From Candidatus Roizmanbacteria bacterium (GTDB lineage Bacteria; Patescibacteriota; Microgenomatia; UBA1406; GWC2-37-13): a DNA stretch of 64,000 nucleotides. Shown here piece after piece: positions 1 through 64,000 of the stretch. Position 1 is the first letter of the stretch. Each line of letters starts with the position of its first letter. The DNA is taken from positions 1-64,000 of the forward strand of contig JACRPE010000021.1 of the NCBI GenBank assembly GCA_016214055.1. Reading direction: 5' to 3'. The notes below the pieces were generated by a model that saw only the letters and a list, made by a program, of their open reading frames with translations, was not told where the DNA came from and ran no database searches. A program made the translations under genes and the position numbers.

Positions 1-136
1 ATGAGTGTAATTAGTGCCGTCTGAGATGCTGTCAGATCAAGTGAAAAACAAAACAATATCTTTTTCAACCGATGTTTACTTATTGGCTTGTTATTACAAC
101 CCATTTCTCTATTTTAGCAAGAAAATGCTAGTCTAG

Positions 137-619
137 AGCCAAAACAAATATAAAAGAATAGATATTCTCATCAATAACGCAGGCATTACATATATACAGC
201 CTTTTGAAGAAAATACGGAAGATCAATTAAATAATATCATTGACGTTAACCTCAAAGCACCGATATTATTGACTCACGATCTCTATCCCTTATTCAAAGA
301 GCAAAAATCAGGTACGATTATGTTTATCAACTCAGCTGCAGGTAAACAAGGTTATGCAAACCATACCCTGTACTCAGCTTCAAAATTTGCTCTGAATGGT
401 TTCTCACAAAGCTTAAGACTAGAAGCAAAAAAGTTTGGGGTTCGCGTAATTAGCATTCATCCGGGAGGAGTAAAAACATCACTTTATGACAAACTGAGCA
501 CCAAGCCAGACGTTGATCAGTATATGGATTCAAAAAAATTAGCAGAAATAATTGTTTATCTCGCAGAAACCGATGGCCTCTCTCCTGATGATATTTCAAT
601 TAGCAGAACTTCAAAATGA
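137..619 (+). pseudogene. 5'-truncated short-chain dehydrogenase/reductase (SDR)
   Basis: The frame is open from just after a TAG at 134-136 to the TGA at 617-619. It encodes the middle and end of a classical SDR: the NNAG motif (about 173-184), a VNLKAP helix, and the catalytic YSASK motif (YxxxK, about 371-385) after a conserved serine region. The N-terminal Rossmann part with TGxxxGxG, about 70-80 residues, is missing, and bases 1-133 show no matching reading frame. There is no ATG in the frame; the first alternative start would be a TTG at 269, inside the fold. Without its nucleotide-binding half the product should not be an active oxidoreductase. The stop codon overlaps the ATG of the next gene (ATGA), so the 3' end still looks like part of an operon. 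A broken gene or an assembly join near base 130 are both possible. Confidence 0.75.
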
Positions 620-1650
620 ACACTTATCACTACACGGGCGGTGGTGCAAATAGAAGTATCACCGAAGTTGAACAACTTAATAAAAAGTATGAGGTTTTTG
701 ACATCGCATATATTCATAAAATTTTCAAAGATGTTCTTGGTCTCGTCGTTAAGGAAATTCACAAGCCAATAAATACCGGCCTTCCCCATGTGACTTATAT
801 CGTACGTTTCGATAATCACAAAGACTTAGTCTTTCGTGCAAATTTAGGTACAGATAAACCGGAGATACAACTCCTCAAGGAAAAAGTTATTGCCGATCTT
901 GCATTAAAACATGATATCCCTTCAAACAAAATTATATACGTAGATATCTCGAGAAAAGAATATCCTTTTGATTTTCAAATTCAAGAAAAATTTGAAGGAT
1001 TAGATGCAGAAAAAGAATTTAACGGAACAAAAGATGATTACGATACTTATTCTTTTGATATCGGCAGGATCATTGCAAAGATGGGTGATATTACTTTCGC
1101 AGGATATGGACACTTCGACGATTCTTTACTATTGCAAAATAAATTAAAAGGAGAAAGCGCTTCATTTTATGATTACATTACTCTTGAACTTGATATGCAG
1201 ATCAAAACCATCGTATCAAATAAATTTATTTCATTGCAGACGGGTGACGCAATATTGAAAATATTTGAGTCACACAAACAGCTTATCAACTCCAAGAATA
1301 GCAACCTTGTTCATTATGATTTGGCCGATCACAATCTCCGTTATGACCCGTTAACGTATAAGGTGGTTGCAATATATGATTGGGAAGCTTCCGTTTGTGG
1401 CGACTCATGTCTAGATCTTGCTTCAAGTCCAACTTGGAAAACATTATATCCTCGTGTAGATAAATTAGTGGAAGGATATCTCTCCCTCAAACAAAAACCT
1501 CAAAATCTAGAGGAGAAACTTAATATTTATTATCTGCGTACCATTATTTGGAAAGTGGTACACAATATTAAGTTTAATCTTGTAAATCCTGAAAGACTTA
1601 AAAGACTTCAAACAGCCCTCGACCCGTATAAATTAAGGATGAGTGTCTGA
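616..1650 (+). CDS. Aminoglycoside phosphotransferase (APH)/choline kinase-like kinase
   Basis: A 344-residue protein with the C-terminal signature of APH-fold small-molecule kinases. The catalytic loop HYDLADHN (near residues 233-240) fits the HxDxxxxN Brenner motif, and IYDWE about 15 residues later fits the metal-binding DxD/DWE segment. The N-terminal half (TYIVRFDNHKDLVFRANLG) resembles the nucleotide-binding beta sheet with its lysine/arginine. Members phosphorylate hydroxyls of antibiotics, choline, sugars or related metabolites; the substrate cannot be read from sequence. The ATG overlaps the SDR stop (ATGA), implying translational coupling. The 3' end overlaps the convergent Nudix gene by 43 bases. 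Confidence 0.8.
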   Translation: MNTYHYTGGGANRSITEVEQLNKKYEVFDIAYIHKIFKDVLGLVVKEIHKPINTGLPHVTYIVRFDNHKDLVFRANLGTDKPEIQLLKEKVIADLALKHDIPSNKIIYVDISRKEYPFDFQIQEKFEGLDAEKEFNGTKDDYDTYSFDIGRIIAKMGDITFAGYGHFDDSLLLQNKLKGESASFYDYITLELDMQIKTIVSNKFISLQTGDAILKIFESHKQLINSKNSNLVHYDLADHNLRYDPLTYKVVAIYDWEASVCGDSCLDLASSPTWKTLYPRVDKLVEGYLSLKQKPQNLEEKLNIYYLRTIIWKVVHNIKFNLVNPERLKRLQTALDPYKLRMSV

Positions 1651-2147
1651 AAAAACCTCTTCCACACAAAATGAAATGCGGCGCCAAACTTTTGAGGATT
1701 CGTTTTTAATTCTTTTTTTATTTGTTCAACCGTAAACCTTTCACAACTTACTGATTCATTGTTGAGAGTTGGCTCTTCATCAGAAAATATTTTATACATA
1801 ATAAAATAATGGTTTTCTTTTCTTCCCAAAACTTCGCGGTTAAAAATCCCCTTTCCTACTAATTCAAATTTAAAATCTTTTAATCCCACCTCCTCCCACG
1901 CTTCGCGCTTCAAGGCATCTTTTAAACTCTCTTTGCTTTTCACATGACCTCCTATAGGTGAAACATATTGCCCCGCATCTTGCCGATCATTTGCCTGTTT
2001 CACCAATAACCACTCGCCTTTTGAATTAATTACTTCGGAAATAACGGTCATATGAAGAAGGCCTTTGATATGGGCTTCATCTTTTGAAATAGACGAAATT
2101 ACGCCACCATTTTCATTGACAACATCAACGTATTCAATTTCCTGCAT
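1608..2147 (-). CDS. Nudix hydrolase, isopentenyl-diphosphate isomerase-like subgroup
   Basis: A 179-residue protein with a full Nudix box (GX5EX7REUXEEXGU) starting at GGHVKSKESLKDALKREAWE, about residues 66-89; the glutamates of REAWEEVGL bind the metal. The N-terminus (EIEYVDVVNENG, then a histidine-rich HIKGLLHMTV stretch) resembles Nudix proteins related to IPP isomerase that are often annotated as NTP pyrophosphohydrolases. The substrate is not predictable. The ATG at 2145-2147 lies back to back with the tRNA-binding gene, and a palindromic TTATTATAATAA between them can serve as -10 for both. The C-terminus overlaps the kinase gene tail to tail. Confidence 0.85.
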   Translation of the reverse strand: MQEIEYVDVVNENGGVISSISKDEAHIKGLLHMTVISEVINSKGEWLLVKQANDRQDAGQYVSPIGGHVKSKESLKDALKREAWEEVGLKDFKFELVGKGIFNREVLGRKENHYFIMYKIFSDEEPTLNNESVSCERFTVEQIKKELKTNPQKFGAAFHFVWKRFFQTLILNLYGSRAV

Positions 2148-2151
2148 ATAT

Positions 2152-2163
2152 TTATTATAATAA
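2152..2163. promoter_or_regulatory. Palindromic bidirectional -10 element
   Basis: TTATTATAATAA is a perfect palindrome holding TATAAT on both strands. It lies 7 bases upstream of the ATG at 2169 (+) and about 6 bases upstream of the ATG at 2147 (-). Both transcripts would then be leaderless. The -35 matches are weak on both sides, so this is moderately supported. Confidence 0.5.
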
Positions 2164-2168
2164 ACACT

Positions 2169-2510
2169 ATGAAAAAACCAAACTGTACCTTTGAGGATTT
2201 TCTAAGACTTGATATTCGAGTAGGGCAAATAAAATCTGCGGTCCCGATTGAGGGATCAAAAAAACTTCTACTGCTCAATGTTGATTTGGGACCGGACTAC
2301 GGAGTAGTTGAAATACTTTCCGGCATTGCAAAGTTCATAACACCCCTAGAACTCATTGATAAACGGGTACCTGTAGTTGCAAATCTTGAGCCTAAGCTGA
2401 TGGCGGGAAAAACATCAAATGGATTCATCCTTATGGGTGATTTAGTTGATCACATCGCCCAGCTTATATTTTTATCCGATACACTTCCCCTCGGTACCGT
2501 AATTTGTTAG
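2169..2510 (+). CDS. Stand-alone tRNA-binding (EMAP/Myf) domain protein, MetRS C-terminal-like
   Basis: A 113-residue single-domain OB-fold protein. It matches the tRNA-binding domain found at the C-terminus of bacterial MetRS, in CsaA and in Arc1p/EMAPII: FLRLDIRVGQI at the start, SKKLLLLNVDLG in the middle, ANLEPKLMAGKTSNGFILM near the end (the usual motif is NLxPxxxxGxxSxGM). It probably binds tRNA non-specifically and may act in trans with a synthetase. Free-standing copies are known; no metG is visible in this window. The start is 7 bases downstream of a TATAAT. Confidence 0.85.
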   Translation: MKKPNCTFEDFLRLDIRVGQIKSAVPIEGSKKLLLLNVDLGPDYGVVEILSGIAKFITPLELIDKRVPVVANLEPKLMAGKTSNGFILMGDLVDHIAQLIFLSDTLPLGTVIC

Positions 2511-2535
2511 TAAACTCATACATCGAAAAGAGGGG

Positions 2536-2564
2536 TTGACTTTTCCAAAGAAAAACGTTTAAAT
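2536..2564 (+). promoter_or_regulatory. Promoter (TTGACT-17-TTAAAT) for the thioredoxin-fold gene
   Basis: TTGACT at 2536-2541 and TTAAAT at 2559-2564 are separated by 17 bases. The ATG at 2573 is 8 bases after the -10, so the mRNA would start at or next to the start codon. Confidence 0.6.
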
Positions 2565-2572
2565 TATCTATT

Positions 2573-3643
2573 ATGAAAAAAGTTGTAAAACACCAAAAAC
2601 CCGTGTCCGAGGTTATAAATATTGAAGAACCAGCCCTCGCCAAAAGCAATCTTCTGCCCATCGCAGTAGTTGTAGTGCTTGTAGGGCTTTTCCTTTTCCT
2701 TAAACTTTCAAAAGGAGGAGGAGCTGATTTGAATACGATGAAAACGAAGACTATTCCTGACTTAGTTAAGAAGGTGGTAAATAATCCTTCTACCAAGATT
2801 GAGGTCACCAGTGCTAAGGAAGTGAGCGGACTTGTTGAGTTTGAATTAACAGTCGCTGGACAAAAATATACATCATATGTCACGAATGATGGAAAATTAC
2901 TTTTCACATCAGGAATAAAAGTAGACGATTTAAACAAAGCTCAAAAATCAGCCGCAGGTGCTAAACCGGCAACTCCTGCCAATCTAGAAAAAGCTGATAA
3001 GGCAAATGTAACCGCCTTCATCGTTGCAAACTGTCCTTACGGGCTACAAATGCAAAGAGCATTTAAAAAGGCTTTATCCGAACTGCCTGATCTCGCCTCA
3101 AGTTTGATGGTGAGATACATCGGATCAGTCGATAATGGTAAGATAACTTCGATGCATGGAGATAAAGAAGCTCAGGAAAATTTGAAACAAATCTGTATTC
3201 GTGAAGAACAGAAAGAGAAGTATTGGCCGTACGTTTCTTGCTACATGCAGGAGGGTAAGACGGAAGAATGTCTTGCAACAGCAGGAGTCAACGTGACCGA
3301 TATGACCTCATGCACAACCGGTGCAGGGCGAGGTTTGAAATATGCACAAGCTGATTTTGATCTTGCAAACAAGTTCTCAGTATCAAGCTCACCCACTTTG
3401 ATTGCAAACAATAAACAATCTGTATCCGAGTTTGACTTCGGAGGACGAAATGCGAATGCAATAAAAGAAGTAGTCTGTGCGGCAAGCAAAACGAAGGCCG
3501 GATACTGTGCTAATGCTCTGTCTAAAGATGATGTAGCCGTATCTTTATCAAAGACTGATGACAGCGCCGCAAGCAATGCTTCGGGCAATGCTGCTCCTCA
3601 GACTGCAGGCAGTAACGCCGCTCAATGCGCCCCTGCAAAATAA
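2573..3643 (+). CDS. Membrane-anchored thioredoxin-fold protein with CPYG motif
   Basis: A 356-residue protein. Residues 27-45 are a single hydrophobic anchor, followed by a short peripheral region. A thioredoxin-like domain begins near residue 145 (VTAFIVANCPYGLQMQRAF), with one cysteine, C154, in CPYG where DsbA-like enzymes have CxxC. A SSPT motif near the end of the domain fits the cis-proline loop. Several further cysteines (in KQIC, PYVSC, EECL, TSCTTG, EVVC, GYC) could form structural disulfides or a second redox pair. The C-terminal tail is Ala/Ser-rich. It is probably exported and attached to the outer face of the membrane, but disulfide oxidoreductase activity is uncertain because the second active-site cysteine is missing. 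The gene has its own promoter and ends at a strong terminator. Confidence 0.7.
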   Translation: MKKVVKHQKPVSEVINIEEPALAKSNLLPIAVVVVLVGLFLFLKLSKGGGADLNTMKTKTIPDLVKKVVNNPSTKIEVTSAKEVSGLVEFELTVAGQKYTSYVTNDGKLLFTSGIKVDDLNKAQKSAAGAKPATPANLEKADKANVTAFIVANCPYGLQMQRAFKKALSELPDLASSLMVRYIGSVDNGKITSMHGDKEAQENLKQICIREEQKEKYWPYVSCYMQEGKTEECLATAGVNVTDMTSCTTGAGRGLKYAQADFDLANKFSVSSSPTLIANNKQSVSEFDFGGRNANAIKEVVCAASKTKAGYCANALSKDDVAVSLSKTDDSAASNASGNAAPQTAGSNAAQCAPAK

Positions 3644-3664
3644 TTTTAGTAACTTAGTGAGTAT

Positions 3665-3693
3665 AACCCTCCCGCCGCGGCGGGGGGGTTTTT
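3665..3693 (+). terminator. Rho-independent terminator after the thioredoxin-fold gene
   Basis: A 12-bp stem (AACCCTCCCGCC against GGCGGGGGGGTT, one G-T pair) with a 2-base loop, followed by T residues. It lies 21 bases after the stop codon and isolates the gene from the downstream tRNA. Confidence 0.9.
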
Positions 3694-3736
3694 AGGTTTG
3701 AGATTATCCTAGCAGAGTGCTACAATTATGGTTATT

Positions 3737-3809
3737 GGTCCCATCGTCTAGAGGCCTAGGACGGCAGGTTCTCATCCTGCAAACACCGATTCGAATTCGG
3801 TTGGGATCA
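3737..3809 (+). tRNA. tRNA-Glu (anticodon CUC)
   Basis: A full cloverleaf. The acceptor GGTCCCA pairs with TGGGATC, with one G-T pair. The D arm GTCTAGAGGCCTAGGAC is typical of tRNA-Glu. The anticodon stem GCAGG/CCTGC encloses TTCTCAT, giving anticodon CTC. The T arm is ACCGA-TTCGAAT-TCGGT. The discriminator is A and is followed by CCG, so the CCA tail is not encoded and must be added enzymatically. Confidence 0.95.
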
Positions 3810-3836
3810 CCGTAAAAATTAACTATTTTTACGGTG
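3808..3836 (+). other. Perfect 11-bp hairpin overlapping the tRNA-Glu 3' end
   Basis: CACCGTAAAAA (3808-3818) and TTTTTACGGTG (3826-3836) are perfect inverted repeats with a 7-base loop. The left arm uses the last two bases of the tRNA. It may guide 3' processing of the tRNA or end part of the transcription before greA. There is no T-run after it, so it is not a standard terminator. Confidence 0.55.
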
Positions 3837-3849
3837 TAAACACCTATAT

Positions 3850-4317
3850 ATGCAAACAGCAAAAATTGAAATAACAAAAGAAGGCCAAGTAAAATTGACC
3901 GAAGAATTACAGCGGCTGAAAGAGGTTGAAAGACCACTTGTCGTGGAGAAACTTCATAAAGCCCGCAGTATGGGTGACCTTGCTGAGAATAGCGCCTATA
4001 CGACAGCCTGGGAGGGATTGTCGATGACGGATGGGCGTATCATGGAGATTGAACATATCCTCAAAAACTCCGTGATAGCGGTAAGCTCAATGGGATCAAG
4101 TGTGGTTACGGTGGGATCAACCATCAGGGTTACGATAAATGGAGAAGCAGACACGATTCGTGTCGTAGGTGAATATGAGGCCGACCCTATGAATAAAAAA
4201 CTTTCCGCCACCTCCCCCATCGGAAAAGCACTCTTAGGAAAAAAACAGGGTGATATAATTGAGATAGTTGTTCCCTCAGGAAAGATTACCTATAACATTC
4301 TTGAGATAACCTCATAA
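3850..4317 (+). CDS. greA: Transcription elongation factor GreA
   Basis: A 155-residue two-domain Gre factor. The N-terminal coiled coil carries the acidic tip GDLAEN (near residues 42-47; the Asp and Glu are those that reach the RNA polymerase active site to stimulate transcript cleavage) and then a long helix ending MTDGRIMEIEHIL. The C-terminal FKBP-like domain ends with SPIGKALLGKKQGDIIEIVVPSGKI, as usual for GreA. The segment after the tip (AYTTAWEGLSM) departs from the common AEYxxAKExQ sequence. It lies 13 bases after a tRNA trailer hairpin and only 3 bases before lysS, so the two are probably co-transcribed. Confidence 0.93.
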   Translation: MQTAKIEITKEGQVKLTEELQRLKEVERPLVVEKLHKARSMGDLAENSAYTTAWEGLSMTDGRIMEIEHILKNSVIAVSSMGSSVVTVGSTIRVTINGEADTIRVVGEYEADPMNKKLSATSPIGKALLGKKQGDIIEIVVPSGKITYNILEITS

Positions 4318-4320
4318 CTC

Positions 4321-6405
4321 ATGGCTACTATCGATAAATTCAAACAAGACCGCCTCGATAAACTGAAAAAAATCCGAGAACTTGGATGGAATCCCTATCC
4401 CTCTTCCTTTGAGAAAAAAACATCTGTACTTGATGCAACAAAATCAGAAGGGAAAACGGTGAAGACCGCGGGTAAACTCTATTCTCTCAGAACTCACGGC
4501 AATATAGCTTTTGCAGATTTAAAAGATGAAACCTGCAAAATCCAGTTATTTTTTAAAAAGGATGTTTTAGGAAAAGATGCGTATAAGAATTTAGATTTAT
4601 TGGACATCGGCGATTACTTAGGGGTTGAAGGAACGGTGACTAAGACGATTGCAGGTGAGATTTCGATCATACCCTCTACCTATTCTCTTCTTGGGAAGTC
4701 TCTTTTACCCCTTCCTCATGAATGGTTTGGAGTAAAAGATATTGAGATCCGTTACCGGCAACGCTATCTCGATCTTCTCATGAATCAGGAAGTCCGGGAA
4801 CGATTCAACACGCGGACAAAATTAATTCGATACATGCGCAATTATTTGGATGGACTTGGGTTTTGGGAAGTTGAGACTCCTGTCCTTCAACATATCTACG
4901 GGGGCGCTAATGCCAAACCCTTCAAAACCCACTTAAATGCTCTCGGCTGTGATATGTATCTACACATTGCGGTCGAACTATATTTGAAACGATTAATCGC
5001 GGGTGGATATGAACGGGTTTATGAAATCACTAAGAATTTCCGGAATGAAGGAGTAGACCATACCCATAATCCCGAATTCACGATGGTTGAATGGTACGAA
5101 TCCTATGCCGATTATCACCGCGTCATGGATGTTACGGAAGGATTATTTAAATATTTATCTCAACAGCTTTTCGGAAATACGATGATGAAAGTTGAAAATA
5201 AGACGGTTGATATCGGTGGTAAATGGCCGCGCATCACAATGACCGAAATTATACAAAAAATACTGAACATGAACGTTGAGAAAGAAACTGCAGAATCCCT
5301 TCTTTCTTTTTGCAAAAAAGAACACATCGAACTTATAGGAGGAGAAACAAAAGGTCAACTCATTTTCACCATCTTCGAACATAAGGTTACGGATAAACTC
5401 ATCGACCCGACCTGGATCATCGATTATCCGGAAGATGTAAGTCCTCTTTCCAAAAGTCACCCCACCAAATCGGGCTGGGTTGAAAGGTTTGAAGGATACA
5501 TAGGCGGCAAGGAAATATGTGACGGATGGAGTGAGCTGACTGATCCTGTTGTGCAACGGGAAAGATTTACAAAAGATAATACGGTCGCTCGTAAAGATAA
5601 AGAGGAAGCGCAACACATCGACGAAGATTATCTCACTGCGATGGAGTACGGCATGCCACCAACCGGTGGTATTGGCATCGGTATTGACCGCCTTACCATG
5701 TTCTTTACCAACACATGGGCAATAAAAGAAGTGATTCTTTTCCCCACTCTCAAACCTGAAAATTCAAAGATAAAAGTTGTTGAAAATGTGGATAAAGAAA
5801 ATAAAACAGAAACAACTATTGTTTCGCAATCGAAACTTACTCTCACTCGTGAACGTGCGTTGGAATTATTAAACGAAAAAATAAAAAACAAAAATCTTGT
5901 CAAGCACTGTCTCGCCGTTGAGGCAACTATGAAGGCCCTTGCCAAAAAATTGGGTGGGGATCAAAATAAATGGGCCATGGCCGGTTTGCTTCACGATGGA
6001 GATTGGGAAGTGACACAGACAAATCCTGCCAAACATGCCATTCAGGTTGTGGAATGGATAAAAGAATTAGGAGAACAGGATCCGGAATTGGTCAAGACGA
6101 TTCTTGTGCATAATCATCACCATAATGGTGAAGAAAAACCTTCAACTCCTATGGAATGGGCTCTTTATACCTGTGACGAGTTGACAGGGCTTATCGTTGC
6201 AACCACTTTAGTCATGCCTTCCAAGAAAATTGCGGATGTTTCCGTTGAATCTGTTTTGAAAAAATTCCCTGCCAAATCATTTGCCGCGGGAGTAAATCGG
6301 GAACAGATTAAAATGTGCGAAACCGAACTCCATATTCCTATACAGGAATTTGTTGGCATCGCTCTCAAATCAATGCAATCAATTTCAACCGATTTAGGGT
6401 TGTAA
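4321..6405 (+). CDS. lysS: Lysyl-tRNA synthetase (class II) fused to a C-terminal HD phosphohydrolase domain
   Basis: A 694-residue protein. Residues 1-150 are the N-terminal helix and OB-fold anticodon-binding domain. Residues about 165-475 are the class II catalytic core, with motif 2 FRNEGVDHTHNPEF (near 240-253) and motif 3 GIGIGIDRLTMFF (near 449-461). LysS proteins usually end near residue 500. Here a linker (about 480-510) leads into an HD domain: KHCLAVE (first histidine near 528), LLHDGDWE (HD near 557-558), HNHHHNGEEKP (near 600) and an aspartate in YTCDELTGL. The frame is continuous, with no stop or second start with an RBS at the junction. The HD part resembles small HDIG-type hydrolases encoded as separate genes in many bacteria; its substrate is unknown. 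Confidence 0.92.
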   Translation: MATIDKFKQDRLDKLKKIRELGWNPYPSSFEKKTSVLDATKSEGKTVKTAGKLYSLRTHGNIAFADLKDETCKIQLFFKKDVLGKDAYKNLDLLDIGDYLGVEGTVTKTIAGEISIIPSTYSLLGKSLLPLPHEWFGVKDIEIRYRQRYLDLLMNQEVRERFNTRTKLIRYMRNYLDGLGFWEVETPVLQHIYGGANAKPFKTHLNALGCDMYLHIAVELYLKRLIAGGYERVYEITKNFRNEGVDHTHNPEFTMVEWYESYADYHRVMDVTEGLFKYLSQQLFGNTMMKVENKTVDIGGKWPRITMTEIIQKILNMNVEKETAESLLSFCKKEHIELIGGETKGQLIFTIFEHKVTDKLIDPTWIIDYPEDVSPLSKSHPTKSGWVERFEGYIGGKEICDGWSELTDPVVQRERFTKDNTVARKDKEEAQHIDEDYLTAMEYGMPPTGGIGIGIDRLTMFFTNTWAIKEVILFPTLKPENSKIKVVENVDKENKTETTIVSQSKLTLTRERALELLNEKIKNKNLVKHCLAVEATMKALAKKLGGDQNKWAMAGLLHDGDWEVTQTNPAKHAIQVVEWIKELGEQDPELVKTILVHNHHHNGEEKPSTPMEWALYTCDELTGLIVATTLVMPSKKIADVSVESVLKKFPAKSFAAGVNREQIKMCETELHIPIQEFVGIALKSMQSISTDLGL

Positions 6406-6409
6406 TTTA

Positions 6410-6441
6410 TTAATCTTTTAATCCGTTAATTTGTTAATTAT
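6410..6441 (+). repeat. Four units of an 8-base TTAANNNN tandem repeat
   Basis: TTAATCTT, TTAATCCG, TTAATTTG and TTAATTAT follow each other without gaps between lysS and rdgB. A 17-base piece (6424-6440) is identical to 30703-30719 upstream of tpiA. Confidence 0.7.
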
Positions 6442-6444
6442 TCA

Positions 6445-7056
6445 ATGATAGCTCAACTTCTCGTCGCAACTCACAATAAGGCCAAACTTGGCGAACTTAT
6501 GATGGGTATGAAAAAGCTAACTGATCAAGGAGTCAAAATTCTTTCGTTGAATGATCTTAAAATTTCTGAGGACCCTGAAGAAACGGGGAAAACATTTGAA
6601 GAAAATTCCATACTTAAGGCAAAGTTTTATGGATCATTAACCAGACTCCCAACGCTCGCCGATGATGGGGGACTTCATATTGAAGTATTAGATGGTGCCC
6701 TGGGAATTAAATCCAAACGCTGGTTAGGAAGAGATGCCTCAGACTTGGAACTGATTGAATATACTTTGAAACGTCTGGAAGGTTTACCAAAAAGTAAAAG
6801 AGTTGCTTATTTGGAGACATCACTCTGTTTCTTTGACCCAAAATCAAACACATTATTTAATAAGCAGGAGAGAATCAGGGGATACATCGCTGAAAAACAA
6901 AGCGGAAGACCTACTCTTGGTTATCCCTATCGAGCGCTTTTTGTGATAGAAAAATGGGGGAGGTATTATGATGAATTGACTGAGGAAGAACATCACGCAA
7001 TAAGTCACCGGTTAAAAGCGTTGAGATGGATGGTGGATAAAATAGTAAAAAGTTGA
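6445..7056 (+). CDS. rdgB: Non-canonical purine NTP pyrophosphatase, RdgB/HAM1 family
   Basis: A 203-residue member of the RdgB/Ham1 (ITPase-like) family, which removes dITP, ITP and XTP from the nucleotide pool by hydrolysis to the monophosphate. It shows the N-terminal nucleotide-binding motif ATHNKAKLGEL, the ENSILKAKFYG helix, the LADDGGLHIEVLDGALGI loop holding the metal-binding acidic residues, and SHRLKAL near the C-terminus (typical SHRxxA). The GxPGxxSAR segment is replaced by GALGIKSKRW, so the branch is divergent. It follows the TTAANNNN repeat; serS begins 12 bases downstream. Confidence 0.85.
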   Translation: MIAQLLVATHNKAKLGELMMGMKKLTDQGVKILSLNDLKISEDPEETGKTFEENSILKAKFYGSLTRLPTLADDGGLHIEVLDGALGIKSKRWLGRDASDLELIEYTLKRLEGLPKSKRVAYLETSLCFFDPKSNTLFNKQERIRGYIAEKQSGRPTLGYPYRALFVIEKWGRYYDELTEEEHHAISHRLKALRWMVDKIVKS

Positions 7057-7068
7057 TAAAATCATCAT

Positions 7069-8328
7069 ATGTTATCTGTCGACTTCATTCGTGCCAATAA
7101 ACAAAAAGTTCTCGATGCTCTCAAGAACAAAAACCGGGTGGCGGATGTGGATAAGATTTTATCCCTCGATGATGAACGAAAGGTCCTCATAATAGAATCT
7201 CAAAAACTCCGAGAAGAACGCAATTCTCAATCAAGTAAAAACTTCACCGAAGAGACAATAAAAAGAGGAAAACAAATAAAAGAATCCCTCAAAATACTTG
7301 AGGATAAATTAACCGGTATTGAAGTTGAACTTAAAACCTTAGTAAGCTTCGTCCCCAATGTCCCACTGGATGAAGTGCCAATCGGCAAAGATGCCACCGG
7401 TAATGTTGTTCAACGGAAATGGGGCGAACCGCAAAAATTTGATTTTAAACCGAAGTCACATATCGAGCTTGGCACCGCCCTTGACATAATTGACTTTGAA
7501 CGAGGAGCGAAAGTCTCGGGATTTAGAGGGTATTTCTTAAAAAATAAGGGCGCACTGTTACACCTCGGCCTTCTCATGTATGTTTTGCAAAAACTCACCA
7601 AAAAAGGTTACACTCCTCTTATTGCGCCAGCCATCATAAAAAAGTTTACGTTATTCGGGTCCGGACATCTCCCTTGGGGAGAGAAGGAATTGTATAAATT
7701 GAACGGTGAGGATGATGATGCATACCTTTCAGCAACTGCCGAAATCCCCGTCACCGCCTATTACAGCAACGAGATTCTCGAGGAAAAGGATTTACCTAAA
7801 AAATTCGTCGCTTTTTCACCTTGTTTTCGAAGTGAGGCAGGGTCATATGGGAAGGATACCAAGGGACTTTACCGAGTACATGAATTCTGGAAAATCGAAC
7901 AAGTTATTTTGGGAAAAAATAATATTGATGAGGCGAGAATTATCCACGAAGAACTTCAACAAAATGCCGAAGAGATATTGCAAGACTTAGGACTTCCCTA
8001 TCAGGTTTTATTAATGTGCACCGGGGATATGGGTGAACCGCAGATGAAAAAATATGATATTGAGACATGGATGCCCTCGCGTGAGGGATATGGTGAAACG
8101 ATGAGTAACTCAATAATGGGCGACTTTCAGACAAGAAGGTTGAATATAAAATATCGGAAAAAGGATGGGACAAAAGAATATTGTTACTCTTTTAATAATA
8201 CCGCACTTGCCTCTCCCCGCATTCTCATTGCTCTTTTGGAAAACTTCCAACAGAAGGATGGATCAATCCAAATACCGAAGGTTCTCCACCCTCTCACCGG
8301 CTTTGATAAAATATCTGTTGCAAAATAA
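7069..8328 (+). CDS. serS: Seryl-tRNA synthetase
   Basis: A 419-residue class II synthetase of normal length. Residues 1-105 form the long antiparallel coiled coil that holds tRNA-Ser. The catalytic domain contains TAEIPVTAYY (serine/ATP pocket), motif 2 FRSEAGSYGKDTKGLYRVHEF and motif 3 ASPRILIALLENFQ. Usual SerRS proteins have RxHQF; here it is RVHEF. The ATG at 7069 begins LSVDFIRANK, the normal N-terminus. The gene follows rdgB closely. The promoter of a separate small transcript (TTGCAA at 8318) lies inside its last codons. Confidence 0.95.
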   Translation: MLSVDFIRANKQKVLDALKNKNRVADVDKILSLDDERKVLIIESQKLREERNSQSSKNFTEETIKRGKQIKESLKILEDKLTGIEVELKTLVSFVPNVPLDEVPIGKDATGNVVQRKWGEPQKFDFKPKSHIELGTALDIIDFERGAKVSGFRGYFLKNKGALLHLGLLMYVLQKLTKKGYTPLIAPAIIKKFTLFGSGHLPWGEKELYKLNGEDDDAYLSATAEIPVTAYYSNEILEEKDLPKKFVAFSPCFRSEAGSYGKDTKGLYRVHEFWKIEQVILGKNNIDEARIIHEELQQNAEEILQDLGLPYQVLLMCTGDMGEPQMKKYDIETWMPSREGYGETMSNSIMGDFQTRRLNIKYRKKDGTKEYCYSFNNTALASPRILIALLENFQQKDGSIQIPKVLHPLTGFDKISVAK

Positions 8329-8346
8329 ACAGTCATTATGTATAAT
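8318..8346 (+). promoter_or_regulatory. Promoter of leader A (TTGCAA-17-TATAAT)
   Basis: TTGCAA at 8318-8323 and a perfect TATAAT at 8341-8346 are separated by exactly 17 bases. It overlaps the 3' end of serS. The predicted start near 8353 is about 7 bases upstream of the leader peptide ATG. Confidence 0.75.
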
Positions 8347-8359
8347 CGTAACTTGAGAT

Positions 8360-8422
8360 ATGAGAACTAATATATTATCAGTCCTTTTTATTCAACTTAT
8401 TATCCCCCAAAGGGCGGACTAA
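8360..8422 (+). CDS. Leader peptide A, 20 aa, hydrophobic, ends PQRAD
   Basis: ATG to TAA, 20 residues beginning MRTNILSVLF and ending IIPQRAD. It starts 13 bases after a perfect -10 box. It resembles leader peptide B in length, hydrophobic core (NLSIL versus NILSVL) and ending (PVRAGI versus PQRAD). The Pro codon is CCC and the Arg codon AGG, both uncommon in this AT-rich genome. No clear Shine-Dalgarno sequence precedes it. I infer a regulatory peptide; a short membrane-active peptide is the alternative. Confidence 0.5.
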   Translation: MRTNILSVLFIQLIIPQRAD

Positions 8423-8447
8423 GTGTAGAATAAAAAGAAAACACTAA

Positions 8448-8474
8448 CCCGCCCACACAGGCGGGATTTTTTTT
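8448..8474 (+). terminator. Rho-independent terminator of leader A
   Basis: CCCGCC (8448-8453), loop CACACA, GGCGGG (8460-8465), then A and eight T residues. Confidence 0.9.
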
Positions 8475-8476
8475 GT

Positions 8477-8542
8477 ATGTCAGAATTATTTAATTTACTA
8501 GTACTGGCACTTTTCGTAAGCGTATATTTGCGAGGAAAATAA
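8477..8542 (+). CDS. Possible 21-aa hydrophobic peptide downstream of terminator A
   Basis: ATG to TAA, 21 codons, beginning MSELFNLLVLALF and ending YLRGK. It begins 3 bases after the T-run of terminator A, so it would be made only from read-through transcripts. The predicted product is a single hydrophobic helix with a basic end. There is no good RBS and no homology that I recognise; it may be chance. It could be the remnant of whatever gene leader A once controlled. Confidence 0.25.
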   Translation: MSELFNLLVLALFVSVYLRGK

Positions 8543-8574
8543 TTTCCTTCAGTATTTGTAAAATCTGTTGCTAT

Positions 8575-11500
8575 TTATATGTTAATTTGTTCCAAGCCCT
8601 GACTTGTCTGCTTAGCAAGTATTGCGACGGTAGGAGCAGTTTCTTTTGGTAATTGATCTGTCACACTTCCTAATTCGTTCAATACTTTTAAATCTCCAGC
8701 TATAGCTGCTTTGTCTACTTTCTCGGCAAGTTCTGCCAATGCGGCAAAATCTACACCAGGTAAAGCCGAAGCTTCCTCCATCCGTTCTGTCAAAATCGCA
8801 TATAACTCTCGTACTTTATTACTGTCTGGGGCTGTTACCGTCGATGGTTGAGCGGTCATTGGAATAGATTCTTCCGGTTTATTATCTTGAGAGTCTCTGA
8901 TCTCTTTAGTTGATTGTACACGTGAAGGAGAAGTTGAGTAAACTTGCGGCGAGGATGAAGCGGTCGAAGAACTCGCTTTAGATGACTGCGAGATTGCTGG
9001 AGATTTAAATGAAGATGATTTTATCCGAGGTTGTGAGGAAGCTTGTGGTTTAACAAGATCATTGAATGATGGTCTTTGTGGTGTAGGACGTACTGACGGA
9101 GAAGTAGTGGCTGATGATCTTCGTGGAGCTTGAATTTGTTGGGACGACTCAGGTTGGAAATATTCTTCATAGACATGAGTATCACCAGACGCTTGTTTTT
9201 GTGGTGGTTGAACAGAGGTAAAAGATGTCGGGGTTTTATTTGTTGCAATTTGTTTTCTTGGTTCAGGATGTGATTTTTCAATCGATGGCGCAACTGTATA
9301 TAATTCAGGTGGGTCTGGCATATATGATTGCGATGATGGAGAGGTTGTTGTTGATTCTGGATCTGAACCATGGTTTGTATCGTTGAGCGGTGCTGTTTGT
9401 GAATCCATTTTACCAATGCCACTCAATGCGTTTGCAATACCTCCGAAGAGACCTGCCCATGCCTCTCTACTTTCCCTTGCCTGTGCTTCTGAAACATGCG
9501 CATCAGCAAAAGATGACTCAGCTTGTACTCTTTTCATGAGATCTGCATCGCTTATCCACTCACCGAACCCTTTTGCAACATTTTTTAGAGCTTCTGCTGC
9601 GCCTGAAATATCTTGAGAATTTCCTGATTCAACAGCTCCTCTATAATTATCAAGCGCTGTATTGACGGCGTTAGTTCCTTCCGCATCCAAACTCTTTGCT
9701 GAAGCACTTCCTAATGCTTGAGTACCTTTATACATTCCTTCGAATGCTCCCGTCATTGCAAGTGATACTAAGGCCAACGGTGGGCTGATTATTCCTAAGG
9801 CAAGAGCAGGTATACCATGTGCCGCAATATGTGCTTTTAGGCTGGGATGTTCTTTTAGTAATTGTGCGGCTGGGGTTATCGCGGCTTTTGTCAATAAGGT
9901 CGCTGCAATCGCAGTATTCATAGCAATTCCAGGTCCATGAGTTGCTATGCCTAATACTGCTCCTGTGGTTACTCTAATTGTGGGTGGCCCTCCATGTTGT
10001 ATTGCTCTTTTAGCCATCACTCCTGCTCCGGCACCGGCTAGGGGAGCAAATGGCCCAAAGAAAGGAATCAACCCAACTGATGCAACCGCCCCGCTAAGTG
10101 CAGCTGCAATATCATCTCGTGGCATTTCCGGATGATGAGCTAATGCTTCACTGCCCTTTTTAACCGCTTCAACGATAAGATCTGTTGATGCGGTCATGAT
10201 TGGTCCCGCGGCTAGTGCACCAAGCGGTGAAAGTACTAATGATGCGGCAGCAGTCCAAACTACTGTTTTTAATCCTTCTTTTTCTATCCAAGCACGGGCT
10301 TCGGGTGGGAGACTTTGCCACATCTCTTTGGCATACTCCGCAGTTTGTTGAATTTGTTCTATAGCATCATGTCCTAATTTTTTAGCCGCATCCACTTGGC
10401 CTGGGAACATGTGCTTTTCCTTAACTATCGCGTTTTGAACTGCTTCAACACCCTGTTCCGTTGCAATCTGCGCCATATTTGCTAATTTCCCAGCCTGATG
10501 TTGCATTTCCTTCATCCAATCATCCATCGTTTGTTTGGCAAAATTAGCTAATGGCTCTTGAGAAAGTTTCATAAGTTCTATCGATGATCTTGGGACAGAA
10601 TTAATTCTTACACCATTTGGAGAACTATTCTGTGGTCTAACAGCGGAAATATGATTATTTAACGCATTTTGCATTGCTTTCATAAGACTTGTTGGTATGT
10701 TTAGCTTGCCACTTCTTTGAAGGGAAAGAGCTTGATCAACAAAAGATGCAATCATTGCTTTATTTTTGTGTGGTATCTGAGGATCATTTAATGAGGTAAA
10801 CCATTCACCCAATACTTCTGGAGTCGCAATATTTGAGATAAAATCTTCCATTGTCCCCGATACCCACGGAGGAGAAGGATCATGTGGTGAAGGTGGAAAT
10901 CTCATGTAGTCTTGCCAAGTTATTCTATTTGTTGAGTCACTAGTTCCTTCCTGACCGGTATTAACTCCTCTTGTTCCAACGGCATTTGTCAATTGTCCAC
11001 TACGATCATCTCCTCCACCGGCAGACGGCATGGCAGTAGCCCCTCCGCCCGAGCCACCAGCTCTGGGAGTCGGTGCTTGAGGCACACCACCGCTACCCCC
11101 TCTACTTGAGCCTTGATACGGAGGTCGCGGAGGTTTTTTATCACTTTTTTTATTATCGTCTTTTGGAAGTTTTGCTTGTAATTCCTCTCGCTTTCTTTGA
11201 AATTCTCTACCATCAGCTGATTTTTCGAATTCCTCAAGAAATTTTAAGTATGTTTCAAGTCCAGCTTTTGGATTTTGAGGATTAATTTTTCGTCCTATAG
11301 CAACCCAATCATAGAGGGCCCCAATTTGCTGATTCTGTTCCAATAAGTTTGCTGGCACATTCACACCTATATCATCCAGTAATCTTTCATTTTGCGAATG
11401 TCTTTTCGTAAAGTCTCGAACATAATCTCTAAATGTCTTTTTACCGACTTGCTCCCTCTTTTCGATTAAGAAGGCTTTCATTATTTGCCAGTAGGATGAT

Positions 11501-12645
11501 AGTGAAAAATCACCATTATTTCCTCCCCCTGCACTTGGAGGATGATTACTTCTGTATGCGTCCTCCCATTTACCTAAGGGGGCATCTATACCTACTTGTG
11601 GATAATAAGGTGTCTGTTGCGATGAGATATTATCCATTCTTAAATCACATGCACGAGGTCCAATCCTTTCAGCAGGAAGTGCTTTTCTTAATTCTTTTCT
11701 AGCATAGGCAAATTCCATCTCTTTTCCATTTATGAAATTAAAAACGGCGTGATTAGGATTTGGTTCTTCTCCTTCTCGAGCTACATCCGAAAAGTAATTA
11801 AGGTGTCTAACAACATATCTTAATGAATTTTTTATTGGGTCTGTAACTCCTTGTTGATGTTGTGATCCTGCTACACATAATTCATATAACACTCTCCGCA
11901 AGGGTGGGTTATGTTCTGCTAAATCCATCAGTTGCTCAACTGCTTCATCAGTTTTTGCCAGATAATCATCTGACCATATATCATCATTTTCAAAATTTAC
12001 TTCTATTCCTGGAGCAAACCTATGGACAAATGCGGTTATTAGTTTATGATTTGTCTCTCGAGCTGCATTAATTAACTCAGTAGCATTTGTTTCATGATCA
12101 TAGTTGCAGAATGAAGCCGCATTAGCCCCATTAAACACCGTTATTTTAGGCACGGGTAAACCCTGTTCCTGAAAGCGCTTAGCTGCATCAAGCATTGGGC
12201 CTAAATATGCGGGAAGTCTGGGAGAAACATCAGGATGACCTCCCCAACCTATTCTAAATTCCCAATCTTTTATAACTTCTGGATCTTTACATGCTTCTGC
12301 AAATTTACCAATCATGACGCTAGGATTATCAAAGGCGCTTATCTCACTATCTCCTAGGAAGGCTTGAGCAAGAGCATTCAGAATATCCGGATAATTGCCC
12401 GGTAACTCTAACCACTCAGGTAGAGTAGATTCATCAAGTAATCTTGGTGTAAGACGATGTGATGTTGTTATTGAAGAATTATTACTGTCTGAACCTTGAT
12501 GCTTGGCTATTGCAACTGATTCAGGATCAAATACATCTGTATTAGTTCCATGGATATATGGAATTACCTTACTGAGAAAGTTACTACGACTCACTCGTAC
12601 GATCTGATCTTTCGCTTTTAATCTTGCATTTGCTTCTGCTCTCAT
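8575..12645 (-). CDS. Unknown 1356-aa multidomain protein with glycine-rich hydrophobic region
   Basis: I do not recognise the family. Residues 1-490 look like an ordered alpha/beta region, with a beta-strand and turn KITVFNGANAASFCNYD near 167-183 and YYPQVGIDAP near 347-356. Residues 500-600 are a Gly/Pro/Ser linker. Residues 690-790 are predicted helical. Residues 795-985 hold several Gly/Ala-rich hydrophobic stretches with GxxxG spacing (for example GALAAGP, then SVGLIPFFGPFAPLAGAGAG), the kind seen in membrane-inserting or glycine-zipper segments. Residues 1080-1275 are a Ser/Pro/Gln low-complexity region, and 1275-1356 a helical tail. There is no N-terminal signal peptide. Translation starts at ATG 12643-12645 after GGGGA. 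Leader B with its terminator sits directly upstream, so expression is probably controlled by attenuation. A large effector or structural protein is possible, but no function is assigned. Confidence 0.8.
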   Translation of the reverse strand: MRAEANARLKAKDQIVRVSRSNFLSKVIPYIHGTNTDVFDPESVAIAKHQGSDSNNSSITTSHRLTPRLLDESTLPEWLELPGNYPDILNALAQAFLGDSEISAFDNPSVMIGKFAEACKDPEVIKDWEFRIGWGGHPDVSPRLPAYLGPMLDAAKRFQEQGLPVPKITVFNGANAASFCNYDHETNATELINAARETNHKLITAFVHRFAPGIEVNFENDDIWSDDYLAKTDEAVEQLMDLAEHNPPLRRVLYELCVAGSQHQQGVTDPIKNSLRYVVRHLNYFSDVAREGEEPNPNHAVFNFINGKEMEFAYARKELRKALPAERIGPRACDLRMDNISSQQTPYYPQVGIDAPLGKWEDAYRSNHPPSAGGGNNGDFSLSSYWQIMKAFLIEKREQVGKKTFRDYVRDFTKRHSQNERLLDDIGVNVPANLLEQNQQIGALYDWVAIGRKINPQNPKAGLETYLKFLEEFEKSADGREFQRKREELQAKLPKDDNKKSDKKPPRPPYQGSSRGGSGGVPQAPTPRAGGSGGGATAMPSAGGGDDRSGQLTNAVGTRGVNTGQEGTSDSTNRITWQDYMRFPPSPHDPSPPWVSGTMEDFISNIATPEVLGEWFTSLNDPQIPHKNKAMIASFVDQALSLQRSGKLNIPTSLMKAMQNALNNHISAVRPQNSSPNGVRINSVPRSSIELMKLSQEPLANFAKQTMDDWMKEMQHQAGKLANMAQIATEQGVEAVQNAIVKEKHMFPGQVDAAKKLGHDAIEQIQQTAEYAKEMWQSLPPEARAWIEKEGLKTVVWTAAASLVLSPLGALAAGPIMTASTDLIVEAVKKGSEALAHHPEMPRDDIAAALSGAVASVGLIPFFGPFAPLAGAGAGVMAKRAIQHGGPPTIRVTTGAVLGIATHGPGIAMNTAIAATLLTKAAITPAAQLLKEHPSLKAHIAAHGIPALALGIISPPLALVSLAMTGAFEGMYKGTQALGSASAKSLDAEGTNAVNTALDNYRGAVESGNSQDISGAAEALKNVAKGFGEWISDADLMKRVQAESSFADAHVSEAQARESREAWAGLFGGIANALSGIGKMDSQTAPLNDTNHGSDPESTTTSPSSQSYMPDPPELYTVAPSIEKSHPEPRKQIATNKTPTSFTSVQPPQKQASGDTHVYEEYFQPESSQQIQAPRRSSATTSPSVRPTPQRPSFNDLVKPQASSQPRIKSSSFKSPAISQSSKASSSTASSSPQVYSTSPSRVQSTKEIRDSQDNKPEESIPMTAQPSTVTAPDSNKVRELYAILTERMEEASALPGVDFAALAELAEKVDKAAIAGDLKVLNELGSVTDQLPKETAPTVAILAKQTSQGLEQINI

Positions 12646-12663
12646 ATTTTTATCCCCATAACT

Positions 12664-12685
12664 AAAAAACCCGCCGGTGGGCGGG
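12664..12685 (-). terminator. Rho-independent terminator of leader B
   Basis: On the minus strand: CCCGCC, loop CACC, GGCGGG, then six T residues. It ends 18 bases before the start codon of the 1356-aa protein, so it must be bypassed for expression. Confidence 0.9.
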
Positions 12686-12707
12686 TATATAATTTTGTTA
12701 TCAATTC

Positions 12708-12776
12708 TTATATCCCAGCCCTTACGGGGTTAAGGAAAAAAAGGACGATAAGAATTGATAAATTTGCTTTGGTCAT
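12708..12776 (-). CDS. Leader peptide B, 22 aa, hydrophobic, ends NPVRAGI
   Basis: ATG at 12774-12776, TAA at 12708-12710. The peptide begins MTKANLSILIVL, continues with a hydrophobic stretch and ends LNPVRAGI. It starts 12 bases after a perfect TATAAT. The C-terminal VRAGI resembles the GIRAGP core of the SecM arrest sequence, though the final Pro is Ile. Codons CCC (Pro) and AGG (Arg) near the end are uncommon here. The layout fits a leader peptide whose translation controls the downstream terminator. Confidence 0.6.
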   Translation of the reverse strand: MTKANLSILIVLFFLNPVRAGI

Positions 12777-12788
12777 AATTATTCTTAT

Positions 12789-12816
12789 ATTATAGCATAC
12801 TTTTTTCCAAATGCAA
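12789..12816 (-). promoter_or_regulatory. Promoter of leader B (TTGCAT-16-TATAAT, extended -10)
   Basis: On the minus strand, TTGCAT (12811-12816) and TATAAT (12789-12794) are separated by 16 bases. TGC directly before the -10 gives an extended -10 element. Confidence 0.8.
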
Positions 12817-12862
12817 TATGTACTAAGTATGTATATAGTTTTTTCCATTTTATTCATTTTTT

Positions 12863-12871
12863 TGATATACT
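12863..12871 (+). promoter_or_regulatory. Extended -10 (TGATATACT) for the aminotransferase gene
   Basis: TATACT at 12866-12871 is preceded by TGA. The ATG at 12879 is 7 bases after it, so the transcript would be leaderless. No good -35 box is seen. Confidence 0.55.
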
Positions 12872-12878
12872 ATCAACT

Positions 12879-14495
12879 ATGAACTTCAAAACTGAATTAG
12901 CCCTTATTGAGAAAGTTTCCCAAAAAGCACTTGATAGGGTATTGAAGAAATTTGCCACCTATACACGAAATACGTTAGTACTGAATCAAGATCAAGAAAA
13001 AGTGATTAAGAATGAGTTTACCCTGCTTAAAAAATCATTTACTCAGCACCTTTTACTTTCACTCAAATTAGCACACGAGGCTGATGAAGGAAAGCGCAGA
13101 CAGAAAAAAAGAATTGCTTATCTCAATATCCAAATGAGTCAATATCGAAAGCAGATAAGATCTGTCTTTCCTCGGGCGGGATTAGTGTGGGTATTAGATG
13201 GGATCATCTTCAAAAATCAAATCGCCGGAATAAAGAAGCTCGCTGGTCTGCCAGATGAAGATGGAGCTGTTATAGATGTGCTCAATTCTGCTTCATCGGT
13301 CAGTCTCGGAGCTGAAAACCCCTGGTTAATTATGGCAGACCGAGTCGAAGATCATTTAGGAATACGGGACAATATTTGTTCAGCATACCATACGGGTCTT
13401 CGCCAAGGATTTGTTTTAAAATCCCTTGCGGAATTATATCCGGGTAATAAAAAACAAGCCCTTACCGTACATACAGAATCCTCAGGTACTATAGTTGATT
13501 CTATCGCGATAGAGTCATGCGTTGCATATGCAGAAAAAACATTTGGAGGAAATACATCAAGACGTATATTGGCAGTAGATGGTACTTGGGCTGGTGGATA
13601 TGGATCAGCACGTGAAGGTACCGGGTTTGGGATAGATAAACAACAAGTATCAAGAATCGGTAAAAATGTCTGGGTTGACCGATGCCTTCCTCCCCCCATA
13701 AAGGAAAATGGTGCCCAGTTTCTCAGCATATTAAAGAATAAAATAAAAACAGGAGAAATAGCGGGAGTCTATCTAGAGCCTGATAGTATTGGCGACCTTG
13801 GTATTATCATACCTGATAAAAATATATTAAAAAGGATGATTGAATTGCTCATGCAGTATGGTATTCCAGTGATTGCAGACTGCGTACAACAGTTAGGCAG
13901 AACAGGAGGATATTGGGGCGAAAATGTGGAAAAAATATTGAATAGGCATCCTTTGTTGGTTGTTACAACCGCAAAATCCGCATCAAATGGTCAACCATTT
14001 GGGTATGTAATTATGCCAAAAATTATAGCGGACGCGGCTTATGCTCTCACTCAAGTTACCACTAATCAAATGAATGGACCCCTTCTTCGGGCTTTAGTTG
14101 TAGCTGAGATACTAAGGGATTCACTTATACAAAAATGGCTCATTCAAAAAGGGGAAGATCTTGAACAAATCGCACTTTCATATGGATTGGAGTCTGGAGA
14201 AAAAGGATTGAGGGGTAAATTTATGAATAGAGGTATTTATGTGGGTGATAATGAAAAAGTTAAACTGGTGCAAATTGCATTGTTGGTCGAAGATGGTATA
14301 TTGGTAGGTGCACTACCCCAGTCTATACGCTATCAACCCATGCTACTTGATTTTTCAGAAACAAATTCGTTAGTTGCTCATATAATTTGCAGAAGAGTGC
14401 TGAAAGTTCTTGCAGGTGATATTTCTCAGGAAATAAAAGATATTTATAAAACAATGCAAGGAGTTGCAAGTGGTCTTGCGAGAAAAAATACCTAA
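12879..14495 (+). CDS. PLP-dependent class III aminotransferase-like protein with N-terminal extension
   Basis: A 538-residue fold type I PLP enzyme of the class III (acetylornithine/lysine aminotransferase) superfamily. D334 in VIADCVQQLGRTGGYWGEN matches the Asp that contacts the pyridine nitrogen (usual form ADEVQTGxGRTG; Glu is Cys here). K366 in TTAKSASNGQPFGYV is the Schiff-base lysine. HTESSGTIVDSIAIE (near 198-212) matches the phosphate-binding turn. About 100 N-terminal residues form a charged helical extension not usual in the family. Substrate unknown. A GNAT gene starts one base after its stop, so the two may act on the same amine-containing metabolite. Confidence 0.8.
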   Translation: MNFKTELALIEKVSQKALDRVLKKFATYTRNTLVLNQDQEKVIKNEFTLLKKSFTQHLLLSLKLAHEADEGKRRQKKRIAYLNIQMSQYRKQIRSVFPRAGLVWVLDGIIFKNQIAGIKKLAGLPDEDGAVIDVLNSASSVSLGAENPWLIMADRVEDHLGIRDNICSAYHTGLRQGFVLKSLAELYPGNKKQALTVHTESSGTIVDSIAIESCVAYAEKTFGGNTSRRILAVDGTWAGGYGSAREGTGFGIDKQQVSRIGKNVWVDRCLPPPIKENGAQFLSILKNKIKTGEIAGVYLEPDSIGDLGIIIPDKNILKRMIELLMQYGIPVIADCVQQLGRTGGYWGENVEKILNRHPLLVVTTAKSASNGQPFGYVIMPKIIADAAYALTQVTTNQMNGPLLRALVVAEILRDSLIQKWLIQKGEDLEQIALSYGLESGEKGLRGKFMNRGIYVGDNEKVKLVQIALLVEDGILVGALPQSIRYQPMLLDFSETNSLVAHIICRRVLKVLAGDISQEIKDIYKTMQGVASGLARKNT

Positions 14496-14496
14496 G

Positions 14497-15024
14497 ATGG
14501 TTACTTTTCCCGATTTCAGGGAGAGAAAATTAATATCTCCATTAACAGTAAGGCAATATCAAGAAAAAGATAAAGATGCGGTGTGGGCACTTCATGTGCG
14601 GGCAATGTCTGTTATCGGTGTGAATACCGGGAAAAAAGGACGTCATAAGGATTTTGACTCAATTACTGATACCTATCTAAATAACGGAGGGGATTTTTTA
14701 GTTGGGGAAGTTGACGGTAAGATAGTTGCGATGGGAGGATTAAAAAAAACAGGCACTGAAGGGGTGGGTGAGATAGTGCGTATGAGGGTTGATCCTGACA
14801 CTCAACATGTTGGATACGGCAAACAAATACTTAAAAAATTAGAAGCTCACGCCTTACAACTAGGTTATCACACGTTAACGCTTTCAACCTCAAATCTCCA
14901 AATTGCCGCGTTGGCATTTTATCCAAAAATGGGATATCCCGAAATAAGAAAAGAGCTATCTCCAATACCTCAACTTGCAGAGAGAGGAATAATGATCTCC
15001 CACTTTCAAAAAGTTATAAAGTGA
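14497..15024 (+). CDS. GNAT family N-acetyltransferase
   Basis: A GNAT-fold acetyltransferase of about 175 residues. Motif A (VRMRVDPDTQHVGYGKQIL, fitting the V-x-x-x-xRGxGxG/A acetyl-CoA loop with HVGYGK) is followed by the ALAFYPKMGY segment of motif B. A start at 14464 is also possible, but it would sit inside the upstream gene and add residues without GNAT character. The ATG at 14497 begins MVTFPDF one base after the aminotransferase stop. The acceptor substrate is unknown. The 3' end overlaps the convergent radical SAM gene by 11 bases. Confidence 0.82.
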   Translation: MVTFPDFRERKLISPLTVRQYQEKDKDAVWALHVRAMSVIGVNTGKKGRHKDFDSITDTYLNNGGDFLVGEVDGKIVAMGGLKKTGTEGVGEIVRMRVDPDTQHVGYGKQILKKLEAHALQLGYHTLTLSTSNLQIAALAFYPKMGYPEIRKELSPIPQLAERGIMISHFQKVIK

Positions 15025-16243
15025 TATTGGGATCTTCCAGGTTAATATTCTGGGAAAGATATTGTCTAACATTTTTCGCATACGGCGCAGCAACCGTCAA
15101 TGTCCGTGCAATACATCCATCACCACTATTAGATGCAATGCCAAGGCTTTGTCTTACTGCCGGTTGTTTTAACTCTTCAAACGGTTTTGTATCTAAAGTA
15201 AGCACTCCATTAATGAGCCATCCCATTTGAAGCTCAGGAGCCCGAACCTCAAGACATGAAAATACCATGTGTTTACCATCACGTTGAGGAACGATAGTAA
15301 TCTCACCTTCCGGCAATCCAGCGGGACATTCATATGCAGGTTGTCCGTTTTTTTTCAGCGGACGGTGGAGTGAACCGAAATCTCCTGATACGCTAACCAT
15401 TTTCTGAGTTGAATTTTTTGGATATTTTTTTCGAATTTCGTCAACTATTTTATAAAATAAGATATGATCTTCATCGGACAGTACCAGGTCTGACTTTGCC
15501 CCTCCGATTGCTTTATGGCGATTAAACCTAACGCCATTGCAATCTAATCCTCCTAAATCTTTATTACCAAGTACTATATCTGCTATTTCCTCAAGTCTGT
15601 CCAGGTTATGTCGTCCTACTGTGACATTGAGTACGATACCGATATGGGTTTTAAATCGTTCATTAAATTCACGAATATTTTGTATAGCCTTTCGTACCAT
15701 TTGTGCCGGTACTCCATTAAATGTATTAACGCCATCATCAAAAGGGTCGTGCAATGACATTTGGATATTGTGTATGCCAGCCTCCGCAATTAAAGGAAGG
15801 GATTTCTCAGGTGCCATGGCAACTATGGTACCGCTTGTGAGAAAATACGGTTTCTCATTCATAAGTCCAGCCTTAAATATATCCGGTCGAGTTAATAGGT
15901 CGGCCCCGGTAAGTACCACGTTAAATTCTTTGGCCTCGAGAGTATTTTTCATATCCACTATTGTTTCAACAGGTACCCTATAGTTTGGATTTACACCTCC
16001 TTTTATAAGATAACAATTGTTGCAGGCGGCACCACAAGTATGGTCGATCTTTTCCAAAGATGCAGGAATTCCCGTTTTAGCTTCAATGAGAATATATGCC
16101 GTTCTATTATGAGGTGGCCTCACGAGAGATTCAGGACTAAAGGGCTGTAATAATGCGGGGTGGATACGAGTAGAATCAAAGTCAAAATACCGATCTCCCC
16201 CTCCTTGACCCTCTTCTAATAATGCCTTGTATGCAATTCTCAT
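15014..16243 (-). CDS. Radical SAM protein (CX3CX2C) with C-terminal cysteines
   Basis: A 409-residue protein. C70, C74 and C77 in CGAACNNC form the CX3CX2C motif that holds the 4Fe-4S cluster cleaving S-adenosylmethionine. Later segments (VVLTGADLL; LTSGTIVAM; IQMSLHDP) fit strands of the radical SAM TIM barrel. The C-terminal part has further cysteines (YECPAGLPEG, FSCLEV, DGCIAR), as in enzymes with an auxiliary cluster (SPASM/twitch-like), but I cannot confirm a complete set. The ATG at 16241-16243 is preferred: the longer frame starting at 16303 would run through the terminator hairpin. Leader C precedes it. The reaction is unknown. It is not close enough to PqqE or BioB for a name. Confidence 0.85.
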   Translation of the reverse strand: MRIAYKALLEEGQGGGDRYFDFDSTRIHPALLQPFSPESLVRPPHNRTAYILIEAKTGIPASLEKIDHTCGAACNNCYLIKGGVNPNYRVPVETIVDMKNTLEAKEFNVVLTGADLLTRPDIFKAGLMNEKPYFLTSGTIVAMAPEKSLPLIAEAGIHNIQMSLHDPFDDGVNTFNGVPAQMVRKAIQNIREFNERFKTHIGIVLNVTVGRHNLDRLEEIADIVLGNKDLGGLDCNGVRFNRHKAIGGAKSDLVLSDEDHILFYKIVDEIRKKYPKNSTQKMVSVSGDFGSLHRPLKKNGQPAYECPAGLPEGEITIVPQRDGKHMVFSCLEVRAPELQMGWLINGVLTLDTKPFEELKQPAVRQSLGIASNSGDGCIARTLTVAAPYAKNVRQYLSQNINLEDPNITL

Positions 16244-16249
16244 ATATAT

Positions 16250-16276
16250 AAAAAACCCGCCTTTGTTGAGGGCGGG
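16250..16276 (-). terminator. Rho-independent terminator of leader C
   Basis: On the minus strand: CCCGCC, 9-base loop, GGCGGG, six T residues, directly before the radical SAM start codon. Confidence 0.88.
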
Positions 16277-16313
16277 TATATGTTTATTATTTATAATACT
16301 CATAATCCCGCTT

Positions 16314-16361
16314 CTAGGCGAGAATAAAGAGAAAATTGAGTATTTTTGACATAATTATCAT
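16314..16361 (-). CDS. Leader peptide C, 15 aa, hydrophobic
   Basis: ATG at 16359-16361, TAG at 16314-16316, encoding MIIMSKILNFLFILA; a second in-frame ATG three codons later gives 12 aa. The start is 11 bases after the -10, as in leaders A and B. It has the same hydrophobic character but stops earlier. In the next frame the same stretch reads SPRSGI, near the PVRAGI ending of peptide B, so a past single-base change is possible. Confidence 0.4.
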   Translation of the reverse strand: MIIMSKILNFLFILA

Positions 16362-16372
16362 AGACTTATAGT

Positions 16373-16401
16373 AGTGTATCATATTTCGTCTTTATTCTCA
16401 A
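16373..16401 (-). promoter_or_regulatory. Promoter of leader C (TTGAGA-17-TACACT, extended -10)
   Basis: On the minus strand, TTGAGA (16396-16401) and TACACT (16373-16378) are separated by 17 bases, with TGA directly before the -10. It is weaker than promoters A and B. Confidence 0.55.
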
Positions 16402-16413
16402 CTTCAATCTGAT

Positions 16414-16608
16414 TTAACGTACAGGCGGAAGTACCGGGCTTCTATGAGGAAGCTTCATACCTAGAAGACAAATGGGATATAAAGTTGTAGCCAATAACGA
16501 ACTAGCCTGAGCCTGTGCATTTCCAGAAAGAAGTGTCAATACATTAAGGACAATAAGACTTGTAGTTACCGCAATTCTCACTCCTTGTTCTACCCTATTA
16601 TTTTGCAT
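16414..16608 (-). CDS. Small secreted or membrane peptide, 64 aa, with signal-like N-terminus
   Basis: A 64-residue ORF. Basic start, hydrophobic core VTTSLIVLNVLTLLSG, then AQAQA, a plausible signal peptidase I site (AxA) near residues 32-36. The remaining 28 or so residues (SSLLATTLYPICLLGMKL, then a Pro-rich basic tail ending PPVR) contain one cysteine. The gene has a very good promoter (TTGTTT-17-TATAAT with TG extension) 9 bases upstream of the ATG. It lies upstream of leader C and the radical SAM gene on the same strand. It could be a secreted peptide, possibly a substrate of that enzyme, but this is speculation. No homologue recognised. Confidence 0.55.
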   Translation of the reverse strand: MQNNRVEQGVRIAVTTSLIVLNVLTLLSGNAQAQASSLLATTLYPICLLGMKLPHRSPVLPPVR

Positions 16609-16617
16609 AATACACGA

Positions 16618-16646
16618 ATTATATCAATCCAACAGCCCAAAAACAA
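16618..16646 (-). promoter_or_regulatory. Promoter of the 64-aa peptide gene (TTGTTT-17-TATAAT)
   Basis: On the minus strand, TTGTTT at 16641-16646, a 17-base spacer ending in TGA, and TATAAT at 16618-16623. The start codon is 9 bases downstream, so the mRNA is nearly leaderless. Confidence 0.75.
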
Positions 16647-16743
16647 GGAATAACCTACTTTTATACAAGAAAAAAAATACTGCCATATCTTGCCGAATAT
16701 TACCGAAATTATATTTATAATGACAGTGGTGTATAATAATGGC

Positions 16744-17829
16744 ATGATTGCGAAAATCCTTTCCCTCTCAAAAAAACTCATCTCAGTCCCCTCGACCAAA
16801 GAAAACCCGAAGGAAATTCTGAAAGTTTTGGAAGTGGCTGAGGCAGCAGTTGGAAAAGGATTTGCCGTTGACCGATTTAAAAAGAATGGATCGCCAAGTC
16901 TTTTAATTCATAACCAAAAACCGGGAACAAAGAAATTCAAAATAATTCTTGATGCGCACTTGGACGTAGTTCCGGGAAAAGACTATCAGTATAAACCGTA
17001 TGAAAAAGACGGAAAGTTATATGGACGAGGCGCCTATGATATGAAAGCTCCCGGCGCCGCTGAAATATTAGTTTTCAAAGAACTGGCTAAAAAAGTTTCT
17101 TATCCCCTTGCGCTCCAACTCGTCACCGATGAGGAAATCGGGGGATTTAACGGAGCAAAACACCAGGTAGATGAGGGTGTGCGGGCAGATTTTACGATTG
17201 CAGGTGAATCGACTGAGCTGGGGATAAAGAACGCGGCAAAGGGCATCGTGTGGGCAAATATCAAGGCGCGCGGTCAAGCCGCACACGGCGCTTACCTCTG
17301 GCAAGGAAAAAGTGCCATCTGGATGATCCAATGCGCACTCAATGCTCTGGAAACGAAATTCCCTGAACCGAAAAAAGAAATTTGGAAGACGACAATAAAC
17401 GTTTCAAAGATATATTCTAGCAATGATACTTACAATAAAGTTGCTGAAGATTGTACTTTAGGAATTGATGTTCGATTTATTCCTGAGGATGCAAAAACTA
17501 TAGTAAATAAAATAAAGAATCTTTTGCCTAAAGAGGTGGAGTTGGAAGTTCTCGTAAATGAACCTGCTCAGTTCACCCCAGAAACAAATGAATACGTTAC
17601 TCTGCTCAAAAACGCATCAAAGGAAATAACCGGAAAGAAGGCCGAAATAATTGTCAAACATGGAGGTTCAGACATCCGACACTTTAACCGAGTCGGTTGT
17701 GAAGGAGTTGAGTATGGACCTCATGGTCATGGTATCCATACCGATGACGAATGGGTTGATATAAAAAGTCTTGAGGCCTATTATAAAATACTGAAGGCAT
17801 TCCTTTTATCAGTTGAGAAAAATATATAA
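16744..17829 (+). CDS. M20 family metallopeptidase (DapE/ArgE/carboxypeptidase G2-like), copy 1
   Basis: A zinc-dependent exopeptidase or deacylase of about 361 residues. Zinc-ligand motifs: LDAHLDVVPG (His and following Asp), GRGAYDMKAPGAAE (bridging Asp), TDEEIGG (catalytic and ligand Glu), FTIAGEST region, and KHGGSDIRHF with the C-terminal histidine. The dimerisation domain spans about 170-280 (RGQAAHGAYLWQGKSA). The ATG at 16744 is 6 bases after TATAAT (16732-16737). An upstream start at 16690 would add 18 residues across the promoter and is unlikely. The substrate (peptides or acyl-amino acids) is not defined. A close paralogue follows 3 bases later. Confidence 0.88.
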   Translation: MIAKILSLSKKLISVPSTKENPKEILKVLEVAEAAVGKGFAVDRFKKNGSPSLLIHNQKPGTKKFKIILDAHLDVVPGKDYQYKPYEKDGKLYGRGAYDMKAPGAAEILVFKELAKKVSYPLALQLVTDEEIGGFNGAKHQVDEGVRADFTIAGESTELGIKNAAKGIVWANIKARGQAAHGAYLWQGKSAIWMIQCALNALETKFPEPKKEIWKTTINVSKIYSSNDTYNKVAEDCTLGIDVRFIPEDAKTIVNKIKNLLPKEVELEVLVNEPAQFTPETNEYVTLLKNASKEITGKKAEIIVKHGGSDIRHFNRVGCEGVEYGPHGHGIHTDDEWVDIKSLEAYYKILKAFLLSVEKNI

Positions 17830-17832
17830 TTT

Positions 17833-18903
17833 ATGAGTTCGCAAGTTTTAGAACTTACCAAACAGCTTGTTTCTATTGAATCAATTGATGCAAAAAAAGA
17901 TAAATTACAGGAGGTTATTGATGTTGCGGTTAAACACCTGGATGGATATACGATTGAACGATTTAACCAAAATGGAAGACCCAGTATCCTTGCTTATTCC
18001 GGAAATAAAAGACCGGAAAAATTTAAGATCATTTTGAATGCTCATCTGGACGTTGTGTCTGGAAAACCTGAACAGTTCACACCCGTTGAAAAAGAAGGAA
18101 AATTATATGGTCGGGGAGTGAATGATATGAAGGCAGGAGGTGCGGCTGAGATACTCGTCTTTAAAGATCTTGCAAAGACTCTTCCCTACCCGATAGGCCT
18201 TCAATTAGTGACTGATGAGGAAATCGGCGGATACGATGGCACGCAACTTCAAATTAAGCAAGGGGTGCATACTGATTTTGCAATTGCAGGGGAGCCCACT
18301 GATTATGGAATAAATAATAAAGCAAAAGGCATCGTCTGGATGAATGTGAAGACAAAAGGAATCGCGGCACACGGTGCATATCAATGGCGAGGCGAGAGCG
18401 CAATCCTCAAGATGAAAAAAGCGTTGGACGCAATAGAACGCGAGTTCCCAGCCCTCACCAAGGAAGAATGGAGAACCACGGTTAATATTGCAAAACTGGA
18501 TACTACGAATACGACCTACAACAAGGTTCCGGATAATTGCGAGATGAAACTCGATATCCGTTTTATTCCCGAAGACTGGAAAACAATTAAACAAAAAATA
18601 GAAAAGATGTTTGAGGGTATGGAACTTGAATTTCTTGAGTTTGAGCCTCCCCAGTTGACCGATGAAAATAACAGCTATGTAAAAGCTCTACAAACATCAA
18701 CCGGAACGGTGACGGGAACTCCTGCAAAAATAATTGTCAAACACGGCGGGTCAGATATCCGTCATTACAATGGAATACATGAGGATGGAGTTACTTTTGG
18801 ACCGATTGGCGCCGGATTACACAGTGATAACGAATGGGTGGATATAAAAAGTTTGGATGAGTATTACGAAATCTTAAAGAACTTTTTACTGTCCCTTAAA
18901 TAA
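17833..18903 (+). CDS. M20 family metallopeptidase, copy 2 (tandem paralogue)
   Basis: A 356-residue protein closely similar to the preceding gene along its whole length: LNAHLDVVSG, GRGVNDMKAGGAAE, TDEEIGGYDG, KHGGSDIRHYNG and the same AAHGAYQWRGESA lid. All predicted zinc ligands are kept, so both copies should be active. The 3-base gap between them points to a tandem duplication and co-expression. The two probably differ in substrate. It ends one base from the stop of the convergent PBP gene, with no terminator hairpin visible. Confidence 0.88.
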   Translation: MSSQVLELTKQLVSIESIDAKKDKLQEVIDVAVKHLDGYTIERFNQNGRPSILAYSGNKRPEKFKIILNAHLDVVSGKPEQFTPVEKEGKLYGRGVNDMKAGGAAEILVFKDLAKTLPYPIGLQLVTDEEIGGYDGTQLQIKQGVHTDFAIAGEPTDYGINNKAKGIVWMNVKTKGIAAHGAYQWRGESAILKMKKALDAIEREFPALTKEEWRTTVNIAKLDTTNTTYNKVPDNCEMKLDIRFIPEDWKTIKQKIEKMFEGMELEFLEFEPPQLTDENNSYVKALQTSTGTVTGTPAKIIVKHGGSDIRHYNGIHEDGVTFGPIGAGLHSDNEWVDIKSLDEYYEILKNFLLSLK

Positions 18904-18904
18904 G

Positions 18905-21100
18905 TTAGGGAGTTGGACTCGGAGTTACTCCAAACAACGAGTCGCGGCATGAAGCTTTTGCTTCGGTACCCTTCAGGAAGTATTCGATTTTTCCAAAGTA
19001 ACAAATCTTCTCTGTTATGTCGGTTGGTTTTTGAAACCAGGTGTTGTTTCCATACTTGGTCAACATCAGTTTCATAACCCGGTTCCAAATGGGGGCGGCG
19101 CCGGTGATACCGGATGTCAGATACGGATTCATCGGGGTATTATCATTATTCCCAACCCATACGGCAACCAGAAACTCTGGCGTGTATCCGATTGTCCAGT
19201 TGTCTTTTTTTTCATCTGTGGTTCCCGTCTTGACCGCGACCTTATATCCGGGGATTTCAAGGGCTGAATTCGTACCGAATGCCCACCTGCGCGCAAAATT
19301 ATCAGAGAGAATGTCAGACATGATATAGGCAATTCCCTCATCCAACACTTTCTTTTTTGCGGGCCGGAGTTCATACAATCCTCTTTCCTTTGTGTCCTGT
19401 ATTTTTAAAATATCAGTGACATCTATTTTATTTCCTCCATTGGCAAAAACTCCAAAAGCGGTTGCCATATCCGTCATGTGAACTTCACCACCTCCCAAAG
19501 TCAGGGAGAGTCCGAAACGGGAAGGATCATCCCACGTACTAATTCCCATTTTCTTTGCATGCGCAACAAATGAATCTACTCCAACCGCATTCAGTGCGCG
19601 GACTGCAGGAATGTTAAAAGAGTTTGCCAGTGCAAAACGTAAGGGAACCCTTCCATGATATGTCCCGTCATAGTTTACCGGTTGGTAGGGTCGGCTTCCG
19701 GGTATGGAAAAGGAAATGGGAGAATCATCAAGTATAGTTGCCGCAGTAAATCCCTTTTCAAGAGCAAGGGAATACATGAGGGGTTTTATCGAGCTTCCCG
19801 GTTGGCGAAGAGCCGTGGTTACATTAAATGCGCCGGAGGGAGCCGCAAAATAATCAGCAGATCCGACCATGGCAAGTATTTCCCCCGTACTCGGTTTTGT
19901 TATCAATATTGCCCCATTGGACACATTTAAATTCTTAATTTTTTCCAATTCCTCCCTCAGAATTTTTTCTGTTTCTTCTTGAATATCCAAATCAAGAGTT
20001 GTAACTACATTCAACCCTCCTTCTTCAACTGTCCGCTCACCATACATCTCCTCAAGATTTGATTTCGTATAAAAAACAAAGTGGGGTGCCTTTATGGAAG
20101 TGGTAAGAGGAATCGTTTCCACGATTGAATTTTGAGCCCTTACCCGTTCGTTTTCATCAATAAATCCCTGCTCCCTCATTTTCTTCAGCACTTCGTTCCG
20201 TCTTTGTAATGCAAGATCAGGATTCACATACGGGGAATATATCGACGGTGCCTGTGGCAATCCGGCAAGCAGGGCCGCCTCTTCCAAGCTCATTTCTATA
20301 GCGTGCTTTCCGAAATAGGTTTTTGCCGCCTCCTCTATTCCATATGAAGACCCTCCGTAGGGTACCTGATTTAAGTACATTTCTAAAATTTGTTCTTTAC
20401 TGAAAAGTTTCTCCGTCCACAGGGCAAGAATAATTTCTTTTATTTTACGTTGAAATGTCCGCTCAGGAGTTAAAAGAGAGCTTTTTACTAATTGCTGGGT
20501 GATAGTTGACCCTCCCTGAAGAGATTTGGTAACCAGGGTTTCGCGGAGAGCCCGCAGGACACCGCTTGATAAGGAAACGCCGTTGTGTTTAAAAAAATCT
20601 TTATCTTCAATTGCAATTGCCGCCTGTTTTATATATGCCGGCAACTCACTTACTTTTATAGGCGTTCTGTTTTCATCGCGGTATATTTCATAAAGTAATT
20701 TTCCGTTACGATCATACAGATGTGTTGATTGCGCAAAATTAATCTTACCAATACTTTTGGGAGACGGAAGTTGCACAACAAATTGATATGCAGAGTAGAA
20801 TAAAATTACCACCAAGCAAATCAAAAACCCCAGGATGGCAAACCGGAACTCACGGGAAAATAGAGAAACAAAAATCCGGTAAGGCAACAATATAATCCAA
20901 ATAATAAAAGACACCGTTTTTTGAATAAAATGAAACATGAGCATGATGAGAATCTTTAAAAAAGGAAGAAGAAATTTTCCCCAACGGGGAATGTGTGTGA
21001 AAGGAAAAAGAACGATTTTCTGTGAAAATTCTCCGATAGTGATAAACAGATTTACGATCAAATAGCTACAATAAAAGAAAGTGCGCAATAGTTTTTGCAT
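18905..21100 (-). CDS. Class A penicillin-binding protein (glycosyltransferase/transpeptidase)
   Basis: A 731-residue bifunctional peptidoglycan synthase. The N-terminus is unusual: about 105 residues with three hydrophobic stretches before the usual anchor (RFAILGFLICLVVILFYSA, near 86-104). The GT51 domain has EDKDFF (E165, catalytic), QGGSTITQQLVK (near 195-206) and KIKEIILALWTEK. The transpeptidase domain has S436-x-x-K439 in GSSIKP, S494-F-N496 and K624-T-G in VKTGTTDE. The C-terminus ends in a short TPSPTP tail. It polymerises lipid II and cross-links stem peptides outside the membrane. It follows the sortase gene on the same strand (48-base gap). Confidence 0.95.
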   Translation of the reverse strand: MQKLLRTFFYCSYLIVNLFITIGEFSQKIVLFPFTHIPRWGKFLLPFLKILIMLMFHFIQKTVSFIIWIILLPYRIFVSLFSREFRFAILGFLICLVVILFYSAYQFVVQLPSPKSIGKINFAQSTHLYDRNGKLLYEIYRDENRTPIKVSELPAYIKQAAIAIEDKDFFKHNGVSLSSGVLRALRETLVTKSLQGGSTITQQLVKSSLLTPERTFQRKIKEIILALWTEKLFSKEQILEMYLNQVPYGGSSYGIEEAAKTYFGKHAIEMSLEEAALLAGLPQAPSIYSPYVNPDLALQRRNEVLKKMREQGFIDENERVRAQNSIVETIPLTTSIKAPHFVFYTKSNLEEMYGERTVEEGGLNVVTTLDLDIQEETEKILREELEKIKNLNVSNGAILITKPSTGEILAMVGSADYFAAPSGAFNVTTALRQPGSSIKPLMYSLALEKGFTAATILDDSPISFSIPGSRPYQPVNYDGTYHGRVPLRFALANSFNIPAVRALNAVGVDSFVAHAKKMGISTWDDPSRFGLSLTLGGGEVHMTDMATAFGVFANGGNKIDVTDILKIQDTKERGLYELRPAKKKVLDEGIAYIMSDILSDNFARRWAFGTNSALEIPGYKVAVKTGTTDEKKDNWTIGYTPEFLVAVWVGNNDNTPMNPYLTSGITGAAPIWNRVMKLMLTKYGNNTWFQKPTDITEKICYFGKIEYFLKGTEAKASCRDSLFGVTPSPTP

Positions 21101-21148
21101 GATGCGTATTTTACCAGATATTATAGGCTAAATCAAAGGTAAATATCT

Positions 21149-21889
21149 TCAGGGGAGTTGGACCAGTTTTGACCGTACTACCAACCGTTTCCAATAGGTA
21201 CCAGGTGGAACACATGTTATAAGGGTGATGTAGGATGCATCATAAGTCTGATCCAGAACCGATATTTTTTCAGGACTGACCACATACATGTCTGTAACTT
21301 CGTATTCATACTGCAAATCGCCAACCTGGACCATAATCTTATCCCCCTTTTCAAGCGAGGGAAGATAGGTAAATATTGTCTTGTAATCCTTTTCGTTATA
21401 CAACTGGGGCAAAGTGGAGTGCCCGAAGATGGCAACGTTGCCGTATTCCCCCGGCATGGTTTTTGGAAGATAATGTACCAAGCTTTTTGAGAGATCCTCT
21501 CCCCCGACCACAACGTGCGCGCGGGTGATGTTCAACTTGGGTATAGAAATATAGTAGTCTTTGATATTGAAATTGCTGGAGTCATTTTTTTGTCCGCGGG
21601 AGGGGAACCACAAACTTGCCTGAGTAAAATCGCGTAAATTATTTGAATACACATCATAGCTCCCCAGAGTTGACCCTACCGAATTCAATGAGGACCCATT
21701 GCCAGTTGCCGGAACTGGAGATACAGTATTTGACTGCATAAAAAGACGCGAATAAAGCTCAAAGGATATGACCGGATAAAATGACCAAAACAGCAGAAGC
21801 ATTCCCAGTATGAGGGATATGTAGGAAAAATGGTTCACCACCCTCCGCTTCAATGAATTATTTTTTTTGAGATAAACGTGAAGTGGCAT
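21149..21889 (-). CDS. Sortase (transpeptidase)
   Basis: A 246-residue membrane-anchored sortase. A hydrophobic anchor lies at 22-42. The sortase barrel has catalytic H157 (VAIFGHST), C226 (TLITCVPPGT, the TLxTC motif) and R235 or R239 (KRLVVRS). It attaches LPXTG-type proteins to the cell surface; a likely substrate ending LPETG is encoded at 31370-31999. The gene starts 8 bases after the upstream membrane protein and precedes the PBP, so surface anchoring and wall synthesis share an operon. The class is not certain; the sequence is nearest class D/E types. Confidence 0.92.
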   Translation of the reverse strand: MPLHVYLKKNNSLKRRVVNHFSYISLILGMLLLFWSFYPVISFELYSRLFMQSNTVSPVPATGNGSSLNSVGSTLGSYDVYSNNLRDFTQASLWFPSRGQKNDSSNFNIKDYYISIPKLNITRAHVVVGGEDLSKSLVHYLPKTMPGEYGNVAIFGHSTLPQLYNEKDYKTIFTYLPSLEKGDKIMVQVGDLQYEYEVTDMYVVSPEKISVLDQTYDASYITLITCVPPGTYWKRLVVRSKLVQLP

Positions 21890-21897
21890 AAATATGG

Positions 21898-23925
21898 CTA
21901 CGGTGATTCAATCGTAAGGGTTATATTTCTCTCAAATAAGGGAAGCATGTTTTTGATAAAAATGAGGGGCGGCTGTACTTCAATACTGCTTGATTTTGTG
22001 CCATACTCTGATTTTAATAATTCTTCAACTGATGACACCTGTTTTCCCCGTATTTGAGTCATGACGTTCTTGGTATCAATTTTTTTTGTTCCCTTTGCCT
22101 TTAAGCTAAGTTGAATAGTAAGTCCTGTTTTGTCTTTGGTTGCGGATATAATTTTAAATTCAAGGTTTTTATCTTCAAGAGTATAGCCGGAAGGTATGTC
22201 TTTCCCTATTTCTTTTTTAAGAATCGCATTCATCAGTGTCGTATCAAAATAATAATACTTCGCCACTACCTTTGCCTGAAGTGACAGATTCTCTCCTTCC
22301 TCCCCCAGTTCCTTTGAAAATTTGACATCGGTCAACTGGAAATCCATAAGGGAGTCAAGAAGGGTGACCTGCTTATCCTGTGTTTTCAAAATTTCCTGTT
22401 TCTGTTGGTCCTTTGCTTTTTGCAAAAGAGAGACCTTGAGATCTTCCTGATCACGGCTTGAAACCGTTCTTACCGTTTTTCGGGTACCTCCTATAAATGC
22501 CACATCATTCATAGCAAAATAAATTGACTGAGACAGGTCTGCAATTTTGAACCGTTTGGATTTGTCCACATTTGACTCGGTGCCGATATCCTGCGCAGTC
22601 ACTTTTACTTTTGACTTACCCGGTAATTTAGCCGAGGCATCACTTGCGAGGGTTGAGGCCGCAACTTTAACTTCATCATCTGTTACAAATTTAAAATTAT
22701 CCAACTGGATAAGTGTTCCTTTACTGAATACTTTGTCCTTATCGTCAAAATTATATACGGTTACCTCCCCTTTAGCCTTTTCTCCTATGTCCCGTTTGCC
22801 AGTGGTTATCTTTACGTCCTTCATCGCAACTGAAGAAGACGCGGATTGAACTGTGAGGAATCCGTCTTTAGTTTGATCAAATACTCCGCTCGTGGTTATT
22901 TTCTTCTCAATCGGAAATGATGCAAAAGTTGCGGTAACAAGAGCTTTGTGCAGATAAAATTCAAAGAGAAAGAGTGATGCCCCAATACCAAAAACAACGA
23001 GTAGGGCCCAGAGATACTGCTTTTTGAAACCTCCCTTCGTTGAAAAGGAGGGAATCTTCAAATTTCTGAAAAATTTCTTTGGAGATGGGGGAGGAGTGCT
23101 TTGTTTAATGACACTCTCCCCTACATCCTGACCCACTACAAAGCCCAAAACTTCCTTAGGTTCCACCTCAGTCAGCGCAGACTGAGAGGATGGCGCGCTT
23201 CGATAAATTTGTTCTTCAAACACCGCAAGTAGCCCTTCAAATATATGCTCTTCCTTCAGTATTTCTACCCGGGGAAGCTGTACGAACAGATCAGGACTCC
23301 ATTTATGTGATATTATTTTTGTTGACTCTTCAACCAGTCCTGAGGAGTTATATAAAATGATCCTGTTAGGAAGGTTCGTATTTCTCCCCACATCATCGAG
23401 AACCGAGTGAAGATCGTCTATGATGTTATCCGTTCTTGCGATCACATAATTATGCATCTTATGTCCGCCCTTATAGATGAAAATGTCAATATTGGTGTCG
23501 TCAAGTTCGATGAGAATGGAGGTGAGGGGAGTCCCCTCTTTGGTTTGCAAATATGAAGCCACTGCCTCATAACACTCTATATAACCTATCGGCTTTATTT
23601 CAATACTTTTGGTGAGCTCCTTTATTTTTTGAAGATACAATTTCTTTATTTCCTTGGTCTTGCTGTCAACCAGATGAGAAAACAGAAAGAAAATGGTTTT
23701 CTCAATTCTGCATTTCGTTTCATTTTCCAATTTGAAGAGGGCGTCGTCAACATTTTGAGTAAGACTTTCCCAACCGTTGGTGTAAGTAAACTCCTTTTTT
23801 GCAACGAGTGAGAGTTTTTTGTTTGCTCCGCTAATGATATATCCAATCCCCTTATTTTCTTTCAAAAAAAGGCCGAAATAATAATCGCGTGGAGGCGTGT
23901 TGTCAGAAAAAAAGGGGAGCTTCAT
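21898..23925 (-). CDS. Membrane protein: PilM-like cytoplasmic domain plus baseplate J-like exterior
   Basis: A 675-residue protein with one hydrophobic segment near residues 308-326 (QYLWALLVVFGIGASLFLF). The N-terminal 240 residues have alternating strands and helices that recall the actin-like fold of PilM (for example TSILIELDDTNIDIFIYKGG). The exterior part has repeats such as KAKGEVTVYNFDDKDKVF then SKGTLIQL, of the type annotated as baseplate J/gp47-like in other CPR genomes. I infer a link between cytoplasm and envelope, perhaps for pili or another surface machine; function unproven. Co-transcribed with the solute-binding protein upstream (19-base gap) and sortase downstream. Confidence 0.6.
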   Translation of the reverse strand: MKLPFFSDNTPPRDYYFGLFLKENKGIGYIISGANKKLSLVAKKEFTYTNGWESLTQNVDDALFKLENETKCRIEKTIFFLFSHLVDSKTKEIKKLYLQKIKELTKSIEIKPIGYIECYEAVASYLQTKEGTPLTSILIELDDTNIDIFIYKGGHKMHNYVIARTDNIIDDLHSVLDDVGRNTNLPNRIILYNSSGLVEESTKIISHKWSPDLFVQLPRVEILKEEHIFEGLLAVFEEQIYRSAPSSQSALTEVEPKEVLGFVVGQDVGESVIKQSTPPPSPKKFFRNLKIPSFSTKGGFKKQYLWALLVVFGIGASLFLFEFYLHKALVTATFASFPIEKKITTSGVFDQTKDGFLTVQSASSSVAMKDVKITTGKRDIGEKAKGEVTVYNFDDKDKVFSKGTLIQLDNFKFVTDDEVKVAASTLASDASAKLPGKSKVKVTAQDIGTESNVDKSKRFKIADLSQSIYFAMNDVAFIGGTRKTVRTVSSRDQEDLKVSLLQKAKDQQKQEILKTQDKQVTLLDSLMDFQLTDVKFSKELGEEGENLSLQAKVVAKYYYFDTTLMNAILKKEIGKDIPSGYTLEDKNLEFKIISATKDKTGLTIQLSLKAKGTKKIDTKNVMTQIRGKQVSSVEELLKSEYGTKSSSIEVQPPLIFIKNMLPLFERNITLTIESP

Positions 23926-23944
23926 ACTTCATTTTAGCATAATT

Positions 23945-25474
23945 CTATTCAATCTTGTACCGCCCGATAACCTGATCTACTCCTTTTTTTGCAGTCTGCA
24001 GTGCCTCACTGTAAGATACCCCTTTTATCGTTGCATTGATTGCGTTTTCTATATATCGGACAATCTCATCATTGAGGCCATTATCATAGGTGCGCGACAT
24101 GAGGGGAAGGGAAATATAAACATCATCCTGAGCTTGTTTGATGACCGCGCCCGTGTATTCATTTTGTATTATAAGATTTGCTAAATCGACCCGAGAATAT
24201 GGTTCGCTGAATAACCGGGTCGCACTTTGAGTTTCGTACATTTTAGTCATGGTTTCCTTCTCTGTCAGGAATTTAAGAAACTTCCATGCTTCCAGCTGAT
24301 TCTTACTCATCTTTGAAACGCCCTCCACCCAATAGGTGGCAAGGGAAGCCTGTTTCCCCCCGGGAGGTTTAGGAATAGGCACCACTTTCAGTTTCAAATC
24401 GGGGTCGGTACCCTTTATCGTCAAAATTTCCCAAGAAGGGACGATAATCATAGCTACTTTTTGCTGGATAAAGGCAGAAACTGCATTCGGGAGTGCCTCG
24501 CTCCACGTGTTATTAGGGGCCTCAGCAAAGCGTCGGTATGCCTCCAAGGCTCCCACCGCCTCCGGCTCATCCAGCTTCATGATGTCGCCCCCATTTAAAA
24601 CTAACAGCAATCCAAAAATGTCTGAAAAGTGTTCGATATTTGACGCAGTTCCGATTGCGATCCCTGCCGTAATAATCTCTCCTTCCTTTCCCGGCACTTG
24701 TATCCTGTTTGCGTCTTCAATAAGCTCGTCCCAATTGGTAGGAGATTTATTGATTCCTGCCTTTTTGAACAAATCCTCGTTATATACCAACACAAGCCCG
24801 TCAACACTTAAGGGCAGACCATAATAATATTTGCCTATCTTGAGATCTTTTTGGTGGATGGGATAAAACGTAAGTTCAAATTCTGAACCCGTCATCACTT
24901 CAGGAGGGAGGGGTGCGGTAATTTCTTTGATTTGGGGAAGCCATGTGTTGTGAAAACGGAAAATGTCCGGCCCCTGTCCTTTTTGACTCCGGACAATCAA
25001 TTTTTCACGATAATCCTGAGGGGTTTTCTTTTCATAAATGATTTTGACGCCAGGGTTCTTTTGTTCATATAGTTTAATTACCGGATCCATCATCTCTTTT
25101 TCTTCCCATAGTCCCCAATAAGATAAAGTCACTTCTTTCGGTTGAGCTGTCTCTTTTCCCTTTTTCAACAATAATGAAAAAATAAATATTGTTATGATGA
25201 TAAAGAATAGGGCTCCAAGTGCCATCACGATATATTTGACTTTATTCTCTTCATACACCATCGGCTCACCTGAGGCGGCTACCTCAGGAGTAGCACCGCC
25301 CGCCATAACATCTTCGGTTGCGGCAACATCAGGTGCAATTTCTTCCGGATTCAGGTCGGACGGGGAAGCACTCGGCTCGGAATTCCCGATGGGGACTGTC
25401 TCAAAGACCGGCTGTGGAACCTCCTGGTTCACGGGCAGTTGATTTTCTCCCCCATTTTGATTATTATCATCCAT
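23945..25474 (-). CDS. Membrane-anchored extracellular solute-binding protein, family 1
   Basis: About 509 residues. An acidic, Pro/Ala-rich cytoplasmic tail of about 80 residues precedes one hydrophobic segment (IVMALGALFFIIITIFIFSLLL). The remainder is a family 1 (sugar-type) binding protein: VTLSYWGLWEEKEMMDPVIKL at the start, GQGPDIFRFHNTW, YYYGLPLSVDGLVLVYNEDLF and AFIQQKVAMIIVPSWE. It should bind a solute, probably a carbohydrate, outside the cell. No ABC permease or ATPase gene is adjacent. The ATG at 25474 is preferred to the upstream 25507, which would overlap the divergent gene. A terminator hairpin lies just upstream of the start. Confidence 0.85.
   Translation of the reverse strand: MDDNNQNGGENQLPVNQEVPQPVFETVPIGNSEPSASPSDLNPEEIAPDVAATEDVMAGGATPEVAASGEPMVYEENKVKYIVMALGALFFIIITIFIFSLLLKKGKETAQPKEVTLSYWGLWEEKEMMDPVIKLYEQKNPGVKIIYEKKTPQDYREKLIVRSQKGQGPDIFRFHNTWLPQIKEITAPLPPEVMTGSEFELTFYPIHQKDLKIGKYYYGLPLSVDGLVLVYNEDLFKKAGINKSPTNWDELIEDANRIQVPGKEGEIITAGIAIGTASNIEHFSDIFGLLLVLNGGDIMKLDEPEAVGALEAYRRFAEAPNNTWSEALPNAVSAFIQQKVAMIIVPSWEILTIKGTDPDLKLKVVPIPKPPGGKQASLATYWVEGVSKMSKNQLEAWKFLKFLTEKETMTKMYETQSATRLFSEPYSRVDLANLIIQNEYTGAVIKQAQDDVYISLPLMSRTYDNGLNDEIVRYIENAINATIKGVSYSEALQTAKKGVDQVIGRYKIE
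25439..25467 (+). promoter_or_regulatory. Promoter of vanW-like gene (TTGATT-17-TATTAT)
   Basis: TTGATT at 25439-25444 and TATTAT at 25462-25467 are separated by 17 bases. It lies inside the 5' coding end of the divergent solute-binding gene. The predicted transcript begins about 6 bases before the ATG at 25481. Confidence 0.6.
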
Positions 25475-25480
25475 AAGATC

Positions 25481-26893
25481 ATGATAACAAATCCTGCAAA
25501 AAATCACACGCTTTTCGTGCGTGTGACAATTTCGTTAGTCGCCGCGTTATTTTTTGGAATAATAATAACCTCAACCCTCATCCGCAGCGAGGAAAAAAAA
25601 TACCTGAATAAAATTTATCCCCATGTCTTTATTGACGACATTTCCGTTGGAGATAAAACAAAGAAAGAAGTCTTTGCGCTGTTCAACAGTCGTCAAAAAA
25701 AATTAAAAGATGTCACCATGTTAATCTCCTATAACAATGCGATCATTGCAACATTCTCTGCCTCAACTTTAAACATACGGTTAAATATTGATGATATGTA
25801 TGAAAAAGCATATCTCATCGGACGATCGCCCCATACTCCATCCCGTATATATCAACAGTTGGCAACTATTTTTAACCTCCAAAAATTCACATTTGCCTCT
25901 CAAGTTCAGTACGACAAAGGTGTGCTTGATGACAGTATAAATCAATTTAAGGATGCGTATAATCGGCCTGCAAAAAACGCTCTTTTTAAATTTGAAAATG
26001 GACGCGTGGTTAGTTTCCAACGAGAAGAAGCGGGAAATATGCTCCTAACTGACCCTATGTCGTATGACCTGGATCAATATATACGAAGTCTTAAATTCAG
26101 ACCCCAAAGCTACACGATGACGCTCCGCGATAAACCGGTACAACCTGAGATTACTCTTGCAAAATCTAATAGTTTCGGCATTGAGGAGCTCATCGGGGAA
26201 GGTGTGTCAAATTATACCCATTCCATACCGGGGAGAATTCACAATGTCGTCTTTGGAGCTTCTAAATTTAACGGGGTGCTTATACCAAAAGGAAAAACTT
26301 TTTCCTTCAATGATACTATCGGTGATATATCAGCAAATACCGGATATCAACCTGCATATATCATAAAGGAGGGGAAGACAGTACTTGGAGATGGGGGAGG
26401 AGTTTGTCAGATATCAACCACTCTTTTCCGCGCGGCGCTTAATTCAGGTTTACCTATCATTGAACGGTATGCCCACGCCTATCGTGTTTCCTATTATGAA
26501 AATGGTTCAAAACCGGGACTCGATGCAACTGTCTTTGCACCAACTGCAGACCTTAAAATTGAAAATAATACCCCTGCGGCAATATTAATTCAAACAACGG
26601 TTGATGAGGATAATATGCTACTCTATTTTAGATTGTATGGAAAAAAAGACGGCCGCAATGCCGAAATATCAACCCCCCTTCTCTGGGATGTTGCCCCCCC
26701 ACCCACTGCGCTCTATCAGGATGATCCGACATTAAAGCGGGGAATCACCAAACAAGTCGACTTTCCCGCCTGGGGAGGAAAGGCATCGTTTAATTACAAG
26801 GTAACGAGAGCGAACCAAGTAATATTTGAAAAGAAGTTTGTATCCATATACAAACCCTGGCAGGCAATTTATCTGGTGGGAGTGCAGGACTAA
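25481..26893 (+). CDS. VanW family protein with PG_binding_4-like domain
   Basis: About 470 residues. An N-terminal anchor (VRVTISLVAALFFGIIITS) is followed by a region with ENGRVVSFQREEAGNML, typical of the PG_binding_4 domain. A VanW domain follows: FGASKFNGVLIPKGKTFSFNDTIG, then GDGGGVCQISTTLFRAAL and ERYAHAYRVSYY. A C-terminal beta-rich piece ends the protein. VanW proteins occur in many Gram-positive bacteria and CPR; the exact role is unknown, but a wall-associated role is likely. The ATG at 25481 (MITNPAKN) is chosen because it follows a good promoter; starts at 25439 would precede it. Divergent from the solute-binding gene by 6 bases. Confidence 0.88.
   Translation: MITNPAKNHTLFVRVTISLVAALFFGIIITSTLIRSEEKKYLNKIYPHVFIDDISVGDKTKKEVFALFNSRQKKLKDVTMLISYNNAIIATFSASTLNIRLNIDDMYEKAYLIGRSPHTPSRIYQQLATIFNLQKFTFASQVQYDKGVLDDSINQFKDAYNRPAKNALFKFENGRVVSFQREEAGNMLLTDPMSYDLDQYIRSLKFRPQSYTMTLRDKPVQPEITLAKSNSFGIEELIGEGVSNYTHSIPGRIHNVVFGASKFNGVLIPKGKTFSFNDTIGDISANTGYQPAYIIKEGKTVLGDGGGVCQISTTLFRAALNSGLPIIERYAHAYRVSYYENGSKPGLDATVFAPTADLKIENNTPAAILIQTTVDEDNMLLYFRLYGKKDGRNAEISTPLLWDVAPPPTALYQDDPTLKRGITKQVDFPAWGGKASFNYKVTRANQVIFEKKFVSIYKPWQAIYLVGVQD
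25498..25526 (-). terminator. Terminator-like hairpin upstream of the solute-binding gene
   Basis: On the minus strand: TCACACGC, 7-base loop, GCGTGTGA, then six T residues. It is 24 bases upstream of the solute-binding start codon and inside the 5' coding part of the vanW-like gene. It may act as an attenuator or stop antisense transcription. Confidence 0.65.
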
Positions 26894-27026
26894 AGTTGAT
26901 CTAAATTTATTGACGATGATCGTTATTCCTGCGCAGACGGGAATCTAGACAAAATTATTCCTATTTAAATGATAGTAGATTTTCATTTTTGTTACACTAA
27001 ATTTATTCATGTTTTATTGGCAAGGA
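26894..27026. other. Intergenic region between convergent genes
   Basis: 133 bases of AT-rich sequence. It contains a REP-like palindrome at 26925-26944. A hairpin with a 2-base bulge spans the end of the minus-strand gene (ATTGG..CAAG against CTTGCCAAT), with no T-run. No ORF or RNA gene is seen. Confidence 0.5.
26925..26944. repeat. REP-like palindromic repeat unit
   Basis: ATTCCTGCGCAGACGGGAAT folds on itself (ATTCC/GGAAT with a CTGCGCAG palindrome). It resembles the dispersed repeat family with ATTCCTGCG...GGAATC found in many bacterial genomes. Only one unit is seen here. Confidence 0.45.
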
Positions 27027-27866
27027 CTATCTTGGCCCAATAAAAATTAATAAAATCGTTGGTATGACAATGTATAAAAATATAATAATTACCAATTTTT
27101 TAAGGTTTGAGAGATTATTATTTCGGATAATTTCCAAACCTTTTAAAATAATCCAAAGTATAATCGAGCCTGCAATAATGGGGAAAAAAATTACGCTCAT
27201 TAGACCTTCAAGCCCACCACTATATTTTCCTTGGATAATTTGATTGATAGTTACCGCCAATACTCTTGTCGTCGCTATTATTCCTACAGAAAGAAGAGCA
27301 TTTGTGGGAAATGAAATAAGAAACCAATAAAATTTCCTTATTCCATAGATCGTGTGCTTGGTTTTATCTTTATCATCTAGATAATCAAGATTTAATCCAA
27401 TTGATTGACCTAATTTTGATGATACTACAATTAAAATCGCCTGAATTACCAATAAAGTAATATAAAATTCTGATTCTGACCCAGACAAATTTAATACTTT
27501 CCAATTAAGCTGGTAATTCTGAAAAATTGATATAAAAAAGACGATTACTAGAAATGCAAGAGGGGCAAAAAAACCCACAAGCAATCCAAGTAGTAAATAT
27601 ATATAATACCTCTTATCTCTTGATAAATAGGCATATACCACCATTGACAAACCAACCAGAATTGAAGTCAAAATAATTTTTATTAAATTCAAAGATAATA
27701 GATCTCCCCAAAAAAGGACTCCAAACAACTTTTTTTGACCAATTAGTTCTAAGGCTATATCTCCAGCCCATTTTGTTATATTATCAATAGCCCAGACACC
27801 AATAAATATGACAAATACAATATTTTTACTTATTTCCCTTTTCTCGTTATGAATTAGTGTGTTCAT
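27027..27866 (-). CDS. Polytopic membrane protein of unknown function, 279 aa
   Basis: No family is recognised. About seven hydrophobic segments: for example NIVFVIFIGVWAI near 15-27, IILTSILVGLSMVVYAYL near 64-81, YIYLLLGLLVGFFAPLAFLVIVFFIS near 88-113, FYITLLVIQAILIVVSS near 133-149, two or three more to the end. Loops are short and basic. The start overlaps the end of the upstream 93-aa membrane gene by 20 bases, so they are co-transcribed and may form one complex. Codon use is very AT-rich. Confidence 0.6.
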   Translation of the reverse strand: MNTLIHNEKREISKNIVFVIFIGVWAIDNITKWAGDIALELIGQKKLFGVLFWGDLLSLNLIKIILTSILVGLSMVVYAYLSRDKRYYIYLLLGLLVGFFAPLAFLVIVFFISIFQNYQLNWKVLNLSGSESEFYITLLVIQAILIVVSSKLGQSIGLNLDYLDDKDKTKHTIYGIRKFYWFLISFPTNALLSVGIIATTRVLAVTINQIIQGKYSGGLEGLMSVIFFPIIAGSIILWIILKGLEIIRNNNLSNLKKLVIIIFLYIVIPTILLIFIGPR

Positions 27867-28128
27867 TTTTTTCGTTTCTTACGTTAAGAGCATGACCAAT
27901 TAGACTTATTCCTCCAATAAATAACAGATATTGTACGCCTCGTTCCACAAGATATGGAATATTCCAATAAGCTTTTCCATTCTCAATATTCCTTGCATTA
28001 CCAAACCCATCTTCTTCTATTCCTTTACCAACTTTGGAAATCATATCAAGTTGAATAATGAAATATAGCGAAACTAATATAAATCCTACACTTACTGTTA
28101 TAAGGAAATATTTATATATATATTTCAT
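27847..28128 (-). CDS. Small membrane protein, 93 aa
   Basis: Two hydrophobic segments (YFLITVSVGFILVSLYFIIQL near 7-27 and VQYLLFIGGISLIGHAL near 65-81) joined by a polar loop of about 35 residues with KAYWNIPYLVERG. No family is recognised. It overlaps the next membrane gene by 20 bases, which indicates translational coupling. It lies 16 bases after the acyltransferase gene, so all three may be one unit from the promoter near 28850. Confidence 0.55.
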   Translation of the reverse strand: MKYIYKYFLITVSVGFILVSLYFIIQLDMISKVGKGIEEDGFGNARNIENGKAYWNIPYLVERGVQYLLFIGGISLIGHALNVRNEKNEHTNS

Positions 28129-28144
28129 ATGGTTTTCTACAGAA

Positions 28145-28741
28145 TTATCGAAATAGATCGGCTCTTCCTAAGACGTAATGGGGGTTTTTATTTTTTCGCT
28201 CCCCAATGACCTGTGCTGGTACTCCTCCCACTATTGTAAACGGGGCTACATCTTTCGTTACAACGGCACCCGCCCCTACAATTGCACCTTTTCCAACGGT
28301 AACTCCGGGAAGAATAATGGCGCGGGGACCGATAAATACATAGTCTTCAATGGTAACCGGTTCATTTACTGCCTCAAAATGCTCACTGTGAATATTGTGC
28401 TCACTGTTATATATCATTACTTGAGATGCTACATCAACATGGTTGCCGATGCTGATTTTATTTCTTCCGTCAAAAACAACTTCTTCGCCGATGATGCTGT
28501 CATCGCCAATCGAAATATGTTTTGGGTCATAAAACCGAGCTCCGGTATGAATGGTTGAACCATGCCCAATATAAATTCCCGCCAGATAATAAAATAATTT
28601 CCGTATTGAATGAATAGGAACGCACCCAACAAAATGAAGAATAAATACTTCCAACTCGACGACGACTTTATAAAATCTCCTCCCTATCTTGCTCATTGCC
28701 TCTGACGTCGTTAATTGTTTACCTGTTTTATCTTTAAACAT
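28145..28741 (-). CDS. Left-handed beta-helix acyltransferase (hexapeptide repeat family)
   Basis: About 198 residues. Residues 1-60 are helical with a hydrophobic patch ([12 protein letters not shown]). The rest is a left-handed beta-helix of hexapeptide repeats: [78 protein letters not shown], closing with [11 protein letters not shown]. The histidine in NSEHNIH is in the usual catalytic position of maltose/galactoside and polysaccharide acetyltransferases. It probably acetylates a sugar from acetyl-CoA. The ATG at 28741 is preferred; a longer frame from a TTG at 28798 would run through the structured leader. Confidence 0.85.
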
Positions 28742-28754
28742 AATAGTTATACGA

Positions 28755-28820
28755 GGTCGAGGCTTTTTTATGAGGTTGGGGTGACTTGGGGTCCCCAATT
28801 GAAATAAAAAAGGCTCGACC
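28755..28820 (-). promoter_or_regulatory. Structured leader upstream of the acyltransferase
   Basis: A 17-base inverted repeat with one mismatch (28755-28771 with 28804-28820) encloses a 32-base loop that itself contains TTGGGGTCCCCAA (28786-28798) and a second copy of the TTGGGG side (GGTTGGGG near 28774). The C-rich strand can therefore pair in two ways. It lies between a strong promoter and the start codon. It may be a regulatory RNA fold; no known riboswitch is recognised. Confidence 0.5.
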
Positions 28821-28834
28821 GAGTACCAGAGCTA

Positions 28835-28863
28835 ATTATACAAAATTACAACGTTTGATACAA
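28835..28863 (-). promoter_or_regulatory. Promoter of the acyltransferase unit (TTGTAT-17-TATAAT)
   Basis: On the minus strand, TTGTAT (28858-28863), a 17-base spacer and a perfect TATAAT (28835-28840). Predicted start near 28828, leaving a leader of about 87 bases. Confidence 0.75.
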
Positions 28864-28864
28864 A

Positions 28865-30640
28865 CTACCAATCAATTTTATCTACATCTTCACCCAAGAA
28901 TCTTGACTTTACCCCCTCTCCCCTCCTCCCATACAGAAACCTTCTCTTTGCATAACTTATGTGCAGTTTATCTTGAGCACGGGTTATGCCTACATAAAAA
29001 AGCCGTCGTTCCTCCTCCATTTGGAAATAGTCCTCCGTCGCCCTTGAATGGGGTAATATCCCCTCTTCCACCCCCACGATGAAGACGATTGCAAACTCCA
29101 ACCCCTTTGCCTGATGCAACGTCATGAGTCGCACTCCTTCATGGGCCTTTCTTTTTTTCTCCCCTTCTGAGTATTCCGATTCAACGAGTGCAACCTGTTG
29201 GAGAAATTCGGTGATGTGGGAAAAATGGCTCGCAACCGATTTTAACTCTTTTATATTTTCAAGCCGGCCGTAATCTTCTTCATCGTCTGCGCTATATTGG
29301 TCCAGATATCCGGTCTTTTCAAAAATACTTTCCATCAAACTCAGGGTCGGTTTTTCCTCCACGTTTGTTTTAAGTTCATCGTATGCACTTTTAAACAAAT
29401 CCCATTTCCTTTTTCCTATTTTAAGGATTCGTTCCCTGGCAAGCTCATCAAGGGGGTTAATAAGGAGTCGTAAATAGGAGAGTACATCCTTCACTTCTCT
29501 CCGTTCATAAAACCGGGTACCACCTATTAATACATAGGGTATTCCGTAATGAAGAAATGACTCCTCGATTGCGCGAGACTGAGCATTGGTTCGATATAAA
29601 ACAGCAATTTTTTCATAGGGACAACTGTCTTTCAATCTCTCTATTTCACTTGAAACATAAAACGCCTCATCCTCTTCATCCCGCGCTTCATAGATGGGTA
29701 TATCCTCCCCGCTATTATTTTCGGTAAATAATTTGAGTATGGGATGTCCTTCGTTTTCCGCAATTACTTTATATGCAAAATCAAGAATTTTTTGAGATGA
29801 CCGGTAGTTTTGTTCGAGGTGGAATGTTTTGCAGTTTGGGAAATCGCTTTTAAATTTTTCCAAATTACGTATATCAGCCCCCCTCCATGAATAAATACTT
29901 TGTGAGAAATCACCCACCACCGTAACAAGTTGGTGCTTTTCCCCTAATAAACGCGTCAATGTGTACTGAGCATAATTAGTATCCTGAAACTCATCGACAA
30001 ATATATATCGGTACTGATCCTGATATTTTTTGAGAACGGAGGGGTATTTTACAAACAGTTGGGTTACTTTCATAATAAGATCATCAAAATCAACCGCTCT
30101 GTTTTTCTTCAATCTTTTTTCATACTCAGTGTACAGCTCAAACACCTGTGTCGCCGAGTAGTCTGAAAATAATTTCAAATAACGGTCGGGTGGAATCAAT
30201 TGATTTTTTGCCGCCGAAATTCTGTTAAGAATAAAGGATGCGGTGAATTTTTTTATTTCTTTTTCTTTGAGGATCGTTTTCATAAGTGAGTCCTGATCAT
30301 TGTCGTCGTATATGACAAAATTCCGGTCAAGCCCCACATGTATTCCGTCTTTTCTCAAAATGAGGGCACAAAATGAATGAAAGGTTCCCACATATCCTAA
30401 ACTTTTTTTTTGAACAAGTGCTATTCTCCGTTTCATTTCTCCCGCAGCTTTATTCGTGAAGGTAATCATCAGAATGGAGGATGAGTCTATTTTATGATTT
30501 GTAATCAAATTTACAACTTTATGTATGAGTACTCTTGTCTTGCCCGATCCGGCCCCCGCGAGTACGATTGAAGGACCGTCAGTATATGAGGTGGCCGCAG
30601 TCTGTTGTTTATTTAATCCCTTGAAGATATCAGTGGTCAT
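28865..30640 (-). CDS. UvrD/PcrA-type superfamily 1 DNA helicase
   Basis: 591 residues with the SF1A helicase motifs in order: Q-motif LNKQQTAA, Walker A GAGSGKTR (near 31-38), Ia TFTNKAAGEMKRR, Walker B VDEFQDT, III GDFSQSIYSWRGA, IV EQNYRSS, V LMTLHQAKGLEFAIVFIVGVEEG, VI RRLFYVGITRA. It unwinds DNA 3' to 5' in repair and replication restart. It is shorter than PcrA/UvrD (about 720 aa) because it ends soon after motif VI (FLGEDVDKIDW) and lacks the long C-terminal tail. A second helicase-related gene, a PD-(D/E)XK fragment, lies at the far end of the window. Confidence 0.92.
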   Translation of the reverse strand: MTTDIFKGLNKQQTAATSYTDGPSIVLAGAGSGKTRVLIHKVVNLITNHKIDSSSILMITFTNKAAGEMKRRIALVQKKSLGYVGTFHSFCALILRKDGIHVGLDRNFVIYDDNDQDSLMKTILKEKEIKKFTASFILNRISAAKNQLIPPDRYLKLFSDYSATQVFELYTEYEKRLKKNRAVDFDDLIMKVTQLFVKYPSVLKKYQDQYRYIFVDEFQDTNYAQYTLTRLLGEKHQLVTVVGDFSQSIYSWRGADIRNLEKFKSDFPNCKTFHLEQNYRSSQKILDFAYKVIAENEGHPILKLFTENNSGEDIPIYEARDEEDEAFYVSSEIERLKDSCPYEKIAVLYRTNAQSRAIEESFLHYGIPYVLIGGTRFYERREVKDVLSYLRLLINPLDELARERILKIGKRKWDLFKSAYDELKTNVEEKPTLSLMESIFEKTGYLDQYSADDEEDYGRLENIKELKSVASHFSHITEFLQQVALVESEYSEGEKKRKAHEGVRLMTLHQAKGLEFAIVFIVGVEEGILPHSRATEDYFQMEEERRLFYVGITRAQDKLHISYAKRRFLYGRRGEGVKSRFLGEDVDKIDW

Positions 30641-30660
30641 GGACTATAATTATAATCTAA

Positions 30661-30720
30661 TTAACTGATTAACAGATTAAAAAATTAACGAATTCGTTAA
30701 CACGTTAATTTGTTAATTAA
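30661..30720 (+). repeat. TTAANNNN 8-base tandem repeat upstream of tpiA
   Basis: Seven TTAA-headed units (TTAACTGA, TTAACAGA, TTAAAAAA, TTAACGAATTCG, TTAACACG, TTAATTTG, TTAATTAA). The last 17 bases (30703-30719) equal 6424-6440 before rdgB. It occupies most of the gap between uvrD-like and tpiA starts. Confidence 0.7.
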
Positions 30721-30725
30721 ATCGT

Positions 30726-31373
30726 ATGAGATACGTAATCGGAAACTGGAAAGCTAACAAAAATTTTGATGAAGTAAGGGCGTGGTTACAAACTTTTTTT
30801 AACTCCTACCGTTCCCGGTCTGAAGTGTCCGTTATCTTGTGCCCCCCCTACCCTTTTATATCTTATCTCTACGAGAAATTGGTGTCTATTGAAAATGTTT
30901 TTATTGGAGCACAAGCTATTTCTTCGATCGAGTCAGGAAGTTATACGGGTGAGGTCACAGCCAAATCACTTGCAGGAATGATTTGTTACACCATCATTGG
31001 ACATAGTGAACGGAGAATTGTTTTTAAAGAAACGAATGACGACCAAATACAAAAAACCTTGCAGGCAAAAAAATACGGAATTGAGCCCATTTATTGTGTG
31101 AGAGATGAAAAGGATTTGATACCTGAAAACATAAAATTCGTATCGTATGAACCGGTTTATTCAATAGGAACAGGTCAAAATGAAAGCCTGGAAAAAATAC
31201 TTGAAATGAAAAAAGTGCTCAATTTGTCTAAAGACACCGTCTTTCTGTACGGAGGAAGTGTGAATGAGGAAAATTTAAAAGAATATACCGCCTCAGATGA
31301 GGTCAACGGTTTCATCATTGGTGGAGCCTCACTCGATGTAAATCAATTCCTGCGAATCGTCAACTCTCTTTAG
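30726..31373 (+). CDS. tpiA: Triosephosphate isomerase
   Basis: 215 residues; interconverts dihydroxyacetone phosphate and glyceraldehyde 3-phosphate in glycolysis. The N-terminal GNWKANK carries the substrate-binding Asn and Lys. The catalytic His is in IIGHSERR, and the catalytic Glu in VSYEPVYSIGTG, the hinge of the active-site loop. YGGSV and GFIIGGASL bind phosphate. It is about 35 residues shorter than common bacterial TpiA, as in several archaeal and CPR forms. It stands alone on the plus strand, preceded by the repeat array, and overlaps the convergent surface-protein gene by 4 bases. Confidence 0.95.
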   Translation: MRYVIGNWKANKNFDEVRAWLQTFFNSYRSRSEVSVILCPPYPFISYLYEKLVSIENVFIGAQAISSIESGSYTGEVTAKSLAGMICYTIIGHSERRIVFKETNDDQIQKTLQAKKYGIEPIYCVRDEKDLIPENIKFVSYEPVYSIGTGQNESLEKILEMKKVLNLSKDTVFLYGGSVNEENLKEYTASDEVNGFIIGGASLDVNQFLRIVNSL

Positions 31374-31999
31374 AATAAAAACGATACAAAGACTGTGATA
31401 GTCGCCACAATAAAGAGTATGGTGCTCAGTTGCACCCACCCCGTCTCGGGAAGTTTATTGTCAGGTAATTTTGTGACTGTGGGAGCCTTTGTGGGAGATA
31501 CTGTTACCGTTGGTGAGACTTTTGTTTGTTCTCCTCCCGTATTTGCAACCGGAATAAGGGTCGGGGTAATGGTGGTGGTACGATAGGCAAGGAGAGGTAT
31601 GGTGGGTGAAGGCACCGCTGTGGGTGTTTGAGGAATGCTGGTGGGTGTCGGCGCAATAGTCGATACAACAGTTGGAATAATGGTCGGTGACGGAGCAACA
31701 GTCGGGGTTATGTTGTTCTGTGCAAGAAGGGTGGGTGCCGCAGATGGGACCACAGATGGTCGTTGTGTCGGTAGCACAGCAGTGCTTGGAGCGGCTGTTG
31801 GAACAATAGTTCCGCCTCCAGATGGGCTATCGAGAGCGAATAGTTTATGATATGTCTGTGCGCTCGCCTTTGTTTTCTTAATTTGCGTAACAGAAGTTCC
31901 GCTTTTATTGCTTAAAAGCGTACTGAAATACGCAATGGCTCCCACAAGTCCGAACGTCATCACAAGGAGAAATATTGTCGTAACGTTACTTTTCTTCAT
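31370..31999 (-). CDS. LPXTG surface protein with Pro/Thr-rich stalk
   Basis: About 209 residues. Signal-like segment TTIFLLVMTFGLVGAIAYFSTLL at the N-terminus. The middle is almost all Pro, Thr, Val, Ala and Ser (repeats such as VAPSPTIIPTVV and APTPTSIPQTPT), a likely extended, possibly glycosylated stalk. The C-terminus has LPETG followed by a hydrophobic segment (LSTILFIVATITVFVSFLF): a sortase sorting signal, though the usual basic tail after the segment is missing. The sortase at 21149-21889 is the likely partner. The ATG at 31999 begins MKKSN one base after the upstream gene's stop; the longer frame starting at 32047 overlaps that gene. Confidence 0.85.
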   Translation of the reverse strand: MKKSNVTTIFLLVMTFGLVGAIAYFSTLLSNKSGTSVTQIKKTKASAQTYHKLFALDSPSGGGTIVPTAAPSTAVLPTQRPSVVPSAAPTLLAQNNITPTVAPSPTIIPTVVSTIAPTPTSIPQTPTAVPSPTIPLLAYRTTTITPTLIPVANTGGEQTKVSPTVTVSPTKAPTVTKLPDNKLPETGWVQLSTILFIVATITVFVSFLF

Positions 32000-32000
32000 G

Positions 32001-32675
32001 TTAATCCCCCAACCATCCGTCGGTTTCCGAATGGAGCTGAGCATCAATTTTTAACTTTGACTCACCTGATGCGACCGTGTATTCTCTATAATACACTTTT
32101 TTGTCTTTATTAAATTGACTGGTAATATGGGCCACATTCCAATCTTTTTCATTCACTTTTATGCGTGCCCGGTCGATGTCAGCCTCGTCAATTGTTTGGA
32201 TCCCAATATATAATTTTACTCCAGGCTTCAACACACGGCCTGAATCTGTCTCGTTTACCTCAACCCATGAATTGGTAAATATTTTTAATCCCGGCGAGGA
32301 GACTTCCTGGATAACAATTTTAGGAGCGTTACTGTCTGTTTTTTTACTTGGAGCACTCGACAACACCATGTAGAGAGTGAATCCGATAAAAAAGAGGGCG
32401 GTGAGAATGAGTATGGCGATCAGAAGCGGTGATATTTTTGTTTGCTTAACCTGATCCGCTTTTTTTGGCAGTTCAACTGCCGCCGCGGCCTGCTGTTGCA
32501 TGACGGCTGTATTCACAATACTTGTAGCATTAAACTGCGGTAGGACAGGTTTTTGCTTTTTAATTCGTTCATTACGAAGTAATATGATTTCGTAGATCAG
32601 AAATCCCAGGACGCCTAAAAACGCCACCAGACTTATTTTATTTACCGAAAGTAAAAAATCTATTATTCCCCCCAT
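32001..32675 (-). CDS. Membrane protein of unknown function, 224 aa
   Basis: Two hydrophobic segments: ISLVAFLGVLGFLIYEIILL (near 14-33) and ISPLLIAILILTALFFIGFTLYMVL (near 81-105), separated by a polar, Gln/Ala-rich region. The C-terminal 115 residues (IVIQEVSSPGLKIFTNSWVEVNE, then a beta-rich part) probably face the exterior. No family is recognised. It sits between two sortase-type surface proteins in a pilus-related operon and may help anchor or assemble them. Confidence 0.6.
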   Translation of the reverse strand: MGGIIDFLLSVNKISLVAFLGVLGFLIYEIILLRNERIKKQKPVLPQFNATSIVNTAVMQQQAAAAVELPKKADQVKQTKISPLLIAILILTALFFIGFTLYMVLSSAPSKKTDSNAPKIVIQEVSSPGLKIFTNSWVEVNETDSGRVLKPGVKLYIGIQTIDEADIDRARIKVNEKDWNVAHITSQFNKDKKVYYREYTVASGESKLKIDAQLHSETDGWLGD

Positions 32676-32699
32676 ACATTCATGTTAATAAAATTGATT

Positions 32700-34079
32700 T
32701 TAAAAAACAAGCATGAGGCCTACGCCCATAATAATGAGTGAAAAGCTTGTAATAATTGGTATCGACGAGCTCCCTCCGGTGCGGGGTGTTTGCGGTGACG
32801 GTTGGACCGTCGGATAGGTCATGACAGTGGTTGGTGATATGGCCAAAGTTGGTTTTGGAGTAACTGAAAGGGATGGGGCAGGAGAGGGAGTGACTTGCGG
32901 TGTTGATGTTATGACGATGGTAGGAGATAGGGAGGGAGAGATAACTGCGGTCGGTACTAAGGTTGGCTCTCCAGTTGCAACTCCCAAGACCTGTTCTCCG
33001 CTTTTGGCAATGGTAAAATTCCGCTGTACGGTGACCTTCCCTCCCCTTTCATCTTTTGAGGTGACGGTGGCAATATACGTCCCCGCCCCCATCGGAGTAT
33101 CGGGTAACACTCTCCACTTTCCGCTTTTGTCAACATTTGTTCTGAATGCAAATTGCGGCTTTGAATTGATAAATACGAATACATCATTCCCCGGAATACC
33201 GCCGCCATTTATGAGGGGGCGTGATGCGGGTATGATGCCATTTTCAATCGGATAACTGACAAAAAATACCGGTTTTGATCCTGAACTTTCCTTGTCTGTT
33301 GCGGCAAGGACTTCTCCTTTTGCCAGTAAACGGTAATTTTTACCCAAAACGATAGTCTGCTGCATTGGCGCGATGCCCGCAAGGGTTGAGGTAACAATCG
33401 AACTCTGATTTCCTTCTCCCAAGTATTCAATCTCAACTTTGAGTTTGTCTGATATGTCTGATACTATTTTACCGCTCATCCGATCGACCAGAATGTGGAG
33501 AGGAATAAGCCACTCCCCTGTCTCCTTTGTGAGAACAAGTAATGGTCGCTTATCTTCAATCTGTAATAGAACGAAAATGTTCCGTGCGGAGAGCCCGCTT
33601 GCAAGCGTGGCTTTTCCATAGGCCGGTTTGAAACTGTATTTCTGTGAGTTCTGATGAGGAGTTTTCATAAAAAAGGGCTTACTTCGGTTATCAGCATATG
33701 CGCCCTTACTATTCACTATTTGATAATAATAATCCGTATTTGCTTTGAGATTTTTCAGTACCGCATAATGATACGTATATGCTAGTGTTGCGGGTGCCAA
33801 ATCACGTTCATCGTACGCAATTTTATCCAGCTCATCCTCTTTCTCGCCGTACCTGACCCAGCCGCCTTCAGCACTCGCTGATTCCCAAAAAATACCTATC
33901 TGATTTGAGGTTAAATTCACAATTTCACGTCTTTTTAATGTCTCACTTATTACCGGCGTTTGAAAAGAAGTTTTTTGTGATCTGATAACCAAACCGAGAA
34001 ATAATAAACAAATACCCCATACAACAAAAAGGGGGACGAGGGAAGTTTTTTTTTGAAGATAAAGTTTGCTGTAAATCAT
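32700..34079 (-). CDS. Surface protein with fibronectin III-like domain and TPRTGG sorting-type end
   Basis: 459 residues. N-terminal hydrophobic segment (LVPLFVVWGICLLFLGLVI). A fibronectin type III-like domain at about 45-140 (IVNLTSNQIGIFWESAS; YHYAVLKNLKANTDYYYQIVN). A beta-rich middle, and an Ig-like repeat near 285-360 (NGGGIPGNDVFVFINSKPQFAF). A Pro/Thr/Ser stalk follows. The C-terminus has TPRTGGSS and a hydrophobic segment, like a sortase signal with Arg in the variable place but without the leading Leu of LPXTG. Probably exposed at the cell surface or as a pilus-associated adhesin. It starts 2 bases after the small 61-aa gene. Confidence 0.7.
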   Translation of the reverse strand: MIYSKLYLQKKTSLVPLFVVWGICLLFLGLVIRSQKTSFQTPVISETLKRREIVNLTSNQIGIFWESASAEGGWVRYGEKEDELDKIAYDERDLAPATLAYTYHYAVLKNLKANTDYYYQIVNSKGAYADNRSKPFFMKTPHQNSQKYSFKPAYGKATLASGLSARNIFVLLQIEDKRPLLVLTKETGEWLIPLHILVDRMSGKIVSDISDKLKVEIEYLGEGNQSSIVTSTLAGIAPMQQTIVLGKNYRLLAKGEVLAATDKESSGSKPVFFVSYPIENGIIPASRPLINGGGIPGNDVFVFINSKPQFAFRTNVDKSGKWRVLPDTPMGAGTYIATVTSKDERGGKVTVQRNFTIAKSGEQVLGVATGEPTLVPTAVISPSLSPTIVITSTPQVTPSPAPSLSVTPKPTLAISPTTVMTYPTVQPSPQTPRTGGSSSIPIITSFSLIIMGVGLMLVF

Positions 34080-34081
34080 GT

Positions 34082-34267
34082 CTATTCCACCTTCTGCTTT
34101 AAAACTTCAATTACTTTTTGATCCATCTGATAATTGGGAACTTCTACGGGTTTGAATCCTATCTGCATATTAATCTTCTGTTGTATGTGGTAAATATCTA
34201 TGACTACCCACGCAACAATCGTCAAAAAAACCGCAATAGAGAAAATAAATACTTCTGTCCTTTTCAT
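34082..34267 (-). CDS. Small single-pass membrane protein, 61 aa, in the pil operon
   Basis: Hydrophobic segment VFIFSIAVFLTIVAWVVIDIY near residues 6-26, then a basic or acidic helical part ending VIEVLKQKVE. No family is recognised. Its ATG overlaps the pilO stop (ATGA), so it is translated with pilO. By position it may take the place of a small pilus assembly factor. Confidence 0.65.
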   Translation of the reverse strand: MKRTEVFIFSIAVFLTIVAWVVIDIYHIQQKINMQIGFKPVEVPNYQMDQKVIEVLKQKVE

Positions 34268-34842
34268 AGATAATACCCCTCCAAATCAATTTTTATATCC
34301 AACTCAGCGCTTGATGAAGCGCTTTTTTCGTTTCGGTCAAGAGTGACGCTTTTGAGTGTTTTTAATCGCCTTTCGGTTATCAGATAATTGACAAACTCTC
34401 TCGCGTCTCTAAAGCCAGCGTGTGTTGCGATATTGACCGTGAGGATATTCTTTTTTGTCCTCACTGTCTTATCTTTCAGATCAATTTTGCTTATATTAAT
34501 TTGTGTCACAATAATCCCCGATGATGATGCGGCGGCTTCGATGTCCTGAACAAGCTTATTTATCTGGGGAGTCGACGATACGGCCTGATCCAACAGGTAT
34601 AAATCACTTCTGTTTGTCTCGAGAAATGTCTGGATATTGATAATTTTTTTGATGACATTTTCATATCCCGTATCCAAAATCTGTAATTTCCCCAGTTCTT
34701 CCTGAAGAGAAAACACATTCACCAAGTTGGGTCGGATGACAAAAAAAATAAAGAAGGAAAAGATAAGAAAAAAGATAATGGCGTAGGTATAATCTTTTGC
34801 CTTTTTTGAAGTAAATTGTTTGATTAAAGATTCTTTATCCAT
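34264..34842 (-). CDS. pilO: PilO-like type IV pilus inner-membrane protein
   Basis: 192 residues: N-terminal hydrophobic segment (YTYAIIFFLIFSFFIFFVI near 18-36), a coiled-coil region (VFSLQEELGKLQILDTGYENVIKKI) and a C-terminal ferredoxin-like domain (GIIVTQINIS; ILTVNIATHAGFRDAREFVNYL). This is the PilO plan; PilO pairs with PilN to link the cytoplasmic PilM to the outer assembly machinery. Called from order and topology as well as sequence. Directly downstream of pilN (5-base gap). Confidence 0.75.
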   Translation of the reverse strand: MDKESLIKQFTSKKAKDYTYAIIFFLIFSFFIFFVIRPNLVNVFSLQEELGKLQILDTGYENVIKKIINIQTFLETNRSDLYLLDQAVSSTPQINKLVQDIEAAASSSGIIVTQINISKIDLKDKTVRTKKNILTVNIATHAGFRDAREFVNYLITERRLKTLKSVTLDRNEKSASSSAELDIKIDLEGYYL

Positions 34843-34847
34843 TTTGT

Positions 34848-35378
34848 CTATTTTTTTGGTAAAAAATTGTAGAGCTTAAACGGTGTGCGGAAACTGTCCT
34901 CCTCACGCCGTATACTCCCTAAACTGATGGTTTTAAATACTTTATCAGCTTTTAGTTTGTCTAGAAATATTTTGATGATGGCCGAATCTTCAGATATCCC
35001 TTCAAATTCCATCCCTTTCTCATTTATAACCATGTGCGTAACTCTCATCTTGTCAGGGAATACACTCAAAAAGTAGCTGAGCATCTGTTGAAAAGAGCTT
35101 TGCTTCACCAGTATGTCTTTTATTTCCCGTGTTTTCAGATCTATGGCTTGAGCCTCCTTTAATAAGGGGTTTGATACCTGGACAATCTCCTGCTTTTGCT
35201 TCAGCTCATCCCGCAGATCAATCACTTCCTGATCAATCTTAAAACGGTAAAAAAAGACGGCAATTACCACAATTTGAGTCACCACAAGAATATACCTCAA
35301 ATAATGAAGTGCAAAGTAAATGATCTTACCTGAAATATCCTTTTCTTTTTCTTGGAGAAGGTTAATCTGATATTTCAT
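34848..35378 (-). CDS. pilN: PilN-like type IV pilus inner-membrane protein
   Basis: 176 residues. The start MKYQINLLQEKE matches the INLLP-type motif of PilN that binds PilM. A hydrophobic segment follows (YILVVTQIVVIAVFFYRF near 29-46), then a coiled coil (DLRDELKQKQEIVQV) and a ferredoxin-like domain (MRVTHMVINEKGMEFEG). The ATG overlaps the rpsT stop (ATGA). The PilM-type partner may be the 675-aa protein at 21898-23925, though it is far away. Confidence 0.78.
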   Translation of the reverse strand: MKYQINLLQEKEKDISGKIIYFALHYLRYILVVTQIVVIAVFFYRFKIDQEVIDLRDELKQKQEIVQVSNPLLKEAQAIDLKTREIKDILVKQSSFQQMLSYFLSVFPDKMRVTHMVINEKGMEFEGISEDSAIIKIFLDKLKADKVFKTISLGSIRREEDSFRTPFKLYNFLPKK

Positions 35379-35629
35379 TTTTTTACATTCGATAATTTCA
35401 TAACTCTTGATTTGAGTCTGGCGGCTTTATTTTTGTGGATCAGTTTTCGTTTTACGGCACGGTCGATGATGGAGACCGTTTTTTTGGTCTTATCCGGCGT
35501 CCGCTCCTCACCTTTCAGTTTCGTTATTAATTTTATCGCTTTTTGCATCGCTTGTACATAAAAGGCGTTGTGTTTGGTACGTTTTATGTCTTTTCGCATT
35601 TTCTTCTTCGCAGATTGAATATTGGGCAT
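35375..35629 (-). CDS. rpsT: 30S ribosomal protein S20 (bS20)
   Basis: 84 residues, highly basic and helical: MPNIQSAKKKMRKDIKRTKHN at the start, KTVSIIDRAVKRKLIHKNKAARLKSR near the end. It binds 16S rRNA in the body of the 30S subunit. Upstream is a strong Shine-Dalgarno sequence (GGGAGGTGA, about 6 bases before ATG), so this gene is not leaderless, unlike several others here. It overlaps the pilN start by 4 bases; joining a ribosomal gene to pilus genes is unusual. Confidence 0.93.
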   Translation of the reverse strand: MPNIQSAKKKMRKDIKRTKHNAFYVQAMQKAIKLITKLKGEERTPDKTKKTVSIIDRAVKRKLIHKNKAARLKSRVMKLSNVKK

Positions 35630-35706
35630 ACAATATCACCTCCCTACATAAAACTATTAAATAACAATTAATCACTACCCTTAAAGTAAGTATATATCAT
35701 CCGGGC

Positions 35707-36186
35707 CTACATTTCATATTCTTTTTCAAATATTTTGTCCCCATACGAACCGCTAAATTTCAATGTCGCCTTTACCTTCCCAACCACCTCATGATACACA
35801 CATCGTCCCGAGGAACAAGTCCCGAGCGTAATCTGCTTATTAAATTCTTTTTGGTTTTCACCCAGTGTGACCGTACCCAAAACTCCTTGTAGACCTTTTT
35901 GTTTTTCCTGGTAGGACAGTTCATATTCAACCGTCTGCGTACCCGGGGGTACTTCTTCGACTTTTAATTCGGCGTCTTTTTTCCCCACGCCTGAGGTAAG
36001 TTGCACCTTAACCGATGCGTCAACAGTAGGCGCAACATTTTCACCCTGGTTTAAGACGTTGTTCGTTTTCAAAGCATTTTCATTTTGGCCGTTTTTCGGC
36101 ATAAAAAAATAGTAGGAAGCCGCGCCTATTATCAATACAACCGCCCCTCCAATCAACAGTGTTTTCTTCGAAGTCAGTAAATTCAT
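35707..36186 (-). CDS. Membrane-anchored exported protein of unknown function, 159 aa
   Basis: An N-terminal anchor (TLLIGGAVVLIIGAASYYFF near 9-28) precedes a polar linker and a beta-rich exterior domain (VKVQLTSGVGKKDAELKVEEVPPG; TVTLGENQKEFNKQITLGTCSSGRCVYHE). Two cysteines in TCSSGRC could form a disulfide. No family is recognised. Located 9 bases after glyS on the same strand. Confidence 0.6.
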   Translation of the reverse strand: MNLLTSKKTLLIGGAVVLIIGAASYYFFMPKNGQNENALKTNNVLNQGENVAPTVDASVKVQLTSGVGKKDAELKVEEVPPGTQTVEYELSYQEKQKGLQGVLGTVTLGENQKEFNKQITLGTCSSGRCVYHEVVGKVKATLKFSGSYGDKIFEKEYEM

Positions 36187-36195
36187 ATAAAAAAA

Positions 36196-37557
36196 TTAAA
36201 TTGATAACTTTTCTTTCATAAATGCGGATACTTTATCCAGGGGAACCCTCTCTTGTTTCATCGAATCACGCTCACGCACGGTTACCATCTGATCTTCAAG
36301 TGACTGATAGTCCACGGTGACGCAATAGGGAGTCCCTATCTCATCCTGTCTACGATACATTTTACCAATATTCCCCGCGTTGTCATACTCAGCCGTCATA
36401 TCAACCTTAAGGGAATGATATAACTCTTCAGCTAATTTTACGAGTTTTTCGTCTTTTTGTAAGGGAAACACTGCCACTTTAATCGGAGCAATCTTTGGAT
36501 CTAATTTTAAATATACCCGCTCGGAGTCATTCACTTTGTCAACCGTGTACGCATCTTCAAGCACGATGCCAACCAGGCGGGAAAGTCCAAACGTAGGCTC
36601 AATAACATGAGGGATATATTTCTCCCCCGTCTTTGCGTCAAGGTACTGGAGGTCTTTTCCTGAATGTTTCATGTGATTTTTAAGATCAAAATCGGTTCGA
36701 TAGGCCAATCCGAACATTTCTTTCCAACCGAAGGGAAAGTTATACTCAATGTCCATCGTCTTCTTTGAATAGTGAGACCGCTCAAACTCCTCATGTTCAC
36801 GCCACCTGAGTTTGGATGCGGTTATCCCGAGAGATAAGGCCCATTCCCACATGTTTTTCTTCCAAAAGGCGTACGCCTCTTCCCATTTTGAAGGATGTAT
36901 AAAATATTCAAATTCCATAAGGTCAAATTCCATGGTGCGAAATACGGACCGGCCCAATGTAATCTCGTTTCGAAAGGCTTTTCCTTGCTGTGCTATCCCA
37001 AAGGGGATTTTTACACGTAAAGAATTCAGGACATTTTTAAAATTGAGGAATATTCCCTGGGCAATCTCTCCCCGTAAATAGAGAGTAGATTTTTCGTCTT
37101 CGACTATACCCATTTTCGTCTCAAAAAGGAGATTGAATTTTCTGACGTCGGTGAGGTCTTCTTTTCCGCATTTTGGACACTTTAACTTATGTTCCCGAAT
37201 TATTTCGGTCAATTTTTCCACGGGAAGTCCTTCAACTTTTATACCTTTCACTTTGTCTTCTATGAGATGATCGGCACGAGTCCTGAATTTACAATTCCGG
37301 CAGTCTACTAAAGAATCGGTAAATCCGGATACGTGTCCTGAGGCCTCCCATACCTGGGGATTTAAGAAAATACTCGCATCCAAGCCCACCATATCGGACC
37401 GCGAGAGTACAAAGGTGTGCCACCAGGAATCGCGGATATTGTTCTTTAACAAAGTCCCGTAGTGTCCGAAGTCCCAGGAGTTTGCGAGTCCTCCATAGAT
37501 ATCTGATGACGGATACAAAAAACCCCTTCTTTTACACAACGCAATAATATCATCCAT
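36196..37557 (-). CDS. glyS: Glycyl-tRNA synthetase, dimeric class II type
   Basis: 453 residues of the alpha2-type GlyRS (eukaryote/Gram-positive type), not the alpha2beta2 type. Starts with LCKRRGFLYPSSDIYGG. Zinc-finger-like cysteines in VDCRNCKF and LKCPKCGKED lie in the insertion. Motif 2 is GKAFRNEITLGRSVFRTMEFDLMEFEYF and motif 3 HVIEPTFGLSRLV. The C-terminal anticodon-binding domain has KVAVFPLQKDEKL and GTPYCVTVDYQSLEDQMVTVRERDS. The start ATG at 37557 is the first of the frame. It follows recO by 7 bases. Confidence 0.95.
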   Translation of the reverse strand: MDDIIALCKRRGFLYPSSDIYGGLANSWDFGHYGTLLKNNIRDSWWHTFVLSRSDMVGLDASIFLNPQVWEASGHVSGFTDSLVDCRNCKFRTRADHLIEDKVKGIKVEGLPVEKLTEIIREHKLKCPKCGKEDLTDVRKFNLLFETKMGIVEDEKSTLYLRGEIAQGIFLNFKNVLNSLRVKIPFGIAQQGKAFRNEITLGRSVFRTMEFDLMEFEYFIHPSKWEEAYAFWKKNMWEWALSLGITASKLRWREHEEFERSHYSKKTMDIEYNFPFGWKEMFGLAYRTDFDLKNHMKHSGKDLQYLDAKTGEKYIPHVIEPTFGLSRLVGIVLEDAYTVDKVNDSERVYLKLDPKIAPIKVAVFPLQKDEKLVKLAEELYHSLKVDMTAEYDNAGNIGKMYRRQDEIGTPYCVTVDYQSLEDQMVTVRERDSMKQERVPLDKVSAFMKEKLSI

Positions 37558-37564
37558 ACTTCAA

Positions 37565-38089
37565 TTATATAATAAATGGGGGGATTTTTTTACCCGTTAT
37601 CTCCTCAATCTTTTGCACCACCTCAGATAAAGTCTCGGAATGGGAACTGTACCCAAAAAGCTCAAGGAGTTTATTACAGTAATAGGCTGTCCTGACGCGT
37701 GAAAAATTATTTTTTGACAGCTCAATGAGGAATTTTTTTAATAATGTATAGACGGTATCTTCCCGTGCGCGTTCGGGAAGAAGTTGGTCAAGAATATATA
37801 AAAAAAAGTAGAGTTCCTTTTGCAGATTGGTGTCTTTCTTTATCTGAGAAAAAATGGAGGTAATCTCCGCACTTTGAAGATAATAGTGGTCCAGTCTGCG
37901 ATACAAAACTACCCGGATGAGGTTGCCTGTCATGAGGGATGAGATCCTTCGGCTTACCATGCTCCGCACCCCTTTTGCAGTTGCCGTTATCTTCCCTTCC
38001 TCTTGGGTAAATAGGGTTATGAAAGCGTCCCGGTTCAGAAGATATTTCCTCTTGAGCACCACTGCCTCAGTTTTGAGATGCCTTTGCAT
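37565..38089 (-). CDS. recO: DNA repair protein RecO, short form
   Basis: 174 residues, shorter than the usual 230-250. The N-terminal OB fold is clear (TEAVVLKRKYLLNRDAFITLFTQEEGKITATAKGVR, a RecO signature). The middle is helical (LQKELYFFLYILDQLLPE). The C-terminal zinc-finger and part of the helical domain seem to be missing. RecO loads RecA with RecR onto SSB-coated single strands. Ends a few bases before glyS; starts 4 bases after the DUF4012 stop. Confidence 0.85.
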   Translation of the reverse strand: MQRHLKTEAVVLKRKYLLNRDAFITLFTQEEGKITATAKGVRSMVSRRISSLMTGNLIRVVLYRRLDHYYLQSAEITSIFSQIKKDTNLQKELYFFLYILDQLLPERAREDTVYTLLKKFLIELSKNNFSRVRTAYYCNKLLELFGYSSHSETLSEVVQKIEEITGKKIPPFII

Positions 38090-38093
38090 AAAA

Positions 38094-39926
38094 CTAATTT
38101 TTTATCTCCACGTCTTTTACTTGATCGCCGTTGTACAGCACCTTGCCGTTCAGATCTACTTTCAGTTTTTGACTTATGACACCCGGCTGTTTTTGTACAT
38201 ACAGTTTGTAGTTTTGAGACTGTATTTTTTCAGGCAAGGTATAGGTAACGACAATTTTAGCAAGCCCCTCAGTCGGTACTTCAAGAAAACCTTCAAACAC
38301 CGTTTTACCTAACTCATCGTACGTTTTTACCGGTTTGGTTGATCCTTTGAATTCGACAAGCTTCGAGCCTGCCGGAACATATACCCGTACCCAATTGCGG
38401 AGTATGGCGTTGAGACAAAGAATCCGTTCCTGATTCCGGTTGCAATTTGAAGCGGGAGCCGGGTTTTTATATTCAACAGTTACCTCTCTTTTAAGTTTTC
38501 CGCCCTCGTCTGTGGAATGGGATGTAATCGTTTCTGTTACGAAAAGGTTCGATTTTGCACCAGCAAAGTTCACATTATTAACATGAAGGAAGTCCCCATT
38601 ATACTCACGGATTCGTCCCGCAAAATTGAGCTTTTCAATGGATTGCTGGATTTCCGCATCGGTAAAGTAGAGAAGAATGTGCTTTTCCTCGAGATTGCGG
38701 AACATCATCTGTACCAATGTCCCCCAGTACTTTGAAGGAGAAAAACCAATTGCTTTATAGAAGAGTTCATACATCAGACTTCCCAATATTCCCTTTCTGT
38801 TTTCTTTTTGGTAACCCACCTCTTCTCCAACGATGTTGAAGAGTTTCCAAAGGACCTGAGGACAGTTACAATTTTTATTGATCTCGGCCGAAAAATTAAC
38901 TCCATTTGCCTGCGTATCTCCAAATATCGTCAACATGTCAACCAGTATCTTTGAGTCAAGAAAAATGATACCGTCATAATTTACCCGAGCGCCACTTTTT
39001 TTATAAAGACTGTTGAATATCTCAACTGACTTGACAAGATCGGGTGACAGATTACTGTCCCGGATCCAAAACGTATTCACACCTTTGTGGTAGGTCAATA
39101 TTTCAGAAGGAACCTTGGGACGGTCGTTAATGGTTGCGTCAAGCGCATAAATATCATCAGAGCGGTCAATCGTGATTTTTCCGTTTTTCATTTTAAATAC
39201 TGCGTACGCGGTTAAGAACCCCCCCGTTGCTCTTCTTTCTTTATCGTTTTGAAAAAGAAGGAGATATGTTTTTTCTTTTTTTGCCCCAAAGATCGTTGGA
39301 ATATTTTTGAGTAAGGGCTTCGCATCAACAAACAGGGATGCCATACCGGTAAACTGATCTTTTATGTTGGTAATTTGACTCATAACTTCAGTTTTTCCAA
39401 TTTTTTCCGGGTAACGGTGAGGGTCAATTTGATCTATTTTCTCCCCCGCGATTTTAATATTGTCAGAAATTGAATCAATTTTTCCCAAAACCTTATCAAG
39501 AGTTAAAATGGCAGTCTGCAGTCTCCCCTCGGTAGACTTCTCCACAAATGAACTCTGGCCTTTTTTAAAACCGATAAGGTCAGCATAGGGAGTGATTGCG
39601 GCAATTGCGTCCTCTCCGGCTTTGATGACATAACTCCCTGCCTCTACCCCCCGTTTAAAGTCGGCAACATAAGGAATAAATGAAGCCCAATAGACCGTCT
39701 TTGATTCATTCTCGAAGTCGGTATAGGTTTGGACAAAACCTTTCATCTTTGAATTAAGAAGATCAATGTCATTTTTGGAAAATACCTGCTTCATGTCACG
39801 CGCCGCGCTCAACACGGCATTTCCTTTTGCTTTTATTTTCATGGCAGGAATATAAGCCACAAAGTAAAGGAAACCGGCTAAGGCAATGACTATAATGAAC
39901 AAAAATAGAAAAAATGATTTTTTCAT
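38094..39926 (-). CDS. DUF4012 membrane protein
   Basis: 610 residues. N-terminal hydrophobic segment (FFLFLFIIVIALAGFLYFVAYIP). The DUF4012 core contains KTYLLLFQNDKERRATGGFLTAYAVFKMKNG (near 225-255) and a later part with ILLYFTDAEIQQSIEKLNFAG. DUF4012 proteins are common in CPR and Actinobacteria and often lie in polysaccharide clusters; their function is not known. It follows the sugar transferase gene by 15 bases, which fits a role in building or exporting the surface polymer. Confidence 0.88.
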   Translation of the reverse strand: MKKSFFLFLFIIVIALAGFLYFVAYIPAMKIKAKGNAVLSAARDMKQVFSKNDIDLLNSKMKGFVQTYTDFENESKTVYWASFIPYVADFKRGVEAGSYVIKAGEDAIAAITPYADLIGFKKGQSSFVEKSTEGRLQTAILTLDKVLGKIDSISDNIKIAGEKIDQIDPHRYPEKIGKTEVMSQITNIKDQFTGMASLFVDAKPLLKNIPTIFGAKKEKTYLLLFQNDKERRATGGFLTAYAVFKMKNGKITIDRSDDIYALDATINDRPKVPSEILTYHKGVNTFWIRDSNLSPDLVKSVEIFNSLYKKSGARVNYDGIIFLDSKILVDMLTIFGDTQANGVNFSAEINKNCNCPQVLWKLFNIVGEEVGYQKENRKGILGSLMYELFYKAIGFSPSKYWGTLVQMMFRNLEEKHILLYFTDAEIQQSIEKLNFAGRIREYNGDFLHVNNVNFAGAKSNLFVTETITSHSTDEGGKLKREVTVEYKNPAPASNCNRNQERILCLNAILRNWVRVYVPAGSKLVEFKGSTKPVKTYDELGKTVFEGFLEVPTEGLAKIVVTYTLPEKIQSQNYKLYVQKQPGVISQKLKVDLNGKVLYNGDQVKDVEIKN

Positions 39927-39941
39927 AAGGTAAAAATTAGC

Positions 39942-40580
39942 CTAAATCGCTCCCCGACCTGTGATCATCACCAGAGGGGTTTGCAAAATTATTTTAAGAT
40001 CCTCCCCTAAAGATATATTATGCACGTATCGGGCATCTATTGCAATGCGTTTATCAAAATTGATCTCTGACCGGCCCGTCACCTGCCATAAACCGGTAAT
40101 GCCGGGCTTGACGGAGAGTGCATCTGAAACATACTTTTTTGTATTGGGATGTTCTTTCTGCTGATTTTCAAGCTCGTCAGGGTAGTATGCCCGTGGTCCG
40201 ACCAGACTCATCTCTCCCCGAAGCACATTCAAAAGCTGGGGAATCTCGTCGAGGGAATGTTTACGGATAAACTTGCCAACGCGAGTGATGCGTGGATCAT
40301 TTTTAAGTTTATAGCTTCCCTTTTTATATTCCTCATATAGTTCTTTAAAACGCCGGTCCGTGCGAAGAAGAAGGTGTGCGTTTTGTATCATCGATCTGAA
40401 TTTGTACATTTTAAACTTTTTTCCCTTTTGTCCGACCCTCTCGGGAACATCGGCAAATACGGGGCCGGATGAATCAAGCTTTATGGCGATTGCTACCACC
40501 AGACATACCGGTAAAAAGAAAACAAGAAGAACGGATGAGGTGAAGATGTCGAATACTCTTTTGAAATATATCTTATACAT
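39942..40580 (-). CDS. Undecaprenyl-phosphate sugar-1-phosphate transferase (bacterial sugar transferase)
   Basis: About 212 residues, a monotopic/PglC-type phosphoglycosyl transferase. Starts [30 protein letters not shown], the re-entrant helix. Then the YKFRSM motif, the catalytic pair region [26 protein letters not shown], and [13 protein letters not shown]. It moves a sugar phosphate from a UDP- or GDP-sugar to undecaprenyl phosphate, the first membrane step of glycan synthesis. The ATG at 40580 (MYKIYFK) is chosen because it is 4 bases after the manC stop; a start at 40625 would overlap manC by 41 bases. Confidence 0.9.
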
Positions 40581-40584
40581 GATA

Positions 40585-41670
40585 TCAGATAAGGTCTTCG
40601 TTTTCGGTCCCTTCAAAATTTTCAACGAGGGTCTTTATCTTGGAAACGGATGACTTCTTTGCGATTAAAATCACATCGTGGGTATTGACGATAATATGCT
40701 CATCCAGGTCTATTCCTACAATGAGTTTTTTTTCGTCATAGTTATATATGAGGGAGTCCCGCACATGCTCAAGGTAGGCTCTCCCCCGGATAATATTTTC
40801 ATAGGGATACTGCTCGAGAGCTTCCTTTAACGCCTCCCAAGCTCCTATATCGCTCCACCCGATGTCTTCAACGATAACCAACGCATTTTTCTTATCCAGA
40901 TTCTCCAGTATGGCATTATCAAAATTAATACTTTCCACCCGTCCATACTGCTTTTTCAAAACAGAAGTATAATCTTTCTTTCCCAGATGGGAGAGTATTT
41001 TTTCCGTATTCTTATAAATATTGGGAGCCAGTCTTTTGAAAGATTCATAGATAAATGCGGGGCTGGTTACAAAATAACCCAAATTCCAAGCATAATTCCC
41101 CGCTTTGAAGAATTTCTTGGCAGTTACAGCGTCTGGCCGGTACTTAAACCCCTCAAACGATAGAATATCGAGTTCATGAAACGTGTGGGCCACTTTACCG
41201 GTATGAATGTAGCCCAGATTCGTACTTTCATACCGGGGTTTATGCGCAATAAAAATGATGTTTTCCGGATTCTTTTGAATATACTCCCCCGCGGCTCCCA
41301 GTATTTTTTTGAAGAGCGCCACTTTTTTTACCAAGTGATCGCTCCACAATATGGCAACCGGCTCGTGGGGAAATTTTCGGTACAAAGTCCCCATCACGAG
41401 GGCTATTGCAGGTGCAACATCTTTCTTTTCCGGTTCAAGGAAATAATTTCCTTCAGGAATCTGGGGAAGTTGTTTGCGGATGGTATCGATATAAAGAATA
41501 TTGGTTGATATGTATATATCCTGAGGTGAAAAGTCCGGAGAAAGACGCTCTACCGCAAGCTGTAATGTAGACTTGTCACCCACCAGTTTTTCAAACTGTT
41601 TGGGTGATTTTTTCCTTGATAAAGGCCAAAGTCTCGTACCCGTTCCGCCTGCAAAGATGATTGCTTTCAT
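40585..41670 (-). CDS. manC: Mannose-1-phosphate guanylyltransferase
   Basis: 361 residues. The nucleotidyltransferase N-terminus FAGGTGTRLWPLSRKKSPKQF is the pyrophosphorylase signature (GGxGTRLWPLSR...PKQ). AILWSDHLV and the SINFDNAILENLDKK segment are typical of GMP-ManC. GDIGAW-type motif appears as DIGWSDIGAWEAL. The C-terminal isomerase (cupin) domain of bifunctional ManC/AlgA is missing, so this is the guanylyltransferase only. It makes GDP-mannose for the neighbouring glycosyltransferases. Its ATG overlaps the upstream GT stop (ATGA). Confidence 0.9.
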   Translation of the reverse strand: MKAIIFAGGTGTRLWPLSRKKSPKQFEKLVGDKSTLQLAVERLSPDFSPQDIYISTNILYIDTIRKQLPQIPEGNYFLEPEKKDVAPAIALVMGTLYRKFPHEPVAILWSDHLVKKVALFKKILGAAGEYIQKNPENIIFIAHKPRYESTNLGYIHTGKVAHTFHELDILSFEGFKYRPDAVTAKKFFKAGNYAWNLGYFVTSPAFIYESFKRLAPNIYKNTEKILSHLGKKDYTSVLKKQYGRVESINFDNAILENLDKKNALVIVEDIGWSDIGAWEALKEALEQYPYENIIRGRAYLEHVRDSLIYNYDEKKLIVGIDLDEHIIVNTHDVILIAKKSSVSKIKTLVENFEGTENEDLI

Positions 41671-42776
41671 AATATGTGTTTTAATTTCTTAACAAATTCT
41701 TCTGTTTCAAATCTCTGAGCCTGATTATGACCTAAGATCTGCATGTTGCGTTTAAAATTGTATGATATTTTATCATATCTTTCAAGCGTAGCCACGAGAT
41801 CACCCTGCGTCTGATGGGAGAAAAAAAAACCCGTCTTCCCCTCAATTACTGTCTCAAGTATTCCTCCTTTTCCATAGGCCAGTACCGGACATCCGAAAAA
41901 CTGCGCTTCAAGGGCGGTATAGCCGAAATCTTCCACCTGCATCATGATGAGTGCTTTTGCTTTGGTATAAAGTGACGCGAGCTGGGAATCATCCATATCC
42001 TGAAGGAAGGCGGTATTTTCCCGAGCAAGATTTTTATACTTGTCTAAAAGTGAGCCTTTTCCCACAACTACCAGCTTACTTTGAGGTAGTCGATTAAATG
42101 CTTCGATGACTAAATTAGCTTTCTTATAAGGTTCAAGTCTGGAAACTACCAGATAATAATCTTCCCACCCCACAGGCAGTAATTGGGATTGTATGTTTGA
42201 AGCAGGTCTTAAACTCTTCCAATAGTTTACATCAAAGGGGGGATATATGACCGTACTCTCACGGTTATAATATGTATTACATCTTTTTGCCACCTCTTCT
42301 GAAATAGTAATTATTTCGTCGGGTCTTTGTGCGGCAATTTTATCCCATCGACGCATGAAAGAAAGATATGGGCGAAGGAGGATTGAAAGTAATCCTTTTT
42401 CAAAAGGATGGGGATATAACAGAAGATACCTGCTCGGAGTGAGAAGTATGCAAATATGTTTTGTTTGCGGTTTGGTGATAATCGATTTTGCAAATGATGA
42501 AGTGACCGATATGACAACGTCATACTCTTCAAACGATAGCGATTCAAATGCAAAAGGATAAAAAAACAGGGACATAATCCTGCTTTTTTTTATAAAACCC
42601 GGGAGACGTTGGAGGAATGAAGTTTTGATAGTGAGCCGCTTTGCCCAAGGTGCTTTTTGAAGATCGGCTGCCGAGGTAAAAAAATCAGCACCAGGAAAGA
42701 GATGGTTAAGTTCCAATAATAGCCGCTCAACTCCGCCCCACCTGTCGATCCAATCATACACAATTGCAGTCTTCAT
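41667..42776 (-). CDS. Glycosyltransferase family 4 protein (1)
   Basis: 369 residues, GT-B fold. The N-terminus MKTAIVYDWIDRWGGVERLLLEL has the GGVE motif of GT4 acceptor-side domains. The C-terminal donor domain has YYLVVSRLEPYKKANLVIEAF and the EX7E-like region VEDFGYTALEAQFFGCPVLAYGKGG. Probably uses GDP-mannose made by the adjacent ManC. ATGA overlaps on both sides show a tightly coupled operon. Confidence 0.88.
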   Translation of the reverse strand: MKTAIVYDWIDRWGGVERLLLELNHLFPGADFFTSAADLQKAPWAKRLTIKTSFLQRLPGFIKKSRIMSLFFYPFAFESLSFEEYDVVISVTSSFAKSIITKPQTKHICILLTPSRYLLLYPHPFEKGLLSILLRPYLSFMRRWDKIAAQRPDEIITISEEVAKRCNTYYNRESTVIYPPFDVNYWKSLRPASNIQSQLLPVGWEDYYLVVSRLEPYKKANLVIEAFNRLPQSKLVVVGKGSLLDKYKNLARENTAFLQDMDDSQLASLYTKAKALIMMQVEDFGYTALEAQFFGCPVLAYGKGGILETVIEGKTGFFFSHQTQGDLVATLERYDKISYNFKRNMQILGHNQAQRFETEEFVKKLKHIL

Positions 42777-43885
42777 ATCTTTACATTTGATTCCAAGGCT
42801 TTTTGATAGAGGGCTACTGTTTGTTGAGCCATGGTCTTAAATGAATATTGTGCCAATATTGACCCGTAATCTTGCTTGTCCGGATGGGAAATGAAACTTT
42901 CAATTTTATTTTGAATATCCGAAATATCATGCGGATTAAATGAAGAATACCGTCCCTTAAGAAGTTCCTGAAATACCGGAATGTCTGATGCGATGATGGG
43001 AAGATTAAAATAGGCGGCTTCAATGATGGGTAACCCAAATCCCTCAGACAGGGATGGGTGGATAAGCGCTTGCGCGTGCTTATAAAAGAAAACGAGATCA
43101 GGTGTCGTTGCGTTATCGACGATAATAACGCGATCCTGCATTTTAAATTGCTTGATGTGGTGCTGTATTGAAGTGGCAAAATGATCCCGGGGACCGATGA
43201 GGATGAGTTGGTGCCCCGCCTTAATGCCGGCAAAGGCTTCAATAAGTCTTATTATATTCTTATGCGGATAAAAATTTCCGACGTAGATAAAAAAGGGGTT
43301 TTCATAACGGGGCTTGAGAGATTCGTTTTCTTTCATTTGGGCAAGTTCATACCCGATCCCTTCATGGAGAGGAGTTATTTTATCTTTTAAATGAGATCCA
43401 TACATATGAACTATTTGATTTTTTACTGTTTCCGTAGGAGTAATAATCGATACTGCGTTTTCAATTTGCGATCGCAGGATGAATTTGAAGAAAAAATGTT
43501 TTATGCCATAGATAAGAGAATTTTTTGTTGATGCTTTTCCCGTTTTGAATAATAAAGGAGTAAGGTCGTGGACTGTTGCAATAAACTTCCGTCTGTAAAA
43601 TACCGGATACCCGAAGTAGGTAAAATGCATGAGGTCAAGATGCTCGTCATTCAACATTTTCAAGAATGCAAACTGCTCCGAAAAAGAATGCCACAAGTAT
43701 GGAGCTTTTTTTATAACGAAATTTGAAGGTAATGGTAATAATTTCTTCTCATCAGAGGGGAGAATATACACATAAAAAGTTATGTCTTTAGGAGAGTGCA
43801 ATGAAAGCTCATGAATGAAATTTCTCAGATAGGTACCAACCCCTGTCTGAGAATAGAGCCTTGCGTCAACGCCAATTTTTTTCAT
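42773..43885 (-). CDS. Glycosyltransferase family 4 protein (2)
   Basis: 370 residues, GT-B fold. VDARLYSQTGVGTYLRNFIHEL at the start; the donor domain has PFFIYVGNFYPHKNIIRLIEAF and the EX7E motif SEGFGLPIIEAAYFNLPIIAS. Similar in plan to WbaZ/mannosyltransferase-type GT4 enzymes. The exact sugar and linkage are unknown. Overlaps both neighbours by 4 bases. Confidence 0.88.
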   Translation of the reverse strand: MKKIGVDARLYSQTGVGTYLRNFIHELSLHSPKDITFYVYILPSDEKKLLPLPSNFVIKKAPYLWHSFSEQFAFLKMLNDEHLDLMHFTYFGYPVFYRRKFIATVHDLTPLLFKTGKASTKNSLIYGIKHFFFKFILRSQIENAVSIITPTETVKNQIVHMYGSHLKDKITPLHEGIGYELAQMKENESLKPRYENPFFIYVGNFYPHKNIIRLIEAFAGIKAGHQLILIGPRDHFATSIQHHIKQFKMQDRVIIVDNATTPDLVFFYKHAQALIHPSLSEGFGLPIIEAAYFNLPIIASDIPVFQELLKGRYSSFNPHDISDIQNKIESFISHPDKQDYGSILAQYSFKTMAQQTVALYQKALESNVKI

Positions 43886-44760
43886 ATATGCTTTATCTTT
43901 ATGTCTATCAGGAAATAGACAAAACGGTTAAGAAAAGACGGGTACATATGAGCATAATGCTTTTTATAAAAGATCGTCATAGCCTCATAAAAATACTTCC
44001 TAATCTTCTTACGAATTATGTCATTGTCTTTGTTTTGTATCCCGCTTTGGCCCTTATGGTGGACTGCGCTATATTGGGGAATGTACAGAGCCTTATATCC
44101 TTCCTGTTTTATTCTGAAGGAAAGATCTAAATCTTCCCCGTACATAAAAAAATCTTCATCAAATCCCTTTACACGATTTAATACGTCACGCGGAGCAAGA
44201 TAGAAGGCTCCTGTTGGGGAATCAATTTCATGAGTAGTACCCATATCCAAATGAATCAAATGATACCCCCCAAATACTCTGTTTAGAAAAGGAATGTGTG
44301 CGAATATTTTTTCCAACCCTAAGAAATAACATGATGAGCGCCAGAGGGTGGGGAATCCACGATGGGACGCCGGATCAATCGACCCATTGGGAAGATTGAC
44401 ACGCACGGTTATCACACCGACTTTTTTTTGACTTTTAAAATAATGCAGAAGATCGGTAAAATCCAATTCTTTCTCCACAATAACATCAGAATTTAAAAAC
44501 AATACATACGCGCCCGATGCTTCTTTAAGACCCTGATTATTCGCTTTTCCAAAACCGACGTTTTTTGAATTTTGAATAATTCGAATTTCGAACTTCGAGT
44601 TTCGAATTTCCTGAATGGTCCCATCACTTGATCCATTATCAACCACAATGATTTCCCATGAAAGAGAGGATTTGCTCAGACATTCGGCCAATGAGGACAC
44701 GCATTTGACCGTCATGTCTTTTGTGTTGAAGGAAGGAATGATCACGGACAGATCTTTCAT
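43882..44760 (-). CDS. Glycosyltransferase family 2 protein
   Basis: 292 residues, GT-A fold. Starts LSVIIPSFNTKDMTVKCVSSL; IIVVDNGSSDGTIQEI is the nucleotide-binding strand; FLNSDVIVEKE holds the DxD-like metal site; FDEDFFMYGEDLDLSFRIKQEGYK is the ED-motif acceptor region of rhamnosyl/WbbL-type GT2. First gene of the five-gene polysaccharide operon, 27 bases after the rpsI stop. Confidence 0.9.
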   Translation of the reverse strand: MKDLSVIIPSFNTKDMTVKCVSSLAECLSKSSLSWEIIVVDNGSSDGTIQEIRNSKFEIRIIQNSKNVGFGKANNQGLKEASGAYVLFLNSDVIVEKELDFTDLLHYFKSQKKVGVITVRVNLPNGSIDPASHRGFPTLWRSSCYFLGLEKIFAHIPFLNRVFGGYHLIHLDMGTTHEIDSPTGAFYLAPRDVLNRVKGFDEDFFMYGEDLDLSFRIKQEGYKALYIPQYSAVHHKGQSGIQNKDNDIIRKKIRKYFYEAMTIFYKKHYAHMYPSFLNRFVYFLIDIKIKHI

Positions 44761-44787
44761 ACTTACTATTATAGTATAGGAAGTGCG

Positions 44788-45243
44788 TTAACGCTTCGGA
44801 GACTGCTTGACACGTCTTGCCTTTCCGCCCGTGCCCACATGTCTTCGTTGACGTGTGCGGGAATCACGAGTAAGGAGGCCTGCTTTTTTCAAAAGGGGTC
44901 TCAGGGCGTCTTTATCTGTTTTTTCAATGGCACGTGCAAGCCCATGGACTAGTGCGTCAATCTGACCATTTTTACCTCCACCCCGCACAAGTGCTGAGAC
45001 GACAAACCGTTCTTCCGTTTGCGTTATCTTAAAGGGCGAGAGATATAAAATCTTTTCGCGAAGGGAAGGAAAGGTTACTTGAACTGGTTTTTTGTTGACC
45101 ACCATCTCCCCCGCCTTCATCTTTACACCAGATACAAGTGCTGTTTTATCTTTCCCAACAATATAAAGCCTGACTCGGGCAACAGACTCCCGCCTGCGAC
45201 CAACCGCTTCATAATAGTGAATATTTTTAGTCTTTTTTACCAT
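44788..45243 (-). CDS. rpsI: 30S ribosomal protein S9 (uS9)
   Basis: 151 residues. YEAVGRRRESVARVRLY at the N-terminus and the conserved end RDSRTRQRRHVGTGGKARR then QSPKR; the C-terminal Arg contacts P-site tRNA. It has about 20 more residues than the E. coli protein. Directly after rplM (16-base gap), the usual pair. Confidence 0.95.
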   Translation of the reverse strand: MVKKTKNIHYYEAVGRRRESVARVRLYIVGKDKTALVSGVKMKAGEMVVNKKPVQVTFPSLREKILYLSPFKITQTEERFVVSALVRGGGKNGQIDALVHGLARAIEKTDKDALRPLLKKAGLLTRDSRTRQRRHVGTGGKARRVKQSPKR

Positions 45244-45259
45244 GATATAATTTCAATTT

Positions 45260-45706
45260 TTAATCACTTTTTTTCAATTTGTGTTGATAAGAGTGTTTCT
45301 CTGTTGGAAATACAAACAATCGTGCAAGTCTTCGATCCCGTAACTTGTTCTTGGGTAGCATTCCGGAAACCGCCTCTTTTATGATGCGGCATGGATTTCT
45401 CCTCAAAAGTTCCCCCGCAGTAACTTTTTTCAATCCGTCCGGATATCCCGAATAATTCGAGTACACCTTCTCCAGCATTTTGTGTCCCGAGAACTTTACA
45501 AGCGATGCATTGATGACTACCACGTTGTCTCCACTGTCAAGATACGAGACAAAGTTTACTTTGCCCTTACCCTGAAGAAGTGATACGATTTGGGGGGCAA
45601 CCCTTCCGACGATTTTACCTTTAACATCGATAAGGTGCCATGCGCGCTCGATTGATTTCTCAGAAACCGGTTTAGTGCTTTTAGTTAATTCTTTCATAGG
45701 AAACAT
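45260..45706 (-). CDS. rplM: 50S ribosomal protein L13 (uL13)
   Basis: 148 residues. RAWHLIDVKGKIVGRVAPQIVSLLQGKGK, DNVVVINASLVKFSG and AVSGMLPKNKLRDRRLARLFVFP are the family's signatures. The ATG at 45706 shares a base with the rplQ stop (TGATG); an ATG three codons later is also possible. An early assembly protein of the 50S subunit. Confidence 0.94.
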   Translation of the reverse strand: MFPMKELTKSTKPVSEKSIERAWHLIDVKGKIVGRVAPQIVSLLQGKGKVNFVSYLDSGDNVVVINASLVKFSGHKMLEKVYSNYSGYPDGLKKVTAGELLRRNPCRIIKEAVSGMLPKNKLRDRRLARLFVFPTEKHSYQHKLKKSD

Positions 45707-46155
45707 CAGGCTTTTGCCTCGGTCTTTTCGATAACTTCCGTCTTCACTTCCTTAACTTGTTTAACTTTTTTAACTTTTACTTTTTCAACCGCCGATACGA
45801 CCGGGTATGCCCACTCTAAACGGGCTTTGTCAGCTCCGTCAGTCTGTCGTACACCAAGGTTAACTATTTTGGTATATCCATTTTTTGCTTGAGTCAGTTG
45901 CGGTACAATCTGAGTGATAAGGATCTTCATCGTGGACTGGTCCGTAATGTTTCTCAAAATAAAATTCTGGTCCGCTTGAGTGTGTGTCTTTGCTTTAGTC
46001 ACCAATCTTTCTACAATGGATTGGGCGGCTTTGGCTTTTTGTTTTGTGGTGCTCATTTTTCCGCTCAATAAAAAATTAGAGGCAAGCTTGCGCATGAGCA
46101 TCTTGTTTGCATCTTTTCCCCCTCTAAATTTTATTTTGTGACCGCGATTTTTCAT
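45706..46155 (-). CDS. rplQ: 50S ribosomal protein L17 (bL17)
   Basis: 149 residues. The L17 core is MKNRGHKIKFRGGKDANKML, LASNFLLSGKMSTTKQKAKA and VNLGVRQTDGADKARLEWAY. A Lys/Val/Glu-rich tail (VKVKKVKQVKEVKTEVIEK) of about 30 residues is added at the C-terminus. It follows rpoA by 4 bases, the conserved alpha-operon order. Confidence 0.94.
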   Translation of the reverse strand: MKNRGHKIKFRGGKDANKMLMRKLASNFLLSGKMSTTKQKAKAAQSIVERLVTKAKTHTQADQNFILRNITDQSTMKILITQIVPQLTQAKNGYTKIVNLGVRQTDGADKARLEWAYPVVSAVEKVKVKKVKQVKEVKTEVIEKTEAKA

Positions 46156-46159
46156 ATGA

Positions 46160-47089
46160 TTAGCTCCATTTGACCCCTAACTTTTTCAACTCGTCTTTGA
46201 TGAGTTCAATTGATTTCTTCCCTAGCCCCTTGAATGCGACCAATTTATCTTCTCCAATTTTGATGAGGTCGGCAACTGTTTCGATATTTTCACGAAGCAG
46301 TGCATTGACCACTCGGGATGGAAGGTTAAGTTCATCAATGATGAGATCAAAGAATTTTTTATCTATTTCGACACTTCCGTCTGCATTTCTTGCCTCACTC
46401 GGTTCACCTTCTTTTGCAGTATCTTGAACCGTCAGAACATGATTGAATTGATCGGATAAAATCTTAGCAGACTGCTTCAGAGCTTCCTCGGGAGTGATGC
46501 TTCCGTCAGTCCATACGTCTAAAATAAGCCGGTCAAAGTTAGTCTTGCGACCGACGCGTGCGCCTTCGAGTTTGAAATTAACTTTCTTGACAGGAGAAAA
46601 CGAAGAATCAACTGAGATATATCCGAATTCTTTTGTTTGCTGTTCATCTGCCAACACGTATCCGTACCCGTCTTCAACGAGCGCCTCAATCTCAAGCTTT
46701 CCCTTTGTATCCGTTATCTCTGCGATATATACCTCTTTATCAACTACTTCGCACTCCCCTTCAATATCTTTAGCGTATACTTTTCCGATTCCTTTTTTTG
46801 AAAGTTTAATTTTAAATGTACCCTCTCCGGATACCTTGAACTTAAGTTGCTTCAGATTCAATACTATCTCAAGGGCTGTTTCTTTTACTCCTTTTAAAGA
46901 GCTGAAAAGGTGGGGAACGTCGTCAATTTTTACCGCGACTATCGCCGATCCTTTAAGCGAGGAAAGAAGTGTCCTGCGGAGAGCATTTCCAAATGTCTGA
47001 CCGAAACTGGGAGCCAATGGCTCAAAAGTAAACTGATCGCGATCGGTTGAAACAGCTAATTTTTTAGTAGTAAAATTTGGAATGAGCAT
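46160..47089 (-). CDS. rpoA: RNA polymerase alpha subunit
   Basis: 309 residues. The N-terminal dimerisation and assembly domain contains FEPLAPSFGQTFGNALRRTLLSSLKGSAIVAVKID, with the usual LRRxLLSS motif. The C-terminal domain (about 235-309: LNLPSRVVNALLRENIETVADLIKIGEDKL, GLGKKSIELIKDELKK) can bind UP elements and activators. Part of the rpsM-rpsK-rpsD-rpoA-rplQ operon. Confidence 0.96.
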   Translation of the reverse strand: MLIPNFTTKKLAVSTDRDQFTFEPLAPSFGQTFGNALRRTLLSSLKGSAIVAVKIDDVPHLFSSLKGVKETALEIVLNLKQLKFKVSGEGTFKIKLSKKGIGKVYAKDIEGECEVVDKEVYIAEITDTKGKLEIEALVEDGYGYVLADEQQTKEFGYISVDSSFSPVKKVNFKLEGARVGRKTNFDRLILDVWTDGSITPEEALKQSAKILSDQFNHVLTVQDTAKEGEPSEARNADGSVEIDKKFFDLIIDELNLPSRVVNALLRENIETVADLIKIGEDKLVAFKGLGKKSIELIKDELKKLGVKWS

Positions 47090-47119
47090 AAAAATAAAAT
47101 AATAAATAATAAAGACGGA

Positions 47120-47743
47120 TCAACGAGAAAAATATTCAATTACTAATCTTAAGATAATTTGTTTTTCGATAAGTTCTGCTCCCGGTACTCCTGTTAATTT
47201 TCCTATTGCCCCTTTTCTTTCAAGCCAGACCGGTGCAATTGCGTCTTTATTTTCAAGTGCTTTTTCGATTGCCGGAATTTTCTGGGAATCTGCTTTTGCA
47301 AATGATACTAAGTCGTTGGGCCGAAGTTGTAAAGATGCGATATTTACTAACTTATCATTTACATTAATGTGCTGATGGCATACCAACTGACGTGCTGAGG
47401 CTCGGGTTGGTGCGAATCCCAAACGATATACAACATTATCCAGTCTGCTTTCAAGAAACTGACACATGAAAAGTCCGGTATTTCCTGTCTTTTTAACTGC
47501 CATTTTGAAATACTTTTTTAACTGCTTTGATGACAATCCAAAAATATATTTTAGTTTCTGGGTCTCACGAAGTTGCTTGCCCCGTTCAGATACTTTTTTG
47601 ATACGCCCTCCTGCGCCATGCTGGCCGGGTGGAATATTTATTTTCTTGAGAAGGTTTGCGTGAGATTTTGAACCGGGGGTTTTAAGTCCAAGGTCCATTG
47701 CTTCTCTCCTTGCAATCCTATTTTTTGGTCCTATGTGTCGCAT
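47120..47743 (-). CDS. rpsD: 30S ribosomal protein S4 (uS4)
   Basis: 207 residues with the S4 RNA-binding domain (RLDNVVYRLGFAPTRASARQLVCHQHINVNDKLV). There is no zinc cluster in the N-terminal region (GPKNRIARREAMDLGLKTPG), so it is the C-minus form. One of the first 16S-binding proteins; in other bacteria it also represses this operon. Confidence 0.95.
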   Translation of the reverse strand: MRHIGPKNRIARREAMDLGLKTPGSKSHANLLKKINIPPGQHGAGGRIKKVSERGKQLRETQKLKYIFGLSSKQLKKYFKMAVKKTGNTGLFMCQFLESRLDNVVYRLGFAPTRASARQLVCHQHINVNDKLVNIASLQLRPNDLVSFAKADSQKIPAIEKALENKDAIAPVWLERKGAIGKLTGVPGAELIEKQIILRLVIEYFSR

Positions 47744-47767
47744 AAAAGCTTAGCAAAAAATGGTAAA

Positions 47768-48148
47768 TTATACTCGTCTTATCTTGGGTGGTCTTACGCC
47801 ATTATGAGGAACCGGTGTAACATCAATGATAACGTCTATTTCCAGGTTGGATCCTTTTATTGCGCGAAGCGATGCCTCACGACCCGGACCAATTCCCTTG
47901 ACAAAAATAACCGCTTTTCTCATGCCGTGGTCTAACATCGCCTTTTTGATTGCCGATTCGGTAGTAACTGTTGCCGCGTACGGAGTTGATTTTCTTGTGC
48001 CGGCAAAACCATGCATACCGCTTGAGCCCACCACTAACGTTTTGCCTGCCTCGTCTGAGACGGTAACGAGTGTGTTGTTAAACGTTGCGGTAACATATAT
48101 TTTTCCGTTTTCGACTATCCTGTTATTTTGTTTCTTGCTGGTTTTCAT
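47768..48148 (-). CDS. rpsK: 30S ribosomal protein S11 (uS11)
   Basis: 126 residues. GKIYVTATFNNTLVTVSDEAGKTL, SSGMHGFAGTRKSTPYAA and DVTPVPHNGVRPPKIRRV are conserved. Located in the 30S platform near the mRNA exit. 6 bases after rpsM. Confidence 0.96.
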   Translation of the reverse strand: MKTSKKQNNRIVENGKIYVTATFNNTLVTVSDEAGKTLVVGSSGMHGFAGTRKSTPYAATVTTESAIKKAMLDHGMRKAVIFVKGIGPGREASLRAIKGSNLEIDVIIDVTPVPHNGVRPPKIRRV

Positions 48149-48154
48149 ATGATA

Positions 48155-48598
48155 TTATTTAGTGCTTTTTGCGGCGGTTTTTGTATCAACTGCTGTTTGG
48201 GTTTTTTGCTGTTCCATCTTTGCCCATACTTCCTTCTTTAATGCACCGACTGTCTTTCGTTTTCCCTTTTTGGTGCGTGAATTTGATTTGGTTCTTTGTC
48301 CTCGGGCAGGTAATCCTCTTGTATGTCTGGATCCCCGGTATGATGAGATTTCCTTAAGTCTTTTGATATTTCCGGTAACCTCTTCACGAAGGTCTCCTTC
48401 GACTTTATAGTTTTTTTCGATAATATTCACAATTTTCCGGATATCCTCTTCTTTAAGCTCCGATAGTTTTTTATGGCGGTCAACACCTGAGGCATCACAT
48501 ATCTTGCCTGAGGTCATCCATCCTATGCCATAGATGAGGGTCAACGCATACTCAATCCTCTTATTGTCCGGAATTACCAAACCCATTATTCTCACCAT
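48155..48598 (-). CDS. rpsM: 30S ribosomal protein S13 (uS13)
   Basis: 147 residues. MGLVIPDNKRIEYALTLIYGIG (helix-two-turn-helix), YRGSRHTRGLPARGQRTKSNSRTKKG in the tail that reaches the P-site tRNA. A C-terminal extension of about 25 residues (WAKMEQQKTQTAVDTKTAAK) goes beyond the usual end. The ATG at 48598 is preceded by 23 bases from rpmJ. Confidence 0.95.
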   Translation of the reverse strand: MVRIMGLVIPDNKRIEYALTLIYGIGWMTSGKICDASGVDRHKKLSELKEEDIRKIVNIIEKNYKVEGDLREEVTGNIKRLKEISSYRGSRHTRGLPARGQRTKSNSRTKKGKRKTVGALKKEVWAKMEQQKTQTAVDTKTAAKSTK

Positions 48599-48621
48599 AG
48601 AACCTTAAAAAAAATAATAAA

Positions 48622-48735
48622 TTACCCTTGCCTCTGTTTATGCCGTGGGTTGTCACAGATCACATATAACATCCCTTTTCGTTTAACCATCTTACATTTC
48701 GGACAAATTTTTTTTATTGATGATTGGATATTCAT
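48622..48735 (-). CDS. rpmJ: 50S ribosomal protein L36 (bL36)
   Basis: 37 residues, too short for standard ORF cut-offs. The sequence has the CxxC..C..H zinc-ribbon: [20 protein letters not shown] then PRHKQRQG. It starts with ATG at 48733-48735, 4 bases after infA. The normal position between infA and rpsM supports the call. Confidence 0.93.
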
Positions 48736-48739
48736 GATA

Positions 48740-48955
48740 TTACATTCGGTAAACTATCCTTCCTCGATTAACATCGTAGGCAGTTACTTCCGCTCTTACC
48801 TTATCTCCGGGAAGTATTTTGATATAGTTCTTTCTCATTTTCCCTGAAAGATAACACAGAATCACTTTTTCAGAGTTAAGGAGCTTAACCCGGAAAAGGG
48901 TGTTGGGCAAATTCTCAACAACCTCGCCCTCCACCACAAGAACGTTATCTTTCAT
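48740..48955 (-). CDS. infA: Translation initiation factor IF-1
   Basis: 71 residues from ATG 48955 ([20 protein letters not shown]). The OB fold ends with [26 protein letters not shown], the usual end being GDxVxVExxPYDLxRGRIxxR. Here the SPYDL part reads TAYDV. A start at 48976 would add seven residues outside the fold and is not supported. IF-1 binds the A site during initiation. Confidence 0.93.
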
Positions 48956-48978
48956 AAAGATATAATTGTACCACAAAA

Positions 48979-49731
48979 TTACGTTAAAATAAACGTATTT
49001 TTATCCGTAATTGCGACCGTATGTTCAAAGCACGCTGAAAGGCTTCCGTCAGCTGTGATAATCGACCAATTATCCCCTTTTTCATTTGTGATGTGCTCGG
49101 TGCCCATCGAATAGATGACCTCAATTGCCAGGACCAAACCTGCCCGTATTTTCAAAGTTTCACTCAAGGGTTTGTCTAAGTAACCCGGTACAAACGGATC
49201 CTCATGAAGCTCCTGGCCCACCCCATGGCCGGTCAACTGTTCCATGATATGATATCCGTTTGAATAGATACCATCCTCAATCACTTCCGATATGTTACCC
49301 AAGTAATTGCCTACTTTCGCTTGTTGTATGGCTTTATCAAGAGTATCCTTCCCGACTTTCAAAAACGTTTCCTTCTTTTTGTCGCCTGACCTACCAACAA
49401 CAAATGTCGTGGCATAATCGGTATGAAATCCCCGATAATACGCCCCAATATCTATTGTTAAAACGTCGCCTTCTTTTACTATTCTTTTTCCTGGCGGTGT
49501 GTGAACTACCTGTTCATTAATCGGCAGACAGGTCGTCCACGAATATCCCTTAACTTTATTAAATGATATTTCAGCTCCCTGAGATAAAATAAGCTTTTCT
49601 GCACGTTTATCTATTTCCTGAGTGGTTTGCCCTGGACTGACTGTCGGAAGAAGTAATCTTACCGCTTCACGTAACTTGGCACCACCCTCCTTCATAATTT
49701 GAATCTCTTCCGCTTGCTTGTAATGTATCAT
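48979..49731 (-). CDS. map: Methionine aminopeptidase, type I
   Basis: About 250 residues. Metal ligands: D in [22 protein letters not shown] (two Asp), H in [19 protein letters not shown] in [10 protein letters not shown], and a late Glu region ([19 protein letters not shown]). The start at 49731 ([17 protein letters not shown]) is chosen; the longer frame to 49791 overlaps adk. Removes the initiator Met from nascent proteins. In its normal secY-adk-map-infA order. Confidence 0.95.
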
Positions 49732-49747
49732 GGCGCCGTGCTTTCGA

Positions 49748-50872
49748 TTAAGAAAAATATACCTGACGGTATACCTCCTCCAACTTGTCATGGAAATCTT
49801 TCATCGAAAAATTATTTTTTACCAGAAAATCGGAAAAGGCGATGGTTGGTCCCATATTTGTTCCAATCAATTCATTAATATCCCGCTCCTCCCCATAAAG
49901 ATCGGCCCGGTATTCGCGTTTGGATGACCGCTCATAACGAAGTTGTTTATTTGCATATAGTACCAAGATATAAACATGTGTTTTTTTGAGTTCTTTCTTT
50001 AAATAGAGATATTCCTCCCACGAACGCATACCGTCGATTGCAATAATATTTTTAGTTTTTAGCAGTTCGGCTATCTTGTCTTTATTTAAAACTGCCAAGG
50101 CTTCTTTTCCATATTTTTCTCTCAACTCTTCACGGACTTTTTTATGTACTGCCTCTGTGTGTCCGAGTTTGTGCTTGTCAATGTAGTCATTAATAATCTT
50201 GCCGAATGAAATAACCGGGAGTCCTTTTTTGGTAAAAAAAGCCGCGGCTTCACTTTTGCCTGCCCCAGGTAAACCAACAAGAGCAATGATCGCTTTTTTA
50301 TTCTGCTTCCATTCTTTCAACTGATTTTTGACCAGCTGCTTCCCCAGATTTTCAAGAATTTCTTTGTTCACATGGTGGATAGCCTTTGTCCCGTCAAGTT
50401 CAATTAGCTTTCCCAGCTTCTCGTAATATTCAATCACCGGCTCGGTAAACTTATGAAACAGCTCTATTCTTTTTCTTAAGGCCGGCAATGTCTCATCAGC
50501 CCGGTCTTGGTGCCTGTTCATCAGACGCCATAGCGCTTCCTTATCAGGAATTTTTAAATAAATAACCTTGTCAACGTTGTTTGAAAATTCATGGGCCTGT
50601 TTTAAAGTTCGGGGAAAGCCGTCAAGGATATATCCTCGCGCATACTCGGGCCGGGATAAATATGTATTAACGATTTCAATCGTCTTATCATCCGGTACCA
50701 AAATACCCGCATTGATTGTTTCTTTCATGTAGCGCCCTAAAGATGTTTTCTCTTTGGCTATTTCACGGAAGATATGTCCGGTTGACAGATAAGGAATCCG
50801 AAACAGATGTGACAGAATATTCCCCTGTGTCGACTTCCCCGAACCTTGGATACCGATGAGTACCAGTTTCAT
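49748..50872 (-). CDS. adk: Adenylate kinase fused to a second P-loop kinase-like domain
   Basis: 374 residues. Residues 1-185 are an adenylate kinase: GIQGSGKST (7-15), LDGFPRT (83-89), with a short LID lacking the zinc cysteines. Residues 190-374 form a second P-loop domain: IALVGLPGAGKSEAAAFF (P-loop 200-207), then FGKIINDYIDK, and a later IIAIDGMRSWEEYLYL. This second part resembles the UPF0200/dephospho-CoA kinase-like family seen in archaea. Adk proteins are usually 180-220 residues. The frame is continuous with no second start. It makes ADP from AMP and ATP; the second activity is unknown. Confidence 0.9.
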   Translation of the reverse strand: MKLVLIGIQGSGKSTQGNILSHLFRIPYLSTGHIFREIAKEKTSLGRYMKETINAGILVPDDKTIEIVNTYLSRPEYARGYILDGFPRTLKQAHEFSNNVDKVIYLKIPDKEALWRLMNRHQDRADETLPALRKRIELFHKFTEPVIEYYEKLGKLIELDGTKAIHHVNKEILENLGKQLVKNQLKEWKQNKKAIIALVGLPGAGKSEAAAFFTKKGLPVISFGKIINDYIDKHKLGHTEAVHKKVREELREKYGKEALAVLNKDKIAELLKTKNIIAIDGMRSWEEYLYLKKELKKTHVYILVLYANKQLRYERSSKREYRADLYGEERDINELIGTNMGPTIAFSDFLVKNNFSMKDFHDKLEEVYRQVYFS

Positions 50873-50890
50873 AAGTGATGCAAAAAAATA

Positions 50891-51064
50891 TTAATCGAGT
50901 TTTTTTGTTTCTTTATGTGCGGTGTGTTTTCGACATTTGTTACAGTATTTTTTCAGCTTTATTGCGGTTGGAGTATTTACTTTATTTTTCTCCACTACAT
51001 AGTTCTGCTTATTACAAATCTCGCAAATGAGTCCAATCAATACTCGTGATCCTTTTTTTGCCAT
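50891..51064 (-). CDS. rpmG: 50S ribosomal protein L33 (bL33)
   Basis: 57 residues, too short for standard ORF cut-offs. ICEICNK (CxxC) and YCNKCRKHT (CxxC) form a zinc ribbon, with TPTAIKLKKY between as in bL33. The ATG is at 51062-51064. It lies between secY and adk, where rpmG is not normally found. Confidence 0.93.
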   Translation of the reverse strand: MAKKGSRVLIGLICEICNKQNYVVEKNKVNTPTAIKLKKYCNKCRKHTAHKETKKLD

Positions 51065-51085
51065 AATATATCTTTAACTTATAAC

Positions 51086-52372
51086 TTATCTCGCAAACTT
51101 GTCATAACTTTTCATGATAAGCTGGGCTTCCATCGTCTTAAAGGTTTCAAGTATAACCGAAACTACGATAAGAATACCTGTCCCTCCGATCACCAATCCG
51201 CTCAAACCGGTCAGCTTTGAAACTAAAGCGGGAAGCACTGCGATGATACCAAGAAATAAAGCTCCGACGCTGGTAATTTTATATACTATTTTTTCTAAAA
51301 ATTGTTTTGTGGCAAGACCGGGTCTGATACCGGGAATGAATCCTCCGTTTTTTTGTATTTCTTCTGAAATTTTCTGAGGGTTGAAGACGATTACCGTATA
51401 GAAAAAGGTAAAGGCAACTACCAGAATGAAATAAAAGAAGTTGTAAAAAAATCCGGATGGATTGAATGCGTTTGCCAAAAAAGTTGCAACACCAGCGATA
51501 GCCGGATTTTTAACATATTTGAGAAAGTTGCCAATTAATTGAGGCATCAGCACAAATGAAACTGCGAAAATAATGGGAATGACACCGGCCTGATTAAGCT
51601 TCAACGGAAGATAATTAGTGGCACCCTGATATACTTTATTTCCCTTGATGCGCTTTGCATAATAAACCGGTATTTTACGTATCGCTTCGTTCACAAAGAC
51701 GACGGTTGCAATAACAAGCACAGATAAAACAGCAAAAACTCCCATGTTGAAAATGAGCTCCTGATTTATGGTGAGGGCCGTTCTTCCCAAAAGGACCGGC
51801 AACCTTCCGACGATACCGACAAAGATGAGGAGAGAGACTCCATTACCTAACCCAAATTCAGATATGAGCTCTCCAAACCAGACGAGAATGAATGTACCTG
51901 CTACTAACGTAAAGATAAAAGAGAAAAACTCAATAGGTGACAGATTACCGATAACTTTTTGATTCTTGAGAAGCATAAAAATTCCGATTGATTGCAGTAC
52001 GGTGAGGGGGACTGTCAGGAACCGGGTGTACTGATTCATCTTAAACCGTCCGTATTCACCCTCTTTTGCCAACTGCTCAAGCTGAGGAAAAATGGCGGAT
52101 AAAAGTTGCAGGATGATGGATGCGTTGATATAGGGATTAAGTCCAAGCGCCATAACGGAGAAGTTGATGAGGGTACCTCCCGAGAACATATCAAGAAGTG
52201 AGAGAAACTGATTCTGTGAAAAAAGAAGCTTCAATCTTGCCAAGTTGATGACTGAAACGGGCAAAAAAGCGAATACCCGGAAAAAAAGAAAAATGGCGAG
52301 TGTGAAAATGGTTTTCTTTTTGAGCGCGGGATCACGAAGAAGGAGCTGTAGTTTTTCTGTTATGTCCTTCAT
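51086..52372 (-). CDS. secY: Protein translocase subunit SecY
   Basis: 428 residues with ten hydrophobic segments. It has the plug region and NPYINASIILQLLSAIFPQLEQLAKEGEYGRFKMNQYTR, with the conserved GExGRxKxxQYTR loop, and later PYYAKRIKGNKVYQG and RPGLATKQFLEK. Forms the membrane channel for secretion with SecE and SecG. The ATG overlaps the rplO stop (ATGA). Confidence 0.96.
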   Translation of the reverse strand: MKDITEKLQLLLRDPALKKKTIFTLAIFLFFRVFAFLPVSVINLARLKLLFSQNQFLSLLDMFSGGTLINFSVMALGLNPYINASIILQLLSAIFPQLEQLAKEGEYGRFKMNQYTRFLTVPLTVLQSIGIFMLLKNQKVIGNLSPIEFFSFIFTLVAGTFILVWFGELISEFGLGNGVSLLIFVGIVGRLPVLLGRTALTINQELIFNMGVFAVLSVLVIATVVFVNEAIRKIPVYYAKRIKGNKVYQGATNYLPLKLNQAGVIPIIFAVSFVLMPQLIGNFLKYVKNPAIAGVATFLANAFNPSGFFYNFFYFILVVAFTFFYTVIVFNPQKISEEIQKNGGFIPGIRPGLATKQFLEKIVYKITSVGALFLGIIAVLPALVSKLTGLSGLVIGGTGILIVVSVILETFKTMEAQLIMKSYDKFAR

Positions 52373-52818
52373 GCCGATACAACTGTTCCCCCGATTTTCT
52401 CAATTGCCTCTTTCACGTGTCGGGAAATTGATAACTTAACAACCAGTTTCTTTTCCAATTTCCCTTTCATGATCAACTTTACGTGTGGGCTCTTTGCCTT
52501 CTTTTCCACTAGGCCTACTTCTTGAAGTTTTTTTATGTCAACGGTCTCCCCTTCTTTGAATTGGTTCAGATCTTTGAGGTATATGACATAATTATTACCT
52601 TTTCTTGATTTGTTTTTTCCCTTTCCCCGAAGAAGAGGAAATCGTTTGGTGAGTCTGCCTTGTCCGCCTTCAAAACCAAGGGGAATGTTCTCACGTGCTT
52701 TTTGATGACGGGTGGTTCCCCTACCTGATTTTGCACCGCGTCCACTACCTAACCCACGGCCCAATCGCTTTTTTTTCTTGGTACTTATTGTTTCAAGGTT
52801 TGATAAAAAATTATTCAT
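52369..52818 (-). CDS. rplO: 50S ribosomal protein L15 (uL15)
   Basis: About 149 residues. KRLGRGLGSGRGAKSGRGTTRHQKAR at the start is typical, as is GFEGGQGRLTKRFPLLRG. The ATG at 52818 (MNNFLSNLE) overlaps the rpsE stop by 8 bases; the ATG at 52836 would overlap by 26. There is no rpmD (L30) between rpsE and rplO. Confidence 0.94.
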   Translation of the reverse strand: MNNFLSNLETISTKKKKRLGRGLGSGRGAKSGRGTTRHQKARENIPLGFEGGQGRLTKRFPLLRGKGKNKSRKGNNYVIYLKDLNQFKEGETVDIKKLQEVGLVEKKAKSPHVKLIMKGKLEKKLVVKLSISRHVKEAIEKIGGTVVSA

Positions 52819-53293
52819 GGGTTGTTTGTTTTGCAACTGGTAGATTTCTCATTTTTAATTTTTTCAAAGCAGCCATCACCAGATAGGTATTCACTGTCTG
52901 ATTGCGTGAACCGATTATCTTTCCCGATGCGTTGTGAATCCCAGCTAAATCAAATATCGCCCGTGCAACACTTCCAATTTTTAAGCCCGTTCCTTCGGGG
53001 GCCGGCTTTAAGAATATTTTTCCTGCTTTAAACTTCATTTTAATCTGATGAGGGATGGTTGACTTATATAAAGGCACAGTAATCATGGTTTTTTTTGCCT
53101 TCAGGATTGCTTTTTTTATTGCCTGTGGCACCTCAAGTCCGCGACCAAGTGCGATACCCACATTCCCGTGTCCGTTTCCAACCACGACAAGCGCCGTGAA
53201 GGTAACATAGTTTCCTCCCGTGGTCTTTTTAGTGACTCTCTTAATCTGTAATATGCGTTCTTCTAATTTTACCTCACCGTTTTGATCGTTCAT
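52811..53293 (-). CDS. rpsE: 30S ribosomal protein S5 (uS5)
   Basis: 160 residues. The double-stranded RNA-binding-like fold is clear: ERILQIKRVTKKTTGGNYVTFTALVVVGNGHGNVGIALGRG, then LKPAPEGTGLKIGSVARAIFDLAGI. Involved in decoding accuracy at the neck of the 30S subunit. Followed directly by rplO. Confidence 0.95.
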   Translation of the reverse strand: MNDQNGEVKLEERILQIKRVTKKTTGGNYVTFTALVVVGNGHGNVGIALGRGLEVPQAIKKAILKAKKTMITVPLYKSTIPHQIKMKFKAGKIFLKPAPEGTGLKIGSVARAIFDLAGIHNASGKIIGSRNQTVNTYLVMAALKKLKMRNLPVAKQTTHE

Positions 53294-53314
53294 ACAAAAT
53301 TCAAAATATAATAA

Positions 53315-53668
53315 TTAAATTTGCAATCCACCTTCACGCAAACCTTCTGCAACCTGCTTCACTCTTCCCAAATAGGTATATGCTCCCCGGTCAAATAATC
53401 CTTTTAATATCTTTTTTTCTTTGAGTAACGCTGCAAGTTCAACCCCCACCTGACGGGCTGTTTTTGATTTGTTCATTTTTTCCTTCGGGGTAACCTTTTT
53501 TGAAGAACATGAACAAAGGGTAACACGGTTCACGTCATCAATTGCTTGAGCGTAGATAAATTTACTTGATCTGAATATAGAAATACGGGGAGTACTCGAT
53601 GTTCCATGGATGTTGCGGCTCACGCGCATTTTCCTTCTTAATTTTCGGTCTACATTTACGTGTTTCAT
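53315..53668 (-). CDS. rplR: 50S ribosomal protein L18 (uL18)
   Basis: 117 residues. RKMRVSRNIHGTSSTPRISIFRSSKFIYAQAIDD and the end FDRGAYTYLGRVKQVAEGLREGGLQI (typical FDRGGYxYHGRVKALADxAREGGL). Binds 5S rRNA. In spc order after rplF (6-base gap). Confidence 0.95.
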   Translation of the reverse strand: MKHVNVDRKLRRKMRVSRNIHGTSSTPRISIFRSSKFIYAQAIDDVNRVTLCSCSSKKVTPKEKMNKSKTARQVGVELAALLKEKKILKGLFDRGAYTYLGRVKQVAEGLREGGLQI

Positions 53669-53674
53669 ATAATT

Positions 53675-54220
53675 TTAAGCTGTTGTCTTAGCTTTCTTAC
53701 CGGGCTTAATTCTTAATTTCTCTCCCGCATATTTAATCCCTTTTCCTTTGTATACATCCGGTTTTTTAATCATCTTTACTTTAAAGGCAATCTCTCCGAC
53801 CAATTGCTTATTAATTCCCTTGATGCTTACCTTATTATTTCCCTCAACGGCAAACGTAATACCCTCAACCTTGGTAAATACAACCGGGTGATTATATCCG
53901 ACCTTAAAAACGAGGTCTGCCCCTTGTAATTTTACATTAAATCCGGTTCCCACTACTTCCAATTTTTTCTCCCATGGTGTTTCAACACCGGCAACCGCGT
54001 TTGCGACCAGACTCCGATATAACCCATGAAGTGATTTTTGATGTTTTGAGTTATTTGCGCGTGAAAAAATAAGAGTATCTTTTTCCTTGGCAACCGTGAT
54101 CCCGGGAGTCATGGGGATAGCAAGGGTACCACCCGTTCCTTTGACGGTGACTTTTCCCTCTGCGATCTCAACAGACACAGACTGCGGGACAATAACTGGT
54201 TTTTGGCCTATTTTTGACAT
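53675..54220 (-). CDS. rplF: 50S ribosomal protein L6 (uL6)
   Basis: 181 residues with two L6 repeats: SKIGQKPVIVPQSVSVEIAEG at the start, and PDVYKGKGIKYAGEKLRIKPGKK at the end (typical PExYKGKGIRY). Located near the factor-binding site of the 50S subunit. One base after the rpsH stop region. Confidence 0.95.
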   Translation of the reverse strand: MSKIGQKPVIVPQSVSVEIAEGKVTVKGTGGTLAIPMTPGITVAKEKDTLIFSRANNSKHQKSLHGLYRSLVANAVAGVETPWEKKLEVVGTGFNVKLQGADLVFKVGYNHPVVFTKVEGITFAVEGNNKVSIKGINKQLVGEIAFKVKMIKKPDVYKGKGIKYAGEKLRIKPGKKAKTTA

Positions 54221-54221
54221 A

Positions 54222-54608
54222 TTACCAAAGCGAAAATAATAACTCCCCTCCTAATTTAATTTTTTTTGATTCCTTATCGGTCATAATACCCTTTGGCGTT
54301 GAGAGAAACGAGTATCCCATACCGCCTAAAACTGATTTCAATTTTTTGTAAGCAATATATTCCCGTTTTCCGGGGGTTGAGAATATCTGAACTCCCGTGA
54401 TGGCCGGTTCACCGTTTTTGTAAAGTAACGTAACGGTAATTCTTTTTTTCAAGTCTCCCACGACCTCAACCTCTTTTATAAATCCCAGTTTCTTTAACTT
54501 TTCAATTACCACCATTTTATACAGTGAATGGCTCATGGCAACTGAGTCCTTGCGGGACATGTATCCGTTTTTTATATTTATTATCAAATCTACAATCGGG
54601 TCATTCAT
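54222..54608 (-). CDS. rpsH: 30S ribosomal protein S8 (uS8)
   Basis: 128 residues. DPIVDLIINIKNGYMSRKDSVAMSHS (typical DPIADMLTRIRNA) and STPKGIMTDKESKKIKLGGELLFSLW (typical STSKGIMTxxEAR...GGEVLCxVW; no Cys here). Binds 16S rRNA and in E. coli represses the spc operon. rpsS lies upstream of it here instead of rpsN. Confidence 0.95.
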   Translation of the reverse strand: MNDPIVDLIINIKNGYMSRKDSVAMSHSLYKMVVIEKLKKLGFIKEVEVVGDLKKRITVTLLYKNGEPAITGVQIFSTPGKREYIAYKKLKSVLGGMGYSFLSTPKGIMTDKESKKIKLGGELLFSLW

Positions 54609-54627
54609 AAGATCATTTCCTCAATTA

Positions 54628-54912
54628 TTAAGTTTTATCCATGGTCTTCTTGGTAATCTTTCCGTGTCCTTTAAATGTGCGGGTAAAAGAAAACTCGCCT
54701 AACCGGTGTCCCACCATACCTTCTGATATGAGGACTTCAATGTGTTTTCGTCCGTTATGCACTCCAATTTTGTGTCCAACAAACTCAGGCGCTACCTGTG
54801 ATGCGCGCGCCCATGTCTTAAGCGTCTCACGTGCTCCCGTTTGCTTCTGTTGCATGATTTTCTTCATTAAATTTTCATCGATATAGGGGCCTTTTTTCAG
54901 TGATCTACTCAT
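54628..54912 (-). CDS. rpsS: 30S ribosomal protein S19 (uS19), in an unusual position
   Basis: 94 residues. [59 protein letters not shown] are the family's motifs. Normally rpsS lies between rplB and rplV in the S10 operon. Here rplB (58307-59083) is followed directly by rplV (to 58300), and rpsS sits between rpsN and rpsH in the spc part. The gene looks intact. 3 bases after the rpsN stop. Confidence 0.95.
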
Positions 54913-54915
54913 AGG

Positions 54916-55101
54916 TTACCAGGAAATTTTTCTAACTCCGGGAATATCCCCGGCGAGTGCACGTTCGCGAAAACATATGCGGCACAAACCAAACCTTCTC
55001 ATATATGCACGTGCCCTTCCGCACAATCCACATCTGTTTCTGTGTCGGACCGTGTATTTTTGTTTGTGCAGGAATTTAACCTCATCTGATGTTTTTGCCA
55101 T
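54916..55101 (-). CDS. rpsN: 30S ribosomal protein S14 (uS14), zinc-binding type
   Basis: 61 residues from ATG 55101 ([24 protein letters not shown]). [21 protein letters not shown] holds two CxxC pairs for zinc, the short type Z form. A longer frame from 55125 would overlap the rplE end and is not used. Needed for late 30S assembly. Confidence 0.94.
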
Positions 55102-55102
55102 A

Positions 55103-55639
55103 TTAGGTTTTAAACGGAACTCCAAGTAATGTAAATAATTTCTTTCCCTTTTCTTTGCTTCCGGCTGTCGTCACCACAGTTACTTGCAAGCCTCTTATTT
55201 TATCAATTTTATCAAACTCTATTTCGGGAAATATTGTCTGTTCGGTAAATCCAAGATTCAGATTACCATGCTGATCGACTGTGGTATCAACAATTCCCCT
55301 GAAATCACGAAGCCGGGGTATGACTATGGTGACAAGCTTCTGAACAAAGTGATACATCTGGTCTCCTCGAAGAGTAACCTTTACTCCGATTGCTTGACCC
55401 ATTCTGATTTTGAATGCGGAAACTGATTTTTTTGCTTTAGTAACCACCGCTTTTTGACCAGCAATGAGGGTGATCTGCTCCTGAATCTTTTCGATGACGT
55501 TTTTGTTGGAAACTGCCTCACCTGCTCCCACATTGATAACCACTTTAAGCATGCGAGGAACTGCCATCGGATTAGTGATCTTTAATTCATCCATCAATTT
55601 TTTCTTGATCTCCGTGTTGTATTGTTCTTTAAATGTCAT
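55103..55639 (-). CDS. rplE: 50S ribosomal protein L5 (uL5)
   Basis: 178 residues. [23 protein letters not shown], then [31 protein letters not shown], and RDFRGI, all typical. The end [22 protein letters not shown] agrees with the family. Binds 5S rRNA with L18. Confidence 0.95.
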
Positions 55640-55657
55640 ATGGTTTTACAATGTTGA

Positions 55658-55963
55658 CTAAAGTGCGCTTTTGCATTTTTTACATATCCTTGTTTTCTTG
55701 TTTTTTTCGACCTGGTATCCGACCCGTGTGGTGCTTTTGCACTTAGGACACAACAGCATTACTTTGTTAGTCGCAAGGGGACGTGGAATCTCCACTACTC
55801 CACCTTGGGGCATTTTTTCATTTTTTCTTATATGTTTCTTATAAAGATTAATACCAGGAATGAGGACAGTGCTTTGTCTTTTATACACTTTTTCAACCAC
55901 ACCCTCTTTTCCTTTATTCTTGCCTGAAATAATTTTTACCTTGTCTCCTTTTATGATTCTCAT
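55658..55963 (-). CDS. rplX: 50S ribosomal protein L24 (uL24)
   Basis: About 101 residues from ATG 55963 (MRIIKGDKVKIISGKNKGKEGVVEKVYKR). The KOW motif is at the start; NLYKKHIRKNEKMPQGGVVEIPRPL follows, and a CPKCKSTTRVGYQVEKNKKTRICKKC zinc-like tail with two CxxC pairs ends it. The start at 55963 sits 1 base after the rplN stop; the frame to 55993 overlaps it. Starts 50S assembly. Confidence 0.93.
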   Translation of the reverse strand: MRIIKGDKVKIISGKNKGKEGVVEKVYKRQSTVLIPGINLYKKHIRKNEKMPQGGVVEIPRPLATNKVMLLCPKCKSTTRVGYQVEKNKKTRICKKCKSAL

Positions 55964-55964
55964 G

Positions 55965-56339
55965 TTAATATATCTCCTCTGCCAAACTTGCAATCTTATT
56001 AAAGCCGCGGTCTTTTACCTCTTTTGCGATGGGACCGAATATCCGTGACCCCTTGGGATCTTTCACCGCTTTTTCAAGTAATATTACGCATGCATTATCG
56101 TCAAACCTGATATAACTTCCGTCTTTTCGTTTGTGCTCCTTATGAGTTCGTACTACCACTGCTGATAATTTTTCTCCTTTTTTAACTTGACCATAGGGAA
56201 TCGCTTCAATTACCGACACGTTTATAACCTCACCAACACGTGCGATTTTCTTGTTTCCCCGCCCGGGCATACCAATCATACTCACCTTTTTGGCGCCTGA
56301 GTTGTCTGCCACATTGAGCATTGATCTTAATTGCAACAT
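55965..56339 (-). CDS. rplN: 50S ribosomal protein L14 (uL14)
   Basis: 124 residues. MLQLRSMLNVADNSGAKKVSMIG, RKDGSYIRFDDNACVILLEKAVKDPKGSRIFGPIAKE: the standard motifs, ending ASLAEEIY (typical SLAPEVL). In place in the spc operon, 14 bases after rpsQ. Confidence 0.95.
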   Translation of the reverse strand: MLQLRSMLNVADNSGAKKVSMIGMPGRGNKKIARVGEVINVSVIEAIPYGQVKKGEKLSAVVVRTHKEHKRKDGSYIRFDDNACVILLEKAVKDPKGSRIFGPIAKEVKDRGFNKIASLAEEIY

Positions 56340-56353
56340 ACTTTTGCTTTAAA

Positions 56354-56599
56354 TTATTGAGCTTTCTTATCTAATTTTTGTATAACAATAAATTTTTTCT
56401 CTTTTGACAAGGGTCTTGTTTCCTGGATGACCACGTAGTCATTCATTTTTATGCCTTTGATTTCATTGTGTGCCTTATATTTTTTGTGTCTCAAAATGAC
56501 TTTGTGGTATTTGGGATGGCGAAACTTCCTCTCGACTAAGACAACCACAGTCAGACTCATTTTTGTTGAAACTATTTTTCCGGTCAATGTTTGTGCCAT
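56354..56599 (-). CDS. rpsQ: 30S ribosomal protein S17 (uS17)
   Basis: 81 residues, OB fold. MAQTLTGKIVSTKMSLTVVVLVERKFRHPKYHKVILRHKKYKAHNE (typical GxVxSdKMdKTvvV...HPlYgKyixrskKyxaHDE), then GDYV-like NDYVVIQETRPLSKEKKFIV. 2 bases after rpmC. Confidence 0.94.
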   Translation of the reverse strand: MAQTLTGKIVSTKMSLTVVVLVERKFRHPKYHKVILRHKKYKAHNEIKGIKMNDYVVIQETRPLSKEKKFIVIQKLDKKAQ

Positions 56600-56601
56600 G
56601 G

Positions 56602-56805
56602 TTATTTTCCCTTCATTTTCTTTTGAACCAGTGAGGTCAAAAGAACTGCTAATTTTCTTCTTTTTTTTGAAATGCTATTTGTGTCTTTTGACGGGTTGAC
56701 CCTTGAACTTAAACTCATAGTTGCAATTTCCTGTCTTGCACTCTGTGCTTCCTTTTCCAAAGATGCAATCGATTTATCGTCGTGTTCTTTAATATTTTTT
56801 TTCAT
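56602..56805 (-). CDS. rpmC: 50S ribosomal protein L29 (uL29)
   Basis: 67 residues: a long N-terminal helix with SIASLEKEAQSARQEIATM and the motif SSRVNPSKDTNSISKKRRKLAVLLTSLVQKK, which fits the family's RxxRRxIARxxTxL segment. Divergent in the middle; position between rplP and rpsQ makes it secure. Near the peptide exit tunnel. Confidence 0.88.
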   Translation of the reverse strand: MKKNIKEHDDKSIASLEKEAQSARQEIATMSLSSRVNPSKDTNSISKKRRKLAVLLTSLVQKKMKGK

Positions 56806-56807
56806 GA

Positions 56808-57218
56808 TTATATTTCCTTTGTTACAAACTTTCCCTTAACTGACAATTTTGATCCTGCGCTTTCCAAAACATCTCGGGCTTCCTGTTGGCTTATACCGTC
56901 AATTTCAAACAAAATGCGACCCGGGACAACTGACGCTACAAAATATGCAACGTCACCCTTACCTGCACCCATGGTGACTTCGGGCGGTTTCTTGGTAAAG
57001 GGCTTATCCGGAAAAATCCGAATCCAGAACTTCCCCACTTTTCGTGTCGCACGGGCTAATATAACTCGGCATGACTCTATCTCACGATCTTTAATCCAAC
57101 CGTTTGACATCACCTTATATCCAAAGCTCCCAAAAGAAAGATTTTGTCCTTTGACTGCAATCTTTCTCCAGATTCCTCTGAATTGTTTCCGATATTTCTG
57201 TCTCTTGGGGGCTAACAT
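56808..57218 (-). CDS. rplP: 50S ribosomal protein L16 (uL16)
   Basis: 136 residues. MLAPKRQKYRKQFRGIWRKIAVKG, the RVILARATRKVGKFWIRIFPDKPFTKKPPEVTMGAGKG block, and VPGRILFEIDGIS. Lies close to the A-site tRNA in the 50S subunit. In S10-operon order after rpsC (4-base gap). Confidence 0.95.
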   Translation of the reverse strand: MLAPKRQKYRKQFRGIWRKIAVKGQNLSFGSFGYKVMSNGWIKDREIESCRVILARATRKVGKFWIRIFPDKPFTKKPPEVTMGAGKGDVAYFVASVVPGRILFEIDGISQQEARDVLESAGSKLSVKGKFVTKEI

Positions 57219-57222
57219 ATAT

Positions 57223-57858
57223 TTATCTACAAAGCCAAACTTTAACTCCTATATATCCTGATTTTGTAAGTGCCGGGAATCGCGCAAAATCGACCAGCTC
57301 GCGGATGGTCGAGGTGGGAATAGTCCCTTGAAAATATTTTTCCCTTCGGGAAATCTCAGCACCGTTGATACGTCCGCCAATTTGGATCTTGACTCCCTTA
57401 CCCCCTGCCTCCATTACCCGATTCATTGCCTGATGGATGATGGAACGATGGGAAAAACCTTTTACCAACTTCTCGGCGATAAGCTGTGCGACGAAGTATG
57501 CGCTTAAATAGGGCTTTTTTACCGGTTCGATCTTCAATTCAATTTTAAGCTCTTTGTCTTTCTTATTGATAATTTCATCTTGGATATATTTTTTTACTTC
57601 CTCAAGTCCTTTTCCACCACGACCGATTATCATACCCGGTTTGACTGAATAGATGATAGCAGTAATTTTTTTTATTGCCCTCTCTATGTCAATCTGAGTG
57701 ACTGAAGCAAAAGCGAATTTTTCAAGGAGCTTCCTACGGACTCTGATGTCTGATACAAGGGTTTCCCGGAAGGTTTTCTTATTACTGAAATACCATCTGG
57801 AATTCCAGTTATATACGATACCGATTCTTAAACCTTTTGGATCAACTTTTTGTCCCAT
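57223..57858 (-). CDS. rpsC: 30S ribosomal protein S3 (uS3)
   Basis: About 211 residues. GQKVDPKGLRIGIVYNWNSRWYF at the start; the KH domain VKPGMIIGRGGKGLEEV has the GxxG loop; GVKIQIGGRINGAEISRREKYFQGTIPTSTIRELVDF follows. The ATG at 57858 overlaps the rplV stop by 17 bases; the ATG at 57873 adds five residues. Part of the mRNA entry site. Confidence 0.95.
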   Translation of the reverse strand: MGQKVDPKGLRIGIVYNWNSRWYFSNKKTFRETLVSDIRVRRKLLEKFAFASVTQIDIERAIKKITAIIYSVKPGMIIGRGGKGLEEVKKYIQDEIINKKDKELKIELKIEPVKKPYLSAYFVAQLIAEKLVKGFSHRSIIHQAMNRVMEAGGKGVKIQIGGRINGAEISRREKYFQGTIPTSTIRELVDFARFPALTKSGYIGVKVWLCR

Positions 57859-58300
57859 TATTTTTGCTCGCAACCTTCTTTACTGAAGGCAATACTTTAA
57901 CTTCTTTTTTCGATTCAATTTTTAATTTCGTATTCTCAATCTTAACTGATGGTATGTTCTTTTTCGCCTGCTTTACAGTCAAAACAATCTTTATGTGAGA
58001 GTATTTTTTCTTGTAAGGTTTTGCGGTTCCTCGTCCTCCCGGCCTAAAACGTTTCAATGCATTTCCTTGTTCTACCGTGAAAAGCTTAAATTCTAACAGA
58101 TCATCGCTCACTTTTAAAGCATACTTTGCATTATCAATTGCCGATTTGATTGCTTTATAAAAAACCCGTGCGCCTTTTTTGGGGGAATAAAACAATCGGA
58201 CCAGAGATTCACTCGGGGACATTTTTTTTATTTCAGGTAAAATAAACCGTAATTTTTTTGCCGAGATGTGTAAATTTTTGAAATATGCGGTTGCTTCCAT
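57842..58300 (-). CDS. rplV: 50S ribosomal protein L22 (uL22)
   Basis: 152 residues. AYFKNLHISAKKLRFILPEIKKMSPSESLVRLFYSPKKGARVFYKAIKSAIDNA (typical L22), and the loop GNALKRFRPGGRGTAKPYKKKYSHIKIVL, the hairpin that reaches the exit tunnel. A Lys/Val-rich tail of about 40 residues is added at the end. It directly follows rplB; the rpsS that usually separates them is elsewhere. Confidence 0.95.
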   Translation of the reverse strand: MEATAYFKNLHISAKKLRFILPEIKKMSPSESLVRLFYSPKKGARVFYKAIKSAIDNAKYALKVSDDLLEFKLFTVEQGNALKRFRPGGRGTAKPYKKKYSHIKIVLTVKQAKKNIPSVKIENTKLKIESKKEVKVLPSVKKVASKNNGTKS

Positions 58301-58306
58301 AATAGA

Positions 58307-59083
58307 TTATGCGTGTCTTGATATAACGACAAACTTATTACTCCATTTATTTTTTGTGCGGGTTCGTGTACCCCGTGCCGACTTGCCCCAAGGAGTCTTG
58401 GGATGCATACCTTCACCTACGCGGCCCTCGCCTCCACCATGCGGATGACTTCGGGGGTTTTGAGCGGTGCCACGGACGGTTGGCCTGATGCCCATGAGAC
58501 GTGAACGACCTGCTTTTCCTATGATTCGGTCTTTAAACGGAATGTTTCCCAGGATACCGATGGTTGCATAACAATCCTCGTGGAATCTTTTTACTTCTCC
58601 AGAGGGAAGTTTGATATGAACGAATGGGCTTTCTTTTGCAACGATTGATGCTGTGGTTCCCGCTCCTCGGATAAACTTCCCCCCCTGAAGAGGATGGATT
58701 TCAATGTTGTGCACTTCAATACCTATGGGAATATTTTTTATTGGTAGTGCATTACCCCTTTTGATATCTACATTTTCCCCCGATACCACTTCATCCCCTA
58801 TTTTCATATCATGGGGTTGAAGGATATATCTCTTTTCTCCATCGGTATATCCAATGAGCGCAATAAATACGTTACGGTTTGGATCATACTCTATACTCTC
58901 TACCTTACCGACTACATTAAATTTGTCTCTTTTGAAATCAATCTCGCGGTAATATCTTTTTTGTCGGCCTCCTTGGTGTCTGACTGATACATGGCCAAAA
59001 GAATCACGTCCTGAATGTTTTTTCAGAATTGATATCAGGCTTTTTTCCGGATTGTGTGTTTTTGGTATGTTATATGCTTTCAT
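58307..59083 (-). CDS. rplB: 50S ribosomal protein L2 (uL2)
   Basis: 258 residues, about 15 fewer than usual at the N-terminus. RYYREIDFKRDK, NVFIALIGYTDGEKRYIL, and GAGTTASIVAKES are typical. The highly conserved loop next to the peptidyl transferase centre normally reads GTAMNPVDHPHGGGEGR; here it reads GTAQNPRSHPHGGGEGR. His and the HGGGEGR part are kept, but Met, Val and Asp are replaced by Gln, Arg and Ser. The C-terminal end is KFVVISRHA. Confidence 0.95.
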   Translation of the reverse strand: MKAYNIPKTHNPEKSLISILKKHSGRDSFGHVSVRHQGGRQKRYYREIDFKRDKFNVVGKVESIEYDPNRNVFIALIGYTDGEKRYILQPHDMKIGDEVVSGENVDIKRGNALPIKNIPIGIEVHNIEIHPLQGGKFIRGAGTTASIVAKESPFVHIKLPSGEVKRFHEDCYATIGILGNIPFKDRIIGKAGRSRLMGIRPTVRGTAQNPRSHPHGGGEGRVGEGMHPKTPWGKSARGTRTRTKNKWSNKFVVISRHA

Positions 59084-59099
59084 GTTTATTAGTCCTCAA

Positions 59100-59387
59100 T
59101 TATACCTGCGGAAAGAGAGATATCGTCCCCTCTTTAACTGTTACCATAGCAAGTTTGTTGTCCATTGCTTTTTTTGCGGTCATTTTTTTTCCTACTCTTT
59201 TAATCTTGCCCTTACGAATTACTATTCTGATTCCGGCAACTTTTACACCGTAAATCGTTTCCACGGCATGTTTGACCTGGTTTTTATTGCTTTGTTTATC
59301 CACTTCGAATGTATATACTTTTTTCTGCGCCGCCGAGGTGGCTTTTTCCGTCAAAACAGGTGCGATTAAAATCGTATTAATTTTCAT
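59100..59387 (-). CDS. rplW: 50S ribosomal protein L23 (uL23)
   Basis: 95 residues. ILIAPVLTEKATSAAQKKVYTFEVDKQSNKNQVKHAVETIYGVKV is the typical sequence; docking site at the tunnel exit for trigger factor and SRP. Ends FPQV. Overlaps the rplD stop by 11 bases. Confidence 0.95.
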   Translation of the reverse strand: MKINTILIAPVLTEKATSAAQKKVYTFEVDKQSNKNQVKHAVETIYGVKVAGIRIVIRKGKIKRVGKKMTAKKAMDNKLAMVTVKEGTISLFPQV

Positions 59388-60069
59388 GCTTTTTTACAAA
59401 ATGATTTTCTAATTCCTTGATTGCGTCTCCTAAAAATATAATTTTTGCCGTCTTTAAAACAGTGTAGGCGTTCAGTGAGTGCACGGAAACTGACATGGCA
59501 TTTTTTAAATTACGTGCGGCAAGACCAAAATTATCAGCATCGGCTTTTGGAAGCACAAACAAAACCTTCATTTTTTCATACTTCATGACGTTTAAGAAAT
59601 TTGAGATTACTTTCGTTTTTGAGGTAACTTTCTTCATGTCGGTAGTAAGACTGTTTATCGCGTCCTCTTTCAGTTTGAGAGTCAAGGATCCGAAAAGAGC
59701 AAGCTTTTTTTGTTTTTTATTCATGAGAAGCTTATATTCCTTGGGCTGTGGTCCTCCCACTACTCCTCCCCCTTTAAAAATAGGGGCGCGCTGTGAACCA
59801 TGGCGCGCTTTACCGGTGCCTTTTTGCTTGTATATTTTTTTTGTGGTTCCGGCAACTTCAGCACGGGTTTTGGTTGCGGCGTTTCCTTGCCTTTGATTGG
59901 TCTGATGGACCCGTACGTACTGAGTAAGTAAAACCGGGGAAGTTTCCACATCAAAAATTCCTTTAGGAGGAGTTATGTCTTCTAGGCGTACACCATTCAG
60001 ATCAAATTGAGCTATGACACCTGATGATTTTTTTACTGATTTTGTTATTTCTTTTTTTTGAGTTGCCAT
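59377..60069 (-). CDS. rplD: 50S ribosomal protein L4 (uL4)
   Basis: 230 residues. RQGNAATKTRAEVAGTTKKIYKQKGTGKARHGSQRAPIFKGGGVVGGPQPKEY is the extended loop that lines the exit tunnel. In E. coli, L4 represses its own operon by binding the S10 leader; here a leader with a terminator precedes rplC. An N-terminal extension of about 30 residues with Lys/Ser is present. Confidence 0.95.
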   Translation of the reverse strand: MATQKKEITKSVKKSSGVIAQFDLNGVRLEDITPPKGIFDVETSPVLLTQYVRVHQTNQRQGNAATKTRAEVAGTTKKIYKQKGTGKARHGSQRAPIFKGGGVVGGPQPKEYKLLMNKKQKKLALFGSLTLKLKEDAINSLTTDMKKVTSKTKVISNFLNVMKYEKMKVLFVLPKADADNFGLAARNLKNAMSVSVHSLNAYTVLKTAKIIFLGDAIKELENHFVKKHEN

Positions 60070-60084
60070 ATCTATTAATTAAAT

Positions 60085-60762
60085 TCAAGCCTTCTTCCTT
60101 ACCTCAAGGAGAGCTCCGGTTGCCCCAGGAACAAGACCTTTCACTCTGACTCCTAACTCTGTTATTTCCATGACTTGAAGTCCCTGGAGGGTCACTCTTT
60201 CATTACCCATGCGACCGGCCATTCTTTTTCCTTTAAATACACGTCCCGGAGTGGTGGTCATACCGATTGCACCGGGTGCTCTTAACCGATCTGACTGTCC
60301 GTGAGTCTTGGGTCCTCCTTTAAATCCATGTCTTCTTACCACTCCTTGAAAACCTTTTCCTTTAGATATGCCGGATACGGAGACCAATTCACCGGGTGCA
60401 AACATATCGGCCGGCTTAATTTCTTGACCGATTTCGAATTTTTTCTCACCAATTACGATTGACTGTTTTCCTGCCTCGTTAAGATATTGAATTTTGCTTT
60501 CTCCCTTATCCAGACGAAACTCACGCAAAAAACGAAGCGGGTCTTTTACGCCCGCTTTTGTGATTAACCCCTTAACTGATTGTTTGATTTGTCGTACTTT
60601 CTTAAATCCAAGCTGTACGCTCCCATATCCATGAGTATCGGGTGACTTGATGGAAATGATAAAGCAGGGAGAAGTTTTGATGAAAGTTGTTGGAATACGC
60701 TCACCTTTTTGATCAAATAGTTGAGATTGTGTTGACTTTTCTCCGAGAATAAACCCATTCAT
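60085..60762 (-). CDS. rplC: 50S ribosomal protein L3 (uL3)
   Basis: 225 residues. GFILGEKSTQSQLFDQKGERIPTT, then KGFQGVVRRHGFKGGPKTHGQSDRLRAPGAIG (typical GKGFQGVIKRHxFxxxxxSHGxSxxHRxPGSIG), then GRVFKGKRMAGRMGNERVT. First gene behind its own promoter and attenuator (60788-60875). The end KGLVPGATGALLEVRKK is typical. Confidence 0.95.
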   Translation of the reverse strand: MNGFILGEKSTQSQLFDQKGERIPTTFIKTSPCFIISIKSPDTHGYGSVQLGFKKVRQIKQSVKGLITKAGVKDPLRFLREFRLDKGESKIQYLNEAGKQSIVIGEKKFEIGQEIKPADMFAPGELVSVSGISKGKGFQGVVRRHGFKGGPKTHGQSDRLRAPGAIGMTTTPGRVFKGKRMAGRMGNERVTLQGLQVMEITELGVRVKGLVPGATGALLEVRKKA

Positions 60763-60787
60763 AGCTTTTATTTAACCTATAATTACC

Positions 60788-60814
60788 AAAAAAATAAGCC
60801 CCAGATTGGGGCTT
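60788..60814 (-). terminator. Terminator-like hairpin in the rplC leader
   Basis: On the minus strand: AAGCCCC, loop AATCT, GGGGCTT, then A and seven T residues. It lies about 25 bases upstream of the rplC start codon and after the leader promoter, so it can act as an attenuator of the L3-L4-L23-L2 operon. Confidence 0.85.
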
Positions 60815-60837
60815 TATTCCAATCGTAGGAAAAACAT
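60814..60837 (-). CDS. Possible 7-aa leader peptide before the rplC attenuator
   Basis: ATG to TAA, encoding MFFLRLE, from ATG 60835-60837, which lies 9 bases after TATAAT. The stop codon overlaps the first base of the terminator stem. Short enough to be chance, but the layout (promoter, near-leaderless short ORF, terminator, gene) repeats that of the three leaders at 8.4, 12.7 and 16.3 kb. Confidence 0.3.
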   Translation of the reverse strand: MFFLRLE

Positions 60838-60846
60838 GCGAATCAC

Positions 60847-60875
60847 ATTATATAACACATATATCAATTGTTCAA
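60847..60875 (-). promoter_or_regulatory. Promoter of rplC operon (TTGAAC-17-TATAAT)
   Basis: On the minus strand, TTGAAC (60870-60875), a 17-base spacer and perfect TATAAT (60847-60852). It lies between rpsJ and rplC, so the S10 operon begins at rplC here and rpsJ belongs with tuf. Confidence 0.8.
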
Positions 60876-60883
60876 GAAGAAAA

Positions 60884-61192
60884 CTACATCTTTACTTCTA
60901 TCTCAACTCCGGCAGGCAATTCCAAATGCATAAAAGAATCAATCGTCTGATTGGTCGGATTGACGATATCAATCAGTCTTTTATGAGTTTTCAACCCAAA
61001 ATGCTCACGCGCATCCTTGTCAATGAAGGGAGACTTATTTACTACGAAGACCTCTGTCTTTGTAGGCAGTGGAATCGGACCGATGATTGAGGCACCTGTT
61101 CGAATAGCGGTGTCAACCAGCTTCTGACACGTATCGTCGATGAGACGATAGTCATATGCCTTTAATTTTATCCTAATCCTCCCTTTTGACAT
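60884..61192 (-). CDS. rpsJ: 30S ribosomal protein S10 (uS10)
   Basis: 102 residues. [41 protein letters not shown] is the typical N-terminus; [40 protein letters not shown] the typical end. Also NusE, a partner of NusB in antitermination. Follows tuf by 35 bases; the next gene rplC has its own promoter. Confidence 0.96.
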
Positions 61193-61227
61193 ACCTGTAA
61201 AAGTGCAAAATAAATTAAATTCTTATA

Positions 61228-62412
61228 TCACTTGGTGATCTTGGTCATTACGCCTGCTCCAACTGTGTGGCCGCCTTCGCGAATGGCAAACTTCATACCT
61301 TCCTCAAGTGCAACTGGATAGATAAGTTTTCCGGTAATCTTTACGTTGTCACCCGGCATAACCATCTCGACTCCTGCGGGAAGATTCAACTCTCCCGTAA
61401 CATCTGTTGTTCTGATGTAAAACTGGGGTCGGTATCCTTTAAAGAATGGAGTGTGTCGTCCACCCTCTTCTTTTTTAAGTACATAAATCTCTGCCTCAAA
61501 CTCCGTGTGAGGAGTGATTGAGCCCGGTTTTGCGATGACCTGTCCCCGTTGTACGTCTTCCTTTTCAATTCCTCGAAGCAAAAGGCCGACATTATCACCC
61601 GCTCGAGCCTCGTCCAGTGTCTTTCTAAACATCTCAACTCCGGTGATTACTGTCTTTTTGGTTTCGGTAAGGCCAATCAACTCGACTTCATCATTAACTT
61701 TAAGAATTCCTCGTTCTGCGCGACCTGTTACAACCGTTCCTCTTCCTTGGATCGTAAATACATCCTCAACCGGCATAAGGAATGGCTTATCAAGGGCTCG
61801 AACCGGATCAGGAACATAATCATCTACCGCCTTCATAAGATCTTCAATTGCCTTAATGGATTCCGGATCATCTTGAAGGGCCTTCATGGAAGAACCTTTG
61901 ATGACGGGTACTTTATCTCCGGGGAAACCGTATTTTGTAAGAAGATCACGGACTTCCATCTCAACGAGGTCAAGAATTTCCTTATCAGCAACCATATCCA
62001 CCTTATTAAGGTAGACAACAATTGCCGGAACGTTAACCTGTTTTGCAAGAAGAATGTGCTCTCGAGTCTGAGGCATTGGACCATCCGGAGCTGAGACGAC
62101 GAGAATTGCTCCGTCCATCTGAGCGGCACCGGTGATCATGTTCTTAATATAATCTGCATGACCGGGAGCATCAATGTGTGCATAGTGTCTTTTCTCAGTT
62201 TCGTATTCTGAGTGATGGAGATTAATAGTGACGCCACGTGCCCGTTCTTCGGGGGCTTTGTCGATATCCTCATATTTCAAAAATTTTGCTAGACCTTTTT
62301 TGGAAAGTACGTAGTGGATTGCTGAAGTGGTTGTGGTTTTTCCATGATCCACGTGACCAATGGTTCCAATATTCAAATGTGGTTTATTCCTTTGAAAAAC
62401 ACCGTCTGCCAT
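61228..62412 (-). CDS. tuf: Elongation factor Tu
   Basis: 394 residues. GTP-binding motifs GHVDHGKTT (near 18-26), DAPGHADY (usual form DCPGHADY; Cys is Ala), and NKVDMV. The effector loop is [20 protein letters not shown]. Domains II and III are complete, ending [25 protein letters not shown]. Brings aminoacyl-tRNA to the ribosome. A TATAAT at 62427-62432 is a likely -10 with a poor -35. Confidence 0.97.
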
Positions 62413-62484
62413 AATAAAAAAATAAAATTATAATTAACAATAAAGAAAAAGCACCAACCATAAGTTTGACTTTTGCAAACGAAG

Positions 62485-62513
62485 TTGATTTTTTTTCCTG
62501 ACTTCTCTATGAT
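62485..62513 (+). promoter_or_regulatory. Promoter of DUF1189 gene (TTGATT-17-TATGAT)
   Basis: TTGATT at 62485-62490, 17-base spacer, TATGAT at 62508-62513. The ATG at 62521 falls on the predicted start of transcription (leaderless). Confidence 0.65.
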
Positions 62514-62520
62514 AATTGGT

Positions 62521-63384
62521 ATGAGGAGAAAAGTCAAGACCTTTTTGCATGTATTTGTCAGCAGTGTTGTTCCCCAAACATCCTATTATGCAAAAATTCT
62601 TAAAAGTAAATTCACATTCTCTCTACTATATTCATTTATTCTCTTGTCACTCGTCACAGGTATTGTGTTCGTACTCATATCCTATCAGGTAGCACGAAAT
62701 AATATAGGAAGCATAAAACAGTGCCTTAACAGTTCTATGAATGAAATACCTTCAAATTTCGTTCTGAATGTCCGGGATGGATTACTGTCAACCAATCATG
62801 AGCTGCCACTTTTTGTGTGGTTTAACTGCGATGAGCGGGTCCAACTTCTGGCGGTAGTGGATGAACGCGGGGTAAGTAAAAATATTAATTCTTTCGGTGC
62901 CCAGCTTTTGGTAACCGGATCAGAAATAGTTTTGAAGTATAAAACAAATACCTATACCGTTCCCATCAATAAATATATTTCCAACCTCCATCTGGACAAG
63001 CAGAGCATAATCGCTTATGTAAATCAAGGATTTGAAATACTCTCGTTTTATATTCCTTTTTTTGCCTTGGCTTTGGTTTTATCAACCCCTCTTTTGGTGT
63101 ATTTGGCAACCATCATGACTATTTTATTTTCCAGTCTCTGTGTCCGCCTTTTCTTCCACCTGTTTAGAAAACACTACTCGTTCAAAAAAACTATTCAGAT
63201 CGGTCTTCATTCCTGTACTCTTCCCCTGCTCACCCTCATCCTTTTTGTATTGTTTCCCATACACATCCTCAACACCTATATCTTATTCTTTGCACTCGTT
63301 TTTATATTCCAACTTGTTGCAGTCTATGAAGGTCACTATATAAATATACCTCACCACCCGTCACCCCATCATAAAAGAGCGTAG
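62521..63384 (+). CDS. DUF1189 family membrane protein
   Basis: About 287 residues from ATG 62521 (MRRKVKTFLHVF). First hydrophobic segment near 40-60 (FSLLYSFILLSLVTGIVFVLIS), an exterior domain of about 120 residues, then four hydrophobic segments (SFYIPFFALALVLSTPLLVYLATIMTILF; the rest). The SFKKTIQIGLHSCTLPLLTLILF part is the DUF1189 signature (xxxxxALHAxTxPxxL). Function unknown. A start at 62473 is ruled out because the promoter lies downstream of it. Overlaps the convergent nuclease gene by 24 bases. Confidence 0.75.
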   Translation: MRRKVKTFLHVFVSSVVPQTSYYAKILKSKFTFSLLYSFILLSLVTGIVFVLISYQVARNNIGSIKQCLNSSMNEIPSNFVLNVRDGLLSTNHELPLFVWFNCDERVQLLAVVDERGVSKNINSFGAQLLVTGSEIVLKYKTNTYTVPINKYISNLHLDKQSIIAYVNQGFEILSFYIPFFALALVLSTPLLVYLATIMTILFSSLCVRLFFHLFRKHYSFKKTIQIGLHSCTLPLLTLILFVLFPIHILNTYILFFALVFIFQLVAVYEGHYINIPHHPSPHHKRA

Positions 63385-64000
63385 TCTGCAATAGTTGCAT
63401 GCGGGATCCTCACATGTTTTGTCAATAAATGAAAGATTTTTGATTTCGCCGGCCACCGTATATATGAGTTTCTCTAAATCATCCTCTTCCTGTTTACTTA
63501 TCGTAAAACGTTCACTCTGATACTCGCCTTTTTCATTTTTTTCGACAAATTCAATAATTCCTTCAACCACATTCATTTTGAGCTTTCCTTCTTTATACCG
63601 GTCGATAAGTATTTTGTAAAAGACAAGCTGGCGTTTGTAATCACCCTTGCTTGATTTGATGGTACCTTCAATATAGGAACGTGTTTTTGGTTTTCCCGTT
63701 TTAAAGTCATATACCGCAACGTCCCCTTTTTTATCCAGTCTCTCAATCATGTCAATTTTACCGTTTAAGAAGATCCCTTCGGCAAAGCGTATTCCCTTTA
63801 TATTTAATTCACTTTCCAAGCCGTGCGGCCAGCGGAACGCTCTTGCATTTACATACTCCTTCAAAACGCTCTCTCCTTTTTTTGTCAGTTCCGCAAGTTC
63901 CTGTTGATTGAGGGGTTGCTTATCCAGGGCTTCTCTGTATTTTTGTATGACAAAGTTCTCATCAACCTTGTTTTTTTCCCGTTCAAGAAGATATAAATTC
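63361..64000 (-). CDS. PD-(D/E)XK nuclease domain protein (partial, 5' end beyond the window)
   Basis: The frame is open from the stop at 63361 to the end of the window, so the true start lies outside; the first M-like codon at 63864 is a TTG inside the gene. The visible part, about 213 residues, is the C-terminal nuclease domain of RecB/AddB/UvrD-like proteins: GKIDMIERLDKKGDVAVYDFKTGKPK carries the D...DxK active site, and YKRQLVFYKIL the QxxxY motif. Near the end is CEDPACNYCRLRSF, with Cys residues in positions of the 4Fe-4S cluster of AddB-type nucleases (only three visible here). It may be the end of a long UvrD-like helicase-nuclease. Confidence 0.85.
   Translation of the reverse strand, partial: NLYLLEREKNKVDENFVIQKYREALDKQPLNQQELAELTKKGESVLKEYVNARAFRWPHGLESELNIKGIRFAEGIFLNGKIDMIERLDKKGDVAVYDFKTGKPKTRSYIEGTIKSSKGDYKRQLVFYKILIDRYKEGKLKMNVVEGIIEFVEKNEKGEYQSERFTISKQEEDDLEKLIYTVAGEIKNLSFIDKTCEDPACNYCRLRSFMMG

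Follow-up and report, generated by a model that had tools for sequence, protein, structure and literature searches.

A conserved transcription attenuator very probably occupies the gap between rpsJ and rplC in a Candidatus Roizmanbacteria genome and its relatives, as judged from sequence comparison. It consists of a promoter, a mini-ORF that opens close to the -10 hexamer, and an intrinsic terminator hairpin whose centre can alternatively pair with an upstream antiterminator strand. The conserved anatomy, the in-frame positions of start and stop codon, the complementarity of the two mutually exclusive helices, and the attachment of the unit to rplC all emerge from this comparison. Ribosome occupancy of the mini-ORF probably sets termination, with either sign; for the majority layout we lean, with modest confidence, towards the version in which occupancy causes termination and thereby limits the part of the S10 operon from rplC onward. 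CPR bacteria have reduced genomes and ribosomes without some of the usual parts, and to our knowledge it has not been worked out how they balance ribosome production. With a mini-ORF and a terminator placed before r-protein genes, the production of further ribosome parts may be decided by the ribosomes themselves. If true, a leader reading ribosome supply, and not free r-protein, would give another answer to the classic question of how r-protein production is adjusted to ribosomes.

Promoter, Mini-ORF, and Terminator Ahead of rplC

The window, i.e., the whole stretch of 64,000 nucleotides analyzed here, belongs to a small genome (1.2 Mb in 26 contigs); the named records that match its S10 best are from Candidatus Roizmanbacteria (93 and 92% identity). 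On the minus strand, tuf is followed by rpsJ, the gap, rplC, rplD, and rplW, and then by more r-protein genes; the Pfam search covered tuf, rpsJ, rplC, rplD, and rplW. With rpsJ ending at 60884 and rplC starting at 60762, the gap measures 121 nt. The original prediction had placed a promoter, a 7-codon leader ORF, and a terminator ahead of rplC, and all three were found in this gap on the minus strand, in a feature that extends from 60875 to 60786 and thus slightly past the 60788-60875 initially delimited. Its parts and neighbors are the following:

61228..62412, minus strand: tuf (EF-Tu), upstream gene (Pfam GTP_EFTU, D2, D3)
60884..61192, minus strand: rpsJ (S10), immediately 5' of the leader (Pfam Ribosomal_S10)
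60870..60875, minus strand: -35 hexamer TTGAAC (promoter scan; TTGAC-like in many relatives)
60847..60852, minus strand: -10 hexamer TATAAT (promoter scan; exact TATAAT in 63 of 80 distinct gaps)
60814..60837, minus strand: leader mini-ORF MFFLRLE*, 7 codons (ATG placement kept in 45/50 leaders)
60819..60824, minus strand: antiterminator 5' strand GATTGG (complementarity; inside the ORF here, pairing over 6 bp only)
60804..60809, minus strand: antiterminator 3' strand CCAATC, within the terminator hairpin (complementarity)
60796..60814, minus strand: intrinsic terminator hairpin AAGCCCCAATCTGGGGCTT (terminator scan and conservation)
60811-60799, minus strand: hairpin centre CCCCAATCTGGGG (conserved core)
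60786..60795, minus strand: terminator U tract (sequence and terminator scan)
60085..60762, minus strand: rplC (L3), the first gene under the proposed control, then rplD, rplW, and other r-protein genes (Pfam Ribosomal_L3, L4, L23; gene order)

The -35 and -10 hexamers are separated by a spacer of 17 nt. The mini-ORF reads ATG TTT TTC CTA CGA TTG GAA TAA (60837-60814) and is followed in the gap by GCCCCAATCTGGGGC and then a T run; ATTTTTTTGG lies directly 3' of the hairpin AAGCCCCAATCTGGGGCTT. Its ATG is found 9 nt past the -10 hexamer. Since the usual distance from -10 to the start of transcription is 6-8 nt, transcription would be expected to begin at ~60840, 1-3 nt ahead of the ATG, and the window's mini-ORF would therefore be leaderless or nearly so. 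In most relatives the 5' strand of the antiterminator is longer, CCRGATTGG.

Viewed in this single sequence, the promoter, ORF, and terminator are near chance level: scans of positions 54000-64000 returned 28 promoter-like sites versus 23.1 expected and 11 terminator-like sites versus 9.4 expected (the leader's terminator topping the list), and TATAATN{6,10}ATG occurs 9 times in the window versus 5.67 expected. Folding of the window's leader gave z values of -2.74 and -2.83 against shuffles, and a search with the pattern of the rplC unit identified it as single-copy in the window's genome. The comparison with relatives, on the other hand, is clearly far from chance.

Relatives and Attachment to rplC

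For this comparison, 72 genomes of the family were searched, 69 of which had an L3 match, and stretches around rplC were taken from 64 of them, leaving out L3 matches at contig edges (G029, G049, G050, G051, and G054). Added to these were named loci, namely the best 80 of 334 S10 relatives. The 146 sequences used, 22 of them without S10 or L3 in the stretch, provided 124 gaps, 80 of which are distinct. An exact TATAAT is present in 63 distinct gaps and missing from 17, two of which (L013 and L041) do carry the hairpin. Fifty of the 63 TATAAT gaps bear a hairpin of the CCCCAATCTGGGG type, and these are the 50 leaders counted in the following; in the 50 segments, leader length is 53-137 nt, i.e., about 50-140 nt. 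The 13 TATAAT gaps lacking such a hairpin comprise five with a T run after a hairpin in the ORF region (discussed below), L047 and L060, and six loci from outside Roizmanbacteria. At the genome level, the pattern GATTG...CCCCAATCTGGGG was found in 40 of the 72 family genomes at one site each (one genome reports the same site twice), as opposed to none for the reversed pattern. In 39 of the 40, comparison of coordinates places the end of the match ~10-145 nt ahead of the L3 hit; the remaining genome, G063, is without an L3 hit and has its match near a contig end.

The gap and the gene order would also allow a plain terminator of tuf-rpsJ which an rplC promoter happens to precede, with the ORF as a by-product, and the near-chance counts of promoters and terminators in the region are compatible with this explanation. 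We nonetheless consider it very improbable. In 8 of the 50 leaders rpsJ and rplC lie 929-2855 nt apart, and promoter, ORF, and hairpin still adjoin rplC; the reading frame and the position of its stop are conserved; and the rplC promoter would run directly into the terminator. The same attachment, together with the promoter of its own, upholds the earlier assignment of the control point to a position after rpsJ, belonging to rplC. The companion proposal that rpsJ groups with tuf is compatible with the gene order, which is its whole basis. In 42 of the 50 leaders, 10-46 nt separate the end of the hairpin's 13-base core from the assigned rplC start (10-143 nt across all 50); being so near the rplC start codon, the terminator hairpin could also hinder rplC translation.

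Start and Stop of the Mini-ORF

An ATG is found 7-10 nt past TATAAT in 45 of the 50 leaders, compared with a mean of 4.1 and a maximum of 11 in 1000 shuffles; the letters between the -10 hexamer and the ATG vary while the ATG is kept. The in-frame stop is equally constrained: it falls 7-15 nt before GATTG in 37/45 ORFs (1/45 and 6/45 in the other two frames), and 7-11 nt before it in 28/45 (1 and 1 in the other frames; shuffle mean 2.3, maximum 8). The shuffles ignore shared descent, and clustering addresses kinship only in part; with one leader per 75%-identity cluster of the ORF region, the ATG position is retained in 31/33 and the stop position in 24/31, against 1 and 3 in the other frames. 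Clustering at 65% and 60% identity left 8 and 5 clusters, with the stop position kept in 4/7 and 1/4 representatives and in 0 for the other frames; as these levels collapse nearly all leaders together, only the 75% level with its 33 clusters is informative.

The 45 ORFs are 7-25 codons long, most often 11 (20/45), and end with TAA (29), TAG (10), or TGA (6). The peptides are dissimilar across subgroups: L, F, I, S, K, and G are the commonest residues, in variable order, and inspection of the 45 ORFs by eye found no shared residue or codon run. Amino-acid-specific attenuation of the trp/his kind was rejected on this ground, the 45 ORFs having neither codons nor a peptide in common. With start and stop both kept in frame and the content free to vary, the pattern is hard to explain unless ribosomes use the mini-ORF.

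Starts close to the -10 hexamer seem to be in ordinary use in the window's genome, since 8 of the 11 ATGs in matches to TTGA-(19-21)-TATAAT-(7-10)-ATG open frames of at least 74 codons; the reversed control matched once. Leaderless or near-leaderless starts thus seem to be common there. As side observations, tuf starts 14 nt after a TATAAT (62412-62432, minus strand), and two genes from other parts of the genome, which by eye are rpsO-like (L154) and phosphomannomutase-like (L147), start 7-10 nt after one.

Antiterminator versus Terminator

GATTGG and the letters upstream of it (CCGGATTGG or CCAGATTGG in many leaders) are complementary to CCAATCTGG, the centre of the terminator hairpin. Antiterminator and terminator are mutually exclusive because both use the loop of the hairpin and part of both arms. 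According to a script, the longest uninterrupted antiterminator helix spans 8-11 bp in 44/50 leaders and 5-6 bp in 6/50, the window's copy (6 bp) being among the latter; pairing was significant at p<0.05 relative to dinucleotide shuffles of the upstream part in 43/50.

In models of the full-length RNA at equilibrium, the terminator was favored (probability >0.5) in 38/45 free leaders and in 41/45 with a modeled ribosome at the stop. Equilibrium folding was thus rejected as proof of a switch, as the finished hairpin wins in most free leaders; with the ribosome adding little, a switch would have to be kinetic. When the RNA was cut just past CCAATCTGG, leaving the 3' arm incomplete, the antiterminator had a probability >0.5 in 43/45 free leaders, which dropped to 15/45 upon placing a ribosome footprint on the stop codon. 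In these models, the antiterminator is able to arise before the terminator, and a ribosome standing at the stop would in many cases keep it from arising. Folding with a ribosome footprint thus predicts that ribosome position changes termination; in two leaders, masking in the full-length model favored the antiterminator.

In the majority layout, a promoter within the rpsJ-rplC gap would start an RNA that has a start codon in its first few bases, so that a ribosome could begin without a Shine-Dalgarno site. It would translate the mini-ORF, mostly of 7-18 codons and with a seemingly irrelevant peptide, up to a stop codon which in the usual form lies ~3-8 nt before CCRGAUUGG, the strand pairing with the hairpin's centre CCAAUCUGG. 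If no ribosome has loaded, the antiterminator would form first on the emerging RNA and polymerase would read into rplC; with a ribosome on the stop codon, the strand would be masked, the CCCC/GGGG hairpin would form, and transcription would end in the cell at this point. The net effect would be an operon turned down when ribosomes are plentiful, ribosome supply being the presumed physiological signal. The model gives a precise, testable, sequence-based prediction for bacteria whose cultivation is difficult or impossible, and the defined start codon near a terminator is portable to the test tube or a reporter.

An r-protein encoded in the operon, such as L4 or L3, might instead bind the leader, for example at a hairpin in the ORF region, and thereby shift the balance between antiterminator and terminator. 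Attenuation by r-proteins is a known way of controlling such operons (PMC10931766, in excerpt), the ORF region is prone to folding (mean z -1.45; 30/45 leaders below -1), a GTTCGGGAAC hairpin is repeated in one subgroup, and larger conserved elements are present at this place in some other families (L189, L190, L192, L206, L228, L236, and L239; see below). We nevertheless regard r-protein binding as unlikely: it leaves unexplained the fixed distance from the -10 hexamer to the start codon and from the end of the frame to the antiterminator strand, as well as the fact that the letters of the ORF-region hairpin differ between subgroups. The search with Rfam found no r-protein leader at gathering score in the window, where it matched one tRNA only, and no family in 20 related loci (62000 bases). 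A start codon near -10 combined with a stop beside the antiterminator strand points to a ribosome rather than an r-protein. As a guess by analogy with the trp leaders, the hairpin in the ORF region might serve as a pause hairpin.

Leaders Deviating from the Majority Layout

The 7-codon leader ORF of the original prediction was confirmed as far as start and stop positions are conserved in relatives; the stop of the window's own copy, by contrast, falls after GATTG, not before it. This copy (L001) and that of a congener (L005) are compact in that the stop is downstream of GATTG. In the window's copy the stop touches the hairpin, and the terminator probability was 1.00 for the free RNA and 0.00 with a ribosome at the stop. 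Such a ribosome would cover the terminator and the sign of the response would be reversed, so that the window's compact copy, according to this model, may work the opposite way. L003, the genus's third genome, conforms to the majority layout, its stop preceding GATTG by 18 nt.

In one genus, five leaders (L027, L036, L039, L040, and L043) have lost the second half with its antiterminator; here a T run comes directly after a ATCCTTTTGTTCGGGAAAGAAGGAT-like hairpin in the ORF region, and the ORF extends across this hairpin. This hairpin seems to have become the terminator, and the sign may be reversed in these five half-lost leaders as it may in the compact copies. Both kinds of leader would suit a general scheme in which mini-ORF translation promotes read-through, the ribosome blocking the terminator such that transcription of the operon would require ribosome loading: in the window's copy the modeled ribosome abolishes the terminator, and in the five leaders the ORF crosses the sole terminator seen. 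As an account of the majority we consider this scheme rather improbable, even more so than r-protein binding. In most leaders the stop precedes the antiterminator strand, and masking raised the number of leaders favoring the terminator and diminished that favoring the antiterminator in the shortened RNA, as given above. For the majority layout we therefore retain occupancy-induced termination as our working model.

Five of the 50 hairpin-bearing leaders (L046, L048, L057, L058, and L059) are without an ATG at 7-10 nt. Three of them (L057, L058, and L059) have a GGTTAGTAAG element in common; L059 has an 11-codon ORF starting 19 nt past the -10 hexamer, and L057 appears similar by eye.

Other Families of Microgenomatia

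Across the class, 110 genomes were considered, 107 of them with L3, and 100 gaps were read; two were without a usable rplC start, and, as members of the window's own family, L160 and L161 were left out, giving 96 loci. In six loci (L200, L212, L233, L238, L241, and L257) the rplC start is uncertain, the match beginning late in the query. A script found a terminator at most 130 nt from rplC in 64/96 loci and in 28 of 34 families besides the window's, calls that are doubtful for L177 and L215. By the 130-nt rule, no terminator was found in f6, f13, f27, f28, f34, and f36; in four of these (f13, f28, f34, and f36) the gap measures just 2-33 nt.

The ORF tests were conducted on the 46 of the 64 terminator-bearing loci whose -10 hexamer matches at 5/6 or better. 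An ATG or GTG 7-19 nt past the -10 hexamer was present in 38/46 leaders (16/19 families), compared with 16.7 in shuffles (maximum 26). The ORFs opened by these start codons are 6-15 codons long in 38/38 cases, lengths of 5-15 codons being found in 4/38 and 14/38 for the other frames; in 29/38, the distance from the stop to the beginning of the best antiterminator strand is -12 to +17 nt, versus 7 and 15 in the other frames. Antiterminator pairing reached p<0.05 in 20/61 leaders of other families (3 expected), and with significance in just this share the scheme is not proven for every other family.

Tentatively, and with somewhat less than even confidence, these data may be read as a ribosome gauge that sets r-protein synthesis across Microgenomatia by feedback, with ribosome supply being read directly by mini-ORF initiation near the 5' end of the RNA and no r-protein repressor taking part. 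In this gauge, the mini-ORF would be leaderless or, in some families, would have the Shine-Dalgarno letters GGAGGTG in or near its first codons, the sequences of antiterminator and terminator having turned over repeatedly at constant geometry; this too is a conceivable reading that we hold with reserve. In family f7, CTCGGATGAG stands against CTCAACCGAG inside the hairpin GACCTC-AACC-GAGGTC. In L185, L184, L222, and L233 (single members of f5, f17, f26, and f31), the start has ATGGAGGTG or GTGGAGGTG and the hairpin contains CCTCC; L235, as a separate observation, has GGAGGTAATGG at the leader start and CCTCC in the terminator. With these letters in place, the start region would itself supply the antiterminator strand, and Shine-Dalgarno letters could play this part in L184, L185, L222, L233, and L235. 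Other GGAGG leaders, such as L193, L231, and L241, are without CCTCC in the terminator. Conservation of the f16 peptide (EV-LAT*; L165, L197, and L205) was dropped as evidence for coding, since its last codons belong to the antiterminator strand; owing to this overlap, conservation of ORF codons in some families is not readable as peptide conservation.

The seven loci with larger conserved elements named above and L203 have in common, before rplC, a succession of CAGTAGATCGCGCGTC-like ... ATACGGCGA-like ... ATACTGAGT-like stretches, which in seven of these eight loci is preceded, by eye, by an ORF of 5-6 codons near the -10 hexamer. This is perhaps an undescribed structured leader or an r-protein site; Rfam had no match in the two loci searched, L190 and L206. 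Five loci of two families (L211, L213, L215, L244, and L245) show a motif CACCTGAA ... AAGGAGTCC (GACCTGAAGGCATCTAAGGTC in L215) before rplC and near a T run; no mini-ORF is evident in these five, and Rfam had no match in L213 and L215. By eye, many leaders from outside the class are without an obvious terminator.

Relation to Known Attenuators

The S10 leader of E. coli is located upstream of rpsJ. In that operon, L4 binds a long structured leader and causes termination, most likely together with NusA (PMC10931766, in excerpt). The Roizmanbacteria leader has in common with it the operon and an intrinsic leader terminator, present here by sequence and conservation, that would decide on transcription of r-protein genes. 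The E. coli 5'UTR is long and structured, has an L4 site resembling 23S rRNA, and involves NusA (same excerpt), whereas the leader described here is about 50-140 nt long, lies between rpsJ and rplC, and has a mini-ORF near the -10 hexamer and, as far as the Rfam search reached, no recognized L4 site. Given these differences in position, size, mini-ORF, and recognized r-protein site, we do not file it under the E. coli L4 family. The rplJL and infC leaders of B. subtilis resemble it as r-protein operons under an antiterminator/terminator choice; they differ in that their signal is an r-protein on the RNA (L10(L12)4 and L20, respectively), and the excerpted text of PMC10931766 describes no mini-ORF for them.

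The trp and his leaders are ribosome-mediated attenuators, each of which senses one amino acid. Closest in logic to the Roizmanbacteria leader appear to be ribosome-mediated attenuators such as vmlR of B. subtilis, where a short uORF precedes mutually exclusive antiterminator and terminator structures and ribosome position sets the outcome (excerpt of PMC9226507). vmlR, by the same excerpt, senses antibiotics, has a uORF led by a Shine-Dalgarno sequence, and includes an anti-antiterminator; in the Roizmanbacteria leader, the start is near -10, no Shine-Dalgarno sequence is evident in the window's family, and no anti-antiterminator was identified. From vmlR and the trp and his leaders alike it differs by the lack of marked codons and of a conserved peptide and by its target, an r-protein operon. 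A leader peptide whose start codon is the 5' end of the transcript is known from ilvB of Corynebacterium (C. diphtheriae; excerpt of PMC5784534), which differs as an operon for isoleucine/valine synthesis with a peptide rich in those residues. In the same organism, rpsJ-rplC and nine further genes constitute one operon (PMC5784534, in excerpt), and a uORF attenuator ahead of cysS is on record from a survey of structured RNAs (PMC8632094, in excerpt). Titles and abstracts of open-licence papers yielded no description of r-protein leaders in CPR/Patescibacteria or of a mini-ORF before rplC.

Other Leader-Terminator Units

The expectation that the unit parallels other leader-terminator units was borne out in at least two places, one of them outside the window. 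There (L157, ~1538-1674; G000:C23:83283 onward), a 22-codon ORF MKILSISSSARRTSGEGNIFMS* whose ATG lies 7-10 nt after TATAAT is followed by a terminator-like CCCCTCCAAATCGGAGGGG plus T8 and then by a 449-aa ORF resembling argininosuccinate lyase (argH, by eye). Judging by the Arg-Arg pair, this may be an attenuator that senses arginine by means of a leaderless leader peptide. The other unit is in the window at 12794-12646 on the minus strand, where TATAAT, 12 nt, an ATG opening a 22-codon ORF MTKANLSILIVLFFLNPVRAGI*, and a CCCGCC/GGCGGG terminator succeed each other, followed by a 1356-aa ORF from 12645.
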